From Clostridia bacterium (GTDB lineage: Bacteria; Bacillota; Clostridia; Oscillospirales; CAG-272), in NCBI GenBank assembly GCA_017504995.1, contig JAFVQC010000017.1, forward strand, positions 1 through 48,556: a stretch of 48,556 nucleotides of DNA, read 5' to 3'. Of this stretch, positions 1 through 48,556 are shown piece by piece. The notes beneath the pieces are model-generated. The model worked only from the letters and a program-made list of their open reading frames with translations, did not search any database and was not told where the DNA came from. Both the position numbers and the translations under genes were made by a program. Each line of letters opens with the position of its first letter. Position 1 is the first letter of the stretch.

Positions 1-791
1 ACTAAAAGTCCTACGAAGGAAAGCAGACCGCAAACGCTGACTGCCGCACCTGCCAACAGTGCGGAAAGCAGTAAGAATATTACGCGCATCACGTTCGTAT
101 TCATTCCAAGCCCTTTGGCGTTTTCGTCACCAAGAGTCAGCACGTCAAGCTCGTTTGAAAATGTCAAGAGTATCAAGACGGATATTAAAACGATCACTGT
201 GGCAGGTATCAGCTTTGCGTAAGTCACCGATGAAAAGTCACCTATCTTAAAATCGAGGCTCTGTATACTGATTTCGGGATTGAAGGTGGTGACTGTATCG
301 GATATCGCGCCGAGCAAGGCGTTCAGCGCTACGCCCATCAATATGACCGTTCCTCTTGAAGCCCCCCATTTTCTTGCTCCGAGACTGACAAGCATCACGG
401 TCAAGAATGCACCGACAAAAGCAAACAGAGAGAGCCTCCAGCCACCTATGATACCCAATGCCGAGCCAATAGTGACAGCAAGACCTGCACCCGCATTTAC
501 ACCGATAATGCTCGGAGATGCCAATCGGTTCGCAAGCACGCCTTGAATGACCGCGCCTGACACGGCGAGCGCCATACCGCATATAAGACTTCCAAGAACT
601 CTCGGCAATCTGACGTATAGTAATATTCTTGCCTCGGGACTCTGCATATCTCCCGCTATAAGCGACGAAAGCATGTCCGAAAGCCTCAGCTCCGATGATC
701 CGAAAAGCACACCGAGAACGGCAGCAAGAAGCAATAAAAGGATCGCTATACCGTATATATATCCTATCTTATTTTTTCGTAAGCTTATCAT
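1..791 (-). CDS. FecCD-family iron/cobalamin ABC transporter permease (partial, C-terminus off window)
   Basis: This is an integral membrane permease of the FecCD/BtuC family, which moves iron-siderophore, heme or cobalamin across the cytoplasmic membrane with a binding lipoprotein and an ATPase. Reading leftward from an ATG at 791, about 263 codons are present. They give strongly hydrophobic segments and family landmarks: a VRLPRVLGSLICGMALAVSG segment, a GVLANRLASPSIIGVNAGAG-like loop, and LAGAAVSVCGLLSFVGLLV at the cut end. Full-length members have about 330 residues, so roughly 70 are missing at the left edge. The start lies 20 bases inside the end of the lipoprotein gene, which implies translational coupling. 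Codons are rich in ATA, TTA and AGA, unlike the GCC/ATC-rich genes farther right. The substrate cannot be told from sequence alone. Confidence 0.88.
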   Translation of the reverse strand, partial: MISLRKNKIGYIYGIAILLLLLAAVLGVLFGSSELRLSDMLSSLIAGDMQSPEARILLYVRLPRVLGSLICGMALAVSGAVIQGVLANRLASPSIIGVNAGAGLAVTIGSALGIIGGWRLSLFAFVGAFLTVMLVSLGARKWGASRGTVILMGVALNALLGAISDTVTTFNPEISIQSLDFKIGDFSSVTYAKLIPATVIVLISVLILLTFSNELDVLTLGDENAKGLGMNTNVMRVIFLLLSALLAGAAVSVCGLLSFVGLL

Positions 792-1728
792 AAAGTATTC
801 CGTATGACTCTGCCCAGCGCGCGTTAGGCTTCAGATTGAACAGCGTTTTATCCATAACGTGCAATCTACCGTTTTTCACCGCATCAAGCGTACTCAGGGC
901 AGGGTTCTCCTTTATCAGATTTTCAAGCGACTGCTTCGCCGCCTCTGTATCACTTCCCATCGTTACCACGAAAATGTGGTACGGCTCTTCCCGAATGATC
1001 GCTTCTACACTCAAATTTTCAAGCAAGCTCGTGTTACTGTCGGCAATATTGATACAGCCCATATCGTGAAGCATTTCGCCAAGGATCGTTCCACTGCTGC
1101 CTTTTGCCTTTACAAAGCTTGAAGCGGCTCGCAGCAATAGGACTTTTCGTTCATCTTCGGGAATATCTGAATTTTTGTACTCTGCTTTTATTTCATCGAT
1201 CTGTGCCTTGATCGCAAGTCCGTTCTGTTCGTACAGATCCTTGCGTTCTGTAATGTCGGTACAAATATCGAGCATTTTCAGATAATCGTCGAAGCTATCC
1301 ACGTCAAAATATGCAACGGCAATTCCCATAGCTTCCAGTGTTTCCCTCATCTCAACATTGGAGGCAGTGGACGCGCTTGCGATAACAAAATCGGGGTCTG
1401 CTGATATGAGAAGCTCAAGACTCGGAGAATGCGCGCCGCCGATATTGACGGCATCGTCAAGCTCAAGCCCGAAATCCTCCCAAGCATCCTCAGCAGATGC
1501 GCAAAGCTTGCCGCCCGCAAGCATCCAAACGTCCGCGAAGCTTCCAAGAAGGGCGGCAACTCGCTCGGGGCTCTTTTTGATATTCACCTCTCGACCGAGG
1601 GCATCGGTAAAGACTACCGTATTTTTGTTCTCGTTTTTCGGTTGACCGTTACACGCTGACATAGAAAACAGAACTGCTGTGATCAACAGAAAAGCGACGA
1701 TGTTCTTTATTGTTTTTACTTTCTTCAT
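769..1728 (-). CDS. Iron/cobalamin-type ABC transporter substrate-binding lipoprotein
   Basis: This is the extracytoplasmic solute receptor for the adjacent permease, 319 residues, with the FecB/BtuF-type fold. The N-terminus has a lysine-rich start, a hydrophobic helix at residues 9-23 and a lipobox ending in MSAC, so Cys26 is the predicted lipidated residue. The mature part opens with TDALGREVNIKKSPERVAALLGSFADVW, typical of periplasmic-binding-protein domains for metal chelates. A second lobe begins near residue 190 after a long helix. It is transcribed leftward from the promoter shared with the reductase-like gene at 1832, suggesting the transported compound and the reductase are co-regulated. 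The ligand could be a siderophore, heme, cobalamin or another metal chelate; the sequence does not decide. Confidence 0.88.
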   Translation of the reverse strand: MKKVKTIKNIVAFLLITAVLFSMSACNGQPKNENKNTVVFTDALGREVNIKKSPERVAALLGSFADVWMLAGGKLCASAEDAWEDFGLELDDAVNIGGAHSPSLELLISADPDFVIASASTASNVEMRETLEAMGIAVAYFDVDSFDDYLKMLDICTDITERKDLYEQNGLAIKAQIDEIKAEYKNSDIPEDERKVLLLRAASSFVKAKGSSGTILGEMLHDMGCINIADSNTSLLENLSVEAIIREEPYHIFVVTMGSDTEAAKQSLENLIKENPALSTLDAVKNGRLHVMDKTLFNLKPNARWAESYGILYDKLTKK

Positions 1729-1747
1729 ATATCCTCTTAAATGGCGT

Positions 1748-1817
1748 ATTTCATTGACAAATCACGGAAAACGTGATATAATATTATATCATAAAAACAG
1801 ATGTAAGTCAATGAAAT
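1748..1817. promoter_or_regulatory. Symmetric overlapping divergent promoter pair around a shared palindrome
   Basis: The rightward promoter has TTGACA at 1754-1759, a 17-base spacer and TATAAT at 1777-1782 with an extended TGa. The leftward promoter has TTGACT at 1811-1806, a 17-base spacer and TATAAT at 1788-1783, also with TGa. Both -10 boxes lie in one perfect 18-base palindrome, TGATATAATATTATATCA (1774-1791). The -35 regions lie in 11-base inverted arms at 1748-1758 and 1807-1817, on the same dyad at 1782.5. The two polymerases would compete for the same DNA. The gene at 1832 has a GAGGT ribosome-binding site at 1819-1823. Confidence 0.85.
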
Positions 1818-1831
1818 CGAGGTAAACAGCT

Positions 1832-2758
1832 ATGTTGACGAATGAACAAATAACAAGTGTTAAAGGAAGAGGCTTTCTCAGAAACAGAGGAACCGACTGC
1901 TTCTCAGGCAGAATCGTTACGGTCGCAGGACTTTTTACTCCCGACCAGCTTCACGCTATCGCCGAATGCTCCGAGAAATACGGCAACGGCAAAGTAATAT
2001 TTACCGCAAGACTTGCCGCAGAGATCGTTGGAATTCCGTTTGATAAAATTCCCGAAGCGGAGGCATTTATGGCAGAGCGTGGATTGTATTTTGGCGGCAC
2101 GGGCGCAAAGGTTCGTCCTATTACCGCTTGTAAAGGCACGACCTGCGTTTACGGAAACATTGATACACAGGCACTTGCAAAGGTTATATACGATAAGTTT
2201 TACATAGGGATGCGCGACGTGAAGCTTCCGCATAAATTCAAGATCGGAGTAGGCGGCTGTCCGAACAGCTGTATGAAGCCGAGTCTTAATGACGTAGGCG
2301 TTGAGGGATGCCGTGCGTTCTCTTTTGACAGTGAGCTTTGCCGAGGCTGTAAAAAATGTGCCGTTGCCGAAAGCTGTCCGACAAAGGCAGTATCCGTTGT
2401 CAACGGAAAGGCGGTTATCGATACGTGTAAATGCACAAGCTGCGGCGTTTGCGTTGGAAAATGTCCTTTCGGCGCTGTTCCCAAGGAAGCGGCATCGGTC
2501 TGCCGTATCTTTGTGGGTGGAACTTGGGGAAAGACTCAGCGTATGGGAACACTCTTGAATAACGTATATTCGGCAGATGAAGTTCCGACCGTTATTGAAA
2601 AGGTCATGCTTTGGTATAAGGAAAACGGATATGTCAAGGAGCGTCTTGGTGCAACAGTTGACCGTATAGGCACGGATGCTCTTGAGGCTGCTCTTGCAAC
2701 GAATGAACTGCTTGACAGAAAAGAGGAGATTTTAGCAAATCCTCTGTTTGAAAGATAA
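1832..2758 (+). CDS. Siroheme/[4Fe-4S] sulfite/nitrite reductase-like protein with built-in ferredoxin domain
   Basis: This 308-residue cytoplasmic redox protein combines a nitrite/sulfite reductase ferredoxin-like half-domain (about residues 5-75), a siroheme/[4Fe-4S] binding domain and a two-cluster ferredoxin insert. The coupled siroheme-cluster cysteines are visible as CKGTTC (Cys100, Cys105) and GGCPNSC (Cys143, Cys147). The first pair is spaced C-x4-C rather than the common C-x5-C. The ferredoxin part has Cys170, 173, 176 and 182, then Cys201, 204, 207 and 211. The layout resembles AsrC-type anaerobic sulfite reductases and small dissimilatory-like reductases, but no electron-donating partner subunits are adjacent. 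The divergent metal-chelate transporter may supply a cofactor; that is inference. Start chosen from the GAGGT site 8 bases upstream. Confidence 0.82.
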   Translation: MLTNEQITSVKGRGFLRNRGTDCFSGRIVTVAGLFTPDQLHAIAECSEKYGNGKVIFTARLAAEIVGIPFDKIPEAEAFMAERGLYFGGTGAKVRPITACKGTTCVYGNIDTQALAKVIYDKFYIGMRDVKLPHKFKIGVGGCPNSCMKPSLNDVGVEGCRAFSFDSELCRGCKKCAVAESCPTKAVSVVNGKAVIDTCKCTSCGVCVGKCPFGAVPKEAASVCRIFVGGTWGKTQRMGTLLNNVYSADEVPTVIEKVMLWYKENGYVKERLGATVDRIGTDALEAALATNELLDRKEEILANPLFER

Positions 2759-2791
2759 TAAATATTTGTTTGTTTTCTTCAACGCAATTTT

Positions 2792-2825
2792 GAGGGCTGA
2801 CGATTGATTTCGTCAGCCCTCTTTG
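2792..2825 (+). terminator. Rho-independent terminator of the reductase-like gene
   Basis: A perfect 12-base-pair stem (2792-2803 with 2810-2821, GAGGGCTGACGA and its complement) has a six-base loop and is followed by a short T run. It begins 33 bases after the stop codon. Confidence 0.85.
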
Positions 2826-2993
2826 TTATGCGTTCTTCGCTTGTTTTTTCATTTCAGCGATTTCCGTTTTCATGGTTTTTATCAGCTCGGCGAGCTTTTC
2901 CTCGCATTCCTCTCGTGTCTTGGCGTACACGTTCTTGGATATGCGTTTGCCGTTCACTCTCGGCGTGAACCGTCCTTCGTAGAGGTGGTCATT
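2826..2993 (-). pseudogene. Remnant resembling the arm-binding segment of a mobile-element integrase
   Basis: Read leftward, the frame gives about 55 residues beginning NDHLYEGRFTPRVNGKR, continuing NVYAKTREECEEKLAELIK and ending in a TAA at 2828-2826. From memory this pattern occurs in integrases or related proteins of clostridial conjugative transposons of Tn916 type. The frame is closed by a TGA immediately upstream (2996-2994) and has no start codon near its 5' end, so it is a fragment, not a gene. It sits exactly between the reductase terminator and the end of the ABC-2 operon, as expected of a scar from an element that brought in or rearranged one flank. The family assignment is uncertain. 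Confidence 0.42.
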
Positions 2994-3002
2994 TCATGTG
3001 TT

Positions 3003-3809
3003 TTATACAAGACTCGTCTTTTTCAATACCGCGTTGCTTGCTGCGCCAAGACCGAATGCGAACATAGCGCCGCCTGCCGCACAGAGCACCACGTTGATCA
3101 CGGTAGAACCGAGGGGCGTGATCATAGAGACCATCATAAACAGAAGCATACCGCCGCCGAGAGAACCACAGATAGAGAGCCATGCCTTCTGCTTTGCCGC
3201 TACGCTGATGAGCGTAAAGATCGAAACGAACACGAGCATGAGGAATATCTTTGCAAGCATACACATCACGATATTGCCTGCGCTAAGACCGTGAAGGTCA
3301 AAGGAAAGACCTGAAATCGCGCCACCGAGGATAGAACCGACAAGATACGCGATCAGCATAAACGCTCCGCAGATACAGCCCGAGACCGTCTTTGATACCA
3401 CGTATTCACCCCTTTTCGCGCGAACGGTAAAGAGATTTTTCGCATATCCGCTTCTGAAATCGTCAGAAACAAAGAGGCAGACGAAAATGGCAACACCCAT
3501 AAACGTCATATTGATATTGCACATCATAAAGATCTCGTCACCGCTAAGAGGCTCACCGGGAAGTGTTCCGATATTCTGCCAAGCGTTCTCTGGTCCCTGC
3601 ATCACCGTTTCCTCCCCTGTTTGAGGATTTGTGGAAACGCTGCCGTCCATCATAGACATCATAACCGTCATAAGGATAGGCATTACGAGAGCGCAAGCGA
3701 TCAAGATATAAAAGAGCTTTGATTTAAACATTCTGCGGAAATCAACCTTGAGCATACTTTTTACTCTCTGACCGAACGTTCTGTTTTCAAATTTCACAGT
3801 GTTATCCAT
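3003..3809 (-). CDS. ABC-2 type transporter permease (second pair)
   Basis: This is a 268-residue membrane subunit with six predicted hydrophobic helices. The first is at about residues 34-53, followed by a large polar outside loop (54-95) and five more helices to the C-terminus. The N-terminal stretch FGQRVKSMLKVDFRRMFKSKLFYILIA matches the permease encoded at 4727 (FARRIKGMLGVDFYRLFHTPLFYIFLA), so the two are paralogues. Family members export peptides or lipids, or give resistance to antimicrobial peptides, together with the neighbouring ATPase. The gene begins 2 bases after the end of the ATPase gene at 3812 and is the last gene of the operon. No substrate can be assigned. Confidence 0.85.
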   Translation of the reverse strand: MDNTVKFENRTFGQRVKSMLKVDFRRMFKSKLFYILIACALVMPILMTVMMSMMDGSVSTNPQTGEETVMQGPENAWQNIGTLPGEPLSGDEIFMMCNINMTFMGVAIFVCLFVSDDFRSGYAKNLFTVRAKRGEYVVSKTVSGCICGAFMLIAYLVGSILGGAISGLSFDLHGLSAGNIVMCMLAKIFLMLVFVSIFTLISVAAKQKAWLSICGSLGGGMLLFMMVSMITPLGSTVINVVLCAAGGAMFAFGLGAASNAVLKKTSLV

Positions 3810-3811
3810 TC

Positions 3812-4711
3812 TTATTTGCCTCCCTTCATCAGGTCGATATAGTATTCCTCAAGACCGATCTTGTCGGTTTTGATTTCGGTTACGCAAATTCCGTTATCGT
3901 AGAGATAGGTCACTATTTCTTCGGGTGTGGTCAGGTCGTACACGCGGATATAACCTGCCTCGTCTTCTTCCACACGGGAATACTTACAGCCGAGGAGCAT
4001 CTTGGTTCTATTCATTTCGGCGGATTTGAGCGCCACATAGGTGCGGCAGCTTGCGTCAAGCTCGTCTGCCGTCATTTCCACGAGCATTTTTCCGTAACGG
4101 ATAATACCGTAATGCGTTGCCACCTTCTGAAGCTCGCCGAGCAGGTGCGAGGAAACGATAATACTGCGCGTTCCGTCCTGAATAACGTCACAAAACACCT
4201 CGCGCATAATTCTCATACCGTCGGCGTCAAGACCGTTCAGAGGTTCGTCAAGTACAAGGAGAGTGGGGTTACCAAGCAAAGCCATGGCAATGCCGACTCT
4301 CTGCTTCATACCGAGGGAGCAGTTCTTGTATTTATTGCCTGCCGCGCCCTCCATTCTTACCATTTTGAGAACCTTGATAACTTCTTGCTCCGCGTTAGGA
4401 ATAGACAGATTTGCCGCTTGAAGCATCATATTGTCAAACACGGTAAGTCCAGAGAAGCATCCGGGGGCTTCGATCAAAACACCCATTTTTGCTCTTACGC
4501 TCTCGTCGGTATAGTCCTTGCCATAGAGCTTGATCGAGCCACCGCTTGTGGGGATCAGACCGCAGATCATCTTCTCGGTGGTGGATTTGCCCGAACCGTT
4601 TTCGCCGATAAAGCCGTAGATCGTACCCATGGGGACGGTCATATCAAGACCGCATACCGCCTGCTTGGGGCCGAAGTTTTTCGATAAATTCTTTATTTCA
4701 ACTGCATTCAT
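3812..4711 (-). CDS. ABC transporter ATP-binding protein (second pair)
   Basis: This is a cytoplasmic ATPase of the BcrA/CcmA-like drug and peptide transporter group, 299 residues from the ATG at 4711. Walker A is GENGSGKST, the signature is degenerate (CSLGMKQR for LSGGQ), Walker B is LLVLDEP and the switch histidine lies in SSHLL. After the nucleotide-binding domain a C-terminal extension carries a VYDLTTPEEIVTYLYDNG segment and KIGLEEYYIDLM, which is also present in the ATPase at 5566. The ATG at 4711 is preferred over an upstream TTG because a GGGGGG ribosome-binding site lies 7 bases before it. It presumably pairs with the permease at 3003, but heteromeric complexes with the first pair are possible. 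Confidence 0.9.
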   Translation of the reverse strand: MNAVEIKNLSKNFGPKQAVCGLDMTVPMGTIYGFIGENGSGKSTTEKMICGLIPTSGGSIKLYGKDYTDESVRAKMGVLIEAPGCFSGLTVFDNMMLQAANLSIPNAEQEVIKVLKMVRMEGAAGNKYKNCSLGMKQRVGIAMALLGNPTLLVLDEPLNGLDADGMRIMREVFCDVIQDGTRSIIVSSHLLGELQKVATHYGIIRYGKMLVEMTADELDASCRTYVALKSAEMNRTKMLLGCKYSRVEEDEAGYIRVYDLTTPEEIVTYLYDNGICVTEIKTDKIGLEEYYIDLMKGGK

Positions 4712-4726
4712 TTTTTCGCCCCCCAA

Positions 4727-5566
4727 TCAATACACGTCGCACTTATTCAAAATGCGTGTGCCTGCTACGTTATAGATTACCGCCCAAGCAATCGATACGA
4801 CGATGCAGATCAGCAAAGAACCGATTCCGCTTGAAAGGTTGGCGTTTACCGACGCGCCGTAAAGGAATATATTGAGAAACGATGTGGGAAGCGTAAGGCT
4901 TTCCACGATTGCCGCTGCGCCGATGATAAGGATACCCGTTCCAAAGAAGAAGGACGAGGCTACGGAAATACCGAAATATCTTCTGAAAATAATATTGAGG
5001 AACGTGAAAAGGCTTGCCCAACCGAGTGACATAATGATCTTTCCGAGAATAGCGATAATGAGTGAGCCTACGCTCACGTCGGTATCGTATCCGACGAGCA
5101 AGCCGCCCACCGTACCGCCAATGAGGTAAGTGATACACATACACGCCATTGCAAAGGCGCAAACAAGGCTCTTGGAGATCATATAGTCCTGCTTCTTTGC
5201 GTGGGTAGTAAAGAGTTGTTTAACGTAACCACTCTTATAATCGTGGCCGATGAAGATAGAAACCATAATACCACCGAAAATAAATACCATATTCATATTG
5301 GCATAATCGGCAATGGTTTCGATGACGTAAAGCGACTTACTTGCGGCAATGATCTGCCACACGTTTGAATAAAGAGAGATCTGATTTCCGTTCTGATCGG
5401 GCATCATGGTCATAGCCGATACCATTGCAGGAATGATTGCGGCAATGGCGAGGAAGATGTAAAAGAGAGGCGTGTGGAACAGACGGTAGAAGTCCACGCC
5501 GAGCATGCCTTTGATTCGTCTTGCAAAGGTAGGCGATTCGAATTTGATTTCACGAGTTATATTCAT
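4727..5566 (-). CDS. ABC-2 type transporter permease (first pair)
   Basis: This 279-residue membrane protein has about six hydrophobic helices and is paralogous to the permease at 3003. The first helix is near residues 31-52, an outside loop follows, and the HDYKSGYVKQLFTTHAKKQDYMISK stretch between helices 2 and 3 corresponds to DDFRSGYAKNLFTVRAKRGEYVVSK in the other. Its ATG overlaps the TAA of the upstream ATPase gene in a TAATG arrangement (5564-5568), which implies tight translational coupling. The role is export or self-protection with the ATPase at 5566. Confidence 0.86.
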   Translation of the reverse strand: MNITREIKFESPTFARRIKGMLGVDFYRLFHTPLFYIFLAIAAIIPAMVSAMTMMPDQNGNQISLYSNVWQIIAASKSLYVIETIADYANMNMVFIFGGIMVSIFIGHDYKSGYVKQLFTTHAKKQDYMISKSLVCAFAMACMCITYLIGGTVGGLLVGYDTDVSVGSLIIAILGKIIMSLGWASLFTFLNIIFRRYFGISVASSFFFGTGILIIGAAAIVESLTLPTSFLNIFLYGASVNANLSSGIGSLLICIVVSIAWAVIYNVAGTRILNKCDVY

Positions 5567-6468
5567 TATTCTGCCTCCTTTTTCGACATAAGCTCAATAT
5601 AGTATTCTTCAAGACCGATCTTATTTCTTGAAATTTCGCTGACAACGTGACCGTTTTTCATTAGGTAATCTACGATAGCGGCGGTATCGTCCACGTCATA
5701 AACGCGGAGATATCCTTCTTCCTCGCGCACGTCGGCGTACTGCCCCGAAAGAACCGCTTTTGCGCCCTGCATATCCGCGCATTTCAGCGAGGTAAACACC
5801 TGCGCACGCGAATCCATCTCCTCGGCGGAAAGCTCCATGATCATCTTTCCCTGACGGATAATGCCGTAGTGGGTGGCGATCTTTTCAAGCTCGCCGAGAA
5901 TGTGCGAGGAAATGAGAACGGTACAACCGTATTTCTTCGTGATATCCACAAGTATTTCTCGCATAATTCTCATACCGTCGGTGTCAAGACCGTTGATCGG
6001 TTCATCGAGAATGAGAAGCGCGGGATCGCCAAGCAGAGCCATGGCAATTCCTATTCTCTGCTTCATACCGAGAGAACAGCTCTTGAATTTGAGGCTTGCG
6101 TTATCCTCCATACGGACGATCTCAAGCACGCGGCGGATTTCTTTGTCGGCGTTCTCGATGCCGAGATTGATGCATTGCATCATAAGGTTCTGATACACCG
6201 ACGAACCGGGAAAACAGCCTGCGTTCTCGATAAGCGCGCCGACTCTGACGCGCACGCCGGGATCGGTAAAGTCTCTGCCGAACAGCTTGATCTCACCGCC
6301 GTCGGGAACGAGGTGACCGCAGATCAGCTTCTCGGTGGTGGATTTGCCCGAACCGTTCTCACCAATGAAGCCGTAGATCGCGCCCTGCGGAACGGTCATA
6401 TTAAGGCGGTCAACCGCATACATTCCGCGAAAGCTTTTTGAAAGATTTTTGATTTCAATCGCGTTCAT
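5566..6468 (-). CDS. ABC transporter ATP-binding protein (first pair)
   Basis: This 300-residue ATPase has the same domain plan as the one at 3812: Walker A GENGSGKST, signature CSLGMKQR, Walker B LLILDEP and the switch histidine in SSHIL. The C-terminal extension with VYDVDDTAAIVDYLMKNG and KIGLEEYYIELM again follows. An AAGGAG ribosome-binding site lies 6 bases before the ATG. The high similarity of both ATPase-permease pairs indicates a local duplication of a two-gene unit, followed by divergence. Bacitracin- and lantibiotic-type exporters have this organisation, but nothing here encodes a peptide precursor or a two-component system. Confidence 0.9.
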   Translation of the reverse strand: MNAIEIKNLSKSFRGMYAVDRLNMTVPQGAIYGFIGENGSGKSTTEKLICGHLVPDGGEIKLFGRDFTDPGVRVRVGALIENAGCFPGSSVYQNLMMQCINLGIENADKEIRRVLEIVRMEDNASLKFKSCSLGMKQRIGIAMALLGDPALLILDEPINGLDTDGMRIMREILVDITKKYGCTVLISSHILGELEKIATHYGIIRQGKMIMELSAEEMDSRAQVFTSLKCADMQGAKAVLSGQYADVREEEGYLRVYDVDDTAAIVDYLMKNGHVVSEISRNKIGLEEYYIELMSKKEAE

Positions 6469-6545
6469 TTCTTACTCCTTTATTTTTATCTGCAAACGCA
6501 ACACGAGCGAGCCGCCCCTTAACGCCTCGCTTTTGTTGTTTTTTA

Positions 6546-6872
6546 TTACTTCTTTGCTGCGTCTATTCGCGCCTCGGCTTCGGCTTGACGCGTCTTTGCT
6601 TCGGCAATCTGCTCGTCACGTTCTGCCTGCATCATTACTTTTCTCTTTTCGGGATTGCCCATTGCTTTGGCTTCCTCCCACTGTGCCTTGGACTCTGCCT
6701 TGGTTGCCGCCATATTGGCTTTGTCAACCTCGCGCTGTGCTTTGGCGCTCTTTTTCATGTCAGAGAAAGCCTTACCAAGTCCTGCCGCGATAGCCACCGC
6801 ACCGGCACCGATCGCACCGATGATGATTGGCTTCTTGTTGTTTTTGATCGTCTTTTTTACACTCTTTTTCAT
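6546..6872 (-). CDS. Small membrane-anchored, charged-helix protein of unknown function
   Basis: This 108-residue protein has a lysine-rich N-terminus (MKKSVKKTIKNNKK), one hydrophobic Gly/Ala/Ile-rich segment (about residues 15-33, PIIIGAIGAGAVAIAAGLG), and then a long Ala/Glu/Lys/Arg-rich helix (residues 38-108) that should be cytoplasmic and possibly coiled. I do not recognise the family. It lies between the two small two-helix proteins and the ABC operon, all on the same strand, so it may be an accessory factor of the transporter. A 77-base gap separates it from the first ATPase gene. Confidence 0.65.
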   Translation of the reverse strand: MKKSVKKTIKNNKKPIIIGAIGAGAVAIAAGLGKAFSDMKKSAKAQREVDKANMAATKAESKAQWEEAKAMGNPEKRKVMMQAERDEQIAEAKTRQAEAEARIDAAKK

Positions 6873-6887
6873 TTTATTCGTCTCCTT

Positions 6888-7253
6888 TTATTTATTCATT
6901 ATTTTTTCACTGAGCGTTAGTATCTCAGCGCCGTACTTCTTCTTGCGCGAATTGAGAATACCCTTGTACATCGGGTAGTTCACGAGAGCCATAACCATTC
7001 CTACGAGTCCGATCACAATGCCGGGAAGCATGGTGGAATCCATACCGATAATCGCACCGATATCGGTCATCACAAGGCTCATGCCTGCGCCCATAATGAT
7101 TGCAGAAATACTTCCAAATACATATGCAAATACATTTGCGGGACGCTTTACCTTCGCGTCAAGCTCACGGAGCGTTTCAAGCTCGGAGGGAGTCTTTTCC
7201 ATGTACTGCGTGCGAATCTTCTGCGCCATAAACTGCTGATCGTTCTTGTTCAT
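6888..7253 (-). CDS. Small two-helix membrane protein, paralogue of the 7353 gene
   Basis: The 121-residue product has an amphipathic N-terminus containing TLRELDAKVKRPANVFAYVFG, two transmembrane helices (about 42-62 and 75-95), then YPMYKGILNSRKKKYGAEILTLSEKI. The gene at 7353 shares the LRxLDAxV, YPxYxxI and EILxLSxxI blocks. As I recall, homologues in clostridia sometimes carry the database label dihydropteridine reductase; nothing in this sequence supports that enzyme. Function unknown. An extended -10 (TGgTATCAT) lies about 50 bases upstream of the start, so the gene may have its own promoter. Confidence 0.72.
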   Translation of the reverse strand: MNKNDQQFMAQKIRTQYMEKTPSELETLRELDAKVKRPANVFAYVFGSISAIIMGAGMSLVMTDIGAIIGMDSTMLPGIVIGLVGMVMALVNYPMYKGILNSRKKKYGAEILTLSEKIMNK

Positions 7254-7328
7254 TATAAATTACCTCTCTGTGTCTGTTTTTGATTTTGTGACTGTATGAT
7301 ACCAAGCGTTTGTTTTTGATTGTTTTGT

Positions 7329-7349
7329 GAAACGTTTGCGTTTTGTTAA
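7329..7349 (-). promoter_or_regulatory. Repeated 20-base motif upstream of the two small membrane genes (copy 1)
   Basis: The stretch GAAACGTTTGCGTTTTGTTA (plus-strand reading) recurs with two changes at most at 7808-7827. One copy lies upstream of each paralogous gene (starts at 7253 and 7763), at 76 and 45 bases from the start codon. It is a candidate binding site for a shared regulator, or a relic of the gene duplication. Confidence 0.4.
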
Positions 7350-7352
7350 TCC

Positions 7353-7763
7353 TTAATTTTTTGTTGATTTTATAATTTCATCGGACAAACGAAGAATATC
7401 GGGGGTCAGCTCTGCCTTGGTTCTTTGCGCGATCTTTCTGTAAATCGGATAGGCAGGAATCATGATCATAGTACCGATGATCATAAAGAGCACCGAGAGC
7501 CAGGTCGCGCCTGCGAACACGTCAAGTCCGAAGCACATTCCGATACCGAAGATAAGGCATCCGATGATACCGATACACAGGGAAGGAACCGTGCCTGCCA
7601 TCTGAACCCTTGCATCGAGCTTGCGAAGTGTTTCCATTTTATCTTCTTCCTTTGGAAGGTACTTGCGCCTGATGTGTTCCACCTCTTTGTTTTGCTTTGC
7701 CAAATACTGATAGGTAAATACCTTGTTGTTTTCCATAAATCTTATTTTTCTGTTCTCCTTCAT
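7353..7763 (-). CDS. Small two-helix membrane protein, first gene of the ABC cluster
   Basis: This protein has 136 residues from the ATG at 7763, or 127 from the internal ATG at 7736. It has a charged N-terminal part (LAKQNKEVEHIRRKYLPKEE), the LRKLDARVQMAG block, two transmembrane helices (about 64-84 and 90-110) and a C-terminal PAYPIYRKIAQR...DILRLSDEII. It is a clear paralogue of the gene at 6888. The start is ambiguous: AAGGAG follows the first ATG immediately and lies 18 bases before the second, and neither spacing is ideal. Function unknown; it is probably co-expressed with the downstream small proteins and transporters. Confidence 0.68.
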   Translation of the reverse strand: MKENRKIRFMENNKVFTYQYLAKQNKEVEHIRRKYLPKEEDKMETLRKLDARVQMAGTVPSLCIGIIGCLIFGIGMCFGLDVFAGATWLSVLFMIIGTMIMIPAYPIYRKIAQRTKAELTPDILRLSDEIIKSTKN

Positions 7764-7807
7764 TTGATGGCTTTATTTTACGCTCTTGTTTTTTTCGTTT
7801 TGCTTCT

Positions 7808-7852
7808 GAAATGTTTGCGTTTTGTTATAAAAGAGAATTTTTATAACAAAAC
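7808..7852. promoter_or_regulatory. Second copy of the 20-base motif merged with a 14-base inverted repeat
   Basis: The motif at 7808-7827 runs into a perfect inverted repeat: GTTTTGTTATAAAA at 7819-7832 and its complement at 7839-7852, separated by six bases. It lies directly upstream of the first gene of the ABC cluster and could be an operator. In either direction the loop-proximal A/T tracts make it a weak terminator at best. Confidence 0.45.
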
Positions 7853-7864
7853 AGGCTTTGGCAC

Positions 7865-7898
7865 TAACGAAAAACGGCAAGGCGTTTTTCGTCCTTGC
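7865..7898. repeat. 34-base direct repeat, copy 1
   Basis: The 34 bases from TAACGAAAAACGGCAAGG to CGTCCTTGC are repeated exactly at 8127-8160. Each copy contains its own hairpin (GAAAAACG and CGTTTTTC). The pair flanks the hairpin element at 7964-8083. No gene was found in 7764-8197. Confidence 0.85.
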
Positions 7899-7963
7899 GT
7901 GTAGAAAAAGTCCCAAAAGAAATCAGGGTTTCAGCAATTTGAACAAAAGGAATTCCCATATTA

Positions 7964-8083
7964 GCCTTCCCCAGCGGGGAAGGTGGCGGCGAAGCCGACG
8001 GATGAGGAGACTGCCGTTTGTGTATTGCGCTCCCGTTCTCCTCATCCACCGCAAGCGGTCCCCCTTCCCCGCTGGGGAAGGCT
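7964..8083. repeat. MITE-like imperfect hairpin element
   Basis: This 120-base unit begins AGCCTTCCCCAGCGGGGAAGG and ends with the near-complement CCTTCCCCGCTGGGGAAGGCT. Inside lie a second complementary pair (GGATGAGGAGA at 7990-8000 and TCTCCTCATCC at 8037-8047), so nearly the whole element can fold on itself. It is followed by a T run (8084-8089), so it could also end rightward transcription. It encodes nothing. Terminal inverted repeats, small size and an intergenic position fit a miniature inverted-repeat element; a target duplication longer than 2 bases is not visible. Confidence 0.7.
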
Positions 8084-8126
8084 TTTTTGTGCAACTTTTT
8101 TGTTATATAGGTTTTTCGACAGACTG

Positions 8127-8160
8127 TAACGAAAAACGGCAAGGCGTTTTTCGTCCTTGC
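8127..8160. repeat. 34-base direct repeat, copy 2
   Basis: Identical to 7865-7898 and in the same orientation, 262 bases away. It ends 37 bases before the stop of the MATE gene. Confidence 0.85.
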
Positions 8161-8197
8161 CGCTGTTCCCTTTCATCGGGGTATATTGATTTTTATT

Positions 8198-9613
8198 TCA
8201 CCGATCTTTTGCTCCAAGCGTTTCCAACGATGCTTCGGCACGTGAAACGGCTCTTCTTTTTACTTCTTTTCTAATGTACAGAAGAAGGAATATGCCGAGC
8301 ACGGCGGCAAGGAAATTTACTCCCACGAAGTTCAGCCATATACCGTCCAGCCCCAGCTTCCACAATGCGCCGAGAATAATTACGGGAAAGACGAGGGCGG
8401 TCGCAACCGACATAATCGTTGCCAATATTGGCTTTTCGATTGCGCTGAGAAAGCCTTGTGTCGTTACGGCGAACCATCTGAACAAATACGCGAAGCAGAA
8501 CAGGCGGATCGCGCGCGTTGACTCCCGAAGCAGCAATACGTCCTCCGCGCTTACAAACCATGAAGCAACAACATTCGGAAGGAAGAATAGAAACGCGGTG
8601 GAAACGAGCCCGATCGTTGCCGTTCCGATATACGCGCATTTTACGATCCTTTTCACTCTGTCATAGCTTTCAGCGCCCCAATTGTAACCGATTGCAGGAG
8701 ATAGCGAATCACTGATTCCGTATAAGAGAGGCCAACAAAGATCGCTTGCGTACATAAGCACCGCATATACGGCAACGGCTGTGGTTCCGCCGTTTTCTCC
8801 AAATACTCGGGCACCGAGGGTCATCAGAGATATATTGATCAAGATCGAGGTGACACGACCTGCCACATTGTTCAGGAATACGGGAGAACCGCAGACGGCG
8901 ATCTCCTTCAGCATTCTCTTGGTAAAAGTGGGCTTTGTAAACCGCAAAAGCGTTTTCCCCCGTATAAACGGTATCATTGCCACGATCGAGCAAAGCGACA
9001 TAGAGATCGACGTCGCCAATGCAGATCCGACCACGTCCATTTTCACGACGAGAAGGAAGAAGCTCAAAAGACCGATCGTAGCAATATTTGATCCGATATT
9101 GATCGCCATACTCGTTTTTACGTATCCGCTGATACGAAGGTAGTTATCCATTGCAAAAAATATCGTAGACAGAGGACTGCAAAGAGCCACGGTACGAAGA
9201 TATCTTACAGAGGTTTCAAGCAAGGCATCATCCGCGCCCATCATTCGGCATAGCGGCTCTGCCGCAAGAAACATCGTCGCTCCCATCATGACGGATGTAA
9301 CGAATATCATAATGACGGAGCAAGAAAATACGTTGTTTGCAGTTTTATGATCCTGTTTACCGAGCGCGATGGAGATCGGCACCGAAGCGCCGACGCCCAC
9401 GAGATCGGCAAGCGAGAAATTGATCATAACGAGAGGCATAGCGATATTGACCGCGGCAAACGCGCCCTCTCCCAGCTTTTTTCCAATAAAAATTCCTTCA
9501 ATGATACTGTATATCGACATGGCAAACATACTGATCATTCCCGGCAACGCCACGGTAAAGAACAATCTCCATGGGTTCATCGCAGCGTACATTTTTTCCG
9601 TATCACGTTTCAT
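8198..9613 (-). CDS. MATE-family multidrug efflux transporter
   Basis: This is a 471-residue inner-membrane antiporter with about twelve transmembrane helices in two homologous halves. It begins MKRDTEKMYAAMNPWRLFFTVALPGMISMFAMSIYSIIEGIFIGKKLGEGAFAAVN (shown by positions 1-56), the usual first two helices of NorM/MepA-like pumps, which use Na+ or H+ to expel cationic drugs. The start at 9613 is chosen because AAAGGA lies 7 bases upstream and the ATG overlaps the TGA of the TetR gene by 4 bases. Farther-upstream in-frame codons would only add TetR-overlapping residues. The gene is therefore the second gene of a regulator-pump operon, probably repressed by its own regulator. Confidence 0.92.
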   Translation of the reverse strand: MKRDTEKMYAAMNPWRLFFTVALPGMISMFAMSIYSIIEGIFIGKKLGEGAFAAVNIAMPLVMINFSLADLVGVGASVPISIALGKQDHKTANNVFSCSVIMIFVTSVMMGATMFLAAEPLCRMMGADDALLETSVRYLRTVALCSPLSTIFFAMDNYLRISGYVKTSMAINIGSNIATIGLLSFFLLVVKMDVVGSALATSISMSLCSIVAMIPFIRGKTLLRFTKPTFTKRMLKEIAVCGSPVFLNNVAGRVTSILINISLMTLGARVFGENGGTTAVAVYAVLMYASDLCWPLLYGISDSLSPAIGYNWGAESYDRVKRIVKCAYIGTATIGLVSTAFLFFLPNVVASWFVSAEDVLLLRESTRAIRLFCFAYLFRWFAVTTQGFLSAIEKPILATIMSVATALVFPVIILGALWKLGLDGIWLNFVGVNFLAAVLGIFLLLYIRKEVKRRAVSRAEASLETLGAKDR

Positions 9614-10182
9614 TGAGATTCCTTTCTGCTTATGATTGCCAATAAAAAATATTCCGATATCGTTTCCGGACTCTCCTTCATGCCATTTTCTATCCACCAA
9701 CGAACAGACTCCACGAACGTTGCTGAAATATGATTGATCCAAAAGCTTTCCGGCAACGCACTCGGCTTCTTTTCAGAAAAGCGCGGAAGCTGCTTTTGGA
9801 TAAGAAGCTTCAAATTATCCTTAAAGTATTTCAAAAAAAGCTCGTTGTTTTCACATATCAAAAGATGAAGGATATTGCGGTCATTCCTCTGCAAGTGCTG
9901 TAAGAGATGCAAAAAAACCGAGGACGGCGCATTGCATTCAAAAATATGCTTATGGCGTTCCCCGCCCTCCTCCATGGCATCGAAAATATGACAAAACAGC
10001 TCCTCACAAAGCTCCTTCAGTAAAAAATCCTTTGTTTCAAAGTGCGCGTAGAAGGTGGCTCTGCCGACGTCCGCCCGTTCTATGATCTCACCGACCGTAA
10101 TTTGATTATAGTGTTTTTTTGATAAAAGATCGCAAAAGGCGTTAAAGATCGCTTCCCGCGTTTTCTTTTGCCGTCTATCCAT
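9610..10182 (-). CDS. TetR/AcrR-family transcriptional regulator
   Basis: The 190-residue protein starts at ATG 10182, which has a GGAGG site 4 bases upstream. Residues 1-50 form the TetR helix-turn-helix domain: TREAIFNAFCDLLSKKHYNQITVGEIIERADVGRATFYAHFETKDFLL. The variable C-terminal ligand domain (residues 60-190) includes the WWIENGMKESPEEI-like segment seen in regulators annotated as TetR C-terminal domain, Firmicutes type. It is coupled by a 4-base overlap to the MATE pump, so it most likely controls the pump and itself. The palindrome at 10277-10291 is its best candidate operator. Confidence 0.9.
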   Translation of the reverse strand: MDRRQKKTREAIFNAFCDLLSKKHYNQITVGEIIERADVGRATFYAHFETKDFLLKELCEELFCHIFDAMEEGGERHKHIFECNAPSSVFLHLLQHLQRNDRNILHLLICENNELFLKYFKDNLKLLIQKQLPRFSEKKPSALPESFWINHISATFVESVRWWIENGMKESPETISEYFLLAIISRKESQ

Positions 10183-10209
10183 AATTCCTCCGTACATTTT
10201 TTCAAATTT

Positions 10210-10223
10210 GTTCGGTATCGAAC
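10210..10223. promoter_or_regulatory. GTTCG-gtat-CGAAC palindrome upstream of the TetR gene
   Basis: This inverted repeat lies 28 bases before the TetR start codon, within its untranslated leader. Its GTTC/GAAC half-sites resemble those of the palindrome at 10277 but with opposite polarity. It may be a second operator or chance. Confidence 0.3.
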
Positions 10224-10242
10224 GATCTCCCAAAATGATCCG

Positions 10243-10292
10243 TTGACTTTGTTATTTCTTTCATGTATAATTTTAGTGAACAGATTGTTCAA
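10243..10292. promoter_or_regulatory. Overlapping divergent promoters with a TetR-type operator
   Basis: Rightward, toward the cation exporter: TTGACT (10243-10248), 17 bases, TATAAT (10266-10271). Leftward, toward TetR/MATE: TTGAAC (10292-10287), 17 bases, TATACA (10269-10264). The -10 boxes overlap. A perfect palindrome, TGAACAGATTGTTCA (10277-10291), covers the leftward -35 and the rightward start point, so one bound repressor could block both promoters. Confidence 0.72.
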
Positions 10293-10343
10293 TAACGTAT
10301 TCATTGTATCATATTTTTAAAAAATTGTCAACAAGGAGAAGTT

Positions 10344-11240
10344 ATGAAATCCGAAAAAAACATTCTTTTTGCCTTTCTGCTGAATCTGGCTTTTTCGATC
10401 TTTGAATGTATTGGCGGCATTTTTACAGGAAGCGTTGCCATCCTTTCCGACGCGATCCACGACGTCGGAGACGCGACCAGCCTCGGACTTTCCTATTTTT
10501 TGGAGAAGAAAAGCAAACGCGCGCCCGATCACGTCTACACCTACGGCTACGCCCGATATTCGGTGATCGGAAGCGTGATCACGACGCTGATCCTATTGCT
10601 TGGCTCAATATTGGTCATCGTCAAAGCCATCGGGCGACTCATTGAACCTACCGAAATTCACTATAACGGAATGATCGTATTTGCGATCGTTGGCGTATGC
10701 GTTAATTTAAGCGCCGCCTTTTTTACCCGCGAAGGAAATTCCCTCAACCAAAAAGCTGTGAATCTGCACATGCTGGAGGATATGCTGGGCTGGATCGTGG
10801 TTCTGATCGGCGCGGTGGTGATGCGCTTTACCGATCTCAAAATGATCGATCCGTTGATGTCGATGGGTGTAGCAAGCTTCATTTTCATCCACGCCATTCG
10901 AAATCTGAAGGAATCCCTTGATCTTTTCCTTGAAAAAGCACCTCACGGGGTGGAAACCTCCGAGCTTCTGGCGCACCTTCGCGCCCTCGACGGTGTTTTG
11001 GATATCCATCACGTTCACCTTTGGAGCATGGACGGTGTCAATCACTACGCCACCATGCACGTGGTGACGAACGGCGATCCGCACGAGATCAAGGAATCCA
11101 TTCGCGAGGAGCTGAGGGAGCATGGCATCGGTCACGCAACGTTGGAGCTGGAAACGGAGGGTGAGCAATGCCACGAGGAAGCCTGCCGACCTGCGCAAAC
11201 GGAGCATACAGGACATTCTCACCATCACCACCACCATTGA
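10344..11240 (+). CDS. Cation diffusion facilitator (CDF) family metal exporter with His-rich tail
   Basis: This 298-residue membrane protein exports divalent cations such as zinc in exchange for protons. It has six transmembrane helices. The two metal-binding HxxxD motifs are visible in helix 2 (His39, Asp43 in LSDAIHDVGDA) and helix 5 (HMLEDMLGW). A cytoplasmic C-terminal domain begins near residue 200 (LFLEKAPHGVETSELLAHL) and includes DIHHVHLWSMDG, typical of ZitB/CzcD-type proteins. The tail ends GHSHHHHHH, a natural run of six histidines that may sense or buffer metal. An AAGGAG site lies 6 bases before the start. Its promoter overlaps that of the TetR/MATE operon. Confidence 0.93.
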   Translation: MKSEKNILFAFLLNLAFSIFECIGGIFTGSVAILSDAIHDVGDATSLGLSYFLEKKSKRAPDHVYTYGYARYSVIGSVITTLILLLGSILVIVKAIGRLIEPTEIHYNGMIVFAIVGVCVNLSAAFFTREGNSLNQKAVNLHMLEDMLGWIVVLIGAVVMRFTDLKMIDPLMSMGVASFIFIHAIRNLKESLDLFLEKAPHGVETSELLAHLRALDGVLDIHHVHLWSMDGVNHYATMHVVTNGDPHEIKESIREELREHGIGHATLELETEGEQCHEEACRPAQTEHTGHSHHHHHH

Positions 11241-11242
11241 TG

Positions 11243-11290
11243 AAAAAGCCATTCGGCACACCGATTCACGGTATACCGAATGGCTTTTTT
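11243..11290. terminator. Bidirectional terminator between the CDF exporter and ldh
   Basis: AAAAAGCCATTCGG (11243-11256) pairs with CCGAATGGCTTTTT (11276-11289), so T runs follow the stem on both strands. The loop contains a further small ACCG/CGGT pair. Confidence 0.88.
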
Positions 11291-11297
11291 ACTATTT

Positions 11298-12239
11298 TTA
11301 AAATTCGAGGTTTCGAATGACTTCCTTCAAGCAATCCGCGCTGTGGTGCAGCTGCTTCAATTCTCCGTCCGTCAGCGGAAGCATGATCTTATTGTGCACG
11401 CCGTTCTGTCCGACCAAGGTCAACAGACTCATGCACACGTCACGGATTCCATACTCTCCGTTCAACATGGTAGAAACCGTCAGGGGCGCATTCGTCCGTC
11501 CGACCAGACATTTGCAAAGGTGACATACCGACATCGACACGGCGTAGAAGGTCGCTCCCTTTCGGCGAATGATCCGCGCGCCCGACTCTCTGACGTACTT
11601 CTCCACGTCCTCAATACGAAATTCGGGATAATTTTCGGGACACATCACCGCGTTTTTATACTCCGCCACGTTCACGTTGGCAATTTCCGCGCGAGACCAA
11701 GGAATAAAGGAAGAATCTCCATGCTCACCCAACACGTAGGCGTGTACGTTGTTTTGATTGATCGAATAATACTCCGAGATTCTCGCCCGCAGTCTCGCCG
11801 TATCCAGAATCGTTCCCGAACCGATAATACGAGACTCGGGAATTCCCGAATACTTACAGAACGCATAGGTCAACACGTCAACGGGATTGCTGACGATGAT
11901 ATAGACCGCATCGGTGGCATATTTCGTAATTTCCTTACAGATCGACTTCAGAATATTGACGTTGGTCTGCGCCAGATCCAAACGGGTCTGCCCTTCCTTT
12001 CTTGCGACCCCCGACGTAATGATAACGACGTCAGAGCCTGCGGCATCCGCATACGAACCCGCATAAATGGAACAAGACGGGAAAAACGGAAGTCCTTGTC
12101 GGATATCCAATGCCTGTCCTCTGGATTTGTCGTGATCGATATCGATCATGACGATTTCGGACGCCATTCCGGACACAGTTAGGGTGTACGCAATGGTCGA
12201 TCCCACGCTTCCCGCGCCAATTACCGTAATTTTGCTCAT
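11298..12239 (-). CDS. Lactate/malate dehydrogenase family protein (MDH-type specificity arginine)
   Basis: This 313-residue cytoplasmic NAD-dependent 2-hydroxyacid dehydrogenase has a Rossmann motif GAGSVGS (residues 8-14), NAD-binding Asp33 region, SNPVD (117-121), the Asp146/Arg149 pair in LDTARLR, and the catalytic GEHGDSS with His173. Overall it resembles clostridial L-lactate dehydrogenases, including KGATFY near residue 227. However, the substrate-specificity position six residues before the mobile-loop Arg86 is Arg80 (VARKEGQTR). This position is Gln in standard LDH (Gln102 in the usual numbering) and Arg in malate dehydrogenases. Malate/oxaloacetate activity is therefore possible. 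An upstream Rex box suggests NADH-responsive control. Confidence 0.88.
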   Translation of the reverse strand: MSKITVIGAGSVGSTIAYTLTVSGMASEIVMIDIDHDKSRGQALDIRQGLPFFPSCSIYAGSYADAAGSDVVIITSGVARKEGQTRLDLAQTNVNILKSICKEITKYATDAVYIIVSNPVDVLTYAFCKYSGIPESRIIGSGTILDTARLRARISEYYSINQNNVHAYVLGEHGDSSFIPWSRAEIANVNVAEYKNAVMCPENYPEFRIEDVEKYVRESGARIIRRKGATFYAVSMSVCHLCKCLVGRTNAPLTVSTMLNGEYGIRDVCMSLLTLVGQNGVHNKIMLPLTDGELKQLHHSADCLKEVIRNLEF

Positions 12240-12317
12240 TCTCTCAATTCTCCTGTCAAAATCGGTAGCCTCCCAAACGGATCGCGTTTGAGATTGTCAT
12301 ATTTACTTACGGGAACT

Positions 12318-12346
12318 ATTATATCACACAGAAAATTTTTCCGCAA
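12318..12346 (-). promoter_or_regulatory. Promoter of the lactate/malate dehydrogenase gene
   Basis: Read leftward: TTGCGG (12346-12341), 17 bases, then TATAAT (12323-12318) preceded by TGa, an extended -10. The start codon is about 72 bases downstream of the predicted start point. Confidence 0.7.
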
Positions 12347-12423
12347 TAGGCTTTCATTATTTTCAGCGAAAAACACAGTTATTTTGACAAAAGCCGCCTT
12401 TATTTGTTGGATTTCCATGCCGC

Positions 12424-12441
12424 TTGTTAACGATTTAACAA
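12424..12441. promoter_or_regulatory. Rex-type redox operator
   Basis: TTGTTAACGATTTAACAA is a perfect match to the clostridial Rex pattern TTGTTAA-N4-TTAACAA. Rex senses the NADH/NAD+ ratio and commonly represses ldh, adhE and butyrate genes. The site lies about 80 bases upstream of the predicted -35, farther than usual for direct blocking. Confidence 0.75.
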
Positions 12442-12501
12442 TGGCTCTCATGTCTTGCTTTACTTGCGTTCAAGCGAAAGGGCTACGGAAGATATCACCG
12501 C

Positions 12502-14901
12502 TTAGAATTGGGTCAATGCTTGCGCGCAGCGAACCGCTTCCATGGCGTCCTTGGCGTATCCGTCCGCGCCGATCCGTTGGGCGTAATCCCGTGTCAGAAC
12601 CGCGCCGCCGACGAGAATCTTACACCAAGGAGCTGCCTTCCGAAGCTGTCGGATCGTTTCCTCCATGGCGGGAACAGTCGTGGTCATCAGGGCGGACAAG
12701 CCAACCAAAGGTGCTTTCCGTTGGATCACTTCTTGAACGATCGTCTCGGGTGGAACGTCTTTTCCGAGGTCGATCACGAAAAAGCCGTAATTCTCCAGCA
12801 AAAGCTTCACGATATTCTTTCCGATATCGTGAATATCCCCCTTTACGGTAGCGATCACCACCGCGTCCCCCGTCTTTTCGCTTCGATCCGATTCCGCCAA
12901 AAACAGCTTGATCCTCTCAAAGGCGGATTTCGCTGCCTCGGCGCTCATCAATAGCTGGGGCAGATACACGGTTTTCTTTTCGAAGCCCTCTCCCACGGCA
13001 TTCAGGGCGGGAATGATCTCTCGGTTAACGATCTCCAACGGCTCTGTCGTCTCCAACAGCTCCGCCGTCAACGCACTCGCTTTGTCACTCAGTCCCTTTC
13101 CGATGGCGTACTGAAGCTCGGTAGCAAAGGATTGCGCCGACTTTGCGATTACTTCCGTAGCTGTCGCCGTTTGAACGAAGCTCTCGGCGGCTTGCATATA
13201 GTCGGAGCAATTTTCATCCAGATCGGAAAGCGCGCGATAGGCGTAATAGGTTTTCATCATGTCGGCGGAATAGGGATTCATGATCGCCGCCGACAGTCCG
13301 TTTGCAAGCGCCATAGCAAAGAAGGTGGCGTTGACCGCGTCGCGGGCGGGAAGTCCGAAGGAAACGTTGGACACGCCAAGAGAGGTGTGACAGCCAAGCT
13401 CCCACCGAATCCGACGCAACGCCTCAAGCGTCACTTTTGCCGCGTCGGTATCCGCGCTGACGGTCATTGCCAAGGGATCGAAGATCAGATCCTTTTTTGC
13501 AATGCCGTAGCTCTCGGCAACCCGAAGGATTTTTTTTGCAATCTCCACTCTCCCCTCGGCGGTCGAGGGGATTCCCTGCTCGTCCAAGGTCAGCGCGATC
13601 ACAGCACCGCCGTACTTTTTCACAAGCGGGAAAATCGCCCGCATACTTTCTTCTTTTCCGTTGACCGAATTGACCAGCGCCTTGCCGTTATAGCGGCGAA
13701 GCGCCTCCTCCATCGCCTCGACGTTTGCGGTATCGATCTGCAAGGGCAGATCGAGAACGGCTTGCAGCTCGCAAACGCTTTGGGTCAGAAGTCTGATCTC
13801 ATCGATCTCGGGCAAACCGACGTTGACGTCCAGAACCTGAACGCCTCTCTCCTCCTGCCGAACACCCTCGGCAAGGATATAGTTCATATCGTTTTCCAAA
13901 AGCGCCTGCTTGAACCGTTTCTTTCCCGTGGGATTGATTCGCTCTCCGATAAGAATCGGATCGTCGCCAAAGGTCACGGCATGAGTATACGAGGAAATAC
14001 AGGTACGCCCCTTGTCCACAAGGGGAAGCAGCGCAACGTCCTTGGTTCTTTCTACCAATGCACGTATATATGCGGGTGTCGTTCCGCAACAACCGCCCGC
14101 GACCCGAACGCCCTCGGCGATCAGAGCCGCAACTTCTTCGGAAAATTCCTTTGCATCTACGTCAAACACCGTACGATCTCCCTCGGCGCGGGGCAAACCC
14201 GCATTGGGCTTGAGAACCACGGGAATCGACGCGCAACGCAAAAGCTCCTTTGCCACGCCGCGAAGCTGTTTCGGTCCGAGGGAGCAGTTCGCGCCCAAAG
14301 CGTCCGCGCCCATTCCCTCCAGCATCGCTACCATTGCCTCGGGGGTCGCTCCCGTCATCAGCTTGCCGTCAGCTCCATAGGCGTTGGTGACGATCACAGG
14401 CAGATCGCTGTTTTCCTTTGCCGCAAGCAGAGCTGCCTTCGTCTCGTAGCTATCGTTCATCGTTTCGATCACGATCAGCTCGGCACCGTACTTCACGCCC
14501 AGTCGAACGGTTTCGGCAAAGACCGCTACCGCCTCCTCAAAATCCAAGTCCCCCAAGGGGCGAAGCAGCCGCCCCGTCGGTCCGATATCCAACGCCACGA
14601 ATTTTTCCTGCGTTCCCGCGCTTGCGTCTCTTGCCGACCGCGCGTTTTCCATGGCGGCGCAAACGATCTTCTCTAACTCATCTCTTTCAAATTTTAGGGA
14701 GTTTGCGCCAAACGTGTTAGAGCAGACCACGTTACTACCCGCGTCGTAATACTGCCGTTGCAGATCCGCGATCACCTCGGGGTGAAGCAAATTCCATCTC
14801 TCGGGCTGCTCTCCCGCGCGCAAGCCTCTCGCCTGCAAAAGCGTTCCCATTCCGCCGTCCAGATACACGACGTGATTCTTCAAATAGTCTCTGAAATTCA
14901 T
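12502..14901 (-). CDS. metH: Cobalamin-dependent methionine synthase lacking the reactivation domain
   Basis: This 799-residue enzyme transfers the methyl group of methyl-tetrahydrofolate via cobalamin to homocysteine. Domains in order are the homocysteine S-methyltransferase domain (about 1-290; zinc ligands Cys206 in GANCSLGP and Cys271/Cys272 in GGCCGTTP), the pterin-binding TIM barrel (about 310-570; starts DDPILIGERINPTGKKRF), the helical cap (about 585-670), and the cobalamin Rossmann domain with DIHDIG (His691 as lower cobalt ligand). Full MetH has about 1,200 residues; the missing C-terminal AdoMet-dependent reactivation domain is supplied by the gene at 14898. The start overlaps that gene by 4 bases. 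Confidence 0.95.
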   Translation of the reverse strand: MNFRDYLKNHVVYLDGGMGTLLQARGLRAGEQPERWNLLHPEVIADLQRQYYDAGSNVVCSNTFGANSLKFERDELEKIVCAAMENARSARDASAGTQEKFVALDIGPTGRLLRPLGDLDFEEAVAVFAETVRLGVKYGAELIVIETMNDSYETKAALLAAKENSDLPVIVTNAYGADGKLMTGATPEAMVAMLEGMGADALGANCSLGPKQLRGVAKELLRCASIPVVLKPNAGLPRAEGDRTVFDVDAKEFSEEVAALIAEGVRVAGGCCGTTPAYIRALVERTKDVALLPLVDKGRTCISSYTHAVTFGDDPILIGERINPTGKKRFKQALLENDMNYILAEGVRQEERGVQVLDVNVGLPEIDEIRLLTQSVCELQAVLDLPLQIDTANVEAMEEALRRYNGKALVNSVNGKEESMRAIFPLVKKYGGAVIALTLDEQGIPSTAEGRVEIAKKILRVAESYGIAKKDLIFDPLAMTVSADTDAAKVTLEALRRIRWELGCHTSLGVSNVSFGLPARDAVNATFFAMALANGLSAAIMNPYSADMMKTYYAYRALSDLDENCSDYMQAAESFVQTATATEVIAKSAQSFATELQYAIGKGLSDKASALTAELLETTEPLEIVNREIIPALNAVGEGFEKKTVYLPQLLMSAEAAKSAFERIKLFLAESDRSEKTGDAVVIATVKGDIHDIGKNIVKLLLENYGFFVIDLGKDVPPETIVQEVIQRKAPLVGLSALMTTTVPAMEETIRQLRKAAPWCKILVGGAVLTRDYAQRIGADGYAKDAMEAVRCAQALTQF

Positions 14902-15494
14902 AAATTCTCCTTGATTCCAACGAATGCGGTCACCGATTTTGACGGTGAGAGCAACAGACTTTCATTCAGGAAAAGTCCGATCCGTTTTTGACAATCCAAT
15001 ACCCGAACGATATCCCTCTGGGTCTCCAAGGGGCAATCTCCGTACCCCGCGCTGAAGCGAGCGCCGAGGCTATCGTCGTTTTCTTTCTCATATTCTTTGC
15101 AAAAGGCGTCGCACAGTGCTTCGATCCTCTCCGCGCCTACGGCTTGCAACAGCAATCCCTTGGCAGGCGCAAGCCGACCGTATTTCGCGATCAGTCGGTC
15201 AATTTCCACTCCAATCGTCGCACCGAACAGCAAGACTCTTTCGCACCCCGAAAGCGCCTTTGCCAAATGTGCGGAAGCCACCGCAAGCTCTCCCATCTCG
15301 CACCGATCGTCCCGAACCGTCAAGGGTAGCTCACAGTAGCAGACCCGATAGTCCAACCGATCCCGAACCTCTACCAACGCCTCACCAAGTTCTTCAAGGA
15401 TCTCCTCTCTTGCCTCGGCGCACCCCGCGTATCGCAAGGCTTCCCTCTCACGGAAGGGGGGCGCTTCCATTCGCTTGACTGTAACCACGCTCAT
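14898..15494 (-). CDS. Stand-alone methionine synthase reactivation domain protein
   Basis: The 198-residue product corresponds to the C-terminal vitamin-B12-dependent methionine synthase activation domain. The diagnostic part is RFSAGYGDCPLETQRDI (about residues 144-160), equivalent to the AdoMet-binding Arg-x-x-x-Gly-Tyr segment of MetH, followed by SLLLSPSKSVTAFVGI. The protein should bind S-adenosylmethionine and reductively remethylate oxidised cobalamin on the MetH encoded immediately downstream. It overlaps metF upstream and metH downstream by 4 bases each, so the three products are probably made in fixed proportion. The domain is shorter than the roughly 330 residues seen in full-length MetH, as is usual for separate clostridial versions. 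Confidence 0.88.
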   Translation of the reverse strand: MSVVTVKRMEAPPFREREALRYAGCAEAREEILEELGEALVEVRDRLDYRVCYCELPLTVRDDRCEMGELAVASAHLAKALSGCERVLLFGATIGVEIDRLIAKYGRLAPAKGLLLQAVGAERIEALCDAFCKEYEKENDDSLGARFSAGYGDCPLETQRDIVRVLDCQKRIGLFLNESLLLSPSKSVTAFVGIKENL

Positions 15495-16369
15495 TTGCCG
15501 ATCATATCCGACAAATTACCGAGGATCTTTTCGGCAACGTCGGGCTTGTTCATGGAATAGACGTGAACGTGAGTAATACCGTTGGCGAACAGATCGATGA
15601 TCTGATCGGTAGCGTAGGCAATTCCCGCCTGCTTCATTGCCAGAGGGTCGTGTCCGAACCGATCCACAAGGCTCTTAAATCGCTCGGGCATAAAGGAGCC
15701 TGACAGCTTCAGCGCCCGTTCCACCTGTTTTTCGTTGGTAATGGGCATCACGCCGGGGATCACGGGAACGGTAATCCCCGCCTCTCGGATCTTATACAAA
15801 AAGCTATACAGCAGATTGTTATCAAAAAACATCTGCGTGGTCAGAAAATCACAGCCCGCATCTACCTTTTCCTTCAGATAGCGGATATCCTCCCGTCGGT
15901 CACGGCTTTCGGGATGGATCTCGGGATAACAAGCGCCGCCGATACAAAAATCGGTCTTTGCCGCCTTCAGCTCCCGTATCAGATCAATGGCGTGACGGTA
16001 CGCCCAGCCCGAACGGTCCGCCTGCTCCATCTCCGCGGGAATATCCCCCCGAAGAGCCATCACGTTCTCGATTCCCGCCGCCTCGATCTCCCGAATCCGA
16101 CGGGCTACCGTCTCCCTCGTAGAGGAAACGCAGGTCAGGTGCGCCAGACTGGGAACACCGTACCGTTCCTTGATATTCTTGGCGATCTCCAAAGTATATT
16201 GACTGGTTCCGCCCCCCGCGCCGTAGGTAACGCTCATAAACGAGGGGGAAAGCTTGGCGATCTCCTCCGTGGCGTGTCGCACACTCTCAAAGCTGCTTTC
16301 CGTCTTGGGCGGAAACACCTCGAAGGACACCGATATGGTATCTTCCTTTAACAAATCAATAATTTTCAT
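15491..16369 (-). CDS. metF: 5,10-methylenetetrahydrofolate reductase
   Basis: This 292-residue TIM-barrel flavoprotein reduces methylene-THF to methyl-THF, the methyl donor used by the downstream methionine synthase. Characteristic stretches are VSFEVFPPKTESSFESV (residues 14-30), FMSVTYGAGG with the AHLTC strand, the MALRGDIP segment, GGACYPEIHPES, and DFLTTQMFFDN. The length equals that of bacterial MetF. A GGAGG site lies 5 bases before the ATG. It is the first gene of a three-gene methionine operon driven by the promoter at 16393-16422. Confidence 0.95.
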   Translation of the reverse strand: MKIIDLLKEDTISVSFEVFPPKTESSFESVRHATEEIAKLSPSFMSVTYGAGGGTSQYTLEIAKNIKERYGVPSLAHLTCVSSTRETVARRIREIEAAGIENVMALRGDIPAEMEQADRSGWAYRHAIDLIRELKAAKTDFCIGGACYPEIHPESRDRREDIRYLKEKVDAGCDFLTTQMFFDNNLLYSFLYKIREAGITVPVIPGVMPITNEKQVERALKLSGSFMPERFKSLVDRFGHDPLAMKQAGIAYATDQIIDLFANGITHVHVYSMNKPDVAEKILGNLSDMIGK

Positions 16370-16392
16370 AACGTCCTCCGTTCTTCCCTTCT

Positions 16393-16422
16393 ATTATAGC
16401 ATAAAAAAGGCAGAAAAGTCAA
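16393..16422 (-). promoter_or_regulatory. Promoter of the metF operon
   Basis: Leftward TTGACT (16422-16417), 18-base spacer, TATAAT (16398-16393) with extended TGc. The leader to metF is only about 17 bases, so there is no room for a SAM or cobalamin riboswitch downstream of this promoter. Confidence 0.8.
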
Positions 16423-16448
16423 CCTTCTCCTGCCTCTTTGTCAAAAAT

Positions 16449-16506
16449 CAAGAAAAAAAAGAGAAATGACCCTTGATCACGGTTGTAAGCCCACGATCAA
16501 GGGTCA
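16449..16506 (-). terminator. Strong leftward terminator upstream of metF
   Basis: TGACCCTTGATC and its exact complement form a 12-base-pair stem (16506-16495 with 16478-16467). It is followed leftward by TTTCTCTTTTTTTTC. It ends whatever is transcribed from the promoter at 16912-16940. Confidence 0.85.
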
Positions 16507-16905
16507 CTTCTGTTCACTCTTGATATCTAACATCTTTTGTAATCCTCTCTTTCCTCATCTACCCCTTGCTACTCTCCTTCACTCGCACTCACCCGAAATT
16601 TCCTATTCTGTAAGCAGAATTCCTTAAGGCTGTCTATGAATGTTTTTTCACAAAAGGCGAATCTCTTGAACCTGTCGCGTATCCTTCCGTTTTTTCGATC
16701 GAATCAGAATGAAACCGAGGTGTTGGTCGAATCGATCACTCACGTCTCTTCTACCAAAATCTATATTCACTCCCACTCGTACAATTTGCTCACTTCGTTT
16801 TTTCTTCTCTCTACCGTTCCGCGGTTTCCTTCTCAGTACTGTTTTCAAACGGAGTGTTTCGCTTGGGTTCGTTTTTTACTTTCTCATCGGCCCTTCCTCC
16901 TTTGT
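16449..16905 (-). ncRNA. Candidate non-coding RNA (orphan transcription unit)
   Basis: A good promoter (16940-16912) and a strong terminator (16506-16449) bracket about 457 bases on the minus strand. A ribosome-binding-like AGGAGG is followed by ATG AGA AAG TAA, which encodes only three residues. The same frame then reopens for about 80 codons without a good start (K/R-rich, no family recognised). Local structure is visible: a perfect hairpin ATTCTG-CTTA-CAGAAT at 16607-16622 and the pair GATCGA/TCGATC near 16700-16737. I do not recognise tmRNA, RNase P RNA, 6S, SRP RNA or a known riboswitch. A broken small gene is the main alternative. Confidence 0.45.
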
Positions 16906-16911
16906 GTCTTT

Positions 16912-16940
16912 ATTATAGCATACTTTTTTTCACTTTGCAA
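16912..16940 (-). promoter_or_regulatory. Promoter of the orphan transcription unit
   Basis: Leftward TTGCAA (16940-16935), 17-base spacer, TATAAT (16917-16912) with extended TGc. Predicted start point near 16905. Confidence 0.72.
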
Positions 16941-17014
16941 TAGGCAGATTGTAAAAACTTCACAATATTTTTTTGTATACATCGCAGAAAATCGGCTTTT
17001 ATTACAAAAAAGTG

Positions 17015-17043
17015 TTTACAAGCTCGTTTTTTTGTGATATAAT
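17015..17043 (+). promoter_or_regulatory. Rightward promoter facing the 3' end of the AraC gene
   Basis: TTTACA (17015-17020), 17 bases, TATAAT (17038-17043) with extended TGa. No rightward gene follows before 18140, so the product would be antisense to the araC-like mRNA. A TGTTGCAACA palindrome (17054-17063) sits at the predicted start. Confidence 0.55.
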
Positions 17044-17078
17044 AAATATGTTGTGTTGCAACAAATCCTTCTCCCCAT

Positions 17079-17122
17079 AAAAAATCAAGTTCCCACACGC
17101 CCGTTCTTTGGTCTGTGGGAAC
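17079..17122 (-). terminator. Terminator of the AraC-type regulator gene
   Basis: GTTCCCACA (17089-17097) pairs with TGTGGGAAC (17114-17122). Leftward transcription meets TTGATTTTTT after the stem. It lies 31 bases past the stop. Confidence 0.75.
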
Positions 17123-17152
17123 TGTTTGCTTCTATAGATTCTTCATCCAAAA

Positions 17153-17995
17153 TCAGGCTTTGATCTGCATGATCTTCTTTTTTCCCGTGGTGGGCGCCGT
17201 TCCAAACCGTTTTTTATACAGTCTGTAAAAGGACGAATAGTCACGGAAGCCGCACGCCTGCCCTGCCGCCGTGGCGCTTTCTCCTTTGGCGATCATGCCC
17301 TGCGCCACCACGAGCCGCTTCGACAAGATATAGTGATACACCGACGTTCCCGTCAGCTTTCGGAACACGCGGTTGATCTGAGAGGTGCTCATATGGATCT
17401 GCTCGGAAATCACCGTGAGGGAAAGCTCCTCTGTCAGATGCTCGTTAATATAGTCAATGATCCGTCTGCCCATATCGTCCTCCGACGAGGCGGGACTCTC
17501 CTTTTTTTGCAAAAACGCTCCGTTGATCGCGCACAGCAGAGAAACCAGATGGGCAGGTACTGCCGCGTCCGCGCCAAACGCCGCGCAATCCGCGCACATT
17601 TGACGAAACACGCCCAAAGGCTCGATGCCGAAAAACTCCGAAGGATGATACTGATTTCGCTCTCCCAGTCCCCGTTCGGTAAACGCCGACAGCAGCTCGG
17701 CAGGAAATCCGTGCTCCGCCAACAGCTCAGGGCGGAAATTCAAGGTATAACGCTCGTATCGCTCGCTTCGGTTGACCAACAGCTTATGGGTCTCCGCGCT
17801 TCGCATCAGCACCAGACTCCCCGATCGCAGGTCGTACACCTGTCCCTCTACCACGTATCCGACCTTCCCTTCCGCAACGCATAAAAGCTCGTAGTCCTCG
17901 TGAACGTGCAGGGGAAAGCTTTGATCCTCTGGAAAGTCGTCTACCGAATGTGTCAGAATAAAGCCCGATCCGCGATATTTTTCCAAACCTGCCAT
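17153..17995 (-). CDS. AraC-family transcriptional regulator of the hexuronate cluster
   Basis: The 280-residue protein has an N-terminal cupin sensing domain (about residues 15-100, including FPLHVHEDYELLCVAEGKVGYVVEG) and a C-terminal double helix-turn-helix (about 180-275, with MSTSQINRVFRKLTG and CGFRDYSSFYRLYKKRFG). Such regulators usually activate sugar-use genes on binding the sugar. It is divergent from uxaC with only 144 bases between start codons, so uronate genes are the obvious target. A GGAGGTG site lies about 8 bases before the ATG. The final basic tail (GKKKIMQIKA) is ordinary. Confidence 0.9.
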   Translation of the reverse strand: MAGLEKYRGSGFILTHSVDDFPEDQSFPLHVHEDYELLCVAEGKVGYVVEGQVYDLRSGSLVLMRSAETHKLLVNRSERYERYTLNFRPELLAEHGFPAELLSAFTERGLGERNQYHPSEFFGIEPLGVFRQMCADCAAFGADAAVPAHLVSLLCAINGAFLQKKESPASSEDDMGRRIIDYINEHLTEELSLTVISEQIHMSTSQINRVFRKLTGTSVYHYILSKRLVVAQGMIAKGESATAAGQACGFRDYSSFYRLYKKRFGTAPTTGKKKIMQIKA

Positions 17996-18028
17996 CTTAA
18001 AACACCTCCGTTTCTCCCTATCCTCTTT

Positions 18029-18057
18029 ATTATATCACGATATGCTCAAAAATGCAA
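18029..18057 (-). promoter_or_regulatory. Promoter of the AraC-type regulator
   Basis: Leftward TTGCAT (18057-18052), 17 bases, TATAAT (18034-18029) with extended TGa. Confidence 0.7.
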
Positions 18058-18079
18058 TATAAAATGATTATTTTTGCAA

Positions 18080-18108
18080 TTCCATTGTAATTCAATATAT
18101 ATTATAAT
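18080..18108 (+). promoter_or_regulatory. Probable activator-dependent promoter of uxaC
   Basis: A TATAAT at 18103-18108 has only a poor -35 (TTCCAT, 18080-18085) at 17 bases, as expected where an AraC-type activator is needed. The region 18060-18110 is AT-rich with repeated TTGCAAT/TTGTAAT steps that could be its binding site. Confidence 0.4.
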
Positions 18109-18139
18109 ATTAGTATCCAATCAAGAAAAGGAGTCGCTT

Positions 18140-19510
18140 ATGAGAGATGATTATTTGCTCAGCGGGGAGCTTGCCAAGTCCCTTTACGAGCGCGCGAAAG
18201 CCTTACCGATCTACGATTATCATTGCCATTTGAATCCCAAGGAGATCTGGGAGGACAAGCCCTTCGAAACCATTGGCGAGATCTGGCTTGGCGGCGACCA
18301 CTATAAGTGGAGAATGATGCGCGGCGCGGGCATTGAGGAAAATCGCATCACGGGAGACGCCTCCTTCAAGGAAAAATTTCTCGCCTACGCTTCCGCGCTT
18401 CCCCTTGCCGTAGGCAATCCCCTTGCGGTCTGGTCTCACGCCGAGCTGAAAACCTGCTTTGGCATCGACCGCCCCTTGAATCCCGATACCGCGGAGGAGA
18501 TCTGGGAAGAAGCAAACGCCTATATCAAAAAAACGAATATGTCTCCCCGCAAGCTGATCGAGTCCTTCGGCGTGGAATTCATTGGGACGACGGACGATCC
18601 CTGCGACAGCTTGGAATACCACGAAAAGCTGGCGGCTGACCCCACCTTCTCCGTGAAGGTAACGCCTTCCTTCCGCACTGACAATTTGATGACCTTGCGC
18701 AGAGACGGTTATCGGGACTATATTGCCCGTCTGTCCGAGTGCTCGGGCTGCGCCATCGATTCCTTCCCCTCGCTGATGGAAGCGGCGGAAAAGCGAATCC
18801 TATCCTTCAAGGAAAGAGGCTGCGTCTTTACCGATGTGGGCATTACCGATTTTCCCAACCGCATCGCAAGTGAGAAGGAAGCCACCGAAACCCTCAGCGC
18901 CGTGCTTGCAGGAAAATCCGTTACCGACGAGGCGTATCTGGGCTTCCTCGGCTCTGTTTTCGTAGCGCTTGGCAAGCTTTACCGCAAGCACGGGCTTGTC
19001 ATGCAGCTTCATCTCGGCGCGTATCGCAATCCCAACAGCGCGCTCTTCGCCTCTCTTGGCGGTGACTGCGGCTGCGATTGCATCGGCAAGGCGGTAGACG
19101 GCGGTGATCTGATTCGGATACTGGACGCCATCGATCAAGACGGCGGTCTGCCCGAAACCATTTTGTATTCTCTGAATCCCTCCATGAACGACCAGCTCGC
19201 CTCCATCGCGGGAAGCTTCCGCGGCGTGAAGCTCGGCGCGGCTTGGTGGTTCAACGATCATACCTTTGGCATTCGGCAGGTTCTGAACAGCCTGTCCTCC
19301 ATCGGATATTTGGGCGGCTTCTACGGTATGCTAACCGACAGCCGCAGCTTCCTTTCTTACCCCCGCCACGATTACTTCCGCCGTATTCTCTGCTCCTTCG
19401 TCGCCGATCTGTACGAAAGCGGACAGGTAGCGGACGCAAGCGCCCTTCCCCTGTTGATTGAAAAAATTTGTTATCAAAATATTAAAGAAAGAATAGGAGA
19501 ATCACGATGA
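18140..19510 (+). CDS. uxaC: Glucuronate (uronate) isomerase
   Basis: This 456-residue enzyme interconverts D-glucuronate with D-fructuronate (and D-galacturonate with D-tagaturonate), the entry step of hexuronate breakdown. It belongs to the amidohydrolase superfamily. The N-terminal metal motif YDYHCHLNPKEIWEDKPF, followed by the IWLGGDHYKWRMMRGAGI segment, is diagnostic. Near the C-terminus, GAAWWFNDHTFG, GGFYGMLTDSRSFLSYPRHDYFRRI and ICYQNIKERIG are also family blocks. The start at 18140 is supported by AAGGAG 6 bases upstream; an in-frame codon at 18074 lies upstream of the promoter and is rejected. The stop overlaps the uxuA start by 4 bases. Confidence 0.96.
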   Translation: MRDDYLLSGELAKSLYERAKALPIYDYHCHLNPKEIWEDKPFETIGEIWLGGDHYKWRMMRGAGIEENRITGDASFKEKFLAYASALPLAVGNPLAVWSHAELKTCFGIDRPLNPDTAEEIWEEANAYIKKTNMSPRKLIESFGVEFIGTTDDPCDSLEYHEKLAADPTFSVKVTPSFRTDNLMTLRRDGYRDYIARLSECSGCAIDSFPSLMEAAEKRILSFKERGCVFTDVGITDFPNRIASEKEATETLSAVLAGKSVTDEAYLGFLGSVFVALGKLYRKHGLVMQLHLGAYRNPNSALFASLGGDCGCDCIGKAVDGGDLIRILDAIDQDGGLPETILYSLNPSMNDQLASIAGSFRGVKLGAAWWFNDHTFGIRQVLNSLSSIGYLGGFYGMLTDSRSFLSYPRHDYFRRILCSFVADLYESGQVADASALPLLIEKICYQNIKERIGESR

Positions 19511-20544
19511 AATTAACCTTTCGTTGGTATGGCGACGACGATCCCGTAACCTTGGATCACATTCGCCAGATCCCCAAAATGAGTGGCATCGTTTCCGCCG
19601 TATATTCCTTCAAGCCCGGTGAGGTCTGGAGCGAGGAAAGCATTGAGGCGATCCGCCAAAAAGCCGCCGCCAAGGGACTGGAATTCGAAGTCGTGGAAAG
19701 CGTTCCCGTTCCCGAGGAGATCAAGTACGGCGGTGAGAACGCCGACCGTCTGATCGAAAACTACTGTGAGAATATTCGCCGTCTGGGCAAGGCGGGTGTC
19801 AAGTGCGTCTGCTACAACTTCATGCCCGTGTTCGACTGGCTTCGCAGCGAGCTGGAGCATCAGAACGCCGACGGCTCCAATTCCCTTGCCTACGACGAGG
19901 AGACCCTCTTTACCATGGATCCCGCCGCGGGAGATCTTTCTCTGCCCGGTTGGGACGAAAGCTACACCAAGTCCGAGCTAAACCGTCTCTTGGAGATCTA
20001 CAAGACGATGACCGAGGAGAACCTGTGGGAAAATCTGTCCCGTTTCCTCCATGCGGTGATCCCCGTTGCCGAGGAGGCAGGGGTCAATATGGCGATCCAC
20101 CCCGACGATCCGCCATGGGGCATTTTCGGTCTGCCGAGAATCATGACCTGCGAGGCTAACTACGACCGCTTCCTGAAGCTCGTAGATTCTCCCGCCAACG
20201 GTCTGACCTTCTGCACGGGGTCTCTTGGCGCGTCGGCAGATAACGATCTGGTTCATCTGGCAGGAAAATACGCCGATCGGATTCACTTCCTTCACCTGCG
20301 CAACATTCTGCGGACGGGTGAGAGACGGTTCTGCGAGGTAGGTCACCCCACCGAATGCGGTTCTCTCGACATGTACGGCATCGTCAAGGCGCTGGTCGAT
20401 CACGGCTTTGACGGATACGTCCGTCCCGACCACGGCAGAATGATCTGGGGGGAGACGGGGCGCTACGGCTACGGTCTGTTCGACCGCGCGTTGGGCGCTG
20501 CCTATATCGTCGGCTTGTTTGAAGGCATCGAAAAATCGAAATAA
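19507..20544 (+). CDS. uxuA: Mannonate dehydratase
   Basis: This 345-residue metal-dependent TIM-barrel lyase dehydrates D-mannonate to 2-keto-3-deoxygluconate. It opens MKLTFRWYGDDDPVTL and MSGIVSAVY, carries the conserved VCYNFMPVFDW block near residue 100, NMAIHPDDPPWGIFGLPRI near residue 195, the FCTGSLGA metal-binding cysteine segment near 235, and HFLHLRN/VRPDHGR blocks toward the end. The length of about 345 fits the family. It is translationally coupled to uxaC (ATGA overlap) and followed 9-15 bases later by the fructuronate reductase. Kinase and aldolase genes for ketodeoxygluconate are not in the window. Confidence 0.96.
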   Translation: MKLTFRWYGDDDPVTLDHIRQIPKMSGIVSAVYSFKPGEVWSEESIEAIRQKAAAKGLEFEVVESVPVPEEIKYGGENADRLIENYCENIRRLGKAGVKCVCYNFMPVFDWLRSELEHQNADGSNSLAYDEETLFTMDPAAGDLSLPGWDESYTKSELNRLLEIYKTMTEENLWENLSRFLHAVIPVAEEAGVNMAIHPDDPPWGIFGLPRIMTCEANYDRFLKLVDSPANGLTFCTGSLGASADNDLVHLAGKYADRIHFLHLRNILRTGERRFCEVGHPTECGSLDMYGIVKALVDHGFDGYVRPDHGRMIWGETGRYGYGLFDRALGAAYIVGLFEGIEKSK

Positions 20545-20559
20545 AGTGAGGAAATGACG

Positions 20560-21399
20560 ATGGAAAATAAAATGTTTGACGGCAAGGTCGCCGTCGTTAC
20601 CGGCGCAGGCGGCGTTCTCTGCTCCTCCTTTGCCGAGGAAATGGCAAGAAGGGGCGCAAAGGTTGCTTTGCTGGATCTGAATCTTGACGCGGCGGAAGCG
20701 GTTGCCGCCTCCATTCGCGCCCACGGCGGTGTGGCTATGGCGTATCGGGCAGACGTTCTTGACCGAGCGTGTCTTGACGAGCTTCATGCAAAAATTCTCG
20801 CCGATCTTGGCAAGTGTGACATTCTGATCAACGGCGCGGGCGGCAACAGCCCCCGTTGCACCACCGCCCACGAATATTACGAGGAGGGCGACGAGCTGAC
20901 CGACGAGGTCAAGACCTTTTTCAATCTGGACCGAAAGGATTTCGATTTCGTGTTCGGACTGAACATCATGGGAACGCTGCTTCCCACGCAGGTGTTTGCG
21001 CCCGATCTGCTACACCGTGACGGCTGTATCGTAAACGTGTCGTCGATGAACGCCTTCCGTCCCTTGACGAAGATCCCCGCCTACAGCGCGGCAAAATCCG
21101 CCGTGTCCAACTTCACCCAGTGGCTTGCGGTACACTTTGCGGGCTGTGGCATTCGTGTCAACGCCATCGCGCCCGGGTTCTTCGTGACCAAGCAGAATCA
21201 AACGCTTCTTTTCAACGAGGACGGCACTCCTACTCCCAGAACCGACAAGATCCTTCGCGCTACCCCCATGGGACGCTTCGGCAAGCCCGAGGAGCTGTTG
21301 GGCACGCTGGTCTGGCTCTGCGACAACAACGCCTCCGCCTTCGTTACGGGCGTGGTCGTTCCCGTAGACGGCGGCTTCTCCGCTTACTCCGGCGTATAA
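20560..21399 (+). CDS. uxuB: SDR-type fructuronate reductase (D-mannonate oxidoreductase)
   Basis: This 279-residue short-chain dehydrogenase probably reduces D-fructuronate to D-mannonate between the UxaC and UxuA steps. The nucleotide motif is TGAGGVLCSS, in which a Cys replaces the usual third Gly; as I recall, this is normal for the Bacillus YjmF-type enzyme. The catalytic NVSSMNAF serine and PAYSAAK tyrosine/lysine are intact, and the long insert containing the acidic EYYEEGDELTDEVK stretch is typical of this group. Of two nearby ATGs the one at 20560 is chosen because GTGAGG lies 8 bases before it. The symbol refers to function; the protein is unrelated to the long-chain E. coli UxuB. 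Confidence 0.85.
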   Translation: MENKMFDGKVAVVTGAGGVLCSSFAEEMARRGAKVALLDLNLDAAEAVAASIRAHGGVAMAYRADVLDRACLDELHAKILADLGKCDILINGAGGNSPRCTTAHEYYEEGDELTDEVKTFFNLDRKDFDFVFGLNIMGTLLPTQVFAPDLLHRDGCIVNVSSMNAFRPLTKIPAYSAAKSAVSNFTQWLAVHFAGCGIRVNAIAPGFFVTKQNQTLLFNEDGTPTPRTDKILRATPMGRFGKPEELLGTLVWLCDNNASAFVTGVVVPVDGGFSAYSGV

Positions 21400-21419
21400 G
21401 GACGCGGGGGGACGCGTTA

Positions 21420-21484
21420 GGGAAAACCTTCTTTCGAAAAGGTTTCCCCTATAACCCCTTCCAAGAACTTGCTAGCAAGTTCTT
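21420..21484. repeat. Palindromic repeat, family A copy 1
   Basis: Two adjacent hairpins: GGGAAAACCTT with AAGGTTTCCC (21420-21430/21439-21448), then a perfect 22-base palindrome at 21463-21484 (AAGAACTTGC and its complement). The same unit occurs inverted at 43831-43877. No T run follows, so it is a repeat rather than a clear terminator. Confidence 0.7.
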
Positions 21485-21555
21485 AGGTGGACGTTATAGT
21501 TAGTACGCTCGACCATTGTAAATATCCGAATCTGTTTATTTCGTGTCTAAGGAAA

Positions 21556-21587
21556 AAATCCGTCGGACACTGCGTACCGACGGATTT
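21556..21587. terminator. 11-base-pair hairpin with a T run on the minus side only
   Basis: AAATCCGTCGG (21556-21566) pairs with CCGACGGATTT (21577-21587). Six T's follow it only for leftward transcription, although the flanking genes run rightward. It may protect mRNA or stop antisense transcription. The rest of 21400-21644 holds the family A repeat and the AGGAG site of the next gene. Confidence 0.5.
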
Positions 21588-21644
21588 GGATGCGAAAAGG
21601 ATACCGACAAAAAACATCAAAAACCAATAATTAGGAGAAAAAAG

Positions 21645-22484
21645 ATGATTCAATATTGTGCCTTTGCCGACGAAGCCTCGTCGATGATCGACGGTCAGAT
21701 CGCGGCAATGAAACGAAACGGCATCTCCCTTCTGGAGATTCGCGGTGTTGACGGCACCAACATAAGCAAGATCACCACCCAAAAAGCAAAAGAGGTTCGC
21801 AAAAAGCTGGACGATGCGGGAACGTCGGTCTGGTCTATTGGCTCGCCCATCGGGAAGATCTCTCTTGCCGACGATTTCGCGCCTCATTTGGACGAATTTA
21901 AACGAATTCTGGAATATGCCGATATTCTGAATGCTAAGAAAGTCCGTCTGTTCAGCTTCTATCCCATGGAGGGAGAAAGCTACGACGTCACTCTGGAACG
22001 GATTTTGGAGCGTCTTTCCGCCTTCTGTGAGCTGACCCCCGAGGGCATCGTTCTTTGTCATGAAAACGAAAAGCGGATTTTCGGGGAGACCCCCGAAACA
22101 TGTCTCGCCATTCACAAGGCGCTTCCTCGGCTTCGGGCGGTATTCGATCCTGCCAACTTCGTACAGTGCGGTGTGGATACGCTTCGCGCATGGGAGCTGA
22201 TGAAGGATTACGTAGAATATCTTCACATCAAGGACGCTCGCGCGGACGGCGTGGTCGTTCCCGCGGGACGGGGACTTGGCAACGTGGAAGCCATCGTCAA
22301 GGCGTACGTGGCGCAGGGCGGTCAGGTGATGACCCTTGAACCTCACCTGACGGCATTCACGGGGCTGGATCAGCTGGAAAACGGTGAATCCCTCAAGGAA
22401 GGCGAGGTCGTATACAAAAACAACGACGAGGCGTTTGACGCAGCTGTTTGCGCTCTCAAAACCATTACCGCGCGCATCGCGTAA
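21645..22484 (+). CDS. Sugar phosphate isomerase/epimerase family (xylose-isomerase-like TIM barrel)
   Basis: This 279-residue protein has the AP-endonuclease-2/xylose-isomerase-like barrel. It starts MIQYCAFADEASSMIDGQ, and metal-binding acid and histidine residues are visible in order: CHENE near residue 130, FDPANF near 165, YLHIKDAR near 195 and TLEPHL near 235. Members isomerise, epimerise or dehydrate sugars and inositols; some act with Gfo/Idh/MocA oxidoreductases. Two such oxidoreductase genes follow directly, which suggests a joint pathway on a keto-sugar. AGGAG lies 7 bases before the ATG. The exact substrate is unknown. Confidence 0.82.
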   Translation: MIQYCAFADEASSMIDGQIAAMKRNGISLLEIRGVDGTNISKITTQKAKEVRKKLDDAGTSVWSIGSPIGKISLADDFAPHLDEFKRILEYADILNAKKVRLFSFYPMEGESYDVTLERILERLSAFCELTPEGIVLCHENEKRIFGETPETCLAIHKALPRLRAVFDPANFVQCGVDTLRAWELMKDYVEYLHIKDARADGVVVPAGRGLGNVEAIVKAYVAQGGQVMTLEPHLTAFTGLDQLENGESLKEGEVVYKNNDEAFDAAVCALKTITARIA

Positions 22485-22504
22485 TATAAAAAGGAGAATT
22501 GACA

Positions 22505-23692
22505 ATGGAAAACAATGCAAAAAAGGTTCGTCTCGGCATATTGGGTCTTGGCAACATGGGCGCCTCCCACGCGAAAAAGCTGGTGGAAGGCAGATGCCCC
22601 GAAATTGAAGTAACCGCCGTATGCGACGTCAAATCCGACCGTCTGGACTGGGCAAAGGAAGCTCTTGGCGAGGGCGTTGCTCTCTTCCACGATGGCGACG
22701 CCATGATGGACAGCGGTCTGATCGACGCGCTGATGGTTGCCGTTCCTCACTACGACCACCCCACCTATGCCATCAAGGCTATGAAAAAGGGACTGCACGT
22801 TCTCATTGAAAAGCCCGCAGGCGTATACACCAATCAAGTATTGGAAATGAACAAGGTTGCCGACGAGTGCGACGTGGTTTTCGCCATCATGATGAACCAG
22901 CGAACCAACGCGCTCTATCGCAAGATGAGAGAGATCGTAAAAAGCGGTGAGCTTGGCGCGATCCGCCGTACGAGCTGGATCATCACCAACTGGTACCGTC
23001 CTCAGGCATACTACGATTCGGGCGACTGGCGCGCGACCTGGTCGGGCGAGGGCGGCGGCGTGCTGCTCAACCAATGCCCTCACAATCTGGATCTGTGGCA
23101 ATGGATCTGCGGTATGCCCGCGAAGATCTCGGCGCACCTTCATTTCGGCAAATGGCACGACATTGAGGTAGAGGACGACGTGACCGCCTACGTAGAATAC
23201 CCCAACGGCGCAACGGGTACGTTTATCACCACCACGGGCGACGTTCCCGGTACGAACCGCTTTGAGATCACCTGCGAGAAGGGCAAGATCATCGCCGATG
23301 CCAGCGACAAGGAAGAATCCTTGATCATGTGGAAGTCGGAGATCGGCGAGCCGGAATTTTCCAAAACGAACACCGCCCCCTTCGGCAAGCCTGTCTTTGA
23401 GAAGATCGAGGTAGAAACCGACGGTGAAAATCCTCAGCACATGGGCGTGTTCCGCGCCTTTGCCGCGCATATCCTCCGCGGTGAACCTCTGATCGCGGAC
23501 GGCAGAGAGGGAATCAACGGTCTGACCATTTCCAACGCGATGCATCTGTCCGCATGGACGGGCAAGGAGATCGACGTTGCAACCTTCGATCACGAGCTAT
23601 ATGAGGCAGAGCTGATGAAGCGGGTAGCGACCTCCCGTCGGAAGACCACCGTATCGTCTGCCGTTGCCGCCGATATGGACAACACCTTCTGA
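22505..23692 (+). CDS. Gfo/Idh/MocA-family NAD-dependent oxidoreductase (first of a tandem pair)
   Basis: This is a 395-residue dehydrogenase with an N-terminal Rossmann domain (GILGLGNMGASH, residues 12-23; the EKPAG lysine motif near 100) and a C-terminal alpha/beta substrate domain. The catalytic-region block NQCPHNLDLWQWICGMP lies near residue 200. Enzymes of this family oxidise or reduce sugar hydroxyls, often at C3 of hexoses or on inositols. It is 20 bases after the TIM-barrel gene and has AAGGAG 9 bases before the chosen ATG. The next gene is a close paralogue that shares long blocks such as YPNGATGTFIT. Confidence 0.9.
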   Translation: MENNAKKVRLGILGLGNMGASHAKKLVEGRCPEIEVTAVCDVKSDRLDWAKEALGEGVALFHDGDAMMDSGLIDALMVAVPHYDHPTYAIKAMKKGLHVLIEKPAGVYTNQVLEMNKVADECDVVFAIMMNQRTNALYRKMREIVKSGELGAIRRTSWIITNWYRPQAYYDSGDWRATWSGEGGGVLLNQCPHNLDLWQWICGMPAKISAHLHFGKWHDIEVEDDVTAYVEYPNGATGTFITTTGDVPGTNRFEITCEKGKIIADASDKEESLIMWKSEIGEPEFSKTNTAPFGKPVFEKIEVETDGENPQHMGVFRAFAAHILRGEPLIADGREGINGLTISNAMHLSAWTGKEIDVATFDHELYEAELMKRVATSRRKTTVSSAVAADMDNTF

Positions 23693-23699
23693 ATCCGTT

Positions 23700-24878
23700 A
23701 TGAATAACAAATCTTCTGTTCGGGTGGGGATCGTCGGTGTCGGGAACATCGGTTCGGCGCACGCCTCTGCCATTGCCGAGGGCAAGATCCCTTCCCTGAC
23801 CTTAACGGCGCTTTGCGACAACGACGAAAAAAGAGCCGACGAGCTTCGTCGGTCCTACCCCTCGATCCCCGTCTTTGAAAATGCGGAGAAGCTATTTGCC
23901 TCGGGCAAGGTAGACGCGGTGGTCATTGCCACGCCCCATTACGCTCACCCGCCCCTTGCGATCCGCGCCTTTTCTTACGGTCTGCACGTACTGACCGAAA
24001 AGCCCGCGGGGGTCTACTGTGGGGCAGTCCGCGAGATGGTGGACGCCGCCAAGCAAAGCGGGAAGCTCTTTGCCATCATGTTCAACCAGCGAACCAACAA
24101 GCTTTTTCAAGCCGCAAAGGATCTGATGGAAAGCGGCGCGCTGGGTGAAATGAAGCGCAACGTATGGATCATTACCAACTGGTATCGCAAGCAAGCCTAT
24201 TACGATTCGGGCGCATGGCGCGCCAGCTGGCGCGGCGAGGGCGGCGGCGTGTTGATGAATCAAGCCCCCCACAATCTGGATCTGTGGCAATGGATCTGCG
24301 GTATGCCCTGCGAAATCTACGCCGACTGCGGCGTAGGCAGATTCCACGAGATCGAGGTAGAGGACGAGGCAACGATCTTTGCCCGTTATCCAAACGGCGC
24401 GACGGGTACGTTTATCACCTCTACGGGAGATTATCCCGGCACGAATCGACTGGAAATCACGGGAACCCTTGGAAAACTTGTGATTGAAAACAAAGCCCTG
24501 ACCTTCTATCGGCTTCCCATCAGCGAACGGAACTATTGTCTGACTGCGGAAGGCACGCCCAAGCTGCAACCCGAAGCGGTTGTGATCGAGGACGAGTCCT
24601 ATCAGGGACACCACCGCGTCTTGGAGCAATTCGGACGGGCGATCCTCTACGGCGAGCCGCTTGTTGCCACGGGAGAGGAAGGACTGCGTGAGCTTACGAT
24701 CTGTAACGCGGCGTATCTCTCCGCATGGCAGAACCGAACCGTTTCCCTTCCCCTTGACGACGGGGAATATCTCTCCGAGCTGCAAAAAAAGATCGACGGC
24801 GGAAAAGCCATCGGCAAAGCCCGTTCCACCGATCAAAGTTCAACCGAATATCACCCCCGTTGGAACACCAACTGGTAA
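23700..24878 (+). CDS. Gfo/Idh/MocA-family oxidoreductase (second of a tandem pair)
   Basis: This 392-residue paralogue of the preceding gene has the same Rossmann motif (GIVGVGNIGSAH), EKPAGVYCG and NQAPHNLDLWQWICGMP blocks. Divergence is greatest at both ends and around residues 260-310. The ATG at 23700 follows the upstream stop by 7 bases. No clear ribosome-binding site is seen, so translation probably depends on coupling. A tandem duplication is the simplest origin. One copy may oxidise and the other re-reduce the sugar, or they may act on different substrates; this is inference. Confidence 0.9.
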   Translation: MNNKSSVRVGIVGVGNIGSAHASAIAEGKIPSLTLTALCDNDEKRADELRRSYPSIPVFENAEKLFASGKVDAVVIATPHYAHPPLAIRAFSYGLHVLTEKPAGVYCGAVREMVDAAKQSGKLFAIMFNQRTNKLFQAAKDLMESGALGEMKRNVWIITNWYRKQAYYDSGAWRASWRGEGGGVLMNQAPHNLDLWQWICGMPCEIYADCGVGRFHEIEVEDEATIFARYPNGATGTFITSTGDYPGTNRLEITGTLGKLVIENKALTFYRLPISERNYCLTAEGTPKLQPEAVVIEDESYQGHHRVLEQFGRAILYGEPLVATGEEGLRELTICNAAYLSAWQNRTVSLPLDDGEYLSELQKKIDGGKAIGKARSTDQSSTEYHPRWNTNW

Positions 24879-24880
24879 AC

Positions 24881-24926
24881 AAAAACTGCTTTTTCTATCC
24901 CAAAGCCGATAGAAAAAGCAGTTTTT
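24881..24926. terminator. Bidirectional terminator between the uronate island and carD
   Basis: AAAAACTGCTTTTTCTATC (24881-24899) pairs perfectly with 24908-24926, with T runs on both strands. It closes both convergent transcription units. Confidence 0.9.
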
Positions 24927-24943
24927 ATCATGTTATGTAGAAA

Positions 24944-25465
24944 TTACCGTTTGTTCGAAACACAAAGCTCGCCGCGAAGCAAGGGGATCAGATCGTCCTC
25001 CGATTGCAGATCCGTCGTTGCCGAAAATTCATCAAACAAGAGCTTTTTCGCCCGCCGAAGCGCCTTCTCGTCGGTTGCGTTCGGCTTCTTTTTATGCGCC
25101 ATTGCCTCCTCCATATGCTCCCACACGGTGTTTGCCAGTACGATCAGCTCCTTACGGTCTCCAAGTCCGAGAATTTCTCGGAACCGAAGATTTCTCGCTC
25201 TCCCGTCTGAGATCCACTCCATACGGCAGTCTCGCAGCTCCGTCGCCAAGGCGGTGATCTCCTCTGCCGAAAGCAACGGACGCATCATACCAACCAAGGT
25301 CTCGTTGGCAACGGGGACGAAAACCGTTGATTTTTCATCATTTAACGGAGTGAGGATATAGTAATTCTCCTTTGATCCAATCACGCCAAAGCTCTCTGCT
25401 TTGATATCCGAGATCCGACATACTCCTTCTGCCCGATAAACGACGAAGCTTCCGACTGCAAACAT
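24944..25465 (-). CDS. CarD-family transcriptional regulator
   Basis: This 173-residue protein has the N-terminal RNA-polymerase-interacting CarD/CdnL/TRCF domain (FAVGSFVVYRAEGVCRI..., residues 1-60, with the YYILTPL strand) followed by a helical DNA-binding part (65-155). CarD-like proteins bind the RNA polymerase beta subunit and stabilise open promoter complexes. The ATG at 25465 (GGAG about 8 bases upstream) is preferred over a GTG one codon earlier. It is convergent with the uronate genes. Its own promoter region (25466-25587) is AT-rich, with no consensus pair that I trust. Confidence 0.88.
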   Translation of the reverse strand: MFAVGSFVVYRAEGVCRISDIKAESFGVIGSKENYYILTPLNDEKSTVFVPVANETLVGMMRPLLSAEEITALATELRDCRMEWISDGRARNLRFREILGLGDRKELIVLANTVWEHMEEAMAHKKKPNATDEKALRRAKKLLFDEFSATTDLQSEDDLIPLLRGELCVSNKR

Positions 25466-25587
25466 CACACACTCTCCTTTTCTTTCAACGATAGCCTAAG
25501 TGGTCTTTTCTTTATTTTACCATATTTTCCGAAAAATTTCCCCAGTCAAAATAACCAAAATTTTCGCGCGATTTTTTGTCACTTTTT

Positions 25588-27843
25588 TCAAGCTTCTTCG
25601 TCACGATTCAAGGAAATCCGCCTCACGGGCACGCCAAGTGCCAGACATGCCTCTGCCTCTCGGCGATGGCAGGTAAAGAGCAAGCATTGCAGATCACCTT
25701 CGCAAAGCTTACCCAAAAGTCCAAGAAGCCGCCCCATTCTTCGGTCATCCATCTGACAGAGCGCTTCGTCCATCATCAAGGGGGGCAATTCCCTGCCAAA
25801 GATCTGCATCATCAGGGCGATCCGCAACGAAATATACGCCGCGTCTCTCGTGCCTCCGCTGAGCATTTCGTCCGAGGTCAGGAGCGTTCCGTCCTCCGAC
25901 AGGGAAACCGCAAGACCGCTTCCCGTTTTCAATTCGGTATACCGTCCGTCGCTGATATATTCCATCATCTTTCCCGCATTTCGGCTGATGGCAGGGGTGA
26001 TATTCCCACTCATCGTCTCCGAAGCCGTTTGCAATCCATCGATTGCCAACAGCACTGCCTCGTAATATTCCTCACAAGCGCTGTACTCGGCGCGAAGGGC
26101 TTCCAGACGGTCAGCAACGGACAACGGATTTTCGGTAGATGCTTCCCTGCTGATCTTTTCTTCCTTGAGCTGCTTATCGCTCAGGCGAAGCATTCTCAGC
26201 TTGTCCTCGCAAAGCCCCTTGGTACGGGTGGCGCGCGTCATCTTTTCCTCGGTAAGTTCTCCCACCGCAAGGGGAATCGATTGCCGAAGCGCTTCTTCGT
26301 CGTGGATCGAAAGGATCCGACCGTCCTTTTCCACCAAGTGGATCAAGGTATCGATCCTGCGCTCAAGGGCAAGATCGGCAGAAAGAAATTCTCCCAGCCG
26401 CTTTGCCTCATTCTTTGCGTTTTCCACGGTAGGCTCACCGTCACAGCCCGTTTTTCTCAAGGTTGCCGAAAGCTTCGCCTGCAAATAGGATCGATGTCGT
26501 TCCACCGCCTCTTGCTTCGCTTTCGCCGAAGCAAGTAATTCTTCTGCCCGAAGCCTTGCCTCATACGCCTGCTCGCAGGCGTTCAGATAGGCAGGAAGCT
26601 CCTTGGGTGTCTTTCCGTATCTCTTGGCAATCGCTTTCGCCTTGGAAGCGCAAAGCATGCTTCCGATTCCCAAGCCGACGGCAACGGCAAATACGCTCCC
26701 ACTCAACGCAAGGCGAAGCGTTCCGACCAAAAGCCAACCGATCACGCCCGCGCACACAAGCGACGCAACGGCTCCCACGGTCAAGACGGTACGCCCCAAG
26801 CGCAAATTGCGCAAGCGGCGCGCAAGCACGGCGTTCTCGCCCGTTTGGCGCAATTTCTCCCCCACAGCCGCCGCGTCGCCGTCATAGTCCGCGGCGTTCG
26901 CCACGCTTTGCGCGTTCCGTTGCGCCTCAGCGCACTCCTCCTCCGACCGCGCAAGGCTCTCGCCCACCATATTCAGCGCGGCAAGATCCGCCTCGGTGGG
27001 GATATAAGCGGTCCTCAGCTTCTCCTCTTGCAGCGCACGACGCTCGGTCTGTACCGAAAGAAGCTCTTTTTCGTTTTTATGCATCTCGTCAAAACGGCGC
27101 AACAGCTCCACGCGATGCATCTCATTGACCAATATCTCCGCTTCCTTCAGCTGAGTTTCGGTTTTCTCGATATGTAGGGCAACCTCTTTGATTTTTTCTC
27201 CCAGCTCGGCAATCCGAAGATGGTTCTCCGTTGCCCGATCCAGTCGCAGCTTACAGGCGTTGATCTCCTCGTTCAGCTCGTACAGTCTACCGCCCTTTCC
27301 CGTCTTATGACGGTATCGCACGCGAATATCCTCCAGCTTCTTGACGACCCGTCCAAGGTCTACGCTTTCGTCCGCAGAGGACAGCAGATTGCGGATCGCC
27401 GCCGCGCCCTTCTCTCCGCCAAGTCCCGCGCACTGCATCTGTCCGATGCTACAGCTACTCTCAAAGATCTCTCTGGGGACTTTCAAAAACACCTGCCCAG
27501 GTTCTTCCCCCGCAAAGACCTTTTCTCCGTCTCTCTGCCGATAGATGGCAAGCTTCTCGCTTCCCCGTCCGCTTCCTATGAAGCTTCGCTCGATCTGATA
27601 TTCCTCTCCCTCAAAGGAAAGGCGCATACTGCCCGCCGCCGTGTGTCCGCTTCGGCTGATCGCCTTTTCACGAAACGGGTGTCCCCTCCTTGGCAATCCG
27701 TACAGCATAAACTGAATAAACAGCATCACCGTGCTTTTTCCCGTTTCATTTTCGCCCTCAAAGAGATTCAGTCCCTCTCCAAGAACCAGTCGCTTGTCCT
27801 TCAGCGCGCCAAACTCCCGAATATAAAGCTCCAACAGTTTCAT
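25588..27843 (-). CDS. SbcC/YhaN-like AAA ATPase with two internal membrane segments
   Basis: The 751-residue protein has an SMC/Rad50-type split ATPase. The N-terminal half has Walker A GENETGKST near residue 34 and a Q-loop. A central coiled-coil stretch (about 190-340 and 420-620) follows. The C-terminal half has the signature MLSGGTRDAAYISLRIAL and Walker B PPLMMDEAL. Two hydrophobic helices lie at about residues 352-405 (LTVGAVASLVCAGVIGWLLVG and a second), between the coiled-coil halves, which is a YhaN feature and would tether the hinge to the membrane. It works with the nuclease encoded just upstream, overlapping it by 4 bases. The partner is probably a YhaO-like nuclease in DNA end processing. 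Confidence 0.85.
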   Translation of the reverse strand: MKLLELYIREFGALKDKRLVLGEGLNLFEGENETGKSTVMLFIQFMLYGLPRRGHPFREKAISRSGHTAAGSMRLSFEGEEYQIERSFIGSGRGSEKLAIYRQRDGEKVFAGEEPGQVFLKVPREIFESSCSIGQMQCAGLGGEKGAAAIRNLLSSADESVDLGRVVKKLEDIRVRYRHKTGKGGRLYELNEEINACKLRLDRATENHLRIAELGEKIKEVALHIEKTETQLKEAEILVNEMHRVELLRRFDEMHKNEKELLSVQTERRALQEEKLRTAYIPTEADLAALNMVGESLARSEEECAEAQRNAQSVANAADYDGDAAAVGEKLRQTGENAVLARRLRNLRLGRTVLTVGAVASLVCAGVIGWLLVGTLRLALSGSVFAVAVGLGIGSMLCASKAKAIAKRYGKTPKELPAYLNACEQAYEARLRAEELLASAKAKQEAVERHRSYLQAKLSATLRKTGCDGEPTVENAKNEAKRLGEFLSADLALERRIDTLIHLVEKDGRILSIHDEEALRQSIPLAVGELTEEKMTRATRTKGLCEDKLRMLRLSDKQLKEEKISREASTENPLSVADRLEALRAEYSACEEYYEAVLLAIDGLQTASETMSGNITPAISRNAGKMMEYISDGRYTELKTGSGLAVSLSEDGTLLTSDEMLSGGTRDAAYISLRIALMMQIFGRELPPLMMDEALCQMDDRRMGRLLGLLGKLCEGDLQCLLFTCHRREAEACLALGVPVRRISLNRDEEA

Positions 27844-28973
27844 TGATCCGCGCTCCTTTCGGGAATTTTTCTGTTATCGATCGCCGCAAGACCGATCTGC
27901 AACGCCAGCGCCGACCGTCTGCGCACCGCAGGGTCCTCTGCGATCAAGCCTGCATATAAGGATTTGTATAACGCCCCTCGCAGGGTCACGTCTTTGCTCA
28001 ATGCGTTACCGTCGGCAACGGGGACTGTCAGATCCTTCAGCTCCAAGGAGGCAAGGCTTCCCTTTACCTCCTCGGCAAGTCTGTCCATATCTCCCAAAAG
28101 CGCCGCGTCTGCCGTGCCAACCAAGGATAGCCGCATATGGGTTTCCTTCTCCCCATCAAATCGAGACACCGCTTGCGCAATTCTTTGACGAATTTCTTCC
28201 GCCTCGCCACAACCACTCAGATCCACTTCTTCTGCAAGATATCTCGTCTCGGAAAGGCACTTTCTCTCAACACGCGCAGGCTCGCCCTGCTCCAAGGTCA
28301 CGATGAGAACGCCGCCCTCACCCAGCTCGTCAAAGCTTCTTCCTTCCGCAAAGCCGCAATACCGAATGGAAGGATCGACCTTTTCCTCGATCTCGGACGA
28401 ATTATGAACGTGTCCCAAGGCGGCGTAATCAAAGCCGTTCTGCAACAGATCCCCTTCGGTTACGGGAGCGTAACGGGAAACGGGAGAGGTCAGGTCGGCA
28501 TGGGCGCAAAACACCCGAAGTCCCTCTCCTTTGGGTTCAATCGCGCCTTGATTCAACGGACTTTCGGTGATCGCGGCAGAAAGAAACGCATATCCGTACA
28601 CCGACAGATTCCATTCCTCAAAGAAAAAGCATTGCAGCTCCGAGGCGGAAAAGACGTAGACGTTTTCGGGAAGCTCTGCCGTTTGATAAAAAGAGCCCTT
28701 GACGTAAGGGTCGTGATTGCCGGGGGCGATCACGATAGGGCGTTTCGTCTCTCCAAACAGACGGCAAGCAAGCTCTGCCGTTTCGGGTGTCACGTATTTT
28801 CCGTCAAACAGATCCCCCGCGATCAGAATCATATCGCATGCTTCTTCTTCCGCAAGGCGAACGATTCTCTCAAGCAACCGTCTTTGCGCCTCTCTTCTTC
28901 GATCCGCCAACAGCGTGCCCTTCCCCGAAAAGGCGCTATCCAGATGCAGATCTCCCGTATGTAACAGCTTCAT
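27840..28973 (-). CDS. SbcD/YhaO-like DNA repair metallophosphoesterase
   Basis: This 377-residue exonuclease of the Mre11/SbcD type carries all phosphoesterase motifs in order: GDLHLDS (residues 7-13), AGDLFDG (about 52-58), PGNHDPY (about 83-89), CAHAD (about 171) and LGHVHN (about 197-202). These residues bind two Mn2+ ions. The C-terminal region (about 260-377) should contact the ATPase partner made by the next gene, which overlaps it by 4 bases. No strong ribosome-binding site is visible (AAAGGC about 14 bases upstream). It is the first gene of a two-gene operon. Confidence 0.88.
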   Translation of the reverse strand: MKLLHTGDLHLDSAFSGKGTLLADRRREAQRRLLERIVRLAEEEACDMILIAGDLFDGKYVTPETAELACRLFGETKRPIVIAPGNHDPYVKGSFYQTAELPENVYVFSASELQCFFFEEWNLSVYGYAFLSAAITESPLNQGAIEPKGEGLRVFCAHADLTSPVSRYAPVTEGDLLQNGFDYAALGHVHNSSEIEEKVDPSIRYCGFAEGRSFDELGEGGVLIVTLEQGEPARVERKCLSETRYLAEEVDLSGCGEAEEIRQRIAQAVSRFDGEKETHMRLSLVGTADAALLGDMDRLAEEVKGSLASLELKDLTVPVADGNALSKDVTLRGALYKSLYAGLIAEDPAVRRRSALALQIGLAAIDNRKIPERSADQ

Positions 28974-29014
28974 GGTTTCTACCCAAGCCTTTCTTCTGAA
29001 TCAATACTACTATT

Positions 29015-29043
29015 ATTATACCATAAGTTCAACCAAAGCGCAA
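29015..29043 (-). promoter_or_regulatory. Promoter of the yhaO/yhaN-like operon
   Basis: Leftward TTGCGC (29043-29038), 17 bases, TATAAT (29020-29015) with extended TGg. Confidence 0.65.
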
Positions 29044-29089
29044 GGGAAATCTTTTCGTATATCAAGGAACGATAGCAAAGAATTCAATT

Positions 29090-29111
29090 GGACCGTCGAG
29101 GACGCCGGTCC
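29090..29111. repeat. Short hairpin resembling a dispersed clostridial repeat
   Basis: GGACCG and CGGTCC flank TCGAGGACGC. From memory, very similar GC-rich sequences are scattered between genes in many clostridial genomes. Otherwise 29044-29209 holds nothing recognisable. Confidence 0.4.
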
Positions 29112-29222
29112 CTACAAGGTTACAGAAAGTTTTAACAAAACAATGTATCCGTAAGATCGCAAACAACTTTTTTCTCATATACTGTAAGGACGATTGAAAT
29201 AAAAATTTCGGAGGGCTTTGCT

Positions 29223-29792
29223 TTGCTGATCGAACTTCCCTATCAACGCAATCGCGCCGTAGAATACGCGAAAAAATGGGCGCTATCCCGCAATCCTTTG
29301 TTTATTGATTTCACGGGACAGGGTGGAAACTGTACCAATTTCGTTTCTCAATGTATCTTTGCGGGCTGCGGCGTCATGAATTACACCCCCACCTTCGGCT
29401 GGTATTACCGTTCCCCCGAGGATCGCGCCCCTGCGTGGAGTGGTGTTGACGAGCTATACCGTTTCCTTACGGGCAACCCCGATTTTATCGCCGTCAACGG
29501 CGGTGTCGGTCCTTACGCCGCAAACGCTGAGACCGTTCGGCAGATCGAGCTTGCCGACGTGGTTCAGCTGGCAAATGAGGACGGGGCGTTTTACCACACG
29601 CTCATCATCAGCGGCTTTACCGACAACGATATTTTAGTCTGCGCCCAGTCGGACGACGCGCTGGACCGACCGCTTTCCACCTATAATTTTGCCTCTCTGC
29701 GCATTCTTCATATTCAAGGCGCAAGGGTAAATTTCGATACCGACACGGCTTTCCAAAATATCCTCAATGCCCGTTCCCTTCCGCAGACATAA
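29223..29792 (+). CDS. Amidase-domain (Amidase_6-like) protein without signal peptide
   Basis: The 189-residue product begins directly with a domain recognised by YQRNRAVEYAKKWAL (residues 7-21) and the catalytic-cysteine motif NCTNFVSQCIFAGC (about 36-49). A conserved histidine lies in FYHTLIISG near residue 130. Related proteins, often spore- or cell-wall-associated in Firmicutes, are thought to be cysteine amidases of NlpC/P60-like fold. Here no signal peptide or wall-binding domain is present, so a cytosolic or spore-internal location is likely. Translation starts at TTG 29223, supported by GGAGGG 7 bases upstream. Convergent with rplS. Confidence 0.75.
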   Translation: MLIELPYQRNRAVEYAKKWALSRNPLFIDFTGQGGNCTNFVSQCIFAGCGVMNYTPTFGWYYRSPEDRAPAWSGVDELYRFLTGNPDFIAVNGGVGPYAANAETVRQIELADVVQLANEDGAFYHTLIISGFTDNDILVCAQSDDALDRPLSTYNFASLRILHIQGARVNFDTDTAFQNILNARSLPQT

Positions 29793-29837
29793 AAAAATAC
29801 CGAGAGAAACGCAATTCGCTTTCTCTCGGTATTTTTT
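29792..29837. terminator. Bidirectional terminator between the amidase gene and rplS
   Basis: AAAAAATACCGAGAGAAA (29792-29809) pairs exactly with 29820-29837, ending in six T's on each strand. The first base is the last of the amidase stop codon. Confidence 0.92.
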
Positions 29838-29840
29838 CGG

Positions 29841-30182
29841 TCAGATCTTCTCTTTGACCTTAGATGCCTTACCAACTCTGTCACGCAGGTAGTAGAGCTT
29901 TGCTCTTCTGACCTTACCCGAACGGATAACGTCAACCTTCTCTACGTTGGGAGAGTGGATCGGGAAGGTCTTCTCGATGCCGCAACCGTAGGATACGCGT
30001 CTTACGGTAAAGGTCTCGGAGATTCCGCCGCCATGCTTTGCGATAACGGTTCCCTCAAACATCTGGATTCTCTCGCGAGAACCCTCCTTGATCTTGTTGT
30101 GAACGCGAATGGTATCACCAACGTTGATCTCGGGAAGCTCGGTTTTCAACTGCTCGTTTGTAAAAGCCTGAAGTAAGTTCAT
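29841..30182 (-). CDS. rplS: 50S ribosomal protein L19
   Basis: This 113-residue protein of the large ribosomal subunit sits at the 30S-50S interface. The conserved blocks are [29 protein letters not shown] (residues 20-48), [23 protein letters not shown] and [29 protein letters not shown] lies 7 bases before the ATG. It is transcribed alone from its own promoter with a 92-base structured leader. The usual neighbours (rpsP, rimM, trmD) are absent; the gene instead follows a flippase gene. Confidence 0.98.
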
Positions 30183-30274
30183 TGTTCAGTCCTCCTTAAA
30201 GATCCGGGCATTCATGCAGAGCGACGCAGCGGACTGCCCTTCTATTCTTGTCGCCGATCTCTCGGCGCACAACA
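30183..30274 (-). promoter_or_regulatory. Structured rplS 5' leader (putative L19 autoregulatory leader)
   Basis: The leader contains the hairpin CGCCGA-gaga-TCGGCG and a longer GGGCAG...CTGC...TGCCC structure before the ribosome-binding site. An L19 leader element is known in Firmicutes; whether this one matches its consensus was not checked. Confidence 0.45.
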
Positions 30275-30280
30275 CATTAT

Positions 30281-30309
30281 ATTATACCATATCAAAAAGT
30301 GTTTTGCAA
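30281..30309 (-). promoter_or_regulatory. Promoter of rplS
   Basis: Leftward TTGCAA (30309-30304), 17 bases, TATAAT (30286-30281) with extended TGg. Confidence 0.8.
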
Positions 30310-30317
30310 GTGTTTTT

Positions 30318-31754
30318 TTAATTTTTTTCAGATTTTTTTGCTTTTTTTCTCAAAAACCGTTCCAAAAGACGAATTACGGTAGACAAAATTCCCTTTCCGT
30401 TGAAGATCAGAAGGAAGCCAAGGCAGGCAAGCTGAAGGAGCTGCCAGTACCGTACCGCTTCGATCATCACCAACGCCTGCAACAGCAGGACTGCGGCGTT
30501 AACCATCAGACGGATCGAATGGTGAGAAAAGCGAAGATAGTTCGCTGTATCGTAGGCGCGGATCACGTATACCGCCAAATAGCTGATCAGCGTTGCCACA
30601 GCCGCGCCCATGGCGCCGTGATCGGGGATCATGACGAAATTGAGGATCACGTTAATGATCGCCCCCGCCATGGCAGTCAGCATGGAAAGCGTGCTTTTTT
30701 TCTTTAAGAAATAAACGCTTCCGAGGAAAGAGACAAGGGTAGAAAAGGTAGTGGCTACCACCAAGATCGGAACGAATTCCCACGAGGAATAGTAGGAGTC
30801 TGCAAGCAGGATCTTCGTAAAGATCTTTGCCCCCGCGATCAGAACCGACGCGCCCATACACATCACACTCATAAAATTGAGGTAAACCGTGCCGAAGAAC
30901 TCATTTTTTTCCTCGTCCGTAGCGTCCTTCACCGTGGAAAAATGCCACGCCTCCACAAAGACACCGCTGACCAAGGAGAGTAACGTGGGCAGCTTATACG
31001 CCGCCGCGTACAGTCCGTTTTCCGCCTCGCCGCAGTACATGGTTACGACGTAACGGTCGGACACCGAGGTAATCAGCCACATCACGGTAGTGGGAATATA
31101 CGGAATGCTGAATTTCAGCATTGCCTTTGCCGTCTCGACTCGAACCAAGCGGAAGGAAAGATCCCTCCATAATTTTGCCGCAAAAAACAGTACGACCGTT
31201 ACGGTAAAGTCCGCCACGACCACCGACAACACGTACCCCGTACTGCTCATATCGAAGCCTACGAGAAACAAGACGTTGAGTCCGATGGTCAGACAAGTAT
31301 TCAGAATTCCCTGCGCCGCAAAAAGAACGGTTTTCCCAAGCGCTCGCACGTAATTGGCAAATGCCGCGTGAAAATTGGCGCAAAGCACGTAAAGCCCGAT
31401 GAGCCAAACCGAATCCCGAAGGACGGAAAAGAAGCCGAGCAGAGGCAAAAGGACGCCTACGGCAAGGCTTCCCGCCACAAGAATCACAAGCCCCGTGGAC
31501 AGAATCCGCCGCCGATCCTCCTCGGAATCAGCCGACGTGTCCAAGGTGAACCGAAAAATTCCGTCGCAGATACCTACCGCCGCAAGGGGAATCAGCAGAT
31601 TCGCCGTTTGGGCGATCAGATCTGCCGTGCCGAACTCTGCCGTGGACAGAATCCTCGTATAGAACGGCATAAGCAGAAGGACAAGTACCTTTGATAAAAA
31701 GGTACCCGCCCCCAGAATTGCCGTATTGGATAACAGTCGTTTATAGTTTCCCAT
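30318..31754 (-). CDS. Wzx/MurJ-like polysaccharide or lipid-linked oligosaccharide flippase
   Basis: This 478-residue membrane protein of the MOP superfamily has about 14 helices. It begins LLSNTAILGAGTFLSKVLVLLLMPFYTRILSTAEFGTADL, typical of polysaccharide-biosynthesis flippases, and contains IPYIPTTVMWLITSVSDRYVV in the middle. Such proteins move undecaprenyl-linked sugars across the inner membrane for capsule, teichoic acid or cell-wall assembly. It starts 9 bases after yebC, with no obvious ribosome-binding site, so it is probably read through from argS-yebC. No glycosyltransferase genes are nearby, so its polymer is unknown. A strongly basic tail (RFLRKKAKKSEKN) ends the protein. Confidence 0.85.
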   Translation of the reverse strand: MGNYKRLLSNTAILGAGTFLSKVLVLLLMPFYTRILSTAEFGTADLIAQTANLLIPLAAVGICDGIFRFTLDTSADSEEDRRRILSTGLVILVAGSLAVGVLLPLLGFFSVLRDSVWLIGLYVLCANFHAAFANYVRALGKTVLFAAQGILNTCLTIGLNVLFLVGFDMSSTGYVLSVVVADFTVTVVLFFAAKLWRDLSFRLVRVETAKAMLKFSIPYIPTTVMWLITSVSDRYVVTMYCGEAENGLYAAAYKLPTLLSLVSGVFVEAWHFSTVKDATDEEKNEFFGTVYLNFMSVMCMGASVLIAGAKIFTKILLADSYYSSWEFVPILVVATTFSTLVSFLGSVYFLKKKSTLSMLTAMAGAIINVILNFVMIPDHGAMGAAVATLISYLAVYVIRAYDTANYLRFSHHSIRLMVNAAVLLLQALVMIEAVRYWQLLQLACLGFLLIFNGKGILSTVIRLLERFLRKKAKKSEKN

Positions 31755-31763
31755 GGTCTGCCG

Positions 31764-32495
31764 TCAGTCGCAGTTTTCCCAGTTATGGTATACGTTCATC
31801 ACGTCGTCGTCGTCTTCCAGCTTTTCAATGAGCAGACCCATAAACTTGATATCCTCTTCCGTATCCAACGTCACGTAGTTGGAAGGGATCTTACTCTTTT
31901 CAGCGGAAAGGATCTCGTAGCCCGCCTCCTTCAAGGTCTCCTGTACCGCGTACAGATCGTCCGGCTCGGTGTAGATCTCAAAGACCTCTCCCTCGGAAGC
32001 GAAGTCCTCAGCCCCCGCCTCCAGCGCGGTCTCCATCAGTTGATCCTCGTCCACGTCGCCGTCCTCGTTGCCGATAACGATCACGCCCTTATCCGCGAAC
32101 AGATAGGACACGCAGCCCGACTGACCCATATTGCCGTGATATTTGGAGAAATAGGAACGGACGTTGCCTGCGGTACGGTTGCGGTTGTCGGTGGTAGTTT
32201 CCACGATCACCGCGATGCCCGCGGGTCCGTAGCCCTCATACACGATCTCCTCGTAGTTTTCTCCCGTGCTTCCCAGCGCCTTTTTGATGGTGCGCTCGAT
32301 GTTATCGTTGGGCACGTTGTTGGATTTTGCTTTCAGAATCAGGTCGCGAAGCTTGGAGTTGGACGCGGGATCGCCGCCCCCCTCCTTCACCGCAATGGTG
32401 ATCTCCTTGCCGATCTTCGTAAATACCTTCGCCTTCTGCGCGTCGGTTTTTTCTTTTTTGTGTTTAATATTCGCCCATTTGCTATGTCCGGACAT
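31764..32495 (-). CDS. yebC: YebC/PmpR family protein (TACO1-like)
   Basis: This 243-residue conserved protein starts with the unmistakable MSGHSKWANIKHKKEKTDAQK and GKEITIAVKEGG, and has VYEGYGPAGIAVIVETTTDNRNRT in the middle. It was long described as a DNA-binding regulator; more recent work on the family links it to relief of ribosome stalling at proline-rich sequences. It follows argS by 43 bases and has a GAGGT site about 7 bases before the ATG. Length and domain order are normal. Confidence 0.97.
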   Translation of the reverse strand: MSGHSKWANIKHKKEKTDAQKAKVFTKIGKEITIAVKEGGGDPASNSKLRDLILKAKSNNVPNDNIERTIKKALGSTGENYEEIVYEGYGPAGIAVIVETTTDNRNRTAGNVRSYFSKYHGNMGQSGCVSYLFADKGVIVIGNEDGDVDEDQLMETALEAGAEDFASEGEVFEIYTEPDDLYAVQETLKEAGYEILSAEKSKIPSNYVTLDTEEDIKFMGLLIEKLEDDDDVMNVYHNWENCD

Positions 32496-32538
32496 GGTTA
32501 TTACCTCTTTTATCTATACAATTTTTTTACAAGGGAAA

Positions 32539-34275
32539 TCAGATCTTTTCTGTCTTTGCAAGACAGATCAGATCAAAGGCGTTGCCCAATACCGTTTTTG
32601 CCGACTCGGTCAGGGCAAGTCTCGTGTTTTTCACCGTCTCGTTCTCTGCGCCGAGAATCGAGCAGTTGTGGTAGAAGCGGTTGTACGCCCCTGCAAGGTC
32701 GAGAATGTATCGGGTCACCACCGACGGCTCGTAGGAATCGATCGCCTCGCGGACGATCTCCTCAAAGCGCGCGATCACCTTGATCAGCTCGGCTTCCTCT
32801 GCCTCCGTTACAGTCATCTTCGCTTCTCTGTCGTATGCCCCCGACTTGGCAAGCACCGAGCAGGTACGGGCATAAGTGTACTGCACGTAGGGTCCCGTAT
32901 TGCCGTCAAAGCTCAGGGCATCCTCCATGATGAAGTTGATATCCCGAATACGGTTGTTGGAGAGATAATAGAACACGATGGCACCTACGCCAACCGCCTC
33001 GGCGATCTTATCCTTATCCGCAAGATTGGGATTCTTCTCTTCCATGATCGCCGCCACCTTTTCGATGGCAAGACCAAAGAGATCCCTCAACAGGATCACG
33101 TTACCCGTACGGGTAGCAAGCTTTGCGCCGTTGATGCTGACCGTTCCGTAAGGAACGTGTACCAGCTTGTCCGCCCAATCGTAGCCCATCAGCTCCACGA
33201 CCTTGAACCACTGCGCGAAGTGAAGGCTCTGTCCCGCGCTGGTCACGTAGATCGCCTTATCAAAATCGTACTCTTCCTTCCGATCCACCGCCGCCGCGAT
33301 ATCACGGGTGGGATACAGAGAAGATCCGTCGCGCTTCAAGATCAGGCAAGGGGGCATACCGTAGTCCGAAAGCTCCACGATAGACGCGCCGTCGTCGATC
33401 TTCAAAAGTCCCTTATCCCGAAGCTTCTGCACCTGCGCGGGCATTTTGTCGGTATAGCAGGACTCGCCCTTATAGCTGTCAAAGGTAATGCCCAGCTGTC
33501 GATAGATCTCGTCGTTGGCTTTGAGGGTCTTTTCCACAAGCCACCGCCAAAGCGCCAGATTTTCCTCGTCTCCCTGCTCCATCTTCAAAAATTCGGCTCT
33601 CGCCTCGTCCGCAAGGGAGGGATTGGCGGGAATTCCCTTCTCCGCATCACCCGAAATGGCGTTATTGATCCGAACGTACAGGTCAACCAACGCATCGATG
33701 CCGCCTTTTTCTACCGTCTCGCGGTCACCCCATTTCTTGAACGCCACGATCAGCTTACCGAACTGGGTTCCCCAGTCTCCCACGTAGTTGATGCCCACGC
33801 ACTTGTAGCCCGCAAACTCATGGAGCTTCTTGATGGCGTGTCCGATCACCGTCGTGCCCAAATGTCCGATGTGGAAGGGCTTTGCCAGATTGGGAGAGGA
33901 ATAGTCAAGAACCACGGTCTTTCCTTCTCCAAAGGTAGGCGCGCCGTATTTTTCTTTCTTGGTCAGCACCTCGGGCACGATACGGTCTGCCAAATACCCG
34001 TCGTCCAAAAAGATATTCAGATATCCGTTCACTGCCTCTGCCCGCGCCACGCAAGGCACGGAAAGCGATGACGCCAGCTCCGCGGCGATCCTCACGGGGG
34101 CGTTTCGCAACAGCTTACTCAGCTTAAAGCAAGGAAGCGCAAGGTCGCCCATTTTCGTATCGGGCGGATATTCCAGCATTGCCGCCACCGTCACGCCGTC
34201 AAGCTCGGCGTCGGGCTTGCTCTGCTTTACGCAGGCGACCACGGCATCGGCGATCATTTTTTTCATTTCAAGCAT
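32539..34275 (-). CDS. argS: Arginyl-tRNA synthetase
   Basis: This class I synthetase of 578 residues charges tRNA-Arg. The Add-1 domain is at the N-terminus (about 1-105). The ATP-binding HIGH motif lies in SSPNLAKPFHIGHLG (near residue 125). MSTRTGN-like ATRTGNVILLRDL (near 350) is in place of a classical KMSKS, as is usual for ArgRS. The DALR anticodon-binding domain ends the protein. The ATG at 34275 is chosen because AGGAG lies 8 bases upstream; an earlier in-frame codon would add only ten residues. Own promoter at 34325-34353. Confidence 0.97.
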   Translation of the reverse strand: MLEMKKMIADAVVACVKQSKPDAELDGVTVAAMLEYPPDTKMGDLALPCFKLSKLLRNAPVRIAAELASSLSVPCVARAEAVNGYLNIFLDDGYLADRIVPEVLTKKEKYGAPTFGEGKTVVLDYSSPNLAKPFHIGHLGTTVIGHAIKKLHEFAGYKCVGINYVGDWGTQFGKLIVAFKKWGDRETVEKGGIDALVDLYVRINNAISGDAEKGIPANPSLADEARAEFLKMEQGDEENLALWRWLVEKTLKANDEIYRQLGITFDSYKGESCYTDKMPAQVQKLRDKGLLKIDDGASIVELSDYGMPPCLILKRDGSSLYPTRDIAAAVDRKEEYDFDKAIYVTSAGQSLHFAQWFKVVELMGYDWADKLVHVPYGTVSINGAKLATRTGNVILLRDLFGLAIEKVAAIMEEKNPNLADKDKIAEAVGVGAIVFYYLSNNRIRDINFIMEDALSFDGNTGPYVQYTYARTCSVLAKSGAYDREAKMTVTEAEEAELIKVIARFEEIVREAIDSYEPSVVTRYILDLAGAYNRFYHNCSILGAENETVKNTRLALTESAKTVLGNAFDLICLAKTEKI

Positions 34276-34324
34276 AACTTCGACTCCTGTCTGTTTTTGA
34301 TACAACCTTTTCTATAACTTTTTT

Positions 34325-34353
34325 ATTATACTACAAATTCTCGTTTTTTTCAA
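34325..34353 (-). promoter_or_regulatory. Promoter of argS
   Basis: Leftward TTGAAA (34353-34348), 17 bases, TATAAT (34330-34325), just before the end of the ybaK gene. No terminator separates ybaK from argS. Confidence 0.75.
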
Positions 34354-34366
34354 TAGAAAATGAAAA

Positions 34367-34849
34367 TTATTTTACGGTCAGATCTCCGAGGACCGCCCCC
34401 GTAAAAGAAAGGATATCTTCTCTTTTCAGCAAAAGCTGAATACCTCTGACCCCCGCGCTGACGGTCAGCTCACAAAGCTCTGCCGCGCTTTGATCAAAAT
34501 AGGTGGGAAGCTTCTTTTTCATTCCCACGGGGGAGCAACCGCCCCGAATATATCCCGTAAGCCCCAACAGCTCCTTGACGGGCACAGGCTCGATCTTCTT
34601 GTTTCCCGTCAATGCCGCCGCCCGTTTGAGGTCGATCTCCTTGTGACACGGAATACAGAACACCAAGCACCCCGTCTTGTCGCCGCGGGTCACGATGGTC
34701 TTAAACACCTGCTCGTAGGGCAATCCGATCTGATCGGCAATATGAACGCCCGAAAGGTCAGACTCGTCCACCTCGTAGGTACAAGGGGTATAGGGAATTT
34801 TTGCCGCGTCCAGCTGACGCATGGCGTTGGTTTTCATGGGCTTACTCAT
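34367..34849 (-). CDS. ybaK: YbaK/EbsC-type Cys-tRNA(Pro) deacylase
   Basis: This 160-residue editing protein hydrolyses Cys-tRNA(Pro) or related mischarged tRNAs in trans. Family features are TNAMRQLDAAKIPYTPCTYEV, the KTIVTRGDKTGCLVFCIPCHKEIDLKRAA block (residues 49-78) with the catalytic lysine, and GYIRGGCSPVGMKKKLPTYFDQSA (about 98-121). The length is normal. Its start overlaps the recN stop by 4 bases, so it is co-translated with recN, an arrangement without obvious functional logic. Confidence 0.93.
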   Translation of the reverse strand: MSKPMKTNAMRQLDAAKIPYTPCTYEVDESDLSGVHIADQIGLPYEQVFKTIVTRGDKTGCLVFCIPCHKEIDLKRAAALTGNKKIEPVPVKELLGLTGYIRGGCSPVGMKKKLPTYFDQSAAELCELTVSAGVRGIQLLLKREDILSFTGAVLGDLTVK

Positions 34850-36522
34850 CCGTACTGTTCCCCCTCCTCGATCATTTCCTTGGCGGCGCGCCGTTGCGCC
34901 TCGGTAATCTCAATCCCACCGAGAATTCTCGCCACCTCTTCGGTTCGTCCCGCCATATCCAGCTCCCGCAGAGCCGTCTGTGTTCGCCCGTCGATCTCTT
35001 GCTTGGAAATATACAGATGGTGATCGGCAAGCGACGCGATCTGCGCCGAATGGGTCACGCAAAGCACCTGCGCGCTCCGTCCGATCTCCTTGAGCTTGAT
35101 CCCCACCTTTCGGGAGGTCTTGCCCGAAATCCCCGTATCGATCTCGTCAAAGATCACGGTGTTCAAGCCGTCGCAGGTATTGAGCACGTTTTTGAGGGAG
35201 AGCATGATCCGCGCAAGCTCGCCGCCCGAGGCAATCTTCGCCATGGGCATCAGCGGCTCGCCCGCGTTTGTGGCGATCAGAAATTCAATTTCGTCCATAC
35301 CGTTTGGCAAAAAGTCACTCGTCTGGCGCATGCCCACCTCAAAACGCACCTTGGGCATATCAAGGAATCGCAAGGTATCTGCGACCTGCTCCGTCAAGCT
35401 CTTTGCCGCCTGCCTGCGGCGCTCCCGCAAGGACAGCGCAATGGCTTTCGCCTTGGATTCCAGTACCTTCAGCTCCTCGCCAAGGTCGATCAGCCGATCG
35501 TCCGCATGCTCGATCCGTTCCAATTGCTCGGCAGCGTTCCGACGAAAGTCCAGAATCTCCTCCACGCTGCTTCCGTATTTTCTTTTCAGCTTCGCGATGA
35601 TATCCAGTCTCGCCTCGACGCGGTCCAGCTTCGCAAGCACGTCCTCGCCTCCGAAATCGGTCAGCCCCGCCGCCGTCTCGGCAATATCCTCCAGCTCGTA
35701 TCGGATATCGTTCAGTCGGCTGACCAAGGCGTCTGCCTCTGTCAGCGAGTCGGCGATCGACTCCATAGCGGACGCCGAACGGTCAACGAGATAGATCGCT
35801 CCCTTGTTTTTCTCGCCGCCGCGCAAGGCTTTCTCCACAAGCGCGCAGCATTTGGTGATCTGCTCCGCGCCCTGAAGTCGCTTGGCAAGCTCACAAAGCG
35901 CTTCCTCCTCCCCCGCTTTCAGCTTTCCGCTATCAATATCGGCGATCTGATAGCGAAGCATTTCACCCAGACGTGTCTGCTCTCTCGCGTCCCGACGGAG
36001 AGAATCGATCTGGGTACGAAGATGAAGCATCTCGCGGTACACCGCGGCGTACGCCTGCCGATCCTTCGCGCAATCCGCATAAGAATCCAATATATTCGCA
36101 TGATTACGAGGATCAAGAAGCTGTTGGTTGTCGTTCTGTCCGTGAATATTGAACAGCGTTTCTCCGATCTCACGAAGCATGGAAAGGGTCACCGCCCTAC
36201 CGTTGATCCGCGCGGAAGACGCGCCCGCGCTTACCGTTCGGCAAAGCATCACGCGCCCCTCCGACGGATCGAAGCCCATCTCGGAAAGCAGCTCGACCGA
36301 ACGAGGAGAAAGGGGCGAAAAAACCGCCGATACCTCGGCGCGGCTCTCCCCCGTACGGATCAGCTCCCGATCCGTCCGTCCGCCCAGCAACAGATTCAGG
36401 CTATCGATCATGATCGACTTCCCTGCTCCCGTCTCGCCCGACAGCACCGTCAAGCCCTTTCCGAATTCCACGTCCAAGGACTTGATCACGGCAATATTCT
36501 CTATATGCAACGACTCAATCAT
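34846..36522 (-). CDS. recN: DNA repair ATPase RecN
   Basis: This 558-residue SMC-like protein acts in double-strand-break repair. Walker A is GETGAGKS (near residue 30) after IENIAVIKSLDVEFGKGLTVLSG. The FNIHGQNDNQQLLDP block follows near 130. Coiled-coil arms span roughly 150-340, and MLSGGE-like ASGGELARIMLSLKN plus Walker B TVIFDEIDTGISG end the ATPase. GAGGT lies 6 bases before the ATG. In Firmicutes recN commonly follows argR, as here, but a 190-base palindromic repeat cluster separates them. Confidence 0.97.
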   Translation of the reverse strand: MIESLHIENIAVIKSLDVEFGKGLTVLSGETGAGKSIMIDSLNLLLGGRTDRELIRTGESRAEVSAVFSPLSPRSVELLSEMGFDPSEGRVMLCRTVSAGASSARINGRAVTLSMLREIGETLFNIHGQNDNQQLLDPRNHANILDSYADCAKDRQAYAAVYREMLHLRTQIDSLRRDAREQTRLGEMLRYQIADIDSGKLKAGEEEALCELAKRLQGAEQITKCCALVEKALRGGEKNKGAIYLVDRSASAMESIADSLTEADALVSRLNDIRYELEDIAETAAGLTDFGGEDVLAKLDRVEARLDIIAKLKRKYGSSVEEILDFRRNAAEQLERIEHADDRLIDLGEELKVLESKAKAIALSLRERRRQAAKSLTEQVADTLRFLDMPKVRFEVGMRQTSDFLPNGMDEIEFLIATNAGEPLMPMAKIASGGELARIMLSLKNVLNTCDGLNTVIFDEIDTGISGKTSRKVGIKLKEIGRSAQVLCVTHSAQIASLADHHLYISKQEIDGRTQTALRELDMAGRTEEVARILGGIEITEAQRRAAKEMIEEGEQYG

Positions 36523-36543
36523 ATCCTACCTCACTGTTTGGAT

Positions 36544-36702
36544 GCGGGGCATTGCCCCGCACCCCACTTAAAAACTTTTTTGAAAAAAAGTTTTTAAGAA
36601 TTTCAAAAAACTTCAAACAATTTATTTTGGGGAAAGTTTTTGAAGATTTTCAAGAAACTTTTTTCAAAAAGTTTCTTGAACGGGGCTCGGGGCAGCGCCC
36701 CG
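36544..36702. repeat. Inverted pair of palindromic repeat units (family B)
   Basis: Unit 1 has a GC hairpin (GCGGGGCattGCCCCGC, 36544-36560) and an A/T-rich perfect hairpin (36567-36598, arms of 15). Unit 2 is inverted: a perfect A/T-rich hairpin (36649-36680, arms of 15) and a GC hairpin (CGGGGCagcGCCCCG, 36688-36702). The two units face each other across about 50 bases. The cluster fills the recN-argR gap (36523-36712); no gene is present. Confidence 0.85.
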
Positions 36703-36712
36703 AATATCATTC

Positions 36713-37168
36713 TTAAAACGTTTTCATCAGCTCGCGGATTTTTTCGCTGATCTCGGCGGAGCTTTGGGTATCTCTTGTGACGAGAATGATGGTATCGTCT
36801 CCCGCCACGCAGCCGAGGATACCGTGCATATTCATGGAATCCACGGCAAAGGCGACTGCCTGCGCCATACCGGGATAGGTTTTGATCACCACGTTATTCA
36901 TGGAATAATCCACGTGAACGATGGAATCTGCCATAGCGCCCTTCAGCCGTCCGTTCCCCGTCTGGCTTCTTCCCGTCGCCACCGAGTACCGATAGGTTCC
37001 TCCGGCGGTGAGGGATTTGGTCAGCTTCAGCTCCTTCAGATCGCGGGAAACGGTGGCTTGGGTAACCATATACCCTTCCGCCCGAAGGCGTTCCATCATA
37101 TCCTCTTGGGTTTCGATCTCATATTGGGAAACCAACTCCAAAATTCTGCTCTGTCTTTCGTTTTTCAT
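36713..37168 (-). CDS. argR: Arginine repressor ArgR/AhrC
   Basis: This 151-residue regulator binds ARG boxes when arginine is plentiful. The winged-helix N-terminal domain includes YEIETQEDMMERLRAEGYMVTQATVSRDLKELKL (residues 15-48). The C-terminal oligomerisation and arginine-binding domain holds VIKTYPGMAQAVAFAVDSM and the GCVAGDDTIILV motif with the Asp-Asp pair that contacts arginine. It lies 19 bases after nadK. No arginine biosynthesis genes lie in the window apart from argS farther along. Confidence 0.96.
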   Translation of the reverse strand: MKNERQSRILELVSQYEIETQEDMMERLRAEGYMVTQATVSRDLKELKLTKSLTAGGTYRYSVATGRSQTGNGRLKGAMADSIVHVDYSMNNVVIKTYPGMAQAVAFAVDSMNMHGILGCVAGDDTIILVTRDTQSSAEISEKIRELMKTF

Positions 37169-37187
37169 CTTGCTTCTCCGTGTTCCG

Positions 37188-38057
37188 TTACAAAAATTTC
37201 TTCATACGGATCTTGGCGTAAAAGCTCTCTTCCTTTACCCGAAGGAGCTTTACCTTTTTCTCCGATCTCGTCACTACTACCGTGTCGCCAAAGTACAAGT
37301 CAAAGGTCGATCTGCCGTCCAACGTCAGATGCAAAACCTTTTCTCTGGCGCAAATGTTCTTCACCCTCAGCTCTGCCGTATCGGGGAAAACCAAGGGACG
37401 CGCCAAAAGGGAGTGCGGACAAATGGGAGTGACGCAAAAGCAGGACAGCTTGGGGTCTACGATAGGACCGCCCGCCGATAAGGAATAGGCGGTAGAGCCG
37501 GTGGGGGTCGCGATCAGAAGACCGTCCGCACGATAGGTATAGATCAATTCCTTTCCGTCCGACAGCTCCAGATCCACGATCCTTGCGCCGCTGCCGTTGG
37601 TGATCGCCGCCTCGTTGAGGGCATAGGCGGAGAATTTATGCTGTCCCGCGCCCGAACGAACCTCTGCCCGAAGCATCGTTCTCTCGTCCAGCCGATACGC
37701 GCCGTCAAAGACCCGATCCAACAGCTCCAGCTCGTCTATTTCCAGCTCGCTCATATAACCGACTCTGCCCATGTTGATCCCCAAAATGGGGATTCCCGCA
37801 GATGCCGCCCGACGCGCCGCGTCCAGCATCGCGCCGTCGCCGCCAAGCACTACTACAAGCTCCGCCATGGAATAGATCTCCTCGGGGGTACGGTATTCAA
37901 ATTCTTTTCTGTGATTTTTACTTCTCATCACCCGTTCCTTATAGGCAACAGGCAACAGAATCGTCTCAACTCTCGGTGCAATTCTGTCCGCAACCCGCAT
38001 AGCGGCCGACAGCTTTTCCGAGATATTATAATTCGTAATTAACGCGATTTTTTTCAC
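37188..38057 (-). CDS. nadK: NAD kinase
   Basis: This 289-residue enzyme phosphorylates NAD to NADP. The kinase GGDG motif (VVLGGDGAMLDAA, about 70-82), GINMGRVGYMSE, the LNEAAITNG segment and the YRADGLLIATPTGSTAYSLSAGGP block (about 175-198) are all present. Translation starts at a GTG (38057) with AAAGGAG 9 bases upstream. The usual NLGxLGF pattern reads NMGRVGY here, a mild change. It lies between tlyA and argR, the usual Firmicutes order. Confidence 0.96.
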   Translation of the reverse strand: MKKIALITNYNISEKLSAAMRVADRIAPRVETILLPVAYKERVMRSKNHRKEFEYRTPEEIYSMAELVVVLGGDGAMLDAARRAASAGIPILGINMGRVGYMSELEIDELELLDRVFDGAYRLDERTMLRAEVRSGAGQHKFSAYALNEAAITNGSGARIVDLELSDGKELIYTYRADGLLIATPTGSTAYSLSAGGPIVDPKLSCFCVTPICPHSLLARPLVFPDTAELRVKNICAREKVLHLTLDGRSTFDLYFGDTVVVTRSEKKVKLLRVKEESFYAKIRMKKFL

Positions 38058-38094
38058 AATCGGTCACTCCTTTCTCAACAAGAGTCCCTCTCTT

Positions 38095-38877
38095 TTATAC
38101 CGCCGTGATCCGACGGATCGTTTTGTCGTCAATGCGAGGAATGGCGGCAAACCGTTTGATAAAATAAGCCAAATATTCCTTGTTTCCGTCTCCGCCCTCA
38201 ATGGGGGACGGAATGAGCCCCACGCAGTCAAAGCCGTTTTCCATGGCACATTCCAGTACCCGCTTCGCCGCAAGATACCGATAGGCGGCGTTATGCACGA
38301 TCCCGCCCTTGCCGAGGGCGCTTTTCCCTGCCTCAAACTGGGGCTTGATCAAGCTGATAAATTCTCCGCCGTCCTTCAGGACCGACGCGATATTGGGAAT
38401 CAGATAGGTCTGCGAAATAAAGGAAACGTCCGAAACCGCAACGTCGCAAAGTCCCTCGGTCACGTTCTCGTTCAGTTCCCGCGCGTTGAATTTTTCCACC
38501 GATTTGACCCTCGGATCGGCGCAAAGGCTCTCGTGAAGCTGTCCCACGCCCGAATCCACGGCAATGACACGAGCCGCCCCCCGTTGCAACAGACAATCGG
38601 TAAAGCCGCCCGTAGACGCGCCCACGTCCACCGCTTTCTTTCGGTTCACGTTGATCCCGAAGATATTCAGCGCCGCCTCCAGCTTCATACCGCCTCGGCT
38701 AACGTATTTGAAGATCTGCTCGATGGCAACCTCGTGAGGGATTTCCTCGTTGATCGCCGCTGAGGCTTTTTTCACCGTCACGCCGTCGATACGCACCGCA
38801 CCCGCGTCGATCAGATCCTGCGCTTTTTTTCGGCTGGGCGTATGCCCAGCCCAAGTCAGATATACGTCTGCTCTCAT
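38095..38877 (-). CDS. tlyA: TlyA-family rRNA (cytidine-2'-O)-methyltransferase
   Basis: This 260-residue protein has an N-terminal S4 RNA-binding domain (residues 1-60, MRADVYLTWAGHTPSRKKAQDLIDAGAVRIDG) and a C-terminal FtsJ-like methyltransferase. The AdoMet-binding motif is VDVGASTGGFTDCLLQRGA (about 81-99), followed by VIAVDSGVGQLH and VAVSDVSFIS. TlyA 2'-O-methylates 16S and 23S rRNA and affects capreomycin sensitivity. The ATG overlaps the stop of the upstream DUF212 gene by 4 bases. Confidence 0.93.
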   Translation of the reverse strand: MRADVYLTWAGHTPSRKKAQDLIDAGAVRIDGVTVKKASAAINEEIPHEVAIEQIFKYVSRGGMKLEAALNIFGINVNRKKAVDVGASTGGFTDCLLQRGAARVIAVDSGVGQLHESLCADPRVKSVEKFNARELNENVTEGLCDVAVSDVSFISQTYLIPNIASVLKDGGEFISLIKPQFEAGKSALGKGGIVHNAAYRYLAAKRVLECAMENGFDCVGLIPSPIEGGDGNKEYLAYFIKRFAAIPRIDDKTIRRITAV

Positions 38878-39347
38878 AGGACACCCAAAATCAATCCGTA
38901 AATCACCGCAACGCAGACACCCAACAGCGCGCCCATCAACACCTGAAAGGGGGTATGACCCACCAGCTCCTTCAGACCCGTATTGACCTCCTCGGATTTG
39001 CCCGAAAACAGCTCTCTCGTAATACGGTTGATGATCTTCGCCTGCTCTCCCGTCTCATACCGAACGCCCGACGCGTCGTTCATGACGATGATCGCCAAAA
39101 CCGCCGTAATGGCAAAATAGGGAGAAGCGACTCCTTCCTGAATGGCGCAGGCGATGCAAAGCGCCATCACCGTTGCCGAATGAGAGCTGGGCATTCCGCC
39201 GTTGGCGAACATATGCTTGACGTGAAATTTTTTGGTTTCGGCAAAGCCCGTGAAAATTTTGAGAAACTGGGCAATAAACCAACCAAGCACCGCGCTGATC
39301 AGAATATAATTGCCAAAAAAGTCCTTGATCGTATTCCAAACTACCAT
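38874..39347 (-). CDS. Divergent PAP2-family (DUF212/YuiD-like) membrane protein
   Basis: This 157-residue membrane protein has about four helices. It begins with an ILISAVLGWFIAQFLKIF helix and carries the family block ANGGMPSSHSATVMALCIA (about 49-67), a divergent PAP2 phosphatase motif, then MNDASGVRYETGEQAKIIN and GHTPFQVLMGALLGV. It may act on lipid phosphates, possibly polyprenyl phosphates. Such a role would fit its place beside the polyprenyl synthetase gene, but this is inference. AGAGGA lies 7 bases before the ATG. In many Firmicutes dxs occupies this slot. Confidence 0.9.
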   Translation of the reverse strand: MVVWNTIKDFFGNYILISAVLGWFIAQFLKIFTGFAETKKFHVKHMFANGGMPSSHSATVMALCIACAIQEGVASPYFAITAVLAIIVMNDASGVRYETGEQAKIINRITRELFSGKSEEVNTGLKELVGHTPFQVLMGALLGVCVAVIYGLILGVL

Positions 39348-39362
39348 ACTATATCCTCTTTT

Positions 39363-40262
39363 TTAATACGTCCGTTCCAGTAAATACCGTGCCAAAGCAT
39401 CCAAGGTATCGGATTTTTCCCAATGGGAAATGGCGTCTATCGCTTCTTTTGTCAGATTCTCGGCGTAAGTCTTTGCGCCATCGATATCAAAATAGGTTAA
39501 GAAGGTGGTCTTGTGATGATCCGCATCACCGCCCACGCTCTTTCCCAGCACCTCCTCCGAGCTGACCGCGTCCAGAATATCGTCGATGACCTGAAAAGCG
39601 AGTCCCACGCGGTCGGCGTAACGCTCTGCCGCCTTGGCTTCGGCAGTCTCTTCGCCATATCCCGCCGCAAGACAGCCGAGCTTTGCGGCGCATCGGATCA
39701 GCGCGCCCGTTTTCAAGGAATGCAGGCGAAGCAGGGTTTCAAACGCCAAGGTTTTCTCCTCGCCCGAAAGATCGATGATCTGTCCCCCGATCATACCCAT
39801 CTCTCCCGCCGCGACCGCAAGCATGCGCACCGCCTCCGCGCAGGTTTCTTTCGCCACGAACGGATTGGTGGCGGCAACGTAAAACGCTTTGGTCAGAAGC
39901 GCGTCTCCAGCCAAAAGCGCCGTGGCGTATCCAAACGCCTTATGATTCGAGGGCTTTCCTCTGCGCATATCGTCGTCGTCCATACAAGGCAGATCGTCGT
40001 GGATCAGCGAATAGGTATGGATCATCTCCAAGGCGCAGGCAAAGGGCATGGAAGCGCGAGACTCTCCCCCCAAGGCTTCGCAGAAGGCGTTGACCAAAAA
40101 GGGTCTGATCCGCTTTCCGCCCCCCAGCAAGGAATACGCCTCGGCGTCAAGAAGGGACTGAATATCCGCATCCGCCCCCGCGCCGTAGGCTTGCAACGCC
40201 CTCTCGGTTGCCTCAGAATTGTCAGCGATCCTCTCCCGAAGCGCCGTCATCGTTTCATTCAT
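39363..40262 (-). CDS. ispA: Farnesyl diphosphate synthase / short-chain polyprenyl synthetase
   Basis: This 299-residue enzyme condenses isopentenyl diphosphate with dimethylallyl or geranyl diphosphate. The first aspartate-rich motif is DDLPCMDDDDMRRGKPSNHKAFG (about 95-117), the second is QVIDDILD (about 236-243), and LLGGGKRIRPFLV precedes them. The chain-length residues upstream of the first motif (HTYSLIHDD) fit a C15 product. It lies between xseB and the DUF212 gene, a standard Firmicutes neighbourhood, though dxs is missing. Confidence 0.95.
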   Translation of the reverse strand: MNETMTALRERIADNSEATERALQAYGAGADADIQSLLDAEAYSLLGGGKRIRPFLVNAFCEALGGESRASMPFACALEMIHTYSLIHDDLPCMDDDDMRRGKPSNHKAFGYATALLAGDALLTKAFYVAATNPFVAKETCAEAVRMLAVAAGEMGMIGGQIIDLSGEEKTLAFETLLRLHSLKTGALIRCAAKLGCLAAGYGEETAEAKAAERYADRVGLAFQVIDDILDAVSSEEVLGKSVGGDADHHKTTFLTYFDIDGAKTYAENLTKEAIDAISHWEKSDTLDALARYLLERTY

Positions 40263-40279
40263 CGTTCTATCCTCTCGTC

Positions 40280-40534
40280 TTATTCTTCCGCAAACGGCTC
40301 TTCCGTGATCTCGCCGTCTCGATTCATTTTGAGAACGCGCACCGTTCTCTCGGCTTCACCCAGCTTTTCGTTACAGATCCGCACCAAGCGAACCCCTTCC
40401 TCGTAAAGCTTCATTCCCTGCTCCAGCTCTACCGCATCGTTATCCAACGCCAGAACCACCTCGTCAAGGCGACGCATCGCGTCCTCCAGCTTCATAGGCT
40501 CTGCGGCTTGCTTCGCCGTCTTACGCTCCGCCAT
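40280..40534 (-). CDS. xseB: Exodeoxyribonuclease VII small subunit
   Basis: This 84-residue subunit of exonuclease VII has the usual helical hairpin: LEDAMRRLDEVVLALDNDAVELEQGMKLYEEGVRLVRICNEKLGEAE. Its start lies 14 bases inside the end of xseA, so the two subunits are translationally coupled. The N-terminal extension of about 14 residues (MAERKTAKQAAEP) is longer than in many homologues; the internal Met14 is an alternative start. Confidence 0.93.
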   Translation of the reverse strand: MAERKTAKQAAEPMKLEDAMRRLDEVVLALDNDAVELEQGMKLYEEGVRLVRICNEKLGEAERTVRVLKMNRDGEITEEPFAEE

Positions 40535-41768
40535 TGCTTCTATCCTCCGCTTCTTTGTTCTCTATCGATTGAATCTGCGCCTCGGCGCATCCGTCTTTCA
40601 AAATCAAATGGACCTTCTCTCCCACACAAAGCTCCTTCACCGAGCCGACGATCCGTCCCTCGGCGGTTTGCACCGCGCCGTAGCCTCTGCTGAGCACAGC
40701 AAGCGGACTGAGCACCTCCAAGCGCTCCGCGGACGAGCGAAGCCGCGCCCCGTCTCGCTCCAGAATCCGGCGGACCAGACGATCCAGCGTTTGGGAGTCG
40801 TGATCGACTGCCTGTCTCATTCTTCCGAGCTTTCCCTCGGGAGACAGCAGAGACAGGGTCTTACTTTTCGTCAGAACTTCATTTCTGCGGTTTTGGATCA
40901 GCCGCCAAAGCCGTTCGGTCATTGCCTCGCCCACAGCCGCCGTCCGACGCAGCAATTCGCCCCGATCGGGCACGGCAAGCTCTGCCGCCGCCGAGGGGGT
41001 GGGCGCGCGTTTGTCAGCGGCGAAATCGCAGAGCGTCACGTCGGTCTCGTGTCCCACGGCAGAGATCACGGGGATATCCGACGCCGCCACGGCGCGAACC
41101 AACGCTTCGTCGTTAAATGCCCACAGATCCTCGGCAGAGCCGCCGCCCCGTCCGAGTATGATCACGTCACAGCTTCGATCCGCGTTGAAATAGGCAAGAC
41201 CGCCGCAAAGAGACGCGGGGGCATCTGCTCCCTGCACCAAGGAAGGATACAGCAAAATTTTCGCCTGCGGATACCGCCGTCCCGTAATATTCAGAATATC
41301 TCGGATCGCCGCACCCGTAGGGGCGGTGATGACGCCGACGCAGGAAGGATAAGCAGGCAGAGGCTTTTTCCTCTCGGGGGCAAACAAGCCCTCCGCCTCC
41401 AATTGCCGCTTCAGACGCTCGTAAGCGATCGCCATCGCTCCCACGCCGTCAGCGCGCATGGTGCGAACGTACACCTGTATCCGTCCACTCTTTTCATAAA
41501 AATCCGCATTGCCAAACGCCAAGACCCGCATACCGTCGGTGGGACGGAAATTCATTCGGGACGCATCTGCGCGGAACATCACGGCGGAGATTTCCGCCCC
41601 CTCGTCCTTCAGGGTAAAGTACAAATGACCGCTGGAGTGCGCCTTGAAATTGGAGATCTCTCCCCGAATCGTCAAGGCAGACAGCACGTCGTCTGCGCCA
41701 AGCACGGACTTGATATATCGGTTCAGCTCGGTCACGGTCAGAGCAGGCGTATGCAGTTCGGTATTCAT
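40521..41768 (-). CDS. xseA: Exodeoxyribonuclease VII large subunit
   Basis: This 415-residue catalytic subunit degrades single-stranded DNA from both ends. An OB-fold domain opens it (LTVTELNRYIKSVLGADDVLSALTIRGEISNFKAHSSGHLYFTLKD by position 10-55). The nuclease domain follows, with PSCVGVITAPTGAAIRDI, DVIILGRGGGSAEDLWAFNDE and PVISAVGHETDVTLCDFAADKRAPTPSAAAE. The ATG at 41768 is chosen for its AAGGAG site about 9 bases upstream, in preference to one 16 codons earlier. It is separated from the TsaD-like gene by a 369-base repeat region. Confidence 0.95.
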   Translation of the reverse strand: MNTELHTPALTVTELNRYIKSVLGADDVLSALTIRGEISNFKAHSSGHLYFTLKDEGAEISAVMFRADASRMNFRPTDGMRVLAFGNADFYEKSGRIQVYVRTMRADGVGAMAIAYERLKRQLEAEGLFAPERKKPLPAYPSCVGVITAPTGAAIRDILNITGRRYPQAKILLYPSLVQGADAPASLCGGLAYFNADRSCDVIILGRGGGSAEDLWAFNDEALVRAVAASDIPVISAVGHETDVTLCDFAADKRAPTPSAAAELAVPDRGELLRRTAAVGEAMTERLWRLIQNRRNEVLTKSKTLSLLSPEGKLGRMRQAVDHDSQTLDRLVRRILERDGARLRSSAERLEVLSPLAVLSRGYGAVQTAEGRIVGSVKELCVGEKVHLILKDGCAEAQIQSIENKEAEDRSNGGA

Positions 41769-41844
41769 GTTCGCGCTCTCCTTCCGTTTCTTCGTTTTAA
41801 TTTTTGGCTCTGCCACGTCATACGACTGATTTTTTGCGAGATTC

Positions 41845-41864
41845 CAAACGCAAAATTGCGTTTG
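41845..41864. repeat. CAAACGCAA-aa-TTGCGTTTG hairpin upstream of xseA
   Basis: A perfect 9-base-pair stem with a two-base loop inside the xseA leader region. No T run follows on either strand. Confidence 0.5.
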
Positions 41865-41903
41865 ATCCTCCCGATGGTCAGATTTCGACTTCGCCCCGCC
41901 CGC

Positions 41904-42087
41904 GTCATTCTGAGCGAAGCCCCCTCGAAGATCCCGATGCTCCGCATCGCCCTACGGGTTCGACTACGGGCTTCGCCCTTCGCTCAGGATGACACGAGGG
42001 GGCGGAGTCGAACTGCGAAGCAGCGCCGAGCAACGCGAAGGTGGAATCTCGGGCGGGACTACGCTCAGAATGACACGCAAGCGTGTC
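41904..42087. repeat. REP-like dispersed palindromic repeats
   Basis: CGTCATTCTGAGCGAAG (41904-41920) and its near-complement CTTCGCTCAGGATGACACG (41979-41997) face each other. A third arm, CTACGCTCAGAATGACACG, lies at 42059-42077 and overlaps a GACACGC/GCGTGTC hairpin (42072-42087). Such TCATTCTGAGCG units are scattered in many bacterial genomes. They fill most of the xseA/TsaD-like gap and encode nothing. Confidence 0.8.
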
Positions 42088-42137
42088 GCAAAAAAATTCC
42101 CGAAAATCAACCATTTACTGTGATAGAACCTAATTTT

Positions 42138-43097
42138 TTAAATCTTGTCAAGCATTGCCCGACCGCGGCAAAGCAGGGCGATCCCTGCGGCGTTGTCCGC
42201 GGAAAATTCGGGTTCTGCGAAATAGGCTTCAAATCGGCTCGACAGCCCTCCGCGCATCAGTCGGTTGGACATCACGCCCCCCGCAAACAGTATAGGGTGC
42301 TTTCCAAAACGGGCTTCTGCCGACTCTCCCATAGCAATCAGCGTTTTGCCGATAAAATCGAACAAAAAGGCAGCCGCCGCCTCGCGGTCCTTGGTCTCCC
42401 CATAGATCCGCAGGGCAATGTTTTCCGCCCCCGACAGGCTGCACCGTCCATCCCGTACGCACACGGAATGACGGTAGGGCTTGCCCGAAAAGGCTGTCGC
42501 CAGCTGCTCCAGCTCTCTGCCGCAGGGAAAGCTCAGCCCCATGGCAACACCCACGCGGTCAATGGCTTGCCCCGCGTTGATATCGTCGGTCTCTCCCACG
42601 AGGGTCACCTCAAAATCCGCCCCCTTGGGCGTAACTGCCAAAAGCTCGGTCGTTCCTCCCGACACGTGAAAGGCGAAAAAGGGGCGATCCATCAGCTTCT
42701 GCTCTGCCCCCGAGGAATACAGCGCCGCCCGCACGTGCCCGTTTTGGTGCGAAAATTCGTATACGGGCAATCCCTCTGCCGCCGCAAAGGCGTACGCCGC
42801 CGCCTTTCCCGAAAGAAAGCATGGCATATACGAGCCCTCCGCGTTTCTCGGTGATACCGATACCCCTACTGCCTTCGGGCGATACTCTCCTTCTTTGATC
42901 ACCTTTCCCAACGCCTGCATGAGCATCGGCAGATTGCGCACGTGCTCGAACACCGCATCGGATTGGCGCAGTCCTCTGCTTCCCTCTTTGACGGGAAGGG
43001 GCGTTTTCAGATTGGTGATCACGCAACCGCCCCCGTCGCAAAGCGACACCGAGGTGGTATAGTTACTGGTATCGATCCCAATATAACAATCTGTCAT
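42138..43097 (-). CDS. TsaD/Kae1-like (M22 family) ATPase paralogue
   Basis: This 319-residue protein of the ASKHA-type TsaD/Kae1 family opens YIGIDTSNYTTSVSLCDGGG. It keeps the metal-binding HxxGH as HQNGH (His117, His121), the ATP-binding HVSGGTTELL block and a late Asp in SADNAAG (about Asp301). True TsaD makes the threonylcarbamoyl modification of ANN-decoding tRNAs with TsaB and TsaE. This copy is shorter (true TsaD about 340) and has SPRNAEGSYMPCFLSGK where TsaD has the GPG-L segment, and no tsaB/tsaE is adjacent. It is more likely a clostridial paralogue of unknown role. Its ATG directly follows the nusB stop (TAAATG). Confidence 0.8.
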   Translation of the reverse strand: MTDCYIGIDTSNYTTSVSLCDGGGCVITNLKTPLPVKEGSRGLRQSDAVFEHVRNLPMLMQALGKVIKEGEYRPKAVGVSVSPRNAEGSYMPCFLSGKAAAYAFAAAEGLPVYEFSHQNGHVRAALYSSGAEQKLMDRPFFAFHVSGGTTELLAVTPKGADFEVTLVGETDDINAGQAIDRVGVAMGLSFPCGRELEQLATAFSGKPYRHSVCVRDGRCSLSGAENIALRIYGETKDREAAAAFLFDFIGKTLIAMGESAEARFGKHPILFAGGVMSNRLMRGGLSSRFEAYFAEPEFSADNAAGIALLCRGRAMLDKI

Positions 43098-43523
43098 TTA
43101 CGAATCCTTACCGTCTGCTTCCAAGCTGTTCTTGACCGAGTTCAGCACGCCGTTGATAAAGGCGCGCGCCTTGGGATCGTCGTAGATCTTGGTCAGCTCC
43201 ACGGCCTCGTTGATGGAAACGCTGTAGGGGATCTCCTTCTCGTACAGCATCTCGTAGACCGCCAAGCGAAGGATCGAACGGGACATTTTGGACAAACGCG
43301 AGGTTTTCCAACCGTGAGCGTGCTCTCCGATCACGCCGTCGATCTCTTCCCGATGCTCCGAAATCGTATAATAAGCCGTCTTAATAAAGGGATCGTCGGG
43401 GATCAGTCGCTCCTCTGCCGAGGTCGCATAAATTTCCACGTAGCTTTCATCCACGCGGAACTCACTTTCAAACAAAAGTCCCAATATCAGCTCTCTTGCT
43501 TCCCGTCTTTTCAGCGTACTCAT
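43098..43523 (-). CDS. nusB: Transcription antitermination factor NusB
   Basis: This 141-residue helical RNA-binding protein works with NusE in rRNA antitermination. Typical blocks are RREARELILGLLFESEF (residues 6-22), ARGWKTSRLSKMSRSILRLAVYEMLY-like AHGWKTSRLSKMSRSILRLAVYEMLY (about 69-94) and SINEAVELTKIYDDPKARAFINGVLNSV. No start other than the ATG at 43523 is possible, because a TGA lies 4 codons upstream in frame. The only good ribosome-binding site is separated from it by a hairpin. It is the first gene of the long leftward housekeeping operon. Confidence 0.96.
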   Translation of the reverse strand: MSTLKRREARELILGLLFESEFRVDESYVEIYATSAEERLIPDDPFIKTAYYTISEHREEIDGVIGEHAHGWKTSRLSKMSRSILRLAVYEMLYEKEIPYSVSINEAVELTKIYDDPKARAFINGVLNSVKNSLEADGKDS

Positions 43524-43534
43524 ACCATTCTGTC

Positions 43535-43575
43535 AACGGTCGGAATTCCTTGGGTTTTCCAACCGTTCTCCTTTC
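43535..43575 (-). promoter_or_regulatory. nusB leader hairpin between AAAGGAG and the start codon
   Basis: Read leftward: AAAGGAG, then AACGGTTGGAA (43567-43557), an 11-base loop, TTCCGACCGTT (43545-43535), then 11 bases to the ATG. Apart from one mismatch the arms pair fully. In the linear RNA the ribosome-binding site is about 44 bases away; folded, it is about 11. Confidence 0.6.
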
Positions 43576-43626
43576 CAAGAAAAAATAATTTGATCGGTCA
43601 AGACATACTCATCCATTATACTATAT

Positions 43627-43655
43627 ATTATAAATCCATTTGCCCAGATTGTCAA
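43627..43655 (-). promoter_or_regulatory. Consensus promoter of the nusB operon
   Basis: Leftward TTGACA (43655-43650), exactly 17 bases, TATAAT (43632-43627). A second TATAAT lies at 43620-43615 without a good -35. Confidence 0.88.
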
Positions 43656-43754
43656 GAAAAGAAATGAATATTTTTATAATTATTCATTACAAAATTCTTT
43701 TTTGAACAATTCGCAGCGCGCCTCGCCGTTTGCGTGCGGATTTTTTCCATAGAT

Positions 43755-43788
43755 AAAAAACGCCCCCTGCGGTTATCCACAAGGGGCG
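43755..43788 (-). terminator. Terminator of the GH16/sugar-acid operon, with a DnaA box in its loop
   Basis: CGCCCC (43761-43766) pairs with GGGGCG (43783-43788), and leftward transcription meets six T's. The loop contains TTATCCACA (43773-43781), an exact DnaA-box consensus. Confidence 0.75.
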
Positions 43789-43830
43789 AACAAGTGCAAT
43801 ATGCAATCCAAGAAAATGTCAGCAAGTTCT

Positions 43831-43877
43831 TGAAGGGGATTTTAAGGGGGAACTTCTCGAAAGAAGTTCCCCCTTAA
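43831..43877. repeat. Palindromic repeat, family A copy 2
   Basis: AGCAAGTTCTT, then GAAGGGG, then a perfect 16-base-pair hairpin (43842-43857 with 43862-43877, loop CGAA). It aligns over about 60 bases with the reverse complement of 21410-21480. It lies 10 bases from the SDR stop codon. Confidence 0.75.
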
Positions 43878-43886
43878 CGCATCCCA

Positions 43887-44666
43887 TTACTCCGGAATGA
43901 TGGGATACAATTGAATGGTATTACCGCCGTCCACCACAAGCTCCGCGCCCGTGGTATTTCTGGCATGGGCGGCAAAATAATATACCGCGTCGGCGATATC
44001 TTCGCCTACGGCAACGTCACCGATGGGTGTAAAGCGAGAGGGGACGTTGGCGTAAAAATCGGGGTTTTTCTCCCAACGGTCAGTCTTGATCATACCCGGA
44101 AGCACGGCGTTGACCCGAATGTTGTACTTGCCGAGGTCAAGCGCAAGCGCGCGCATCAGACCGAGCTGACCGCCCTTGGACGCCACGTACGCCACTCGGT
44201 CGGGAATGGCGCGGTAGGCGGTATTGGAATTCACGAATACGATATTGCCGCCGCCATTTTCCTTCATGCGCCGCGCGGCGTGCTCCGAAAGGCAGAAATT
44301 CCAAACCACATTGGTATTGATGACCTTCATCATATCGGTCAGCGGATTTTCAAACACCTTCATGCCGAGTCCTTGATCGGCGGCGTTGAGGACAAGAGTG
44401 TCTGCCAAAAGTCCTCTTGCATCGATATCGGCAAACAGTTTTTCAACTGAAGCCTCATCTACTGTTCGCTCGTCGATAAGAGAATCTATGTGGTAACCGA
44501 AGATCTCAACATTGGGAAAGCTTTCGCGGTATTCTTTCTCTTTGGCATGAACCTTTTCCATATTTCTGCCCGTAAAGACTACGTTGTATCCCTCGGACGC
44601 AAATTTTTCAACGATGGCAACGCCCGTATTGATACAAGCGCCGGTTATCAAAACTGTTTTTCCCAT
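43887..44666 (-). CDS. Short-chain dehydrogenase/reductase in the sugar-acid operon
   Basis: This is a 259-residue NAD(P)-dependent SDR. The cofactor motif is TGACINTGVAI (residues 7-17), NAAD (about 94-97) follows, and the catalytic residues are Ser in FVNSNTAY and Tyr/Lys in YVASK (about 156-160). The C-terminus has VNAVLPGMIKTDRW and ELVVDGGNTIQL. The ATG at 44666 is chosen because GAGGT lies 6 bases upstream; it starts after the cupin gene with a gap of 8 bases. As the last gene of the operon it probably acts on the sugar or sugar-acid intermediate handled by the enolase-superfamily enzyme. Confidence 0.88.
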   Translation of the reverse strand: MGKTVLITGACINTGVAIVEKFASEGYNVVFTGRNMEKVHAKEKEYRESFPNVEIFGYHIDSLIDERTVDEASVEKLFADIDARGLLADTLVLNAADQGLGMKVFENPLTDMMKVINTNVVWNFCLSEHAARRMKENGGGNIVFVNSNTAYRAIPDRVAYVASKGGQLGLMRALALDLGKYNIRVNAVLPGMIKTDRWEKNPDFYANVPSRFTPIGDVAVGEDIADAVYYFAAHARNTTGAELVVDGGNTIQLYPIIPE

Positions 44667-44674
44667 ATAATACC

Positions 44675-45022
44675 TCATCTAAAATAATAATATTCCGTAT
44701 TGTCACGGCTTGTGTTATGATTTTCCACAATGAGAACCTTCGCATCCTGTTCCATAAGAAGTGCGTGATAGACTCCCTTTTTCACGTTATAGATATTTCC
44801 GATCCGCATCTCGGTTTTAGAAAAATCACATCCTATCACCAATCTTGCCTCCCCGGAGAGCAAAACGAACACCTCGTCGGTCAATAGATGCCGTTCAAGA
44901 TAATTGTACCGCTTCTCATCAAAATGTTCTCCAAAGTTTGCAATAGCAACACGCCAGGACTCGAAATGCATAGTCGGGTTATATCCTTCCCCGCCATATT
45001 CAAATATCTCCAGATCAGCCAT
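44675..45022 (-). CDS. Small single-domain cupin protein
   Basis: This 115-residue beta-barrel protein begins MADLEIFEYGGEGYNPTMHFESWRVAIAN (position 1-29) and carries the cupin core ERHLLTDEVFVLLSGEARLVIG (about 43-64), with VKKGVYHALLMEQDAKVLIVEN as the second motif. The metal-binding histidines are partly conserved (His45, His86). Similar small cupins sit in sugar-acid operons and may be isomerases, epimerases or accessory proteins. It ends 8 bases before the SDR start and lies 17 bases after the dehydratase gene. Function unknown. Confidence 0.75.
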   Translation of the reverse strand: MADLEIFEYGGEGYNPTMHFESWRVAIANFGEHFDEKRYNYLERHLLTDEVFVLLSGEARLVIGCDFSKTEMRIGNIYNVKKGVYHALLMEQDAKVLIVENHNTSRDNTEYYYFR

Positions 45023-45039
45023 CTACATTAACTTCAAAA

Positions 45040-46200
45040 TCAAAAATAAAATTCTGTTTTAGCAGGTCTTATATCTGTCAATGCCCCCGTATAATGACGG
45101 AGATTGTGCTCCACATAAGGGTGCTCCAGACACGCTTCCTCGTTCAGCTCAATGCCAAGTCCCGGTCGGTCGCCGATCTTGATCCGTCCGTTTTCGTAGA
45201 TCAGATTCTCGTCGGTCACATCCCTGCGCCAATCTACGTCGCTGTACATGATCTCAAGAATACAGAAATTCGGACAGCAGGCGGCAAGCTGAAGCGTAGC
45301 GGCGTTTGCCACGGGTCCCGAGGGGTTATGGGGAGCGAAGGGAATGTAATTTGCCTCCGCGATCGCCGCGATCTTCTTCAACTCCATGATACCTCCCGCA
45401 TGGGAAATGTCAGGCTGAATATAGTCGCAGGCGCGGCGACGGAACAGCTCGTTATAATCAAAGCGTGTATACAGTCTCTCGCCCGCCGAGATCGCCACGG
45501 GAGATTTCGCTCTTACCGCTTCAAGTGCCTCAAGGTTGTTGGGTGGTACAGGCTCTTCGAGGAACATGGGCTTGAACTGCGCCACCTCCTGCGCGATCTT
45601 GATTCCCGTGGGCACGTCAAAGCGTCCGTGGGCTTCGATCAAAAGATCCACCTCGTTGCCCACAGCCTCACGGACGGCGGCGATACAACGCAACGCCTTG
45701 TCCAGATCCTTGTTGGAAATTTGCAAATAGCTCTTGCCGAAGGGATCCCACTTCATTGCCGTTACGCCACGCTTGACCGCTTCCTTCGCCTTCTCGCCAA
45801 ATTCTTCTGGCTCTTTTGCCCCCGCAAACCAACCGTTTACGTAAATGCGGCAGTCCTCGTTGACCTTACCGCCCAAAAGCTGATACACGGGAACGCCGAG
45901 AGACTTGCCCAGAATATCCCACAGTGCCATCTCCACCGCGGAAAGGGCGCTCATCAGCACCGCGCCGCCTCTCCAATACGCATCACGGTAAAGATCGTGA
46001 TAGTGCTTTTCGATCTGTCTGGGGTCTTTTCCCACGAGGTAGCGCTTGATATGCTCAATCGCGCCCTCCAAGGCTTTTTCCTTATATTCCAGCGTGCCTT
46101 CTCCCACGCCGCTGATTCCCTCGTCGGTATAGACCTTCACAAACACCCAGTTGGTGCGGAAGCAATCCACCACAAATGTTTTAACATCGGTTACTTTCAT
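45040..46200 (-). CDS. Enolase-superfamily sugar-acid dehydratase (galactonate dehydratase-like)
   Basis: This 386-residue protein of the mandelate racemase/muconate lactonising group has a capping domain (about 1-110) and a barrel. It most resembles D-galactonate dehydratase. The metal ligands are Glu189 (IEAHGRF), Glu215 (LEEP) and Glu241 (AGERLYTRF). His191 and His291 (APHNPSGP) correspond to the acid/base histidines of DgoD. The first ligand is Glu where DgoD has Asp, so the substrate may differ. A 3,6-anhydrogalactonate cycloisomerase is another member type to consider given the neighbouring GH16. AAGGAG lies about 8 bases before the ATG. Confidence 0.85.
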   Translation of the reverse strand: MKVTDVKTFVVDCFRTNWVFVKVYTDEGISGVGEGTLEYKEKALEGAIEHIKRYLVGKDPRQIEKHYHDLYRDAYWRGGAVLMSALSAVEMALWDILGKSLGVPVYQLLGGKVNEDCRIYVNGWFAGAKEPEEFGEKAKEAVKRGVTAMKWDPFGKSYLQISNKDLDKALRCIAAVREAVGNEVDLLIEAHGRFDVPTGIKIAQEVAQFKPMFLEEPVPPNNLEALEAVRAKSPVAISAGERLYTRFDYNELFRRRACDYIQPDISHAGGIMELKKIAAIAEANYIPFAPHNPSGPVANAATLQLAACCPNFCILEIMYSDVDWRRDVTDENLIYENGRIKIGDRPGLGIELNEEACLEHPYVEHNLRHYTGALTDIRPAKTEFYF

Positions 46201-46212
46201 CTCGTATTCTCC

Positions 46213-47037
46213 TTATTTCTTAATATCAAACACACGAACGTAATCCACCGCGAAGGTGTCTCCAGCCTTTGCCGCCGCGAGCGCCTCCTCGGTGGGGCGG
46301 TGATCCGCGTTGCGGTATCCTCTCGGCTCGGTGGAGATCAGAATAAACTGATCCACGCCCGACACGTTTTTATCAATGACGCCGTCCTCCTTGCCGTCCA
46401 CGTAAAAGACGTACTTATCCTCGGTCCAAAGAAGTCCGAAGGTATGGAATTCTTCGGTGGACGCGCCGTCAAAGCCGCCCACGCAAATATTCTGCATATC
46501 CTGACCGTATCCGCCCGTAAATACGTTGTGACGGTGAACCTCTCCAGGATGGAAGGATTCCATGATATCCACTTCGCTTCCCGATTTTTGGGGATCCAAG
46601 GTCGATCCGATGTTCGGCGACTGAATCCAAAAGGCACTCCACCACCCCTCATTTCGCTGCAAACGGCAACGGCACTCGTAATAGCCGTAACGGTGGGTAT
46701 ATTTGTTTTCCTTCAGCTTACCGATTGGCCATTGCAGATGCTCCTTGCCGAACTTCGTGGGCAATACCGGCTCATCCATGAAATTGTAGCCCGTTTGCAG
46801 CTGAGAGGAAACCACCTCGCCGTTCTCCTCAAAGATGGAAAACACGGCGCAGCCGTCCTTGATCTCCACACCCTTGTCGGTCCACGCAGGGTGACGCTTG
46901 CCCATCATACAAAGGCGGTAATCCCATTTGGTCGTATCCAGCGTGTCTCCGTCGAACTCATCCGACCATACCAGCTCAAAATCCATACCGTCGGGCAACA
47001 AGCTGGGCTCATGGTCCTTTACTTCATAAAGTTTCAT
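46213..47037 (-). CDS. Glycoside hydrolase family 16 enzyme without signal peptide
   Basis: This 274-residue beta-jelly-roll hydrolase has the GH16 catalytic motif ExDxxE as SEVDIME (Glu155 nucleophile, Asp157, Glu160 acid/base). FELVWSDEFDGDTLDTTKW (residues 20-38) and YGYYECRCRLQRNEGWWSAFWIQSP are family blocks. GH16 enzymes cut beta-1,3/1,4 glucans or galactans such as laminarin, agarose, porphyran or carrageenan. There is no signal peptide or lipobox, so it should act inside the cell on imported oligosaccharides, which is unusual. It heads an operon with the enolase-superfamily enzyme, cupin and SDR. Confidence 0.88.
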   Translation of the reverse strand: MKLYEVKDHEPSLLPDGMDFELVWSDEFDGDTLDTTKWDYRLCMMGKRHPAWTDKGVEIKDGCAVFSIFEENGEVVSSQLQTGYNFMDEPVLPTKFGKEHLQWPIGKLKENKYTHRYGYYECRCRLQRNEGWWSAFWIQSPNIGSTLDPQKSGSEVDIMESFHPGEVHRHNVFTGGYGQDMQNICVGGFDGASTEEFHTFGLLWTEDKYVFYVDGKEDGVIDKNVSGVDQFILISTEPRGYRNADHRPTEEALAAAKAGDTFAVDYVRVFDIKK

Positions 47038-47090
47038 TTTTTCTTCTCTCTTTCTTTTATAGTAATTCGCAAATTTGCTTCAACGTGAGG

Positions 47091-47115
47091 GGCAAGCTCC
47101 CGACGGGAGCTTGCC
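47091..47115. repeat. Perfect hairpin between the MBL-fold gene and GH16
   Basis: GGCAAGCTCCC-gac-GGGAGCTTGCC begins 6 bases past the leftward stop. T's precede rather than follow it on the minus strand, so it is not a standard terminator for the leftward gene; it may stabilise the 3' end or separate expression levels. Confidence 0.6.
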
Positions 47116-47121
47116 AAAAAA

Positions 47122-48556
47122 TCATCGTACCACGGAATTTGCGTAATAGGCATTCTCTGTCCGTGTAAAGTTTTTACCCGTAAAGGGCAGGTCGAACACG
47201 ACGGTATCGAATTTTGCCCAGAAGCACTTATCGCTGTTCATATCGTTATTCAACAAATTGGTTTTAACCCATTCGCCATACGTTATGTTCCATCGGGCTT
47301 CTATTCCGCCTTCCGAAACCGGCCAAAGAATATAATTCGCCAACACGTTTTTCCACAAGTCCCCGTTATCATCCTTATAAGCACCGTGGTGGGGCATCTG
47401 CACCAGATTACTTTGCATCGCCTCGCCGTAAAGTTTGGCGATCAAGGTTCCCACCGCACCGTACATATCACCCGTAATCATGACCGTGTCCAATTCCTGA
47501 CTGCGGCTTGCATCATATACCACCACGCGGGTCACGATAGAACTGCTATTGAAGCTTTTCATATTCTCGTGAGCGCGCAATTCGGGAGAAAATACGATCT
47601 GCAAATCCACGTTCCGCACGGAGAAGATTTGACCTGCATGCGCTTTATACAACTTAGTTCCGTTATCAACGTAGTTCTGCGCGCATTTTCTGTACGCCGT
47701 TAGCTTTGAAGGATAGTCACTTGCGTCACTGAGATCGTCATACATTTCGTCGCTTGGCAGATTCCAGATGATTGATTCCACCTTGACGATATCGTTCAGT
47801 TCCATTTTTTCAAACGCTACGAACGCGCCGATGTGATCGGTATGCGCATGAGTGATCACCCACGCCGCGATGGTAGGCGTTTTTCCAGCAGGGGTATATT
47901 CCTTGATGATCTCGTAAATCCGTCTCGCGTTCTGCCGCTTGTACGTATTGCTGGCGCTCGCCTTATCGTCGTATCCGCCGTCAAAGACCACGAAGCTACC
48001 GTCTGCCAGCAAGATCATATAGCACTCGCCGTGAACATCGGGATCATCCGCATTGTTGGTGCCAACTTGAAACAGCTTGGGTACATAGCCACTGACTGTG
48101 TCGTATTGCTCTGCCGTGGTGGGAACGGTATTCGATGCGGTAGCAGGTTCAACAAACACTCGCGCGGTTTCATCGCCGACGCTGTAAAATGCGGTCAGGA
48201 TCGTATCGTCGTTGGCGAATTGAGCATAGCGAGTATTCTCGGTGAGAAACGCGTAAGAGGAAATCTTCCGATAACCCGCCGCCAGCGCATACGCCTGCCA
48301 GTCCGCGAAAAGGTTACCGCTGACGTTTGCATATTGCGTCATTTGGCAACTGTCACCCGTGTCGTAGGTACGGGCGTACGGATCCGTGTCGAACTTTGGA
48401 ACGACGTTCAACTCTACGGGGGCAGCGTTCGTCACCGTGCCCGAGTAAACCAGCTCTCTCTCCACGTACAGAGCGTCCTCTTCCATTTGGTATTTAAGGT
48501 ACTCTATAAACTCCCAGTTTGCGCTTTCGATACCGTCGGTCAAGTGCGCGCAGACC
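47122..48556 (-). CDS. Metallo-beta-lactamase-fold hydrolase, C-terminal part (5' end off window)
   Basis: The frame is open through the right edge, so the protein is longer than the 478 codons seen. The last 320 residues contain an MBL domain: MILLADGSFVVFDGGYD, the metal motif THAHTDHIGA (near residue 235 of the visible part), then MITGDMYG and QMPHHGAYKD as later ligands, in the style of ComEC-like hydrolases. The upstream 150 residues are unassigned and could be extracellular; many aromatic residues and Asn/Thr suggest a secreted protein. Whether it has a signal peptide cannot be seen. Function unknown. Confidence 0.78.
   Translation of the reverse strand, partial: VCAHLTDGIESANWEFIEYLKYQMEEDALYVERELVYSGTVTNAAPVELNVVPKFDTDPYARTYDTGDSCQMTQYANVSGNLFADWQAYALAAGYRKISSYAFLTENTRYAQFANDDTILTAFYSVGDETARVFVEPATASNTVPTTAEQYDTVSGYVPKLFQVGTNNADDPDVHGECYMILLADGSFVVFDGGYDDKASASNTYKRQNARRIYEIIKEYTPAGKTPTIAAWVITHAHTDHIGAFVAFEKMELNDIVKVESIIWNLPSDEMYDDLSDASDYPSKLTAYRKCAQNYVDNGTKLYKAHAGQIFSVRNVDLQIVFSPELRAHENMKSFNSSSIVTRVVVYDASRSQELDTVMITGDMYGAVGTLIAKLYGEAMQSNLVQMPHHGAYKDDNGDLWKNVLANYILWPVSEGGIEARWNITYGEWVKTNLLNNDMNSDKCFWAKFDTVVFDLPFTGKNFTRTENAYYANSVVR

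Follow-up and report, generated by a model that had tools for sequence, protein, structure and literature searches.

Prokaryotic bidirectional promoters were reportedly described by Warman et al. in Nature Microbiology in 2021. Such promoters have a near-symmetric -10 region with opposite starts a few bases apart, take one polymerase at once and often lie between functionally linked divergent genes. The promoters analysed here share the symmetric -10 region and a place between probably linked divergent genes, and by prediction they also share the close starts and the single polymerase. The fepD gene encodes a FecCD-type permease. In E. coli, fepD/entS is one of five bidirectional promoters tested in PMC12825309. 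Unless activated, all five are basally too weak for the two directions to compete, and improving one -35 made them do so, with the exception of bdcR. A bidirectional promoter has been defined, in PMC10268837, by divergent starts on opposite strands that lie 7-25 bp apart.

Here we analysed a window, meaning the whole stretch of 48,556 nucleotides, whose left end carries a transporter gene divergent from its partner over one predicted bidirectional promoter. This arrangement resembles E. coli fepD/entS (PMC12825309), but the partner in the window is a reductase-like protein. The -10 sequences of the two directions form one near-symmetric unit (an 18-bp palindrome) in which the hexamers abut and share no bases, whereas both directions of the E. 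coli promoters use a common -10 element (PMC12825309). In addition, unlike the five E. coli promoters with the low basal activity stated there, both -35 boxes in the window are near consensus, and the pairs found in relatives lie up to 36 bp apart. Bidirectional promoters are already known, and the one in the window is an unusually strong and conserved variant of them.

The promoter pair and its genes

The intergenic region has 103 bp and contains both promoters. The promoter of the reductase-like gene (1754..1782, + strand) matches the consensus at 12 of 12 positions, with -35 TTGACA at 1754-1759, a 17-bp spacer, -10 TATAAT at 1777-1782 and an extended TG at 1774-1775. The promoter of the transporter genes (1783..1811, - strand) matches at 11 of 12, with -35 TTGACT at 1811-1806, a 17-bp spacer, -10 TATAAT at 1788-1783 and an extended TG at 1791-1790. 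Both are kept in relatives. The first 6000 positions of the window hold 13 promoter-like sites (8.4 expected from shuffles), the top two being the facing pair and the other 11 scoring 9. A perfect 18-bp palindrome, formed by the two abutting extended -10 elements, was computed at 1774..1791, and the outer arms at 1748..1758 (left) and 1807..1817 (right), which hold the first five bases of the + and of the - strand -35, are centred at the same place. The initial annotation had described near-consensus promoters with extended TG on both strands, one 18-base palindrome holding the -10 boxes and 11-base inverted arms at the -35 regions, and we recovered all three exactly.

It had also expected complementary 5' ends of about 14 bases, which are not expected in the window because the predicted transcripts do not overlap. 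With starts placed 7 bases behind each -10, at about 1789 (+) and 1776 (-), the separation derived from the -10 positions is about 13 bp (11-17 if purine starts are allowed), and the predicted transcripts diverge with about 12 untranscribed bases between them. Predicted overlap needs a gap between the -10 boxes of about 13 or more, which is found in 12 of the 26 head-to-head loci described below.

Domain matches indicate that the gene at 1832..2758 (+ strand) encodes a protein of 308 aa with NIR_SIR and NIR_SIR_ferr domains and 4Fe-4S motifs. Its best NCBIfam match, TIGR02912, has 107 bits, below the 324-bit cut-off, and its best NCBIfam matches (sulfite reductase subunit C, DsrB and DsrA) fall far below their cut-offs, so we use the label 'reductase-like' only. 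On the - strand, domain matches indicate an ABC transporter substrate-binding protein of 319 aa with Peripla_BP_2 (769..1728) and a FecCD-type permease (3..782) that runs past the left edge of the window. Likely ribosome-binding sites were read from the sequence for the reductase-like gene (GAGG, 1819..1822, + strand) and for the binding-protein gene (AAGAGGA, 1732..1738, - strand), and a terminator-like hairpin was computed 3' of the reductase-like gene (2792..2821, + strand). The FecCD-type ABC transporter and the siroheme/4Fe-4S reductase-like protein are probably functional partners.

Loci are designated below by L and genomes by G, with G000 being the genome that holds the window. The spacer palindrome TCACG-GAAAA-CGTGA (1762-1776) was rejected as an operator or 5' hairpin, being altered in L001 and L003 and gone in L026. 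As an observation by eye, the transporter RNA, if begun at 1777, would open with AUCACG-UUUUC-CGUGAU (- strand, 1761-1777), a possible 5'-terminal hairpin that is intact in L004, has one mismatch in L001 and L003 and is lost in L026.

Chance and abundance of facing promoters

The window contains two perfect palindromes of at least 18 bp (the second at 21463-21484), against 0.2 in first-order Markov shuffles. Most of the symmetry at the promoter pair is a forced consequence of two consensus promoters facing each other at gap 0, and the surplus beyond the promoters amounts to a single base next to each -10 and six bases on the outer side of each -35. Separately, the second palindrome, of 22 bp, overlaps a stretch of about 200 bp (21389-21600) that has similar copies in many G000 contigs and represents a dispersed repeat family.

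Promoter strength is not special to this locus, since near-consensus promoters (at most 2 mismatches) are common in its own genome, with 255 on the + and 232 on the - strand (controls 46 and 44). If these promoters were placed at random, about 1.1 facing pairs would be expected with gap 0-30 and 0.04 with gap 0; a related pattern returned two facing pairs (that of the window and L041) and three back-to-back pairs, with zero in the controls. Given the 1.1 facing pairs expected by chance, the single instance is weak and conservation carries the case. Across 146 family genomes, facing is the rarer arrangement, with 104 facing pairs in 79 genomes (control pattern 3) versus 519 back-to-back pairs in 133 genomes (control pattern 4). 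The dyad was rejected as a regulon motif, as a search of the own genome for the 18-mer palindrome with up to 2 mismatches found just one further near-copy (1 mismatch). Additionally, a plasmid collection probed with 141 bp gave no match, and a pattern scan of viral contigs for a gap-0 pair gave 2 stretches.

Conservation among head-to-head relatives

Reductase loci were collected from three sources: a scan of genome contigs for the reductase (38 loci), a profile search that matched 91 of 394 genomes of the order (30 loci read, including our own), and the facing-pair pattern (2 loci, L062 and L061, a duplicate of L014). Before counting we left out L034, L037, L038 and L035 (reductase start missing), 11 loci with duplicate promoter cores, and the duplicates L080 and L082. 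There remained 26 distinct head-to-head loci, in which the binding-protein gene is divergent from the reductase-like gene; these are related rather than independent, the close groups being the window, L001 and L026; L008 and L009; L010 and L013; and L014 and L062. The promoter scan demanded an A and a T at two of the -10 positions and 4 matching bases out of 6 in each hexamer, allowed gaps between -10 boxes of up to 60 bp in head-to-head loci and covered 300 bp upstream of the reductase in the same-strand and no-transporter loci. The search for transporters used tblastn with an E cut-off of 1e-20 and was confined to the fetched flanks.

A facing near-consensus pair with a score of 21-24 out of 24 was present in all 26 head-to-head loci (25 of 25 when L062, which entered through the facing-pair pattern itself, is taken out). 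The score reached 24 in nine loci; both strands had at least 11 of 12 matches in 23, and both had the TG in 20. By comparison, 21 was reached by none of the 12 loci with the transporter downstream on the same strand (best 19/24), by none of the 19 loci with no transporter found (best 19/24), where flanks of 1.5-3 kb or contig ends may conceal one, and by 2 of 5200 Markov shuffles of the same 26 regions. This persistence supports the earlier proposal that a divergent promoter serves both genes. L005 stands outside all counts: the script filed it as having no transporter found, its transporter gene being cut by the contig end. Its 24 codons from an ATG resemble a binding-protein start and its facing pair scores 24/24 at gap 34, and it is a probable 27th head-to-head case.

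Among the 25 loci with 17-bp spacers, pairwise identity was 0.72-1.0 at the -35 positions and 0.85-1.0 at the -10 positions, the one exception being the third -10 base of the + strand (0.41). These hexamer values are partly built in by the match requirement of the scan, the shuffles being the fair control. Identity was 0.77-0.92 at the TG bases and at one base upstream of the TG (- strand), and 0.23-0.53 at most spacer positions. The hexamers are mostly kept and the spacers are near random, which indicates selection on both promoters.

The gaps between the -10 boxes were -2, 0 (seven loci), 1, 2, 3, 3, 9, 9, 14, 17, 21, 21, 22, 23, 26, 29, 30, 34, 34 and 36, and the predicted starts fall outside the range of 7-25 bp in 14 of the 26 loci (gap 9 or more). 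The symmetry emphasised by the initial annotation is thus lost in relatives that keep the gene pair, and what they retain is the facing pair. The dyad is a by-product of gap 0, and it is the facing pair that is conserved.

Competition and alternative explanations

The overlap of polymerase footprints, assumed to span -55..+20, is 52 bp at gap 0 and 16-54 bp over the full set of gaps, so mutual exclusion is likely at every gap; the earlier statement that the site takes one polymerase at a time is supported as geometry. Our main reading is a used promoter pair with mutual exclusion, to which we give a probability of about 0.7. The window would then hold a strong bidirectional promoter of the sigma-A (housekeeping) type that serves the transporter and the reductase-like gene, with two near-consensus extended -10 promoters facing each other and their -10 boxes abutting. 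Both promoters would be used, with the polymerase bound in only one orientation at any moment. As the two directions are both near consensus, the site would lie in the regime where the measured E. coli bidirectional promoters begin to compete, and in that regime the two transcripts would share one loading site and so cap each other. Regulatory use of this competition, taken alone, we place distinctly below even odds.

The most likely alternative accepts both the promoter pair and the exclusion and departs from the main reading only on use. It holds that compactness and inheritance are enough: ancestral facing promoters, each kept by purifying selection, would overlap without regulatory use. 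In the reductase tree, where 21 of 55 inner branches are weak and drawn open, all 26 head-to-head loci belong to a single group of 32 rows (support 90); gap length drifts freely, and one ancestor could explain the constant orientation with no role for competition. Against this, the gaps stay at 36 bp or less though 60 were allowed, inside the range of footprint overlap, and the pair remains close despite an intervening gene, whether this encodes DUF134 (L015, L028) or a 133-aa protein (L062). We regard this explanation as plausible, at only a little under even odds. The 133-aa protein, located between the facing pair and the reductase in L062 and L075, has no Pfam match and looks membrane-like by eye.

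Gene order elsewhere also bears on use. All 12 other loci with a detected transporter have it on the same strand as the reductase and downstream of it, an order that points more to joint expression than to a toggle. The binding proteins of these 12 loci have 33-48% identity with that of the window and therefore are perhaps not orthologous to it.

A second alternative takes the dyad for an operator, bound by a dimeric regulator that covers both -10 boxes, with the promoter likeness secondary. It can draw on the perfect 18-bp palindrome with its 11-bp outer arms and on palindrome-like spacers noticed by eye in some other facing pairs of family genomes. Furthermore, over the 9-10 bases outside the -35, likeness within a locus exceeds that between loci (p 0.005 for 24 loci; 0.007-0.011 for 19 pruned loci), with 9 of 10 symmetric bases in L018, and the base beside the -10 shows a similar excess (p 0.02 unpruned, 0.13 pruned). 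The second facing pair of the own genome, L041 (G000:C93:28114-28187), also speaks for it: two facing near-consensus promoters at gap 16 adjoin an S24/HTH (LexA-like) repressor gene. L041 and the pair of the window are alike in their facing near-consensus promoters, but the L041 spacer holds TCGGA-TT-TCCGA beside the repressor gene, and the pair of the window keeps no counterpart. Against it, relatives have gaps anywhere from -2 to 36, which leaves no fixed dyad; spacer bases are no more symmetric within loci than between them (p 0.59 for 24 loci, 0.80 for 19 pruned loci), and the single further 18-mer near-copy in the own genome likewise argues against an operator. Inside the pair, no spacer position exceeded 0.53 identity apart from promoter elements and extended -10 bases, and by eye no operator was recognised in the window. 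A family scan for regulators among nine chosen neighbour proteins (besides DUF134) gave five non-regulator families and, for the other four, no family. We consider an operator at the dyad improbable; the pair of the window may have a lineage-specific one. Facing pairs similar to that of L041, with TTCGGAAAT in a spacer, were observed in the genus-mates G093 and G136.

DUF134 and its candidate operator

In L015, L028 and L005 (transporter gene cut), a DUF134 (UPF0251) gene lies between the facing pair and the reductase, as the first gene before the reductase, and L012 has a DUF134 remnant as read by eye. The sequence GGCATATGCC stands between the facing -10 boxes in L005, L015 and L028, and GTCATATGAC stands behind the -10 in L016 and L021, where DUF134 is present and no transporter was found; GGCATATGCC also occurs at two promoter-distant places (L022 and L029). 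In a separate survey, DUF134 matched in 85 of 245 genomes, 66 of them over the cut-off, and 30 loci were read (L106-L135). Of the 29 usable loci, 21 had CATATG in the 250 bp upstream of DUF134, where shuffles gave 2.2 and random stretches 3.8, and 17 of 28 CATATG sites were embedded in a -35-like TGACA. The pattern TTGACATATGNC-N11-TANNNT gave 68 sites in 54 of the 245 genomes (control pattern 4 sites), 26 of them within 320 bp of a DUF134 gene. Both the gene and the site were present in 32 genomes, DUF134 only in 34, the site only in 22 and neither in 157 (Fisher p 8.6e-9, not corrected for kinship). From these sequence patterns we predict that DUF134 is an autorepressor that binds a CATATG-centred palindrome at the -35 box. 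In the three sister loci, this repressor would probably shut both directions through the CATATG palindrome inside the pair.

A structure model of DUF134 (pLDDT 65) had its best matches in sigma region 4 domains; the Foldseek E values began at 0.035, and no match reached 0.001. At that model confidence and without a match at E 0.001, a fold like that of sigma region 4 is a lead from the model. A sequence search for a solved relative found none, and among the papers listed by a literature search on this family, no title, abstract start or passage shown describes a regulator.

That the pair in the window is jointly repressed by a DUF134 protein encoded elsewhere is very improbable: the three loci with DUF134 before the reductase and GGCATATGCC between the -10 boxes and the CATATG enrichment in the further loci speak for such control, but it is contradicted by the absence of both gene and operator. 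Searches for DUF134 came up empty in the own genome (77% complete) and in G019 (99% complete, same 58 bp present), and CATATG is missing from the facing region of the window and from all 23 facing regions without DUF134 or a remnant. The lineage of the window would have lost DUF134 or never had it.

Transfer of the cassette

Positions 1-2723 of the window are 98.9% identical to a contig of G019, which belongs to another genus, and positions 1-2829 are 97% identical to L026; the genus-mates G032 and G093 gave no match to the reductase profile. GC content is 0.47-0.48 over the first 12 kb and 0.50-0.56 beyond them. A wrongly binned contig was considered, as the locus matches another genus, and was ruled out for 20-26 kb of the window, which has dispersed repeats in common with many G000 contigs and has its nearest match in the genus-mate G093. 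This segment is native to the own genome, which makes transfer of the left end likelier than wrong binning. Sequence identity thus suggests that the transporter-reductase cassette (1-2830) was probably transferred recently. Where the near-identical stretch has its right edge, 2826-2990 (- strand) resembles by eye the N-terminal arm-binding portion of a tyrosine integrase and may be left over from a mobile element.

Implications

The comparison yields concrete predictions of the operator and of the fold for DUF134 (UPF0251). It also uncovers, in one locus family, natural promoters that are near consensus both ways and form a gap series from -2 to 36 bp. Such natural alleles make it possible to measure how spacing affects polymerase competition, transcript overlap and noise. 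As a tentative and still doubtful proposal, this would be a family of naturally strong facing promoters that operate under polymerase competition, a regime avoided by the E. coli bidirectional promoters tested. The free-standing DUF134, with its possible sigma region 4-like fold, may in sister lineages gate the pair through a -35 box doubled into a palindrome (TTGACA-TA-TGTCAA type), and lineages lacking DUF134, including that of the window, may use promoter collision alone to cap and couple the output of the transporter and the reductase.
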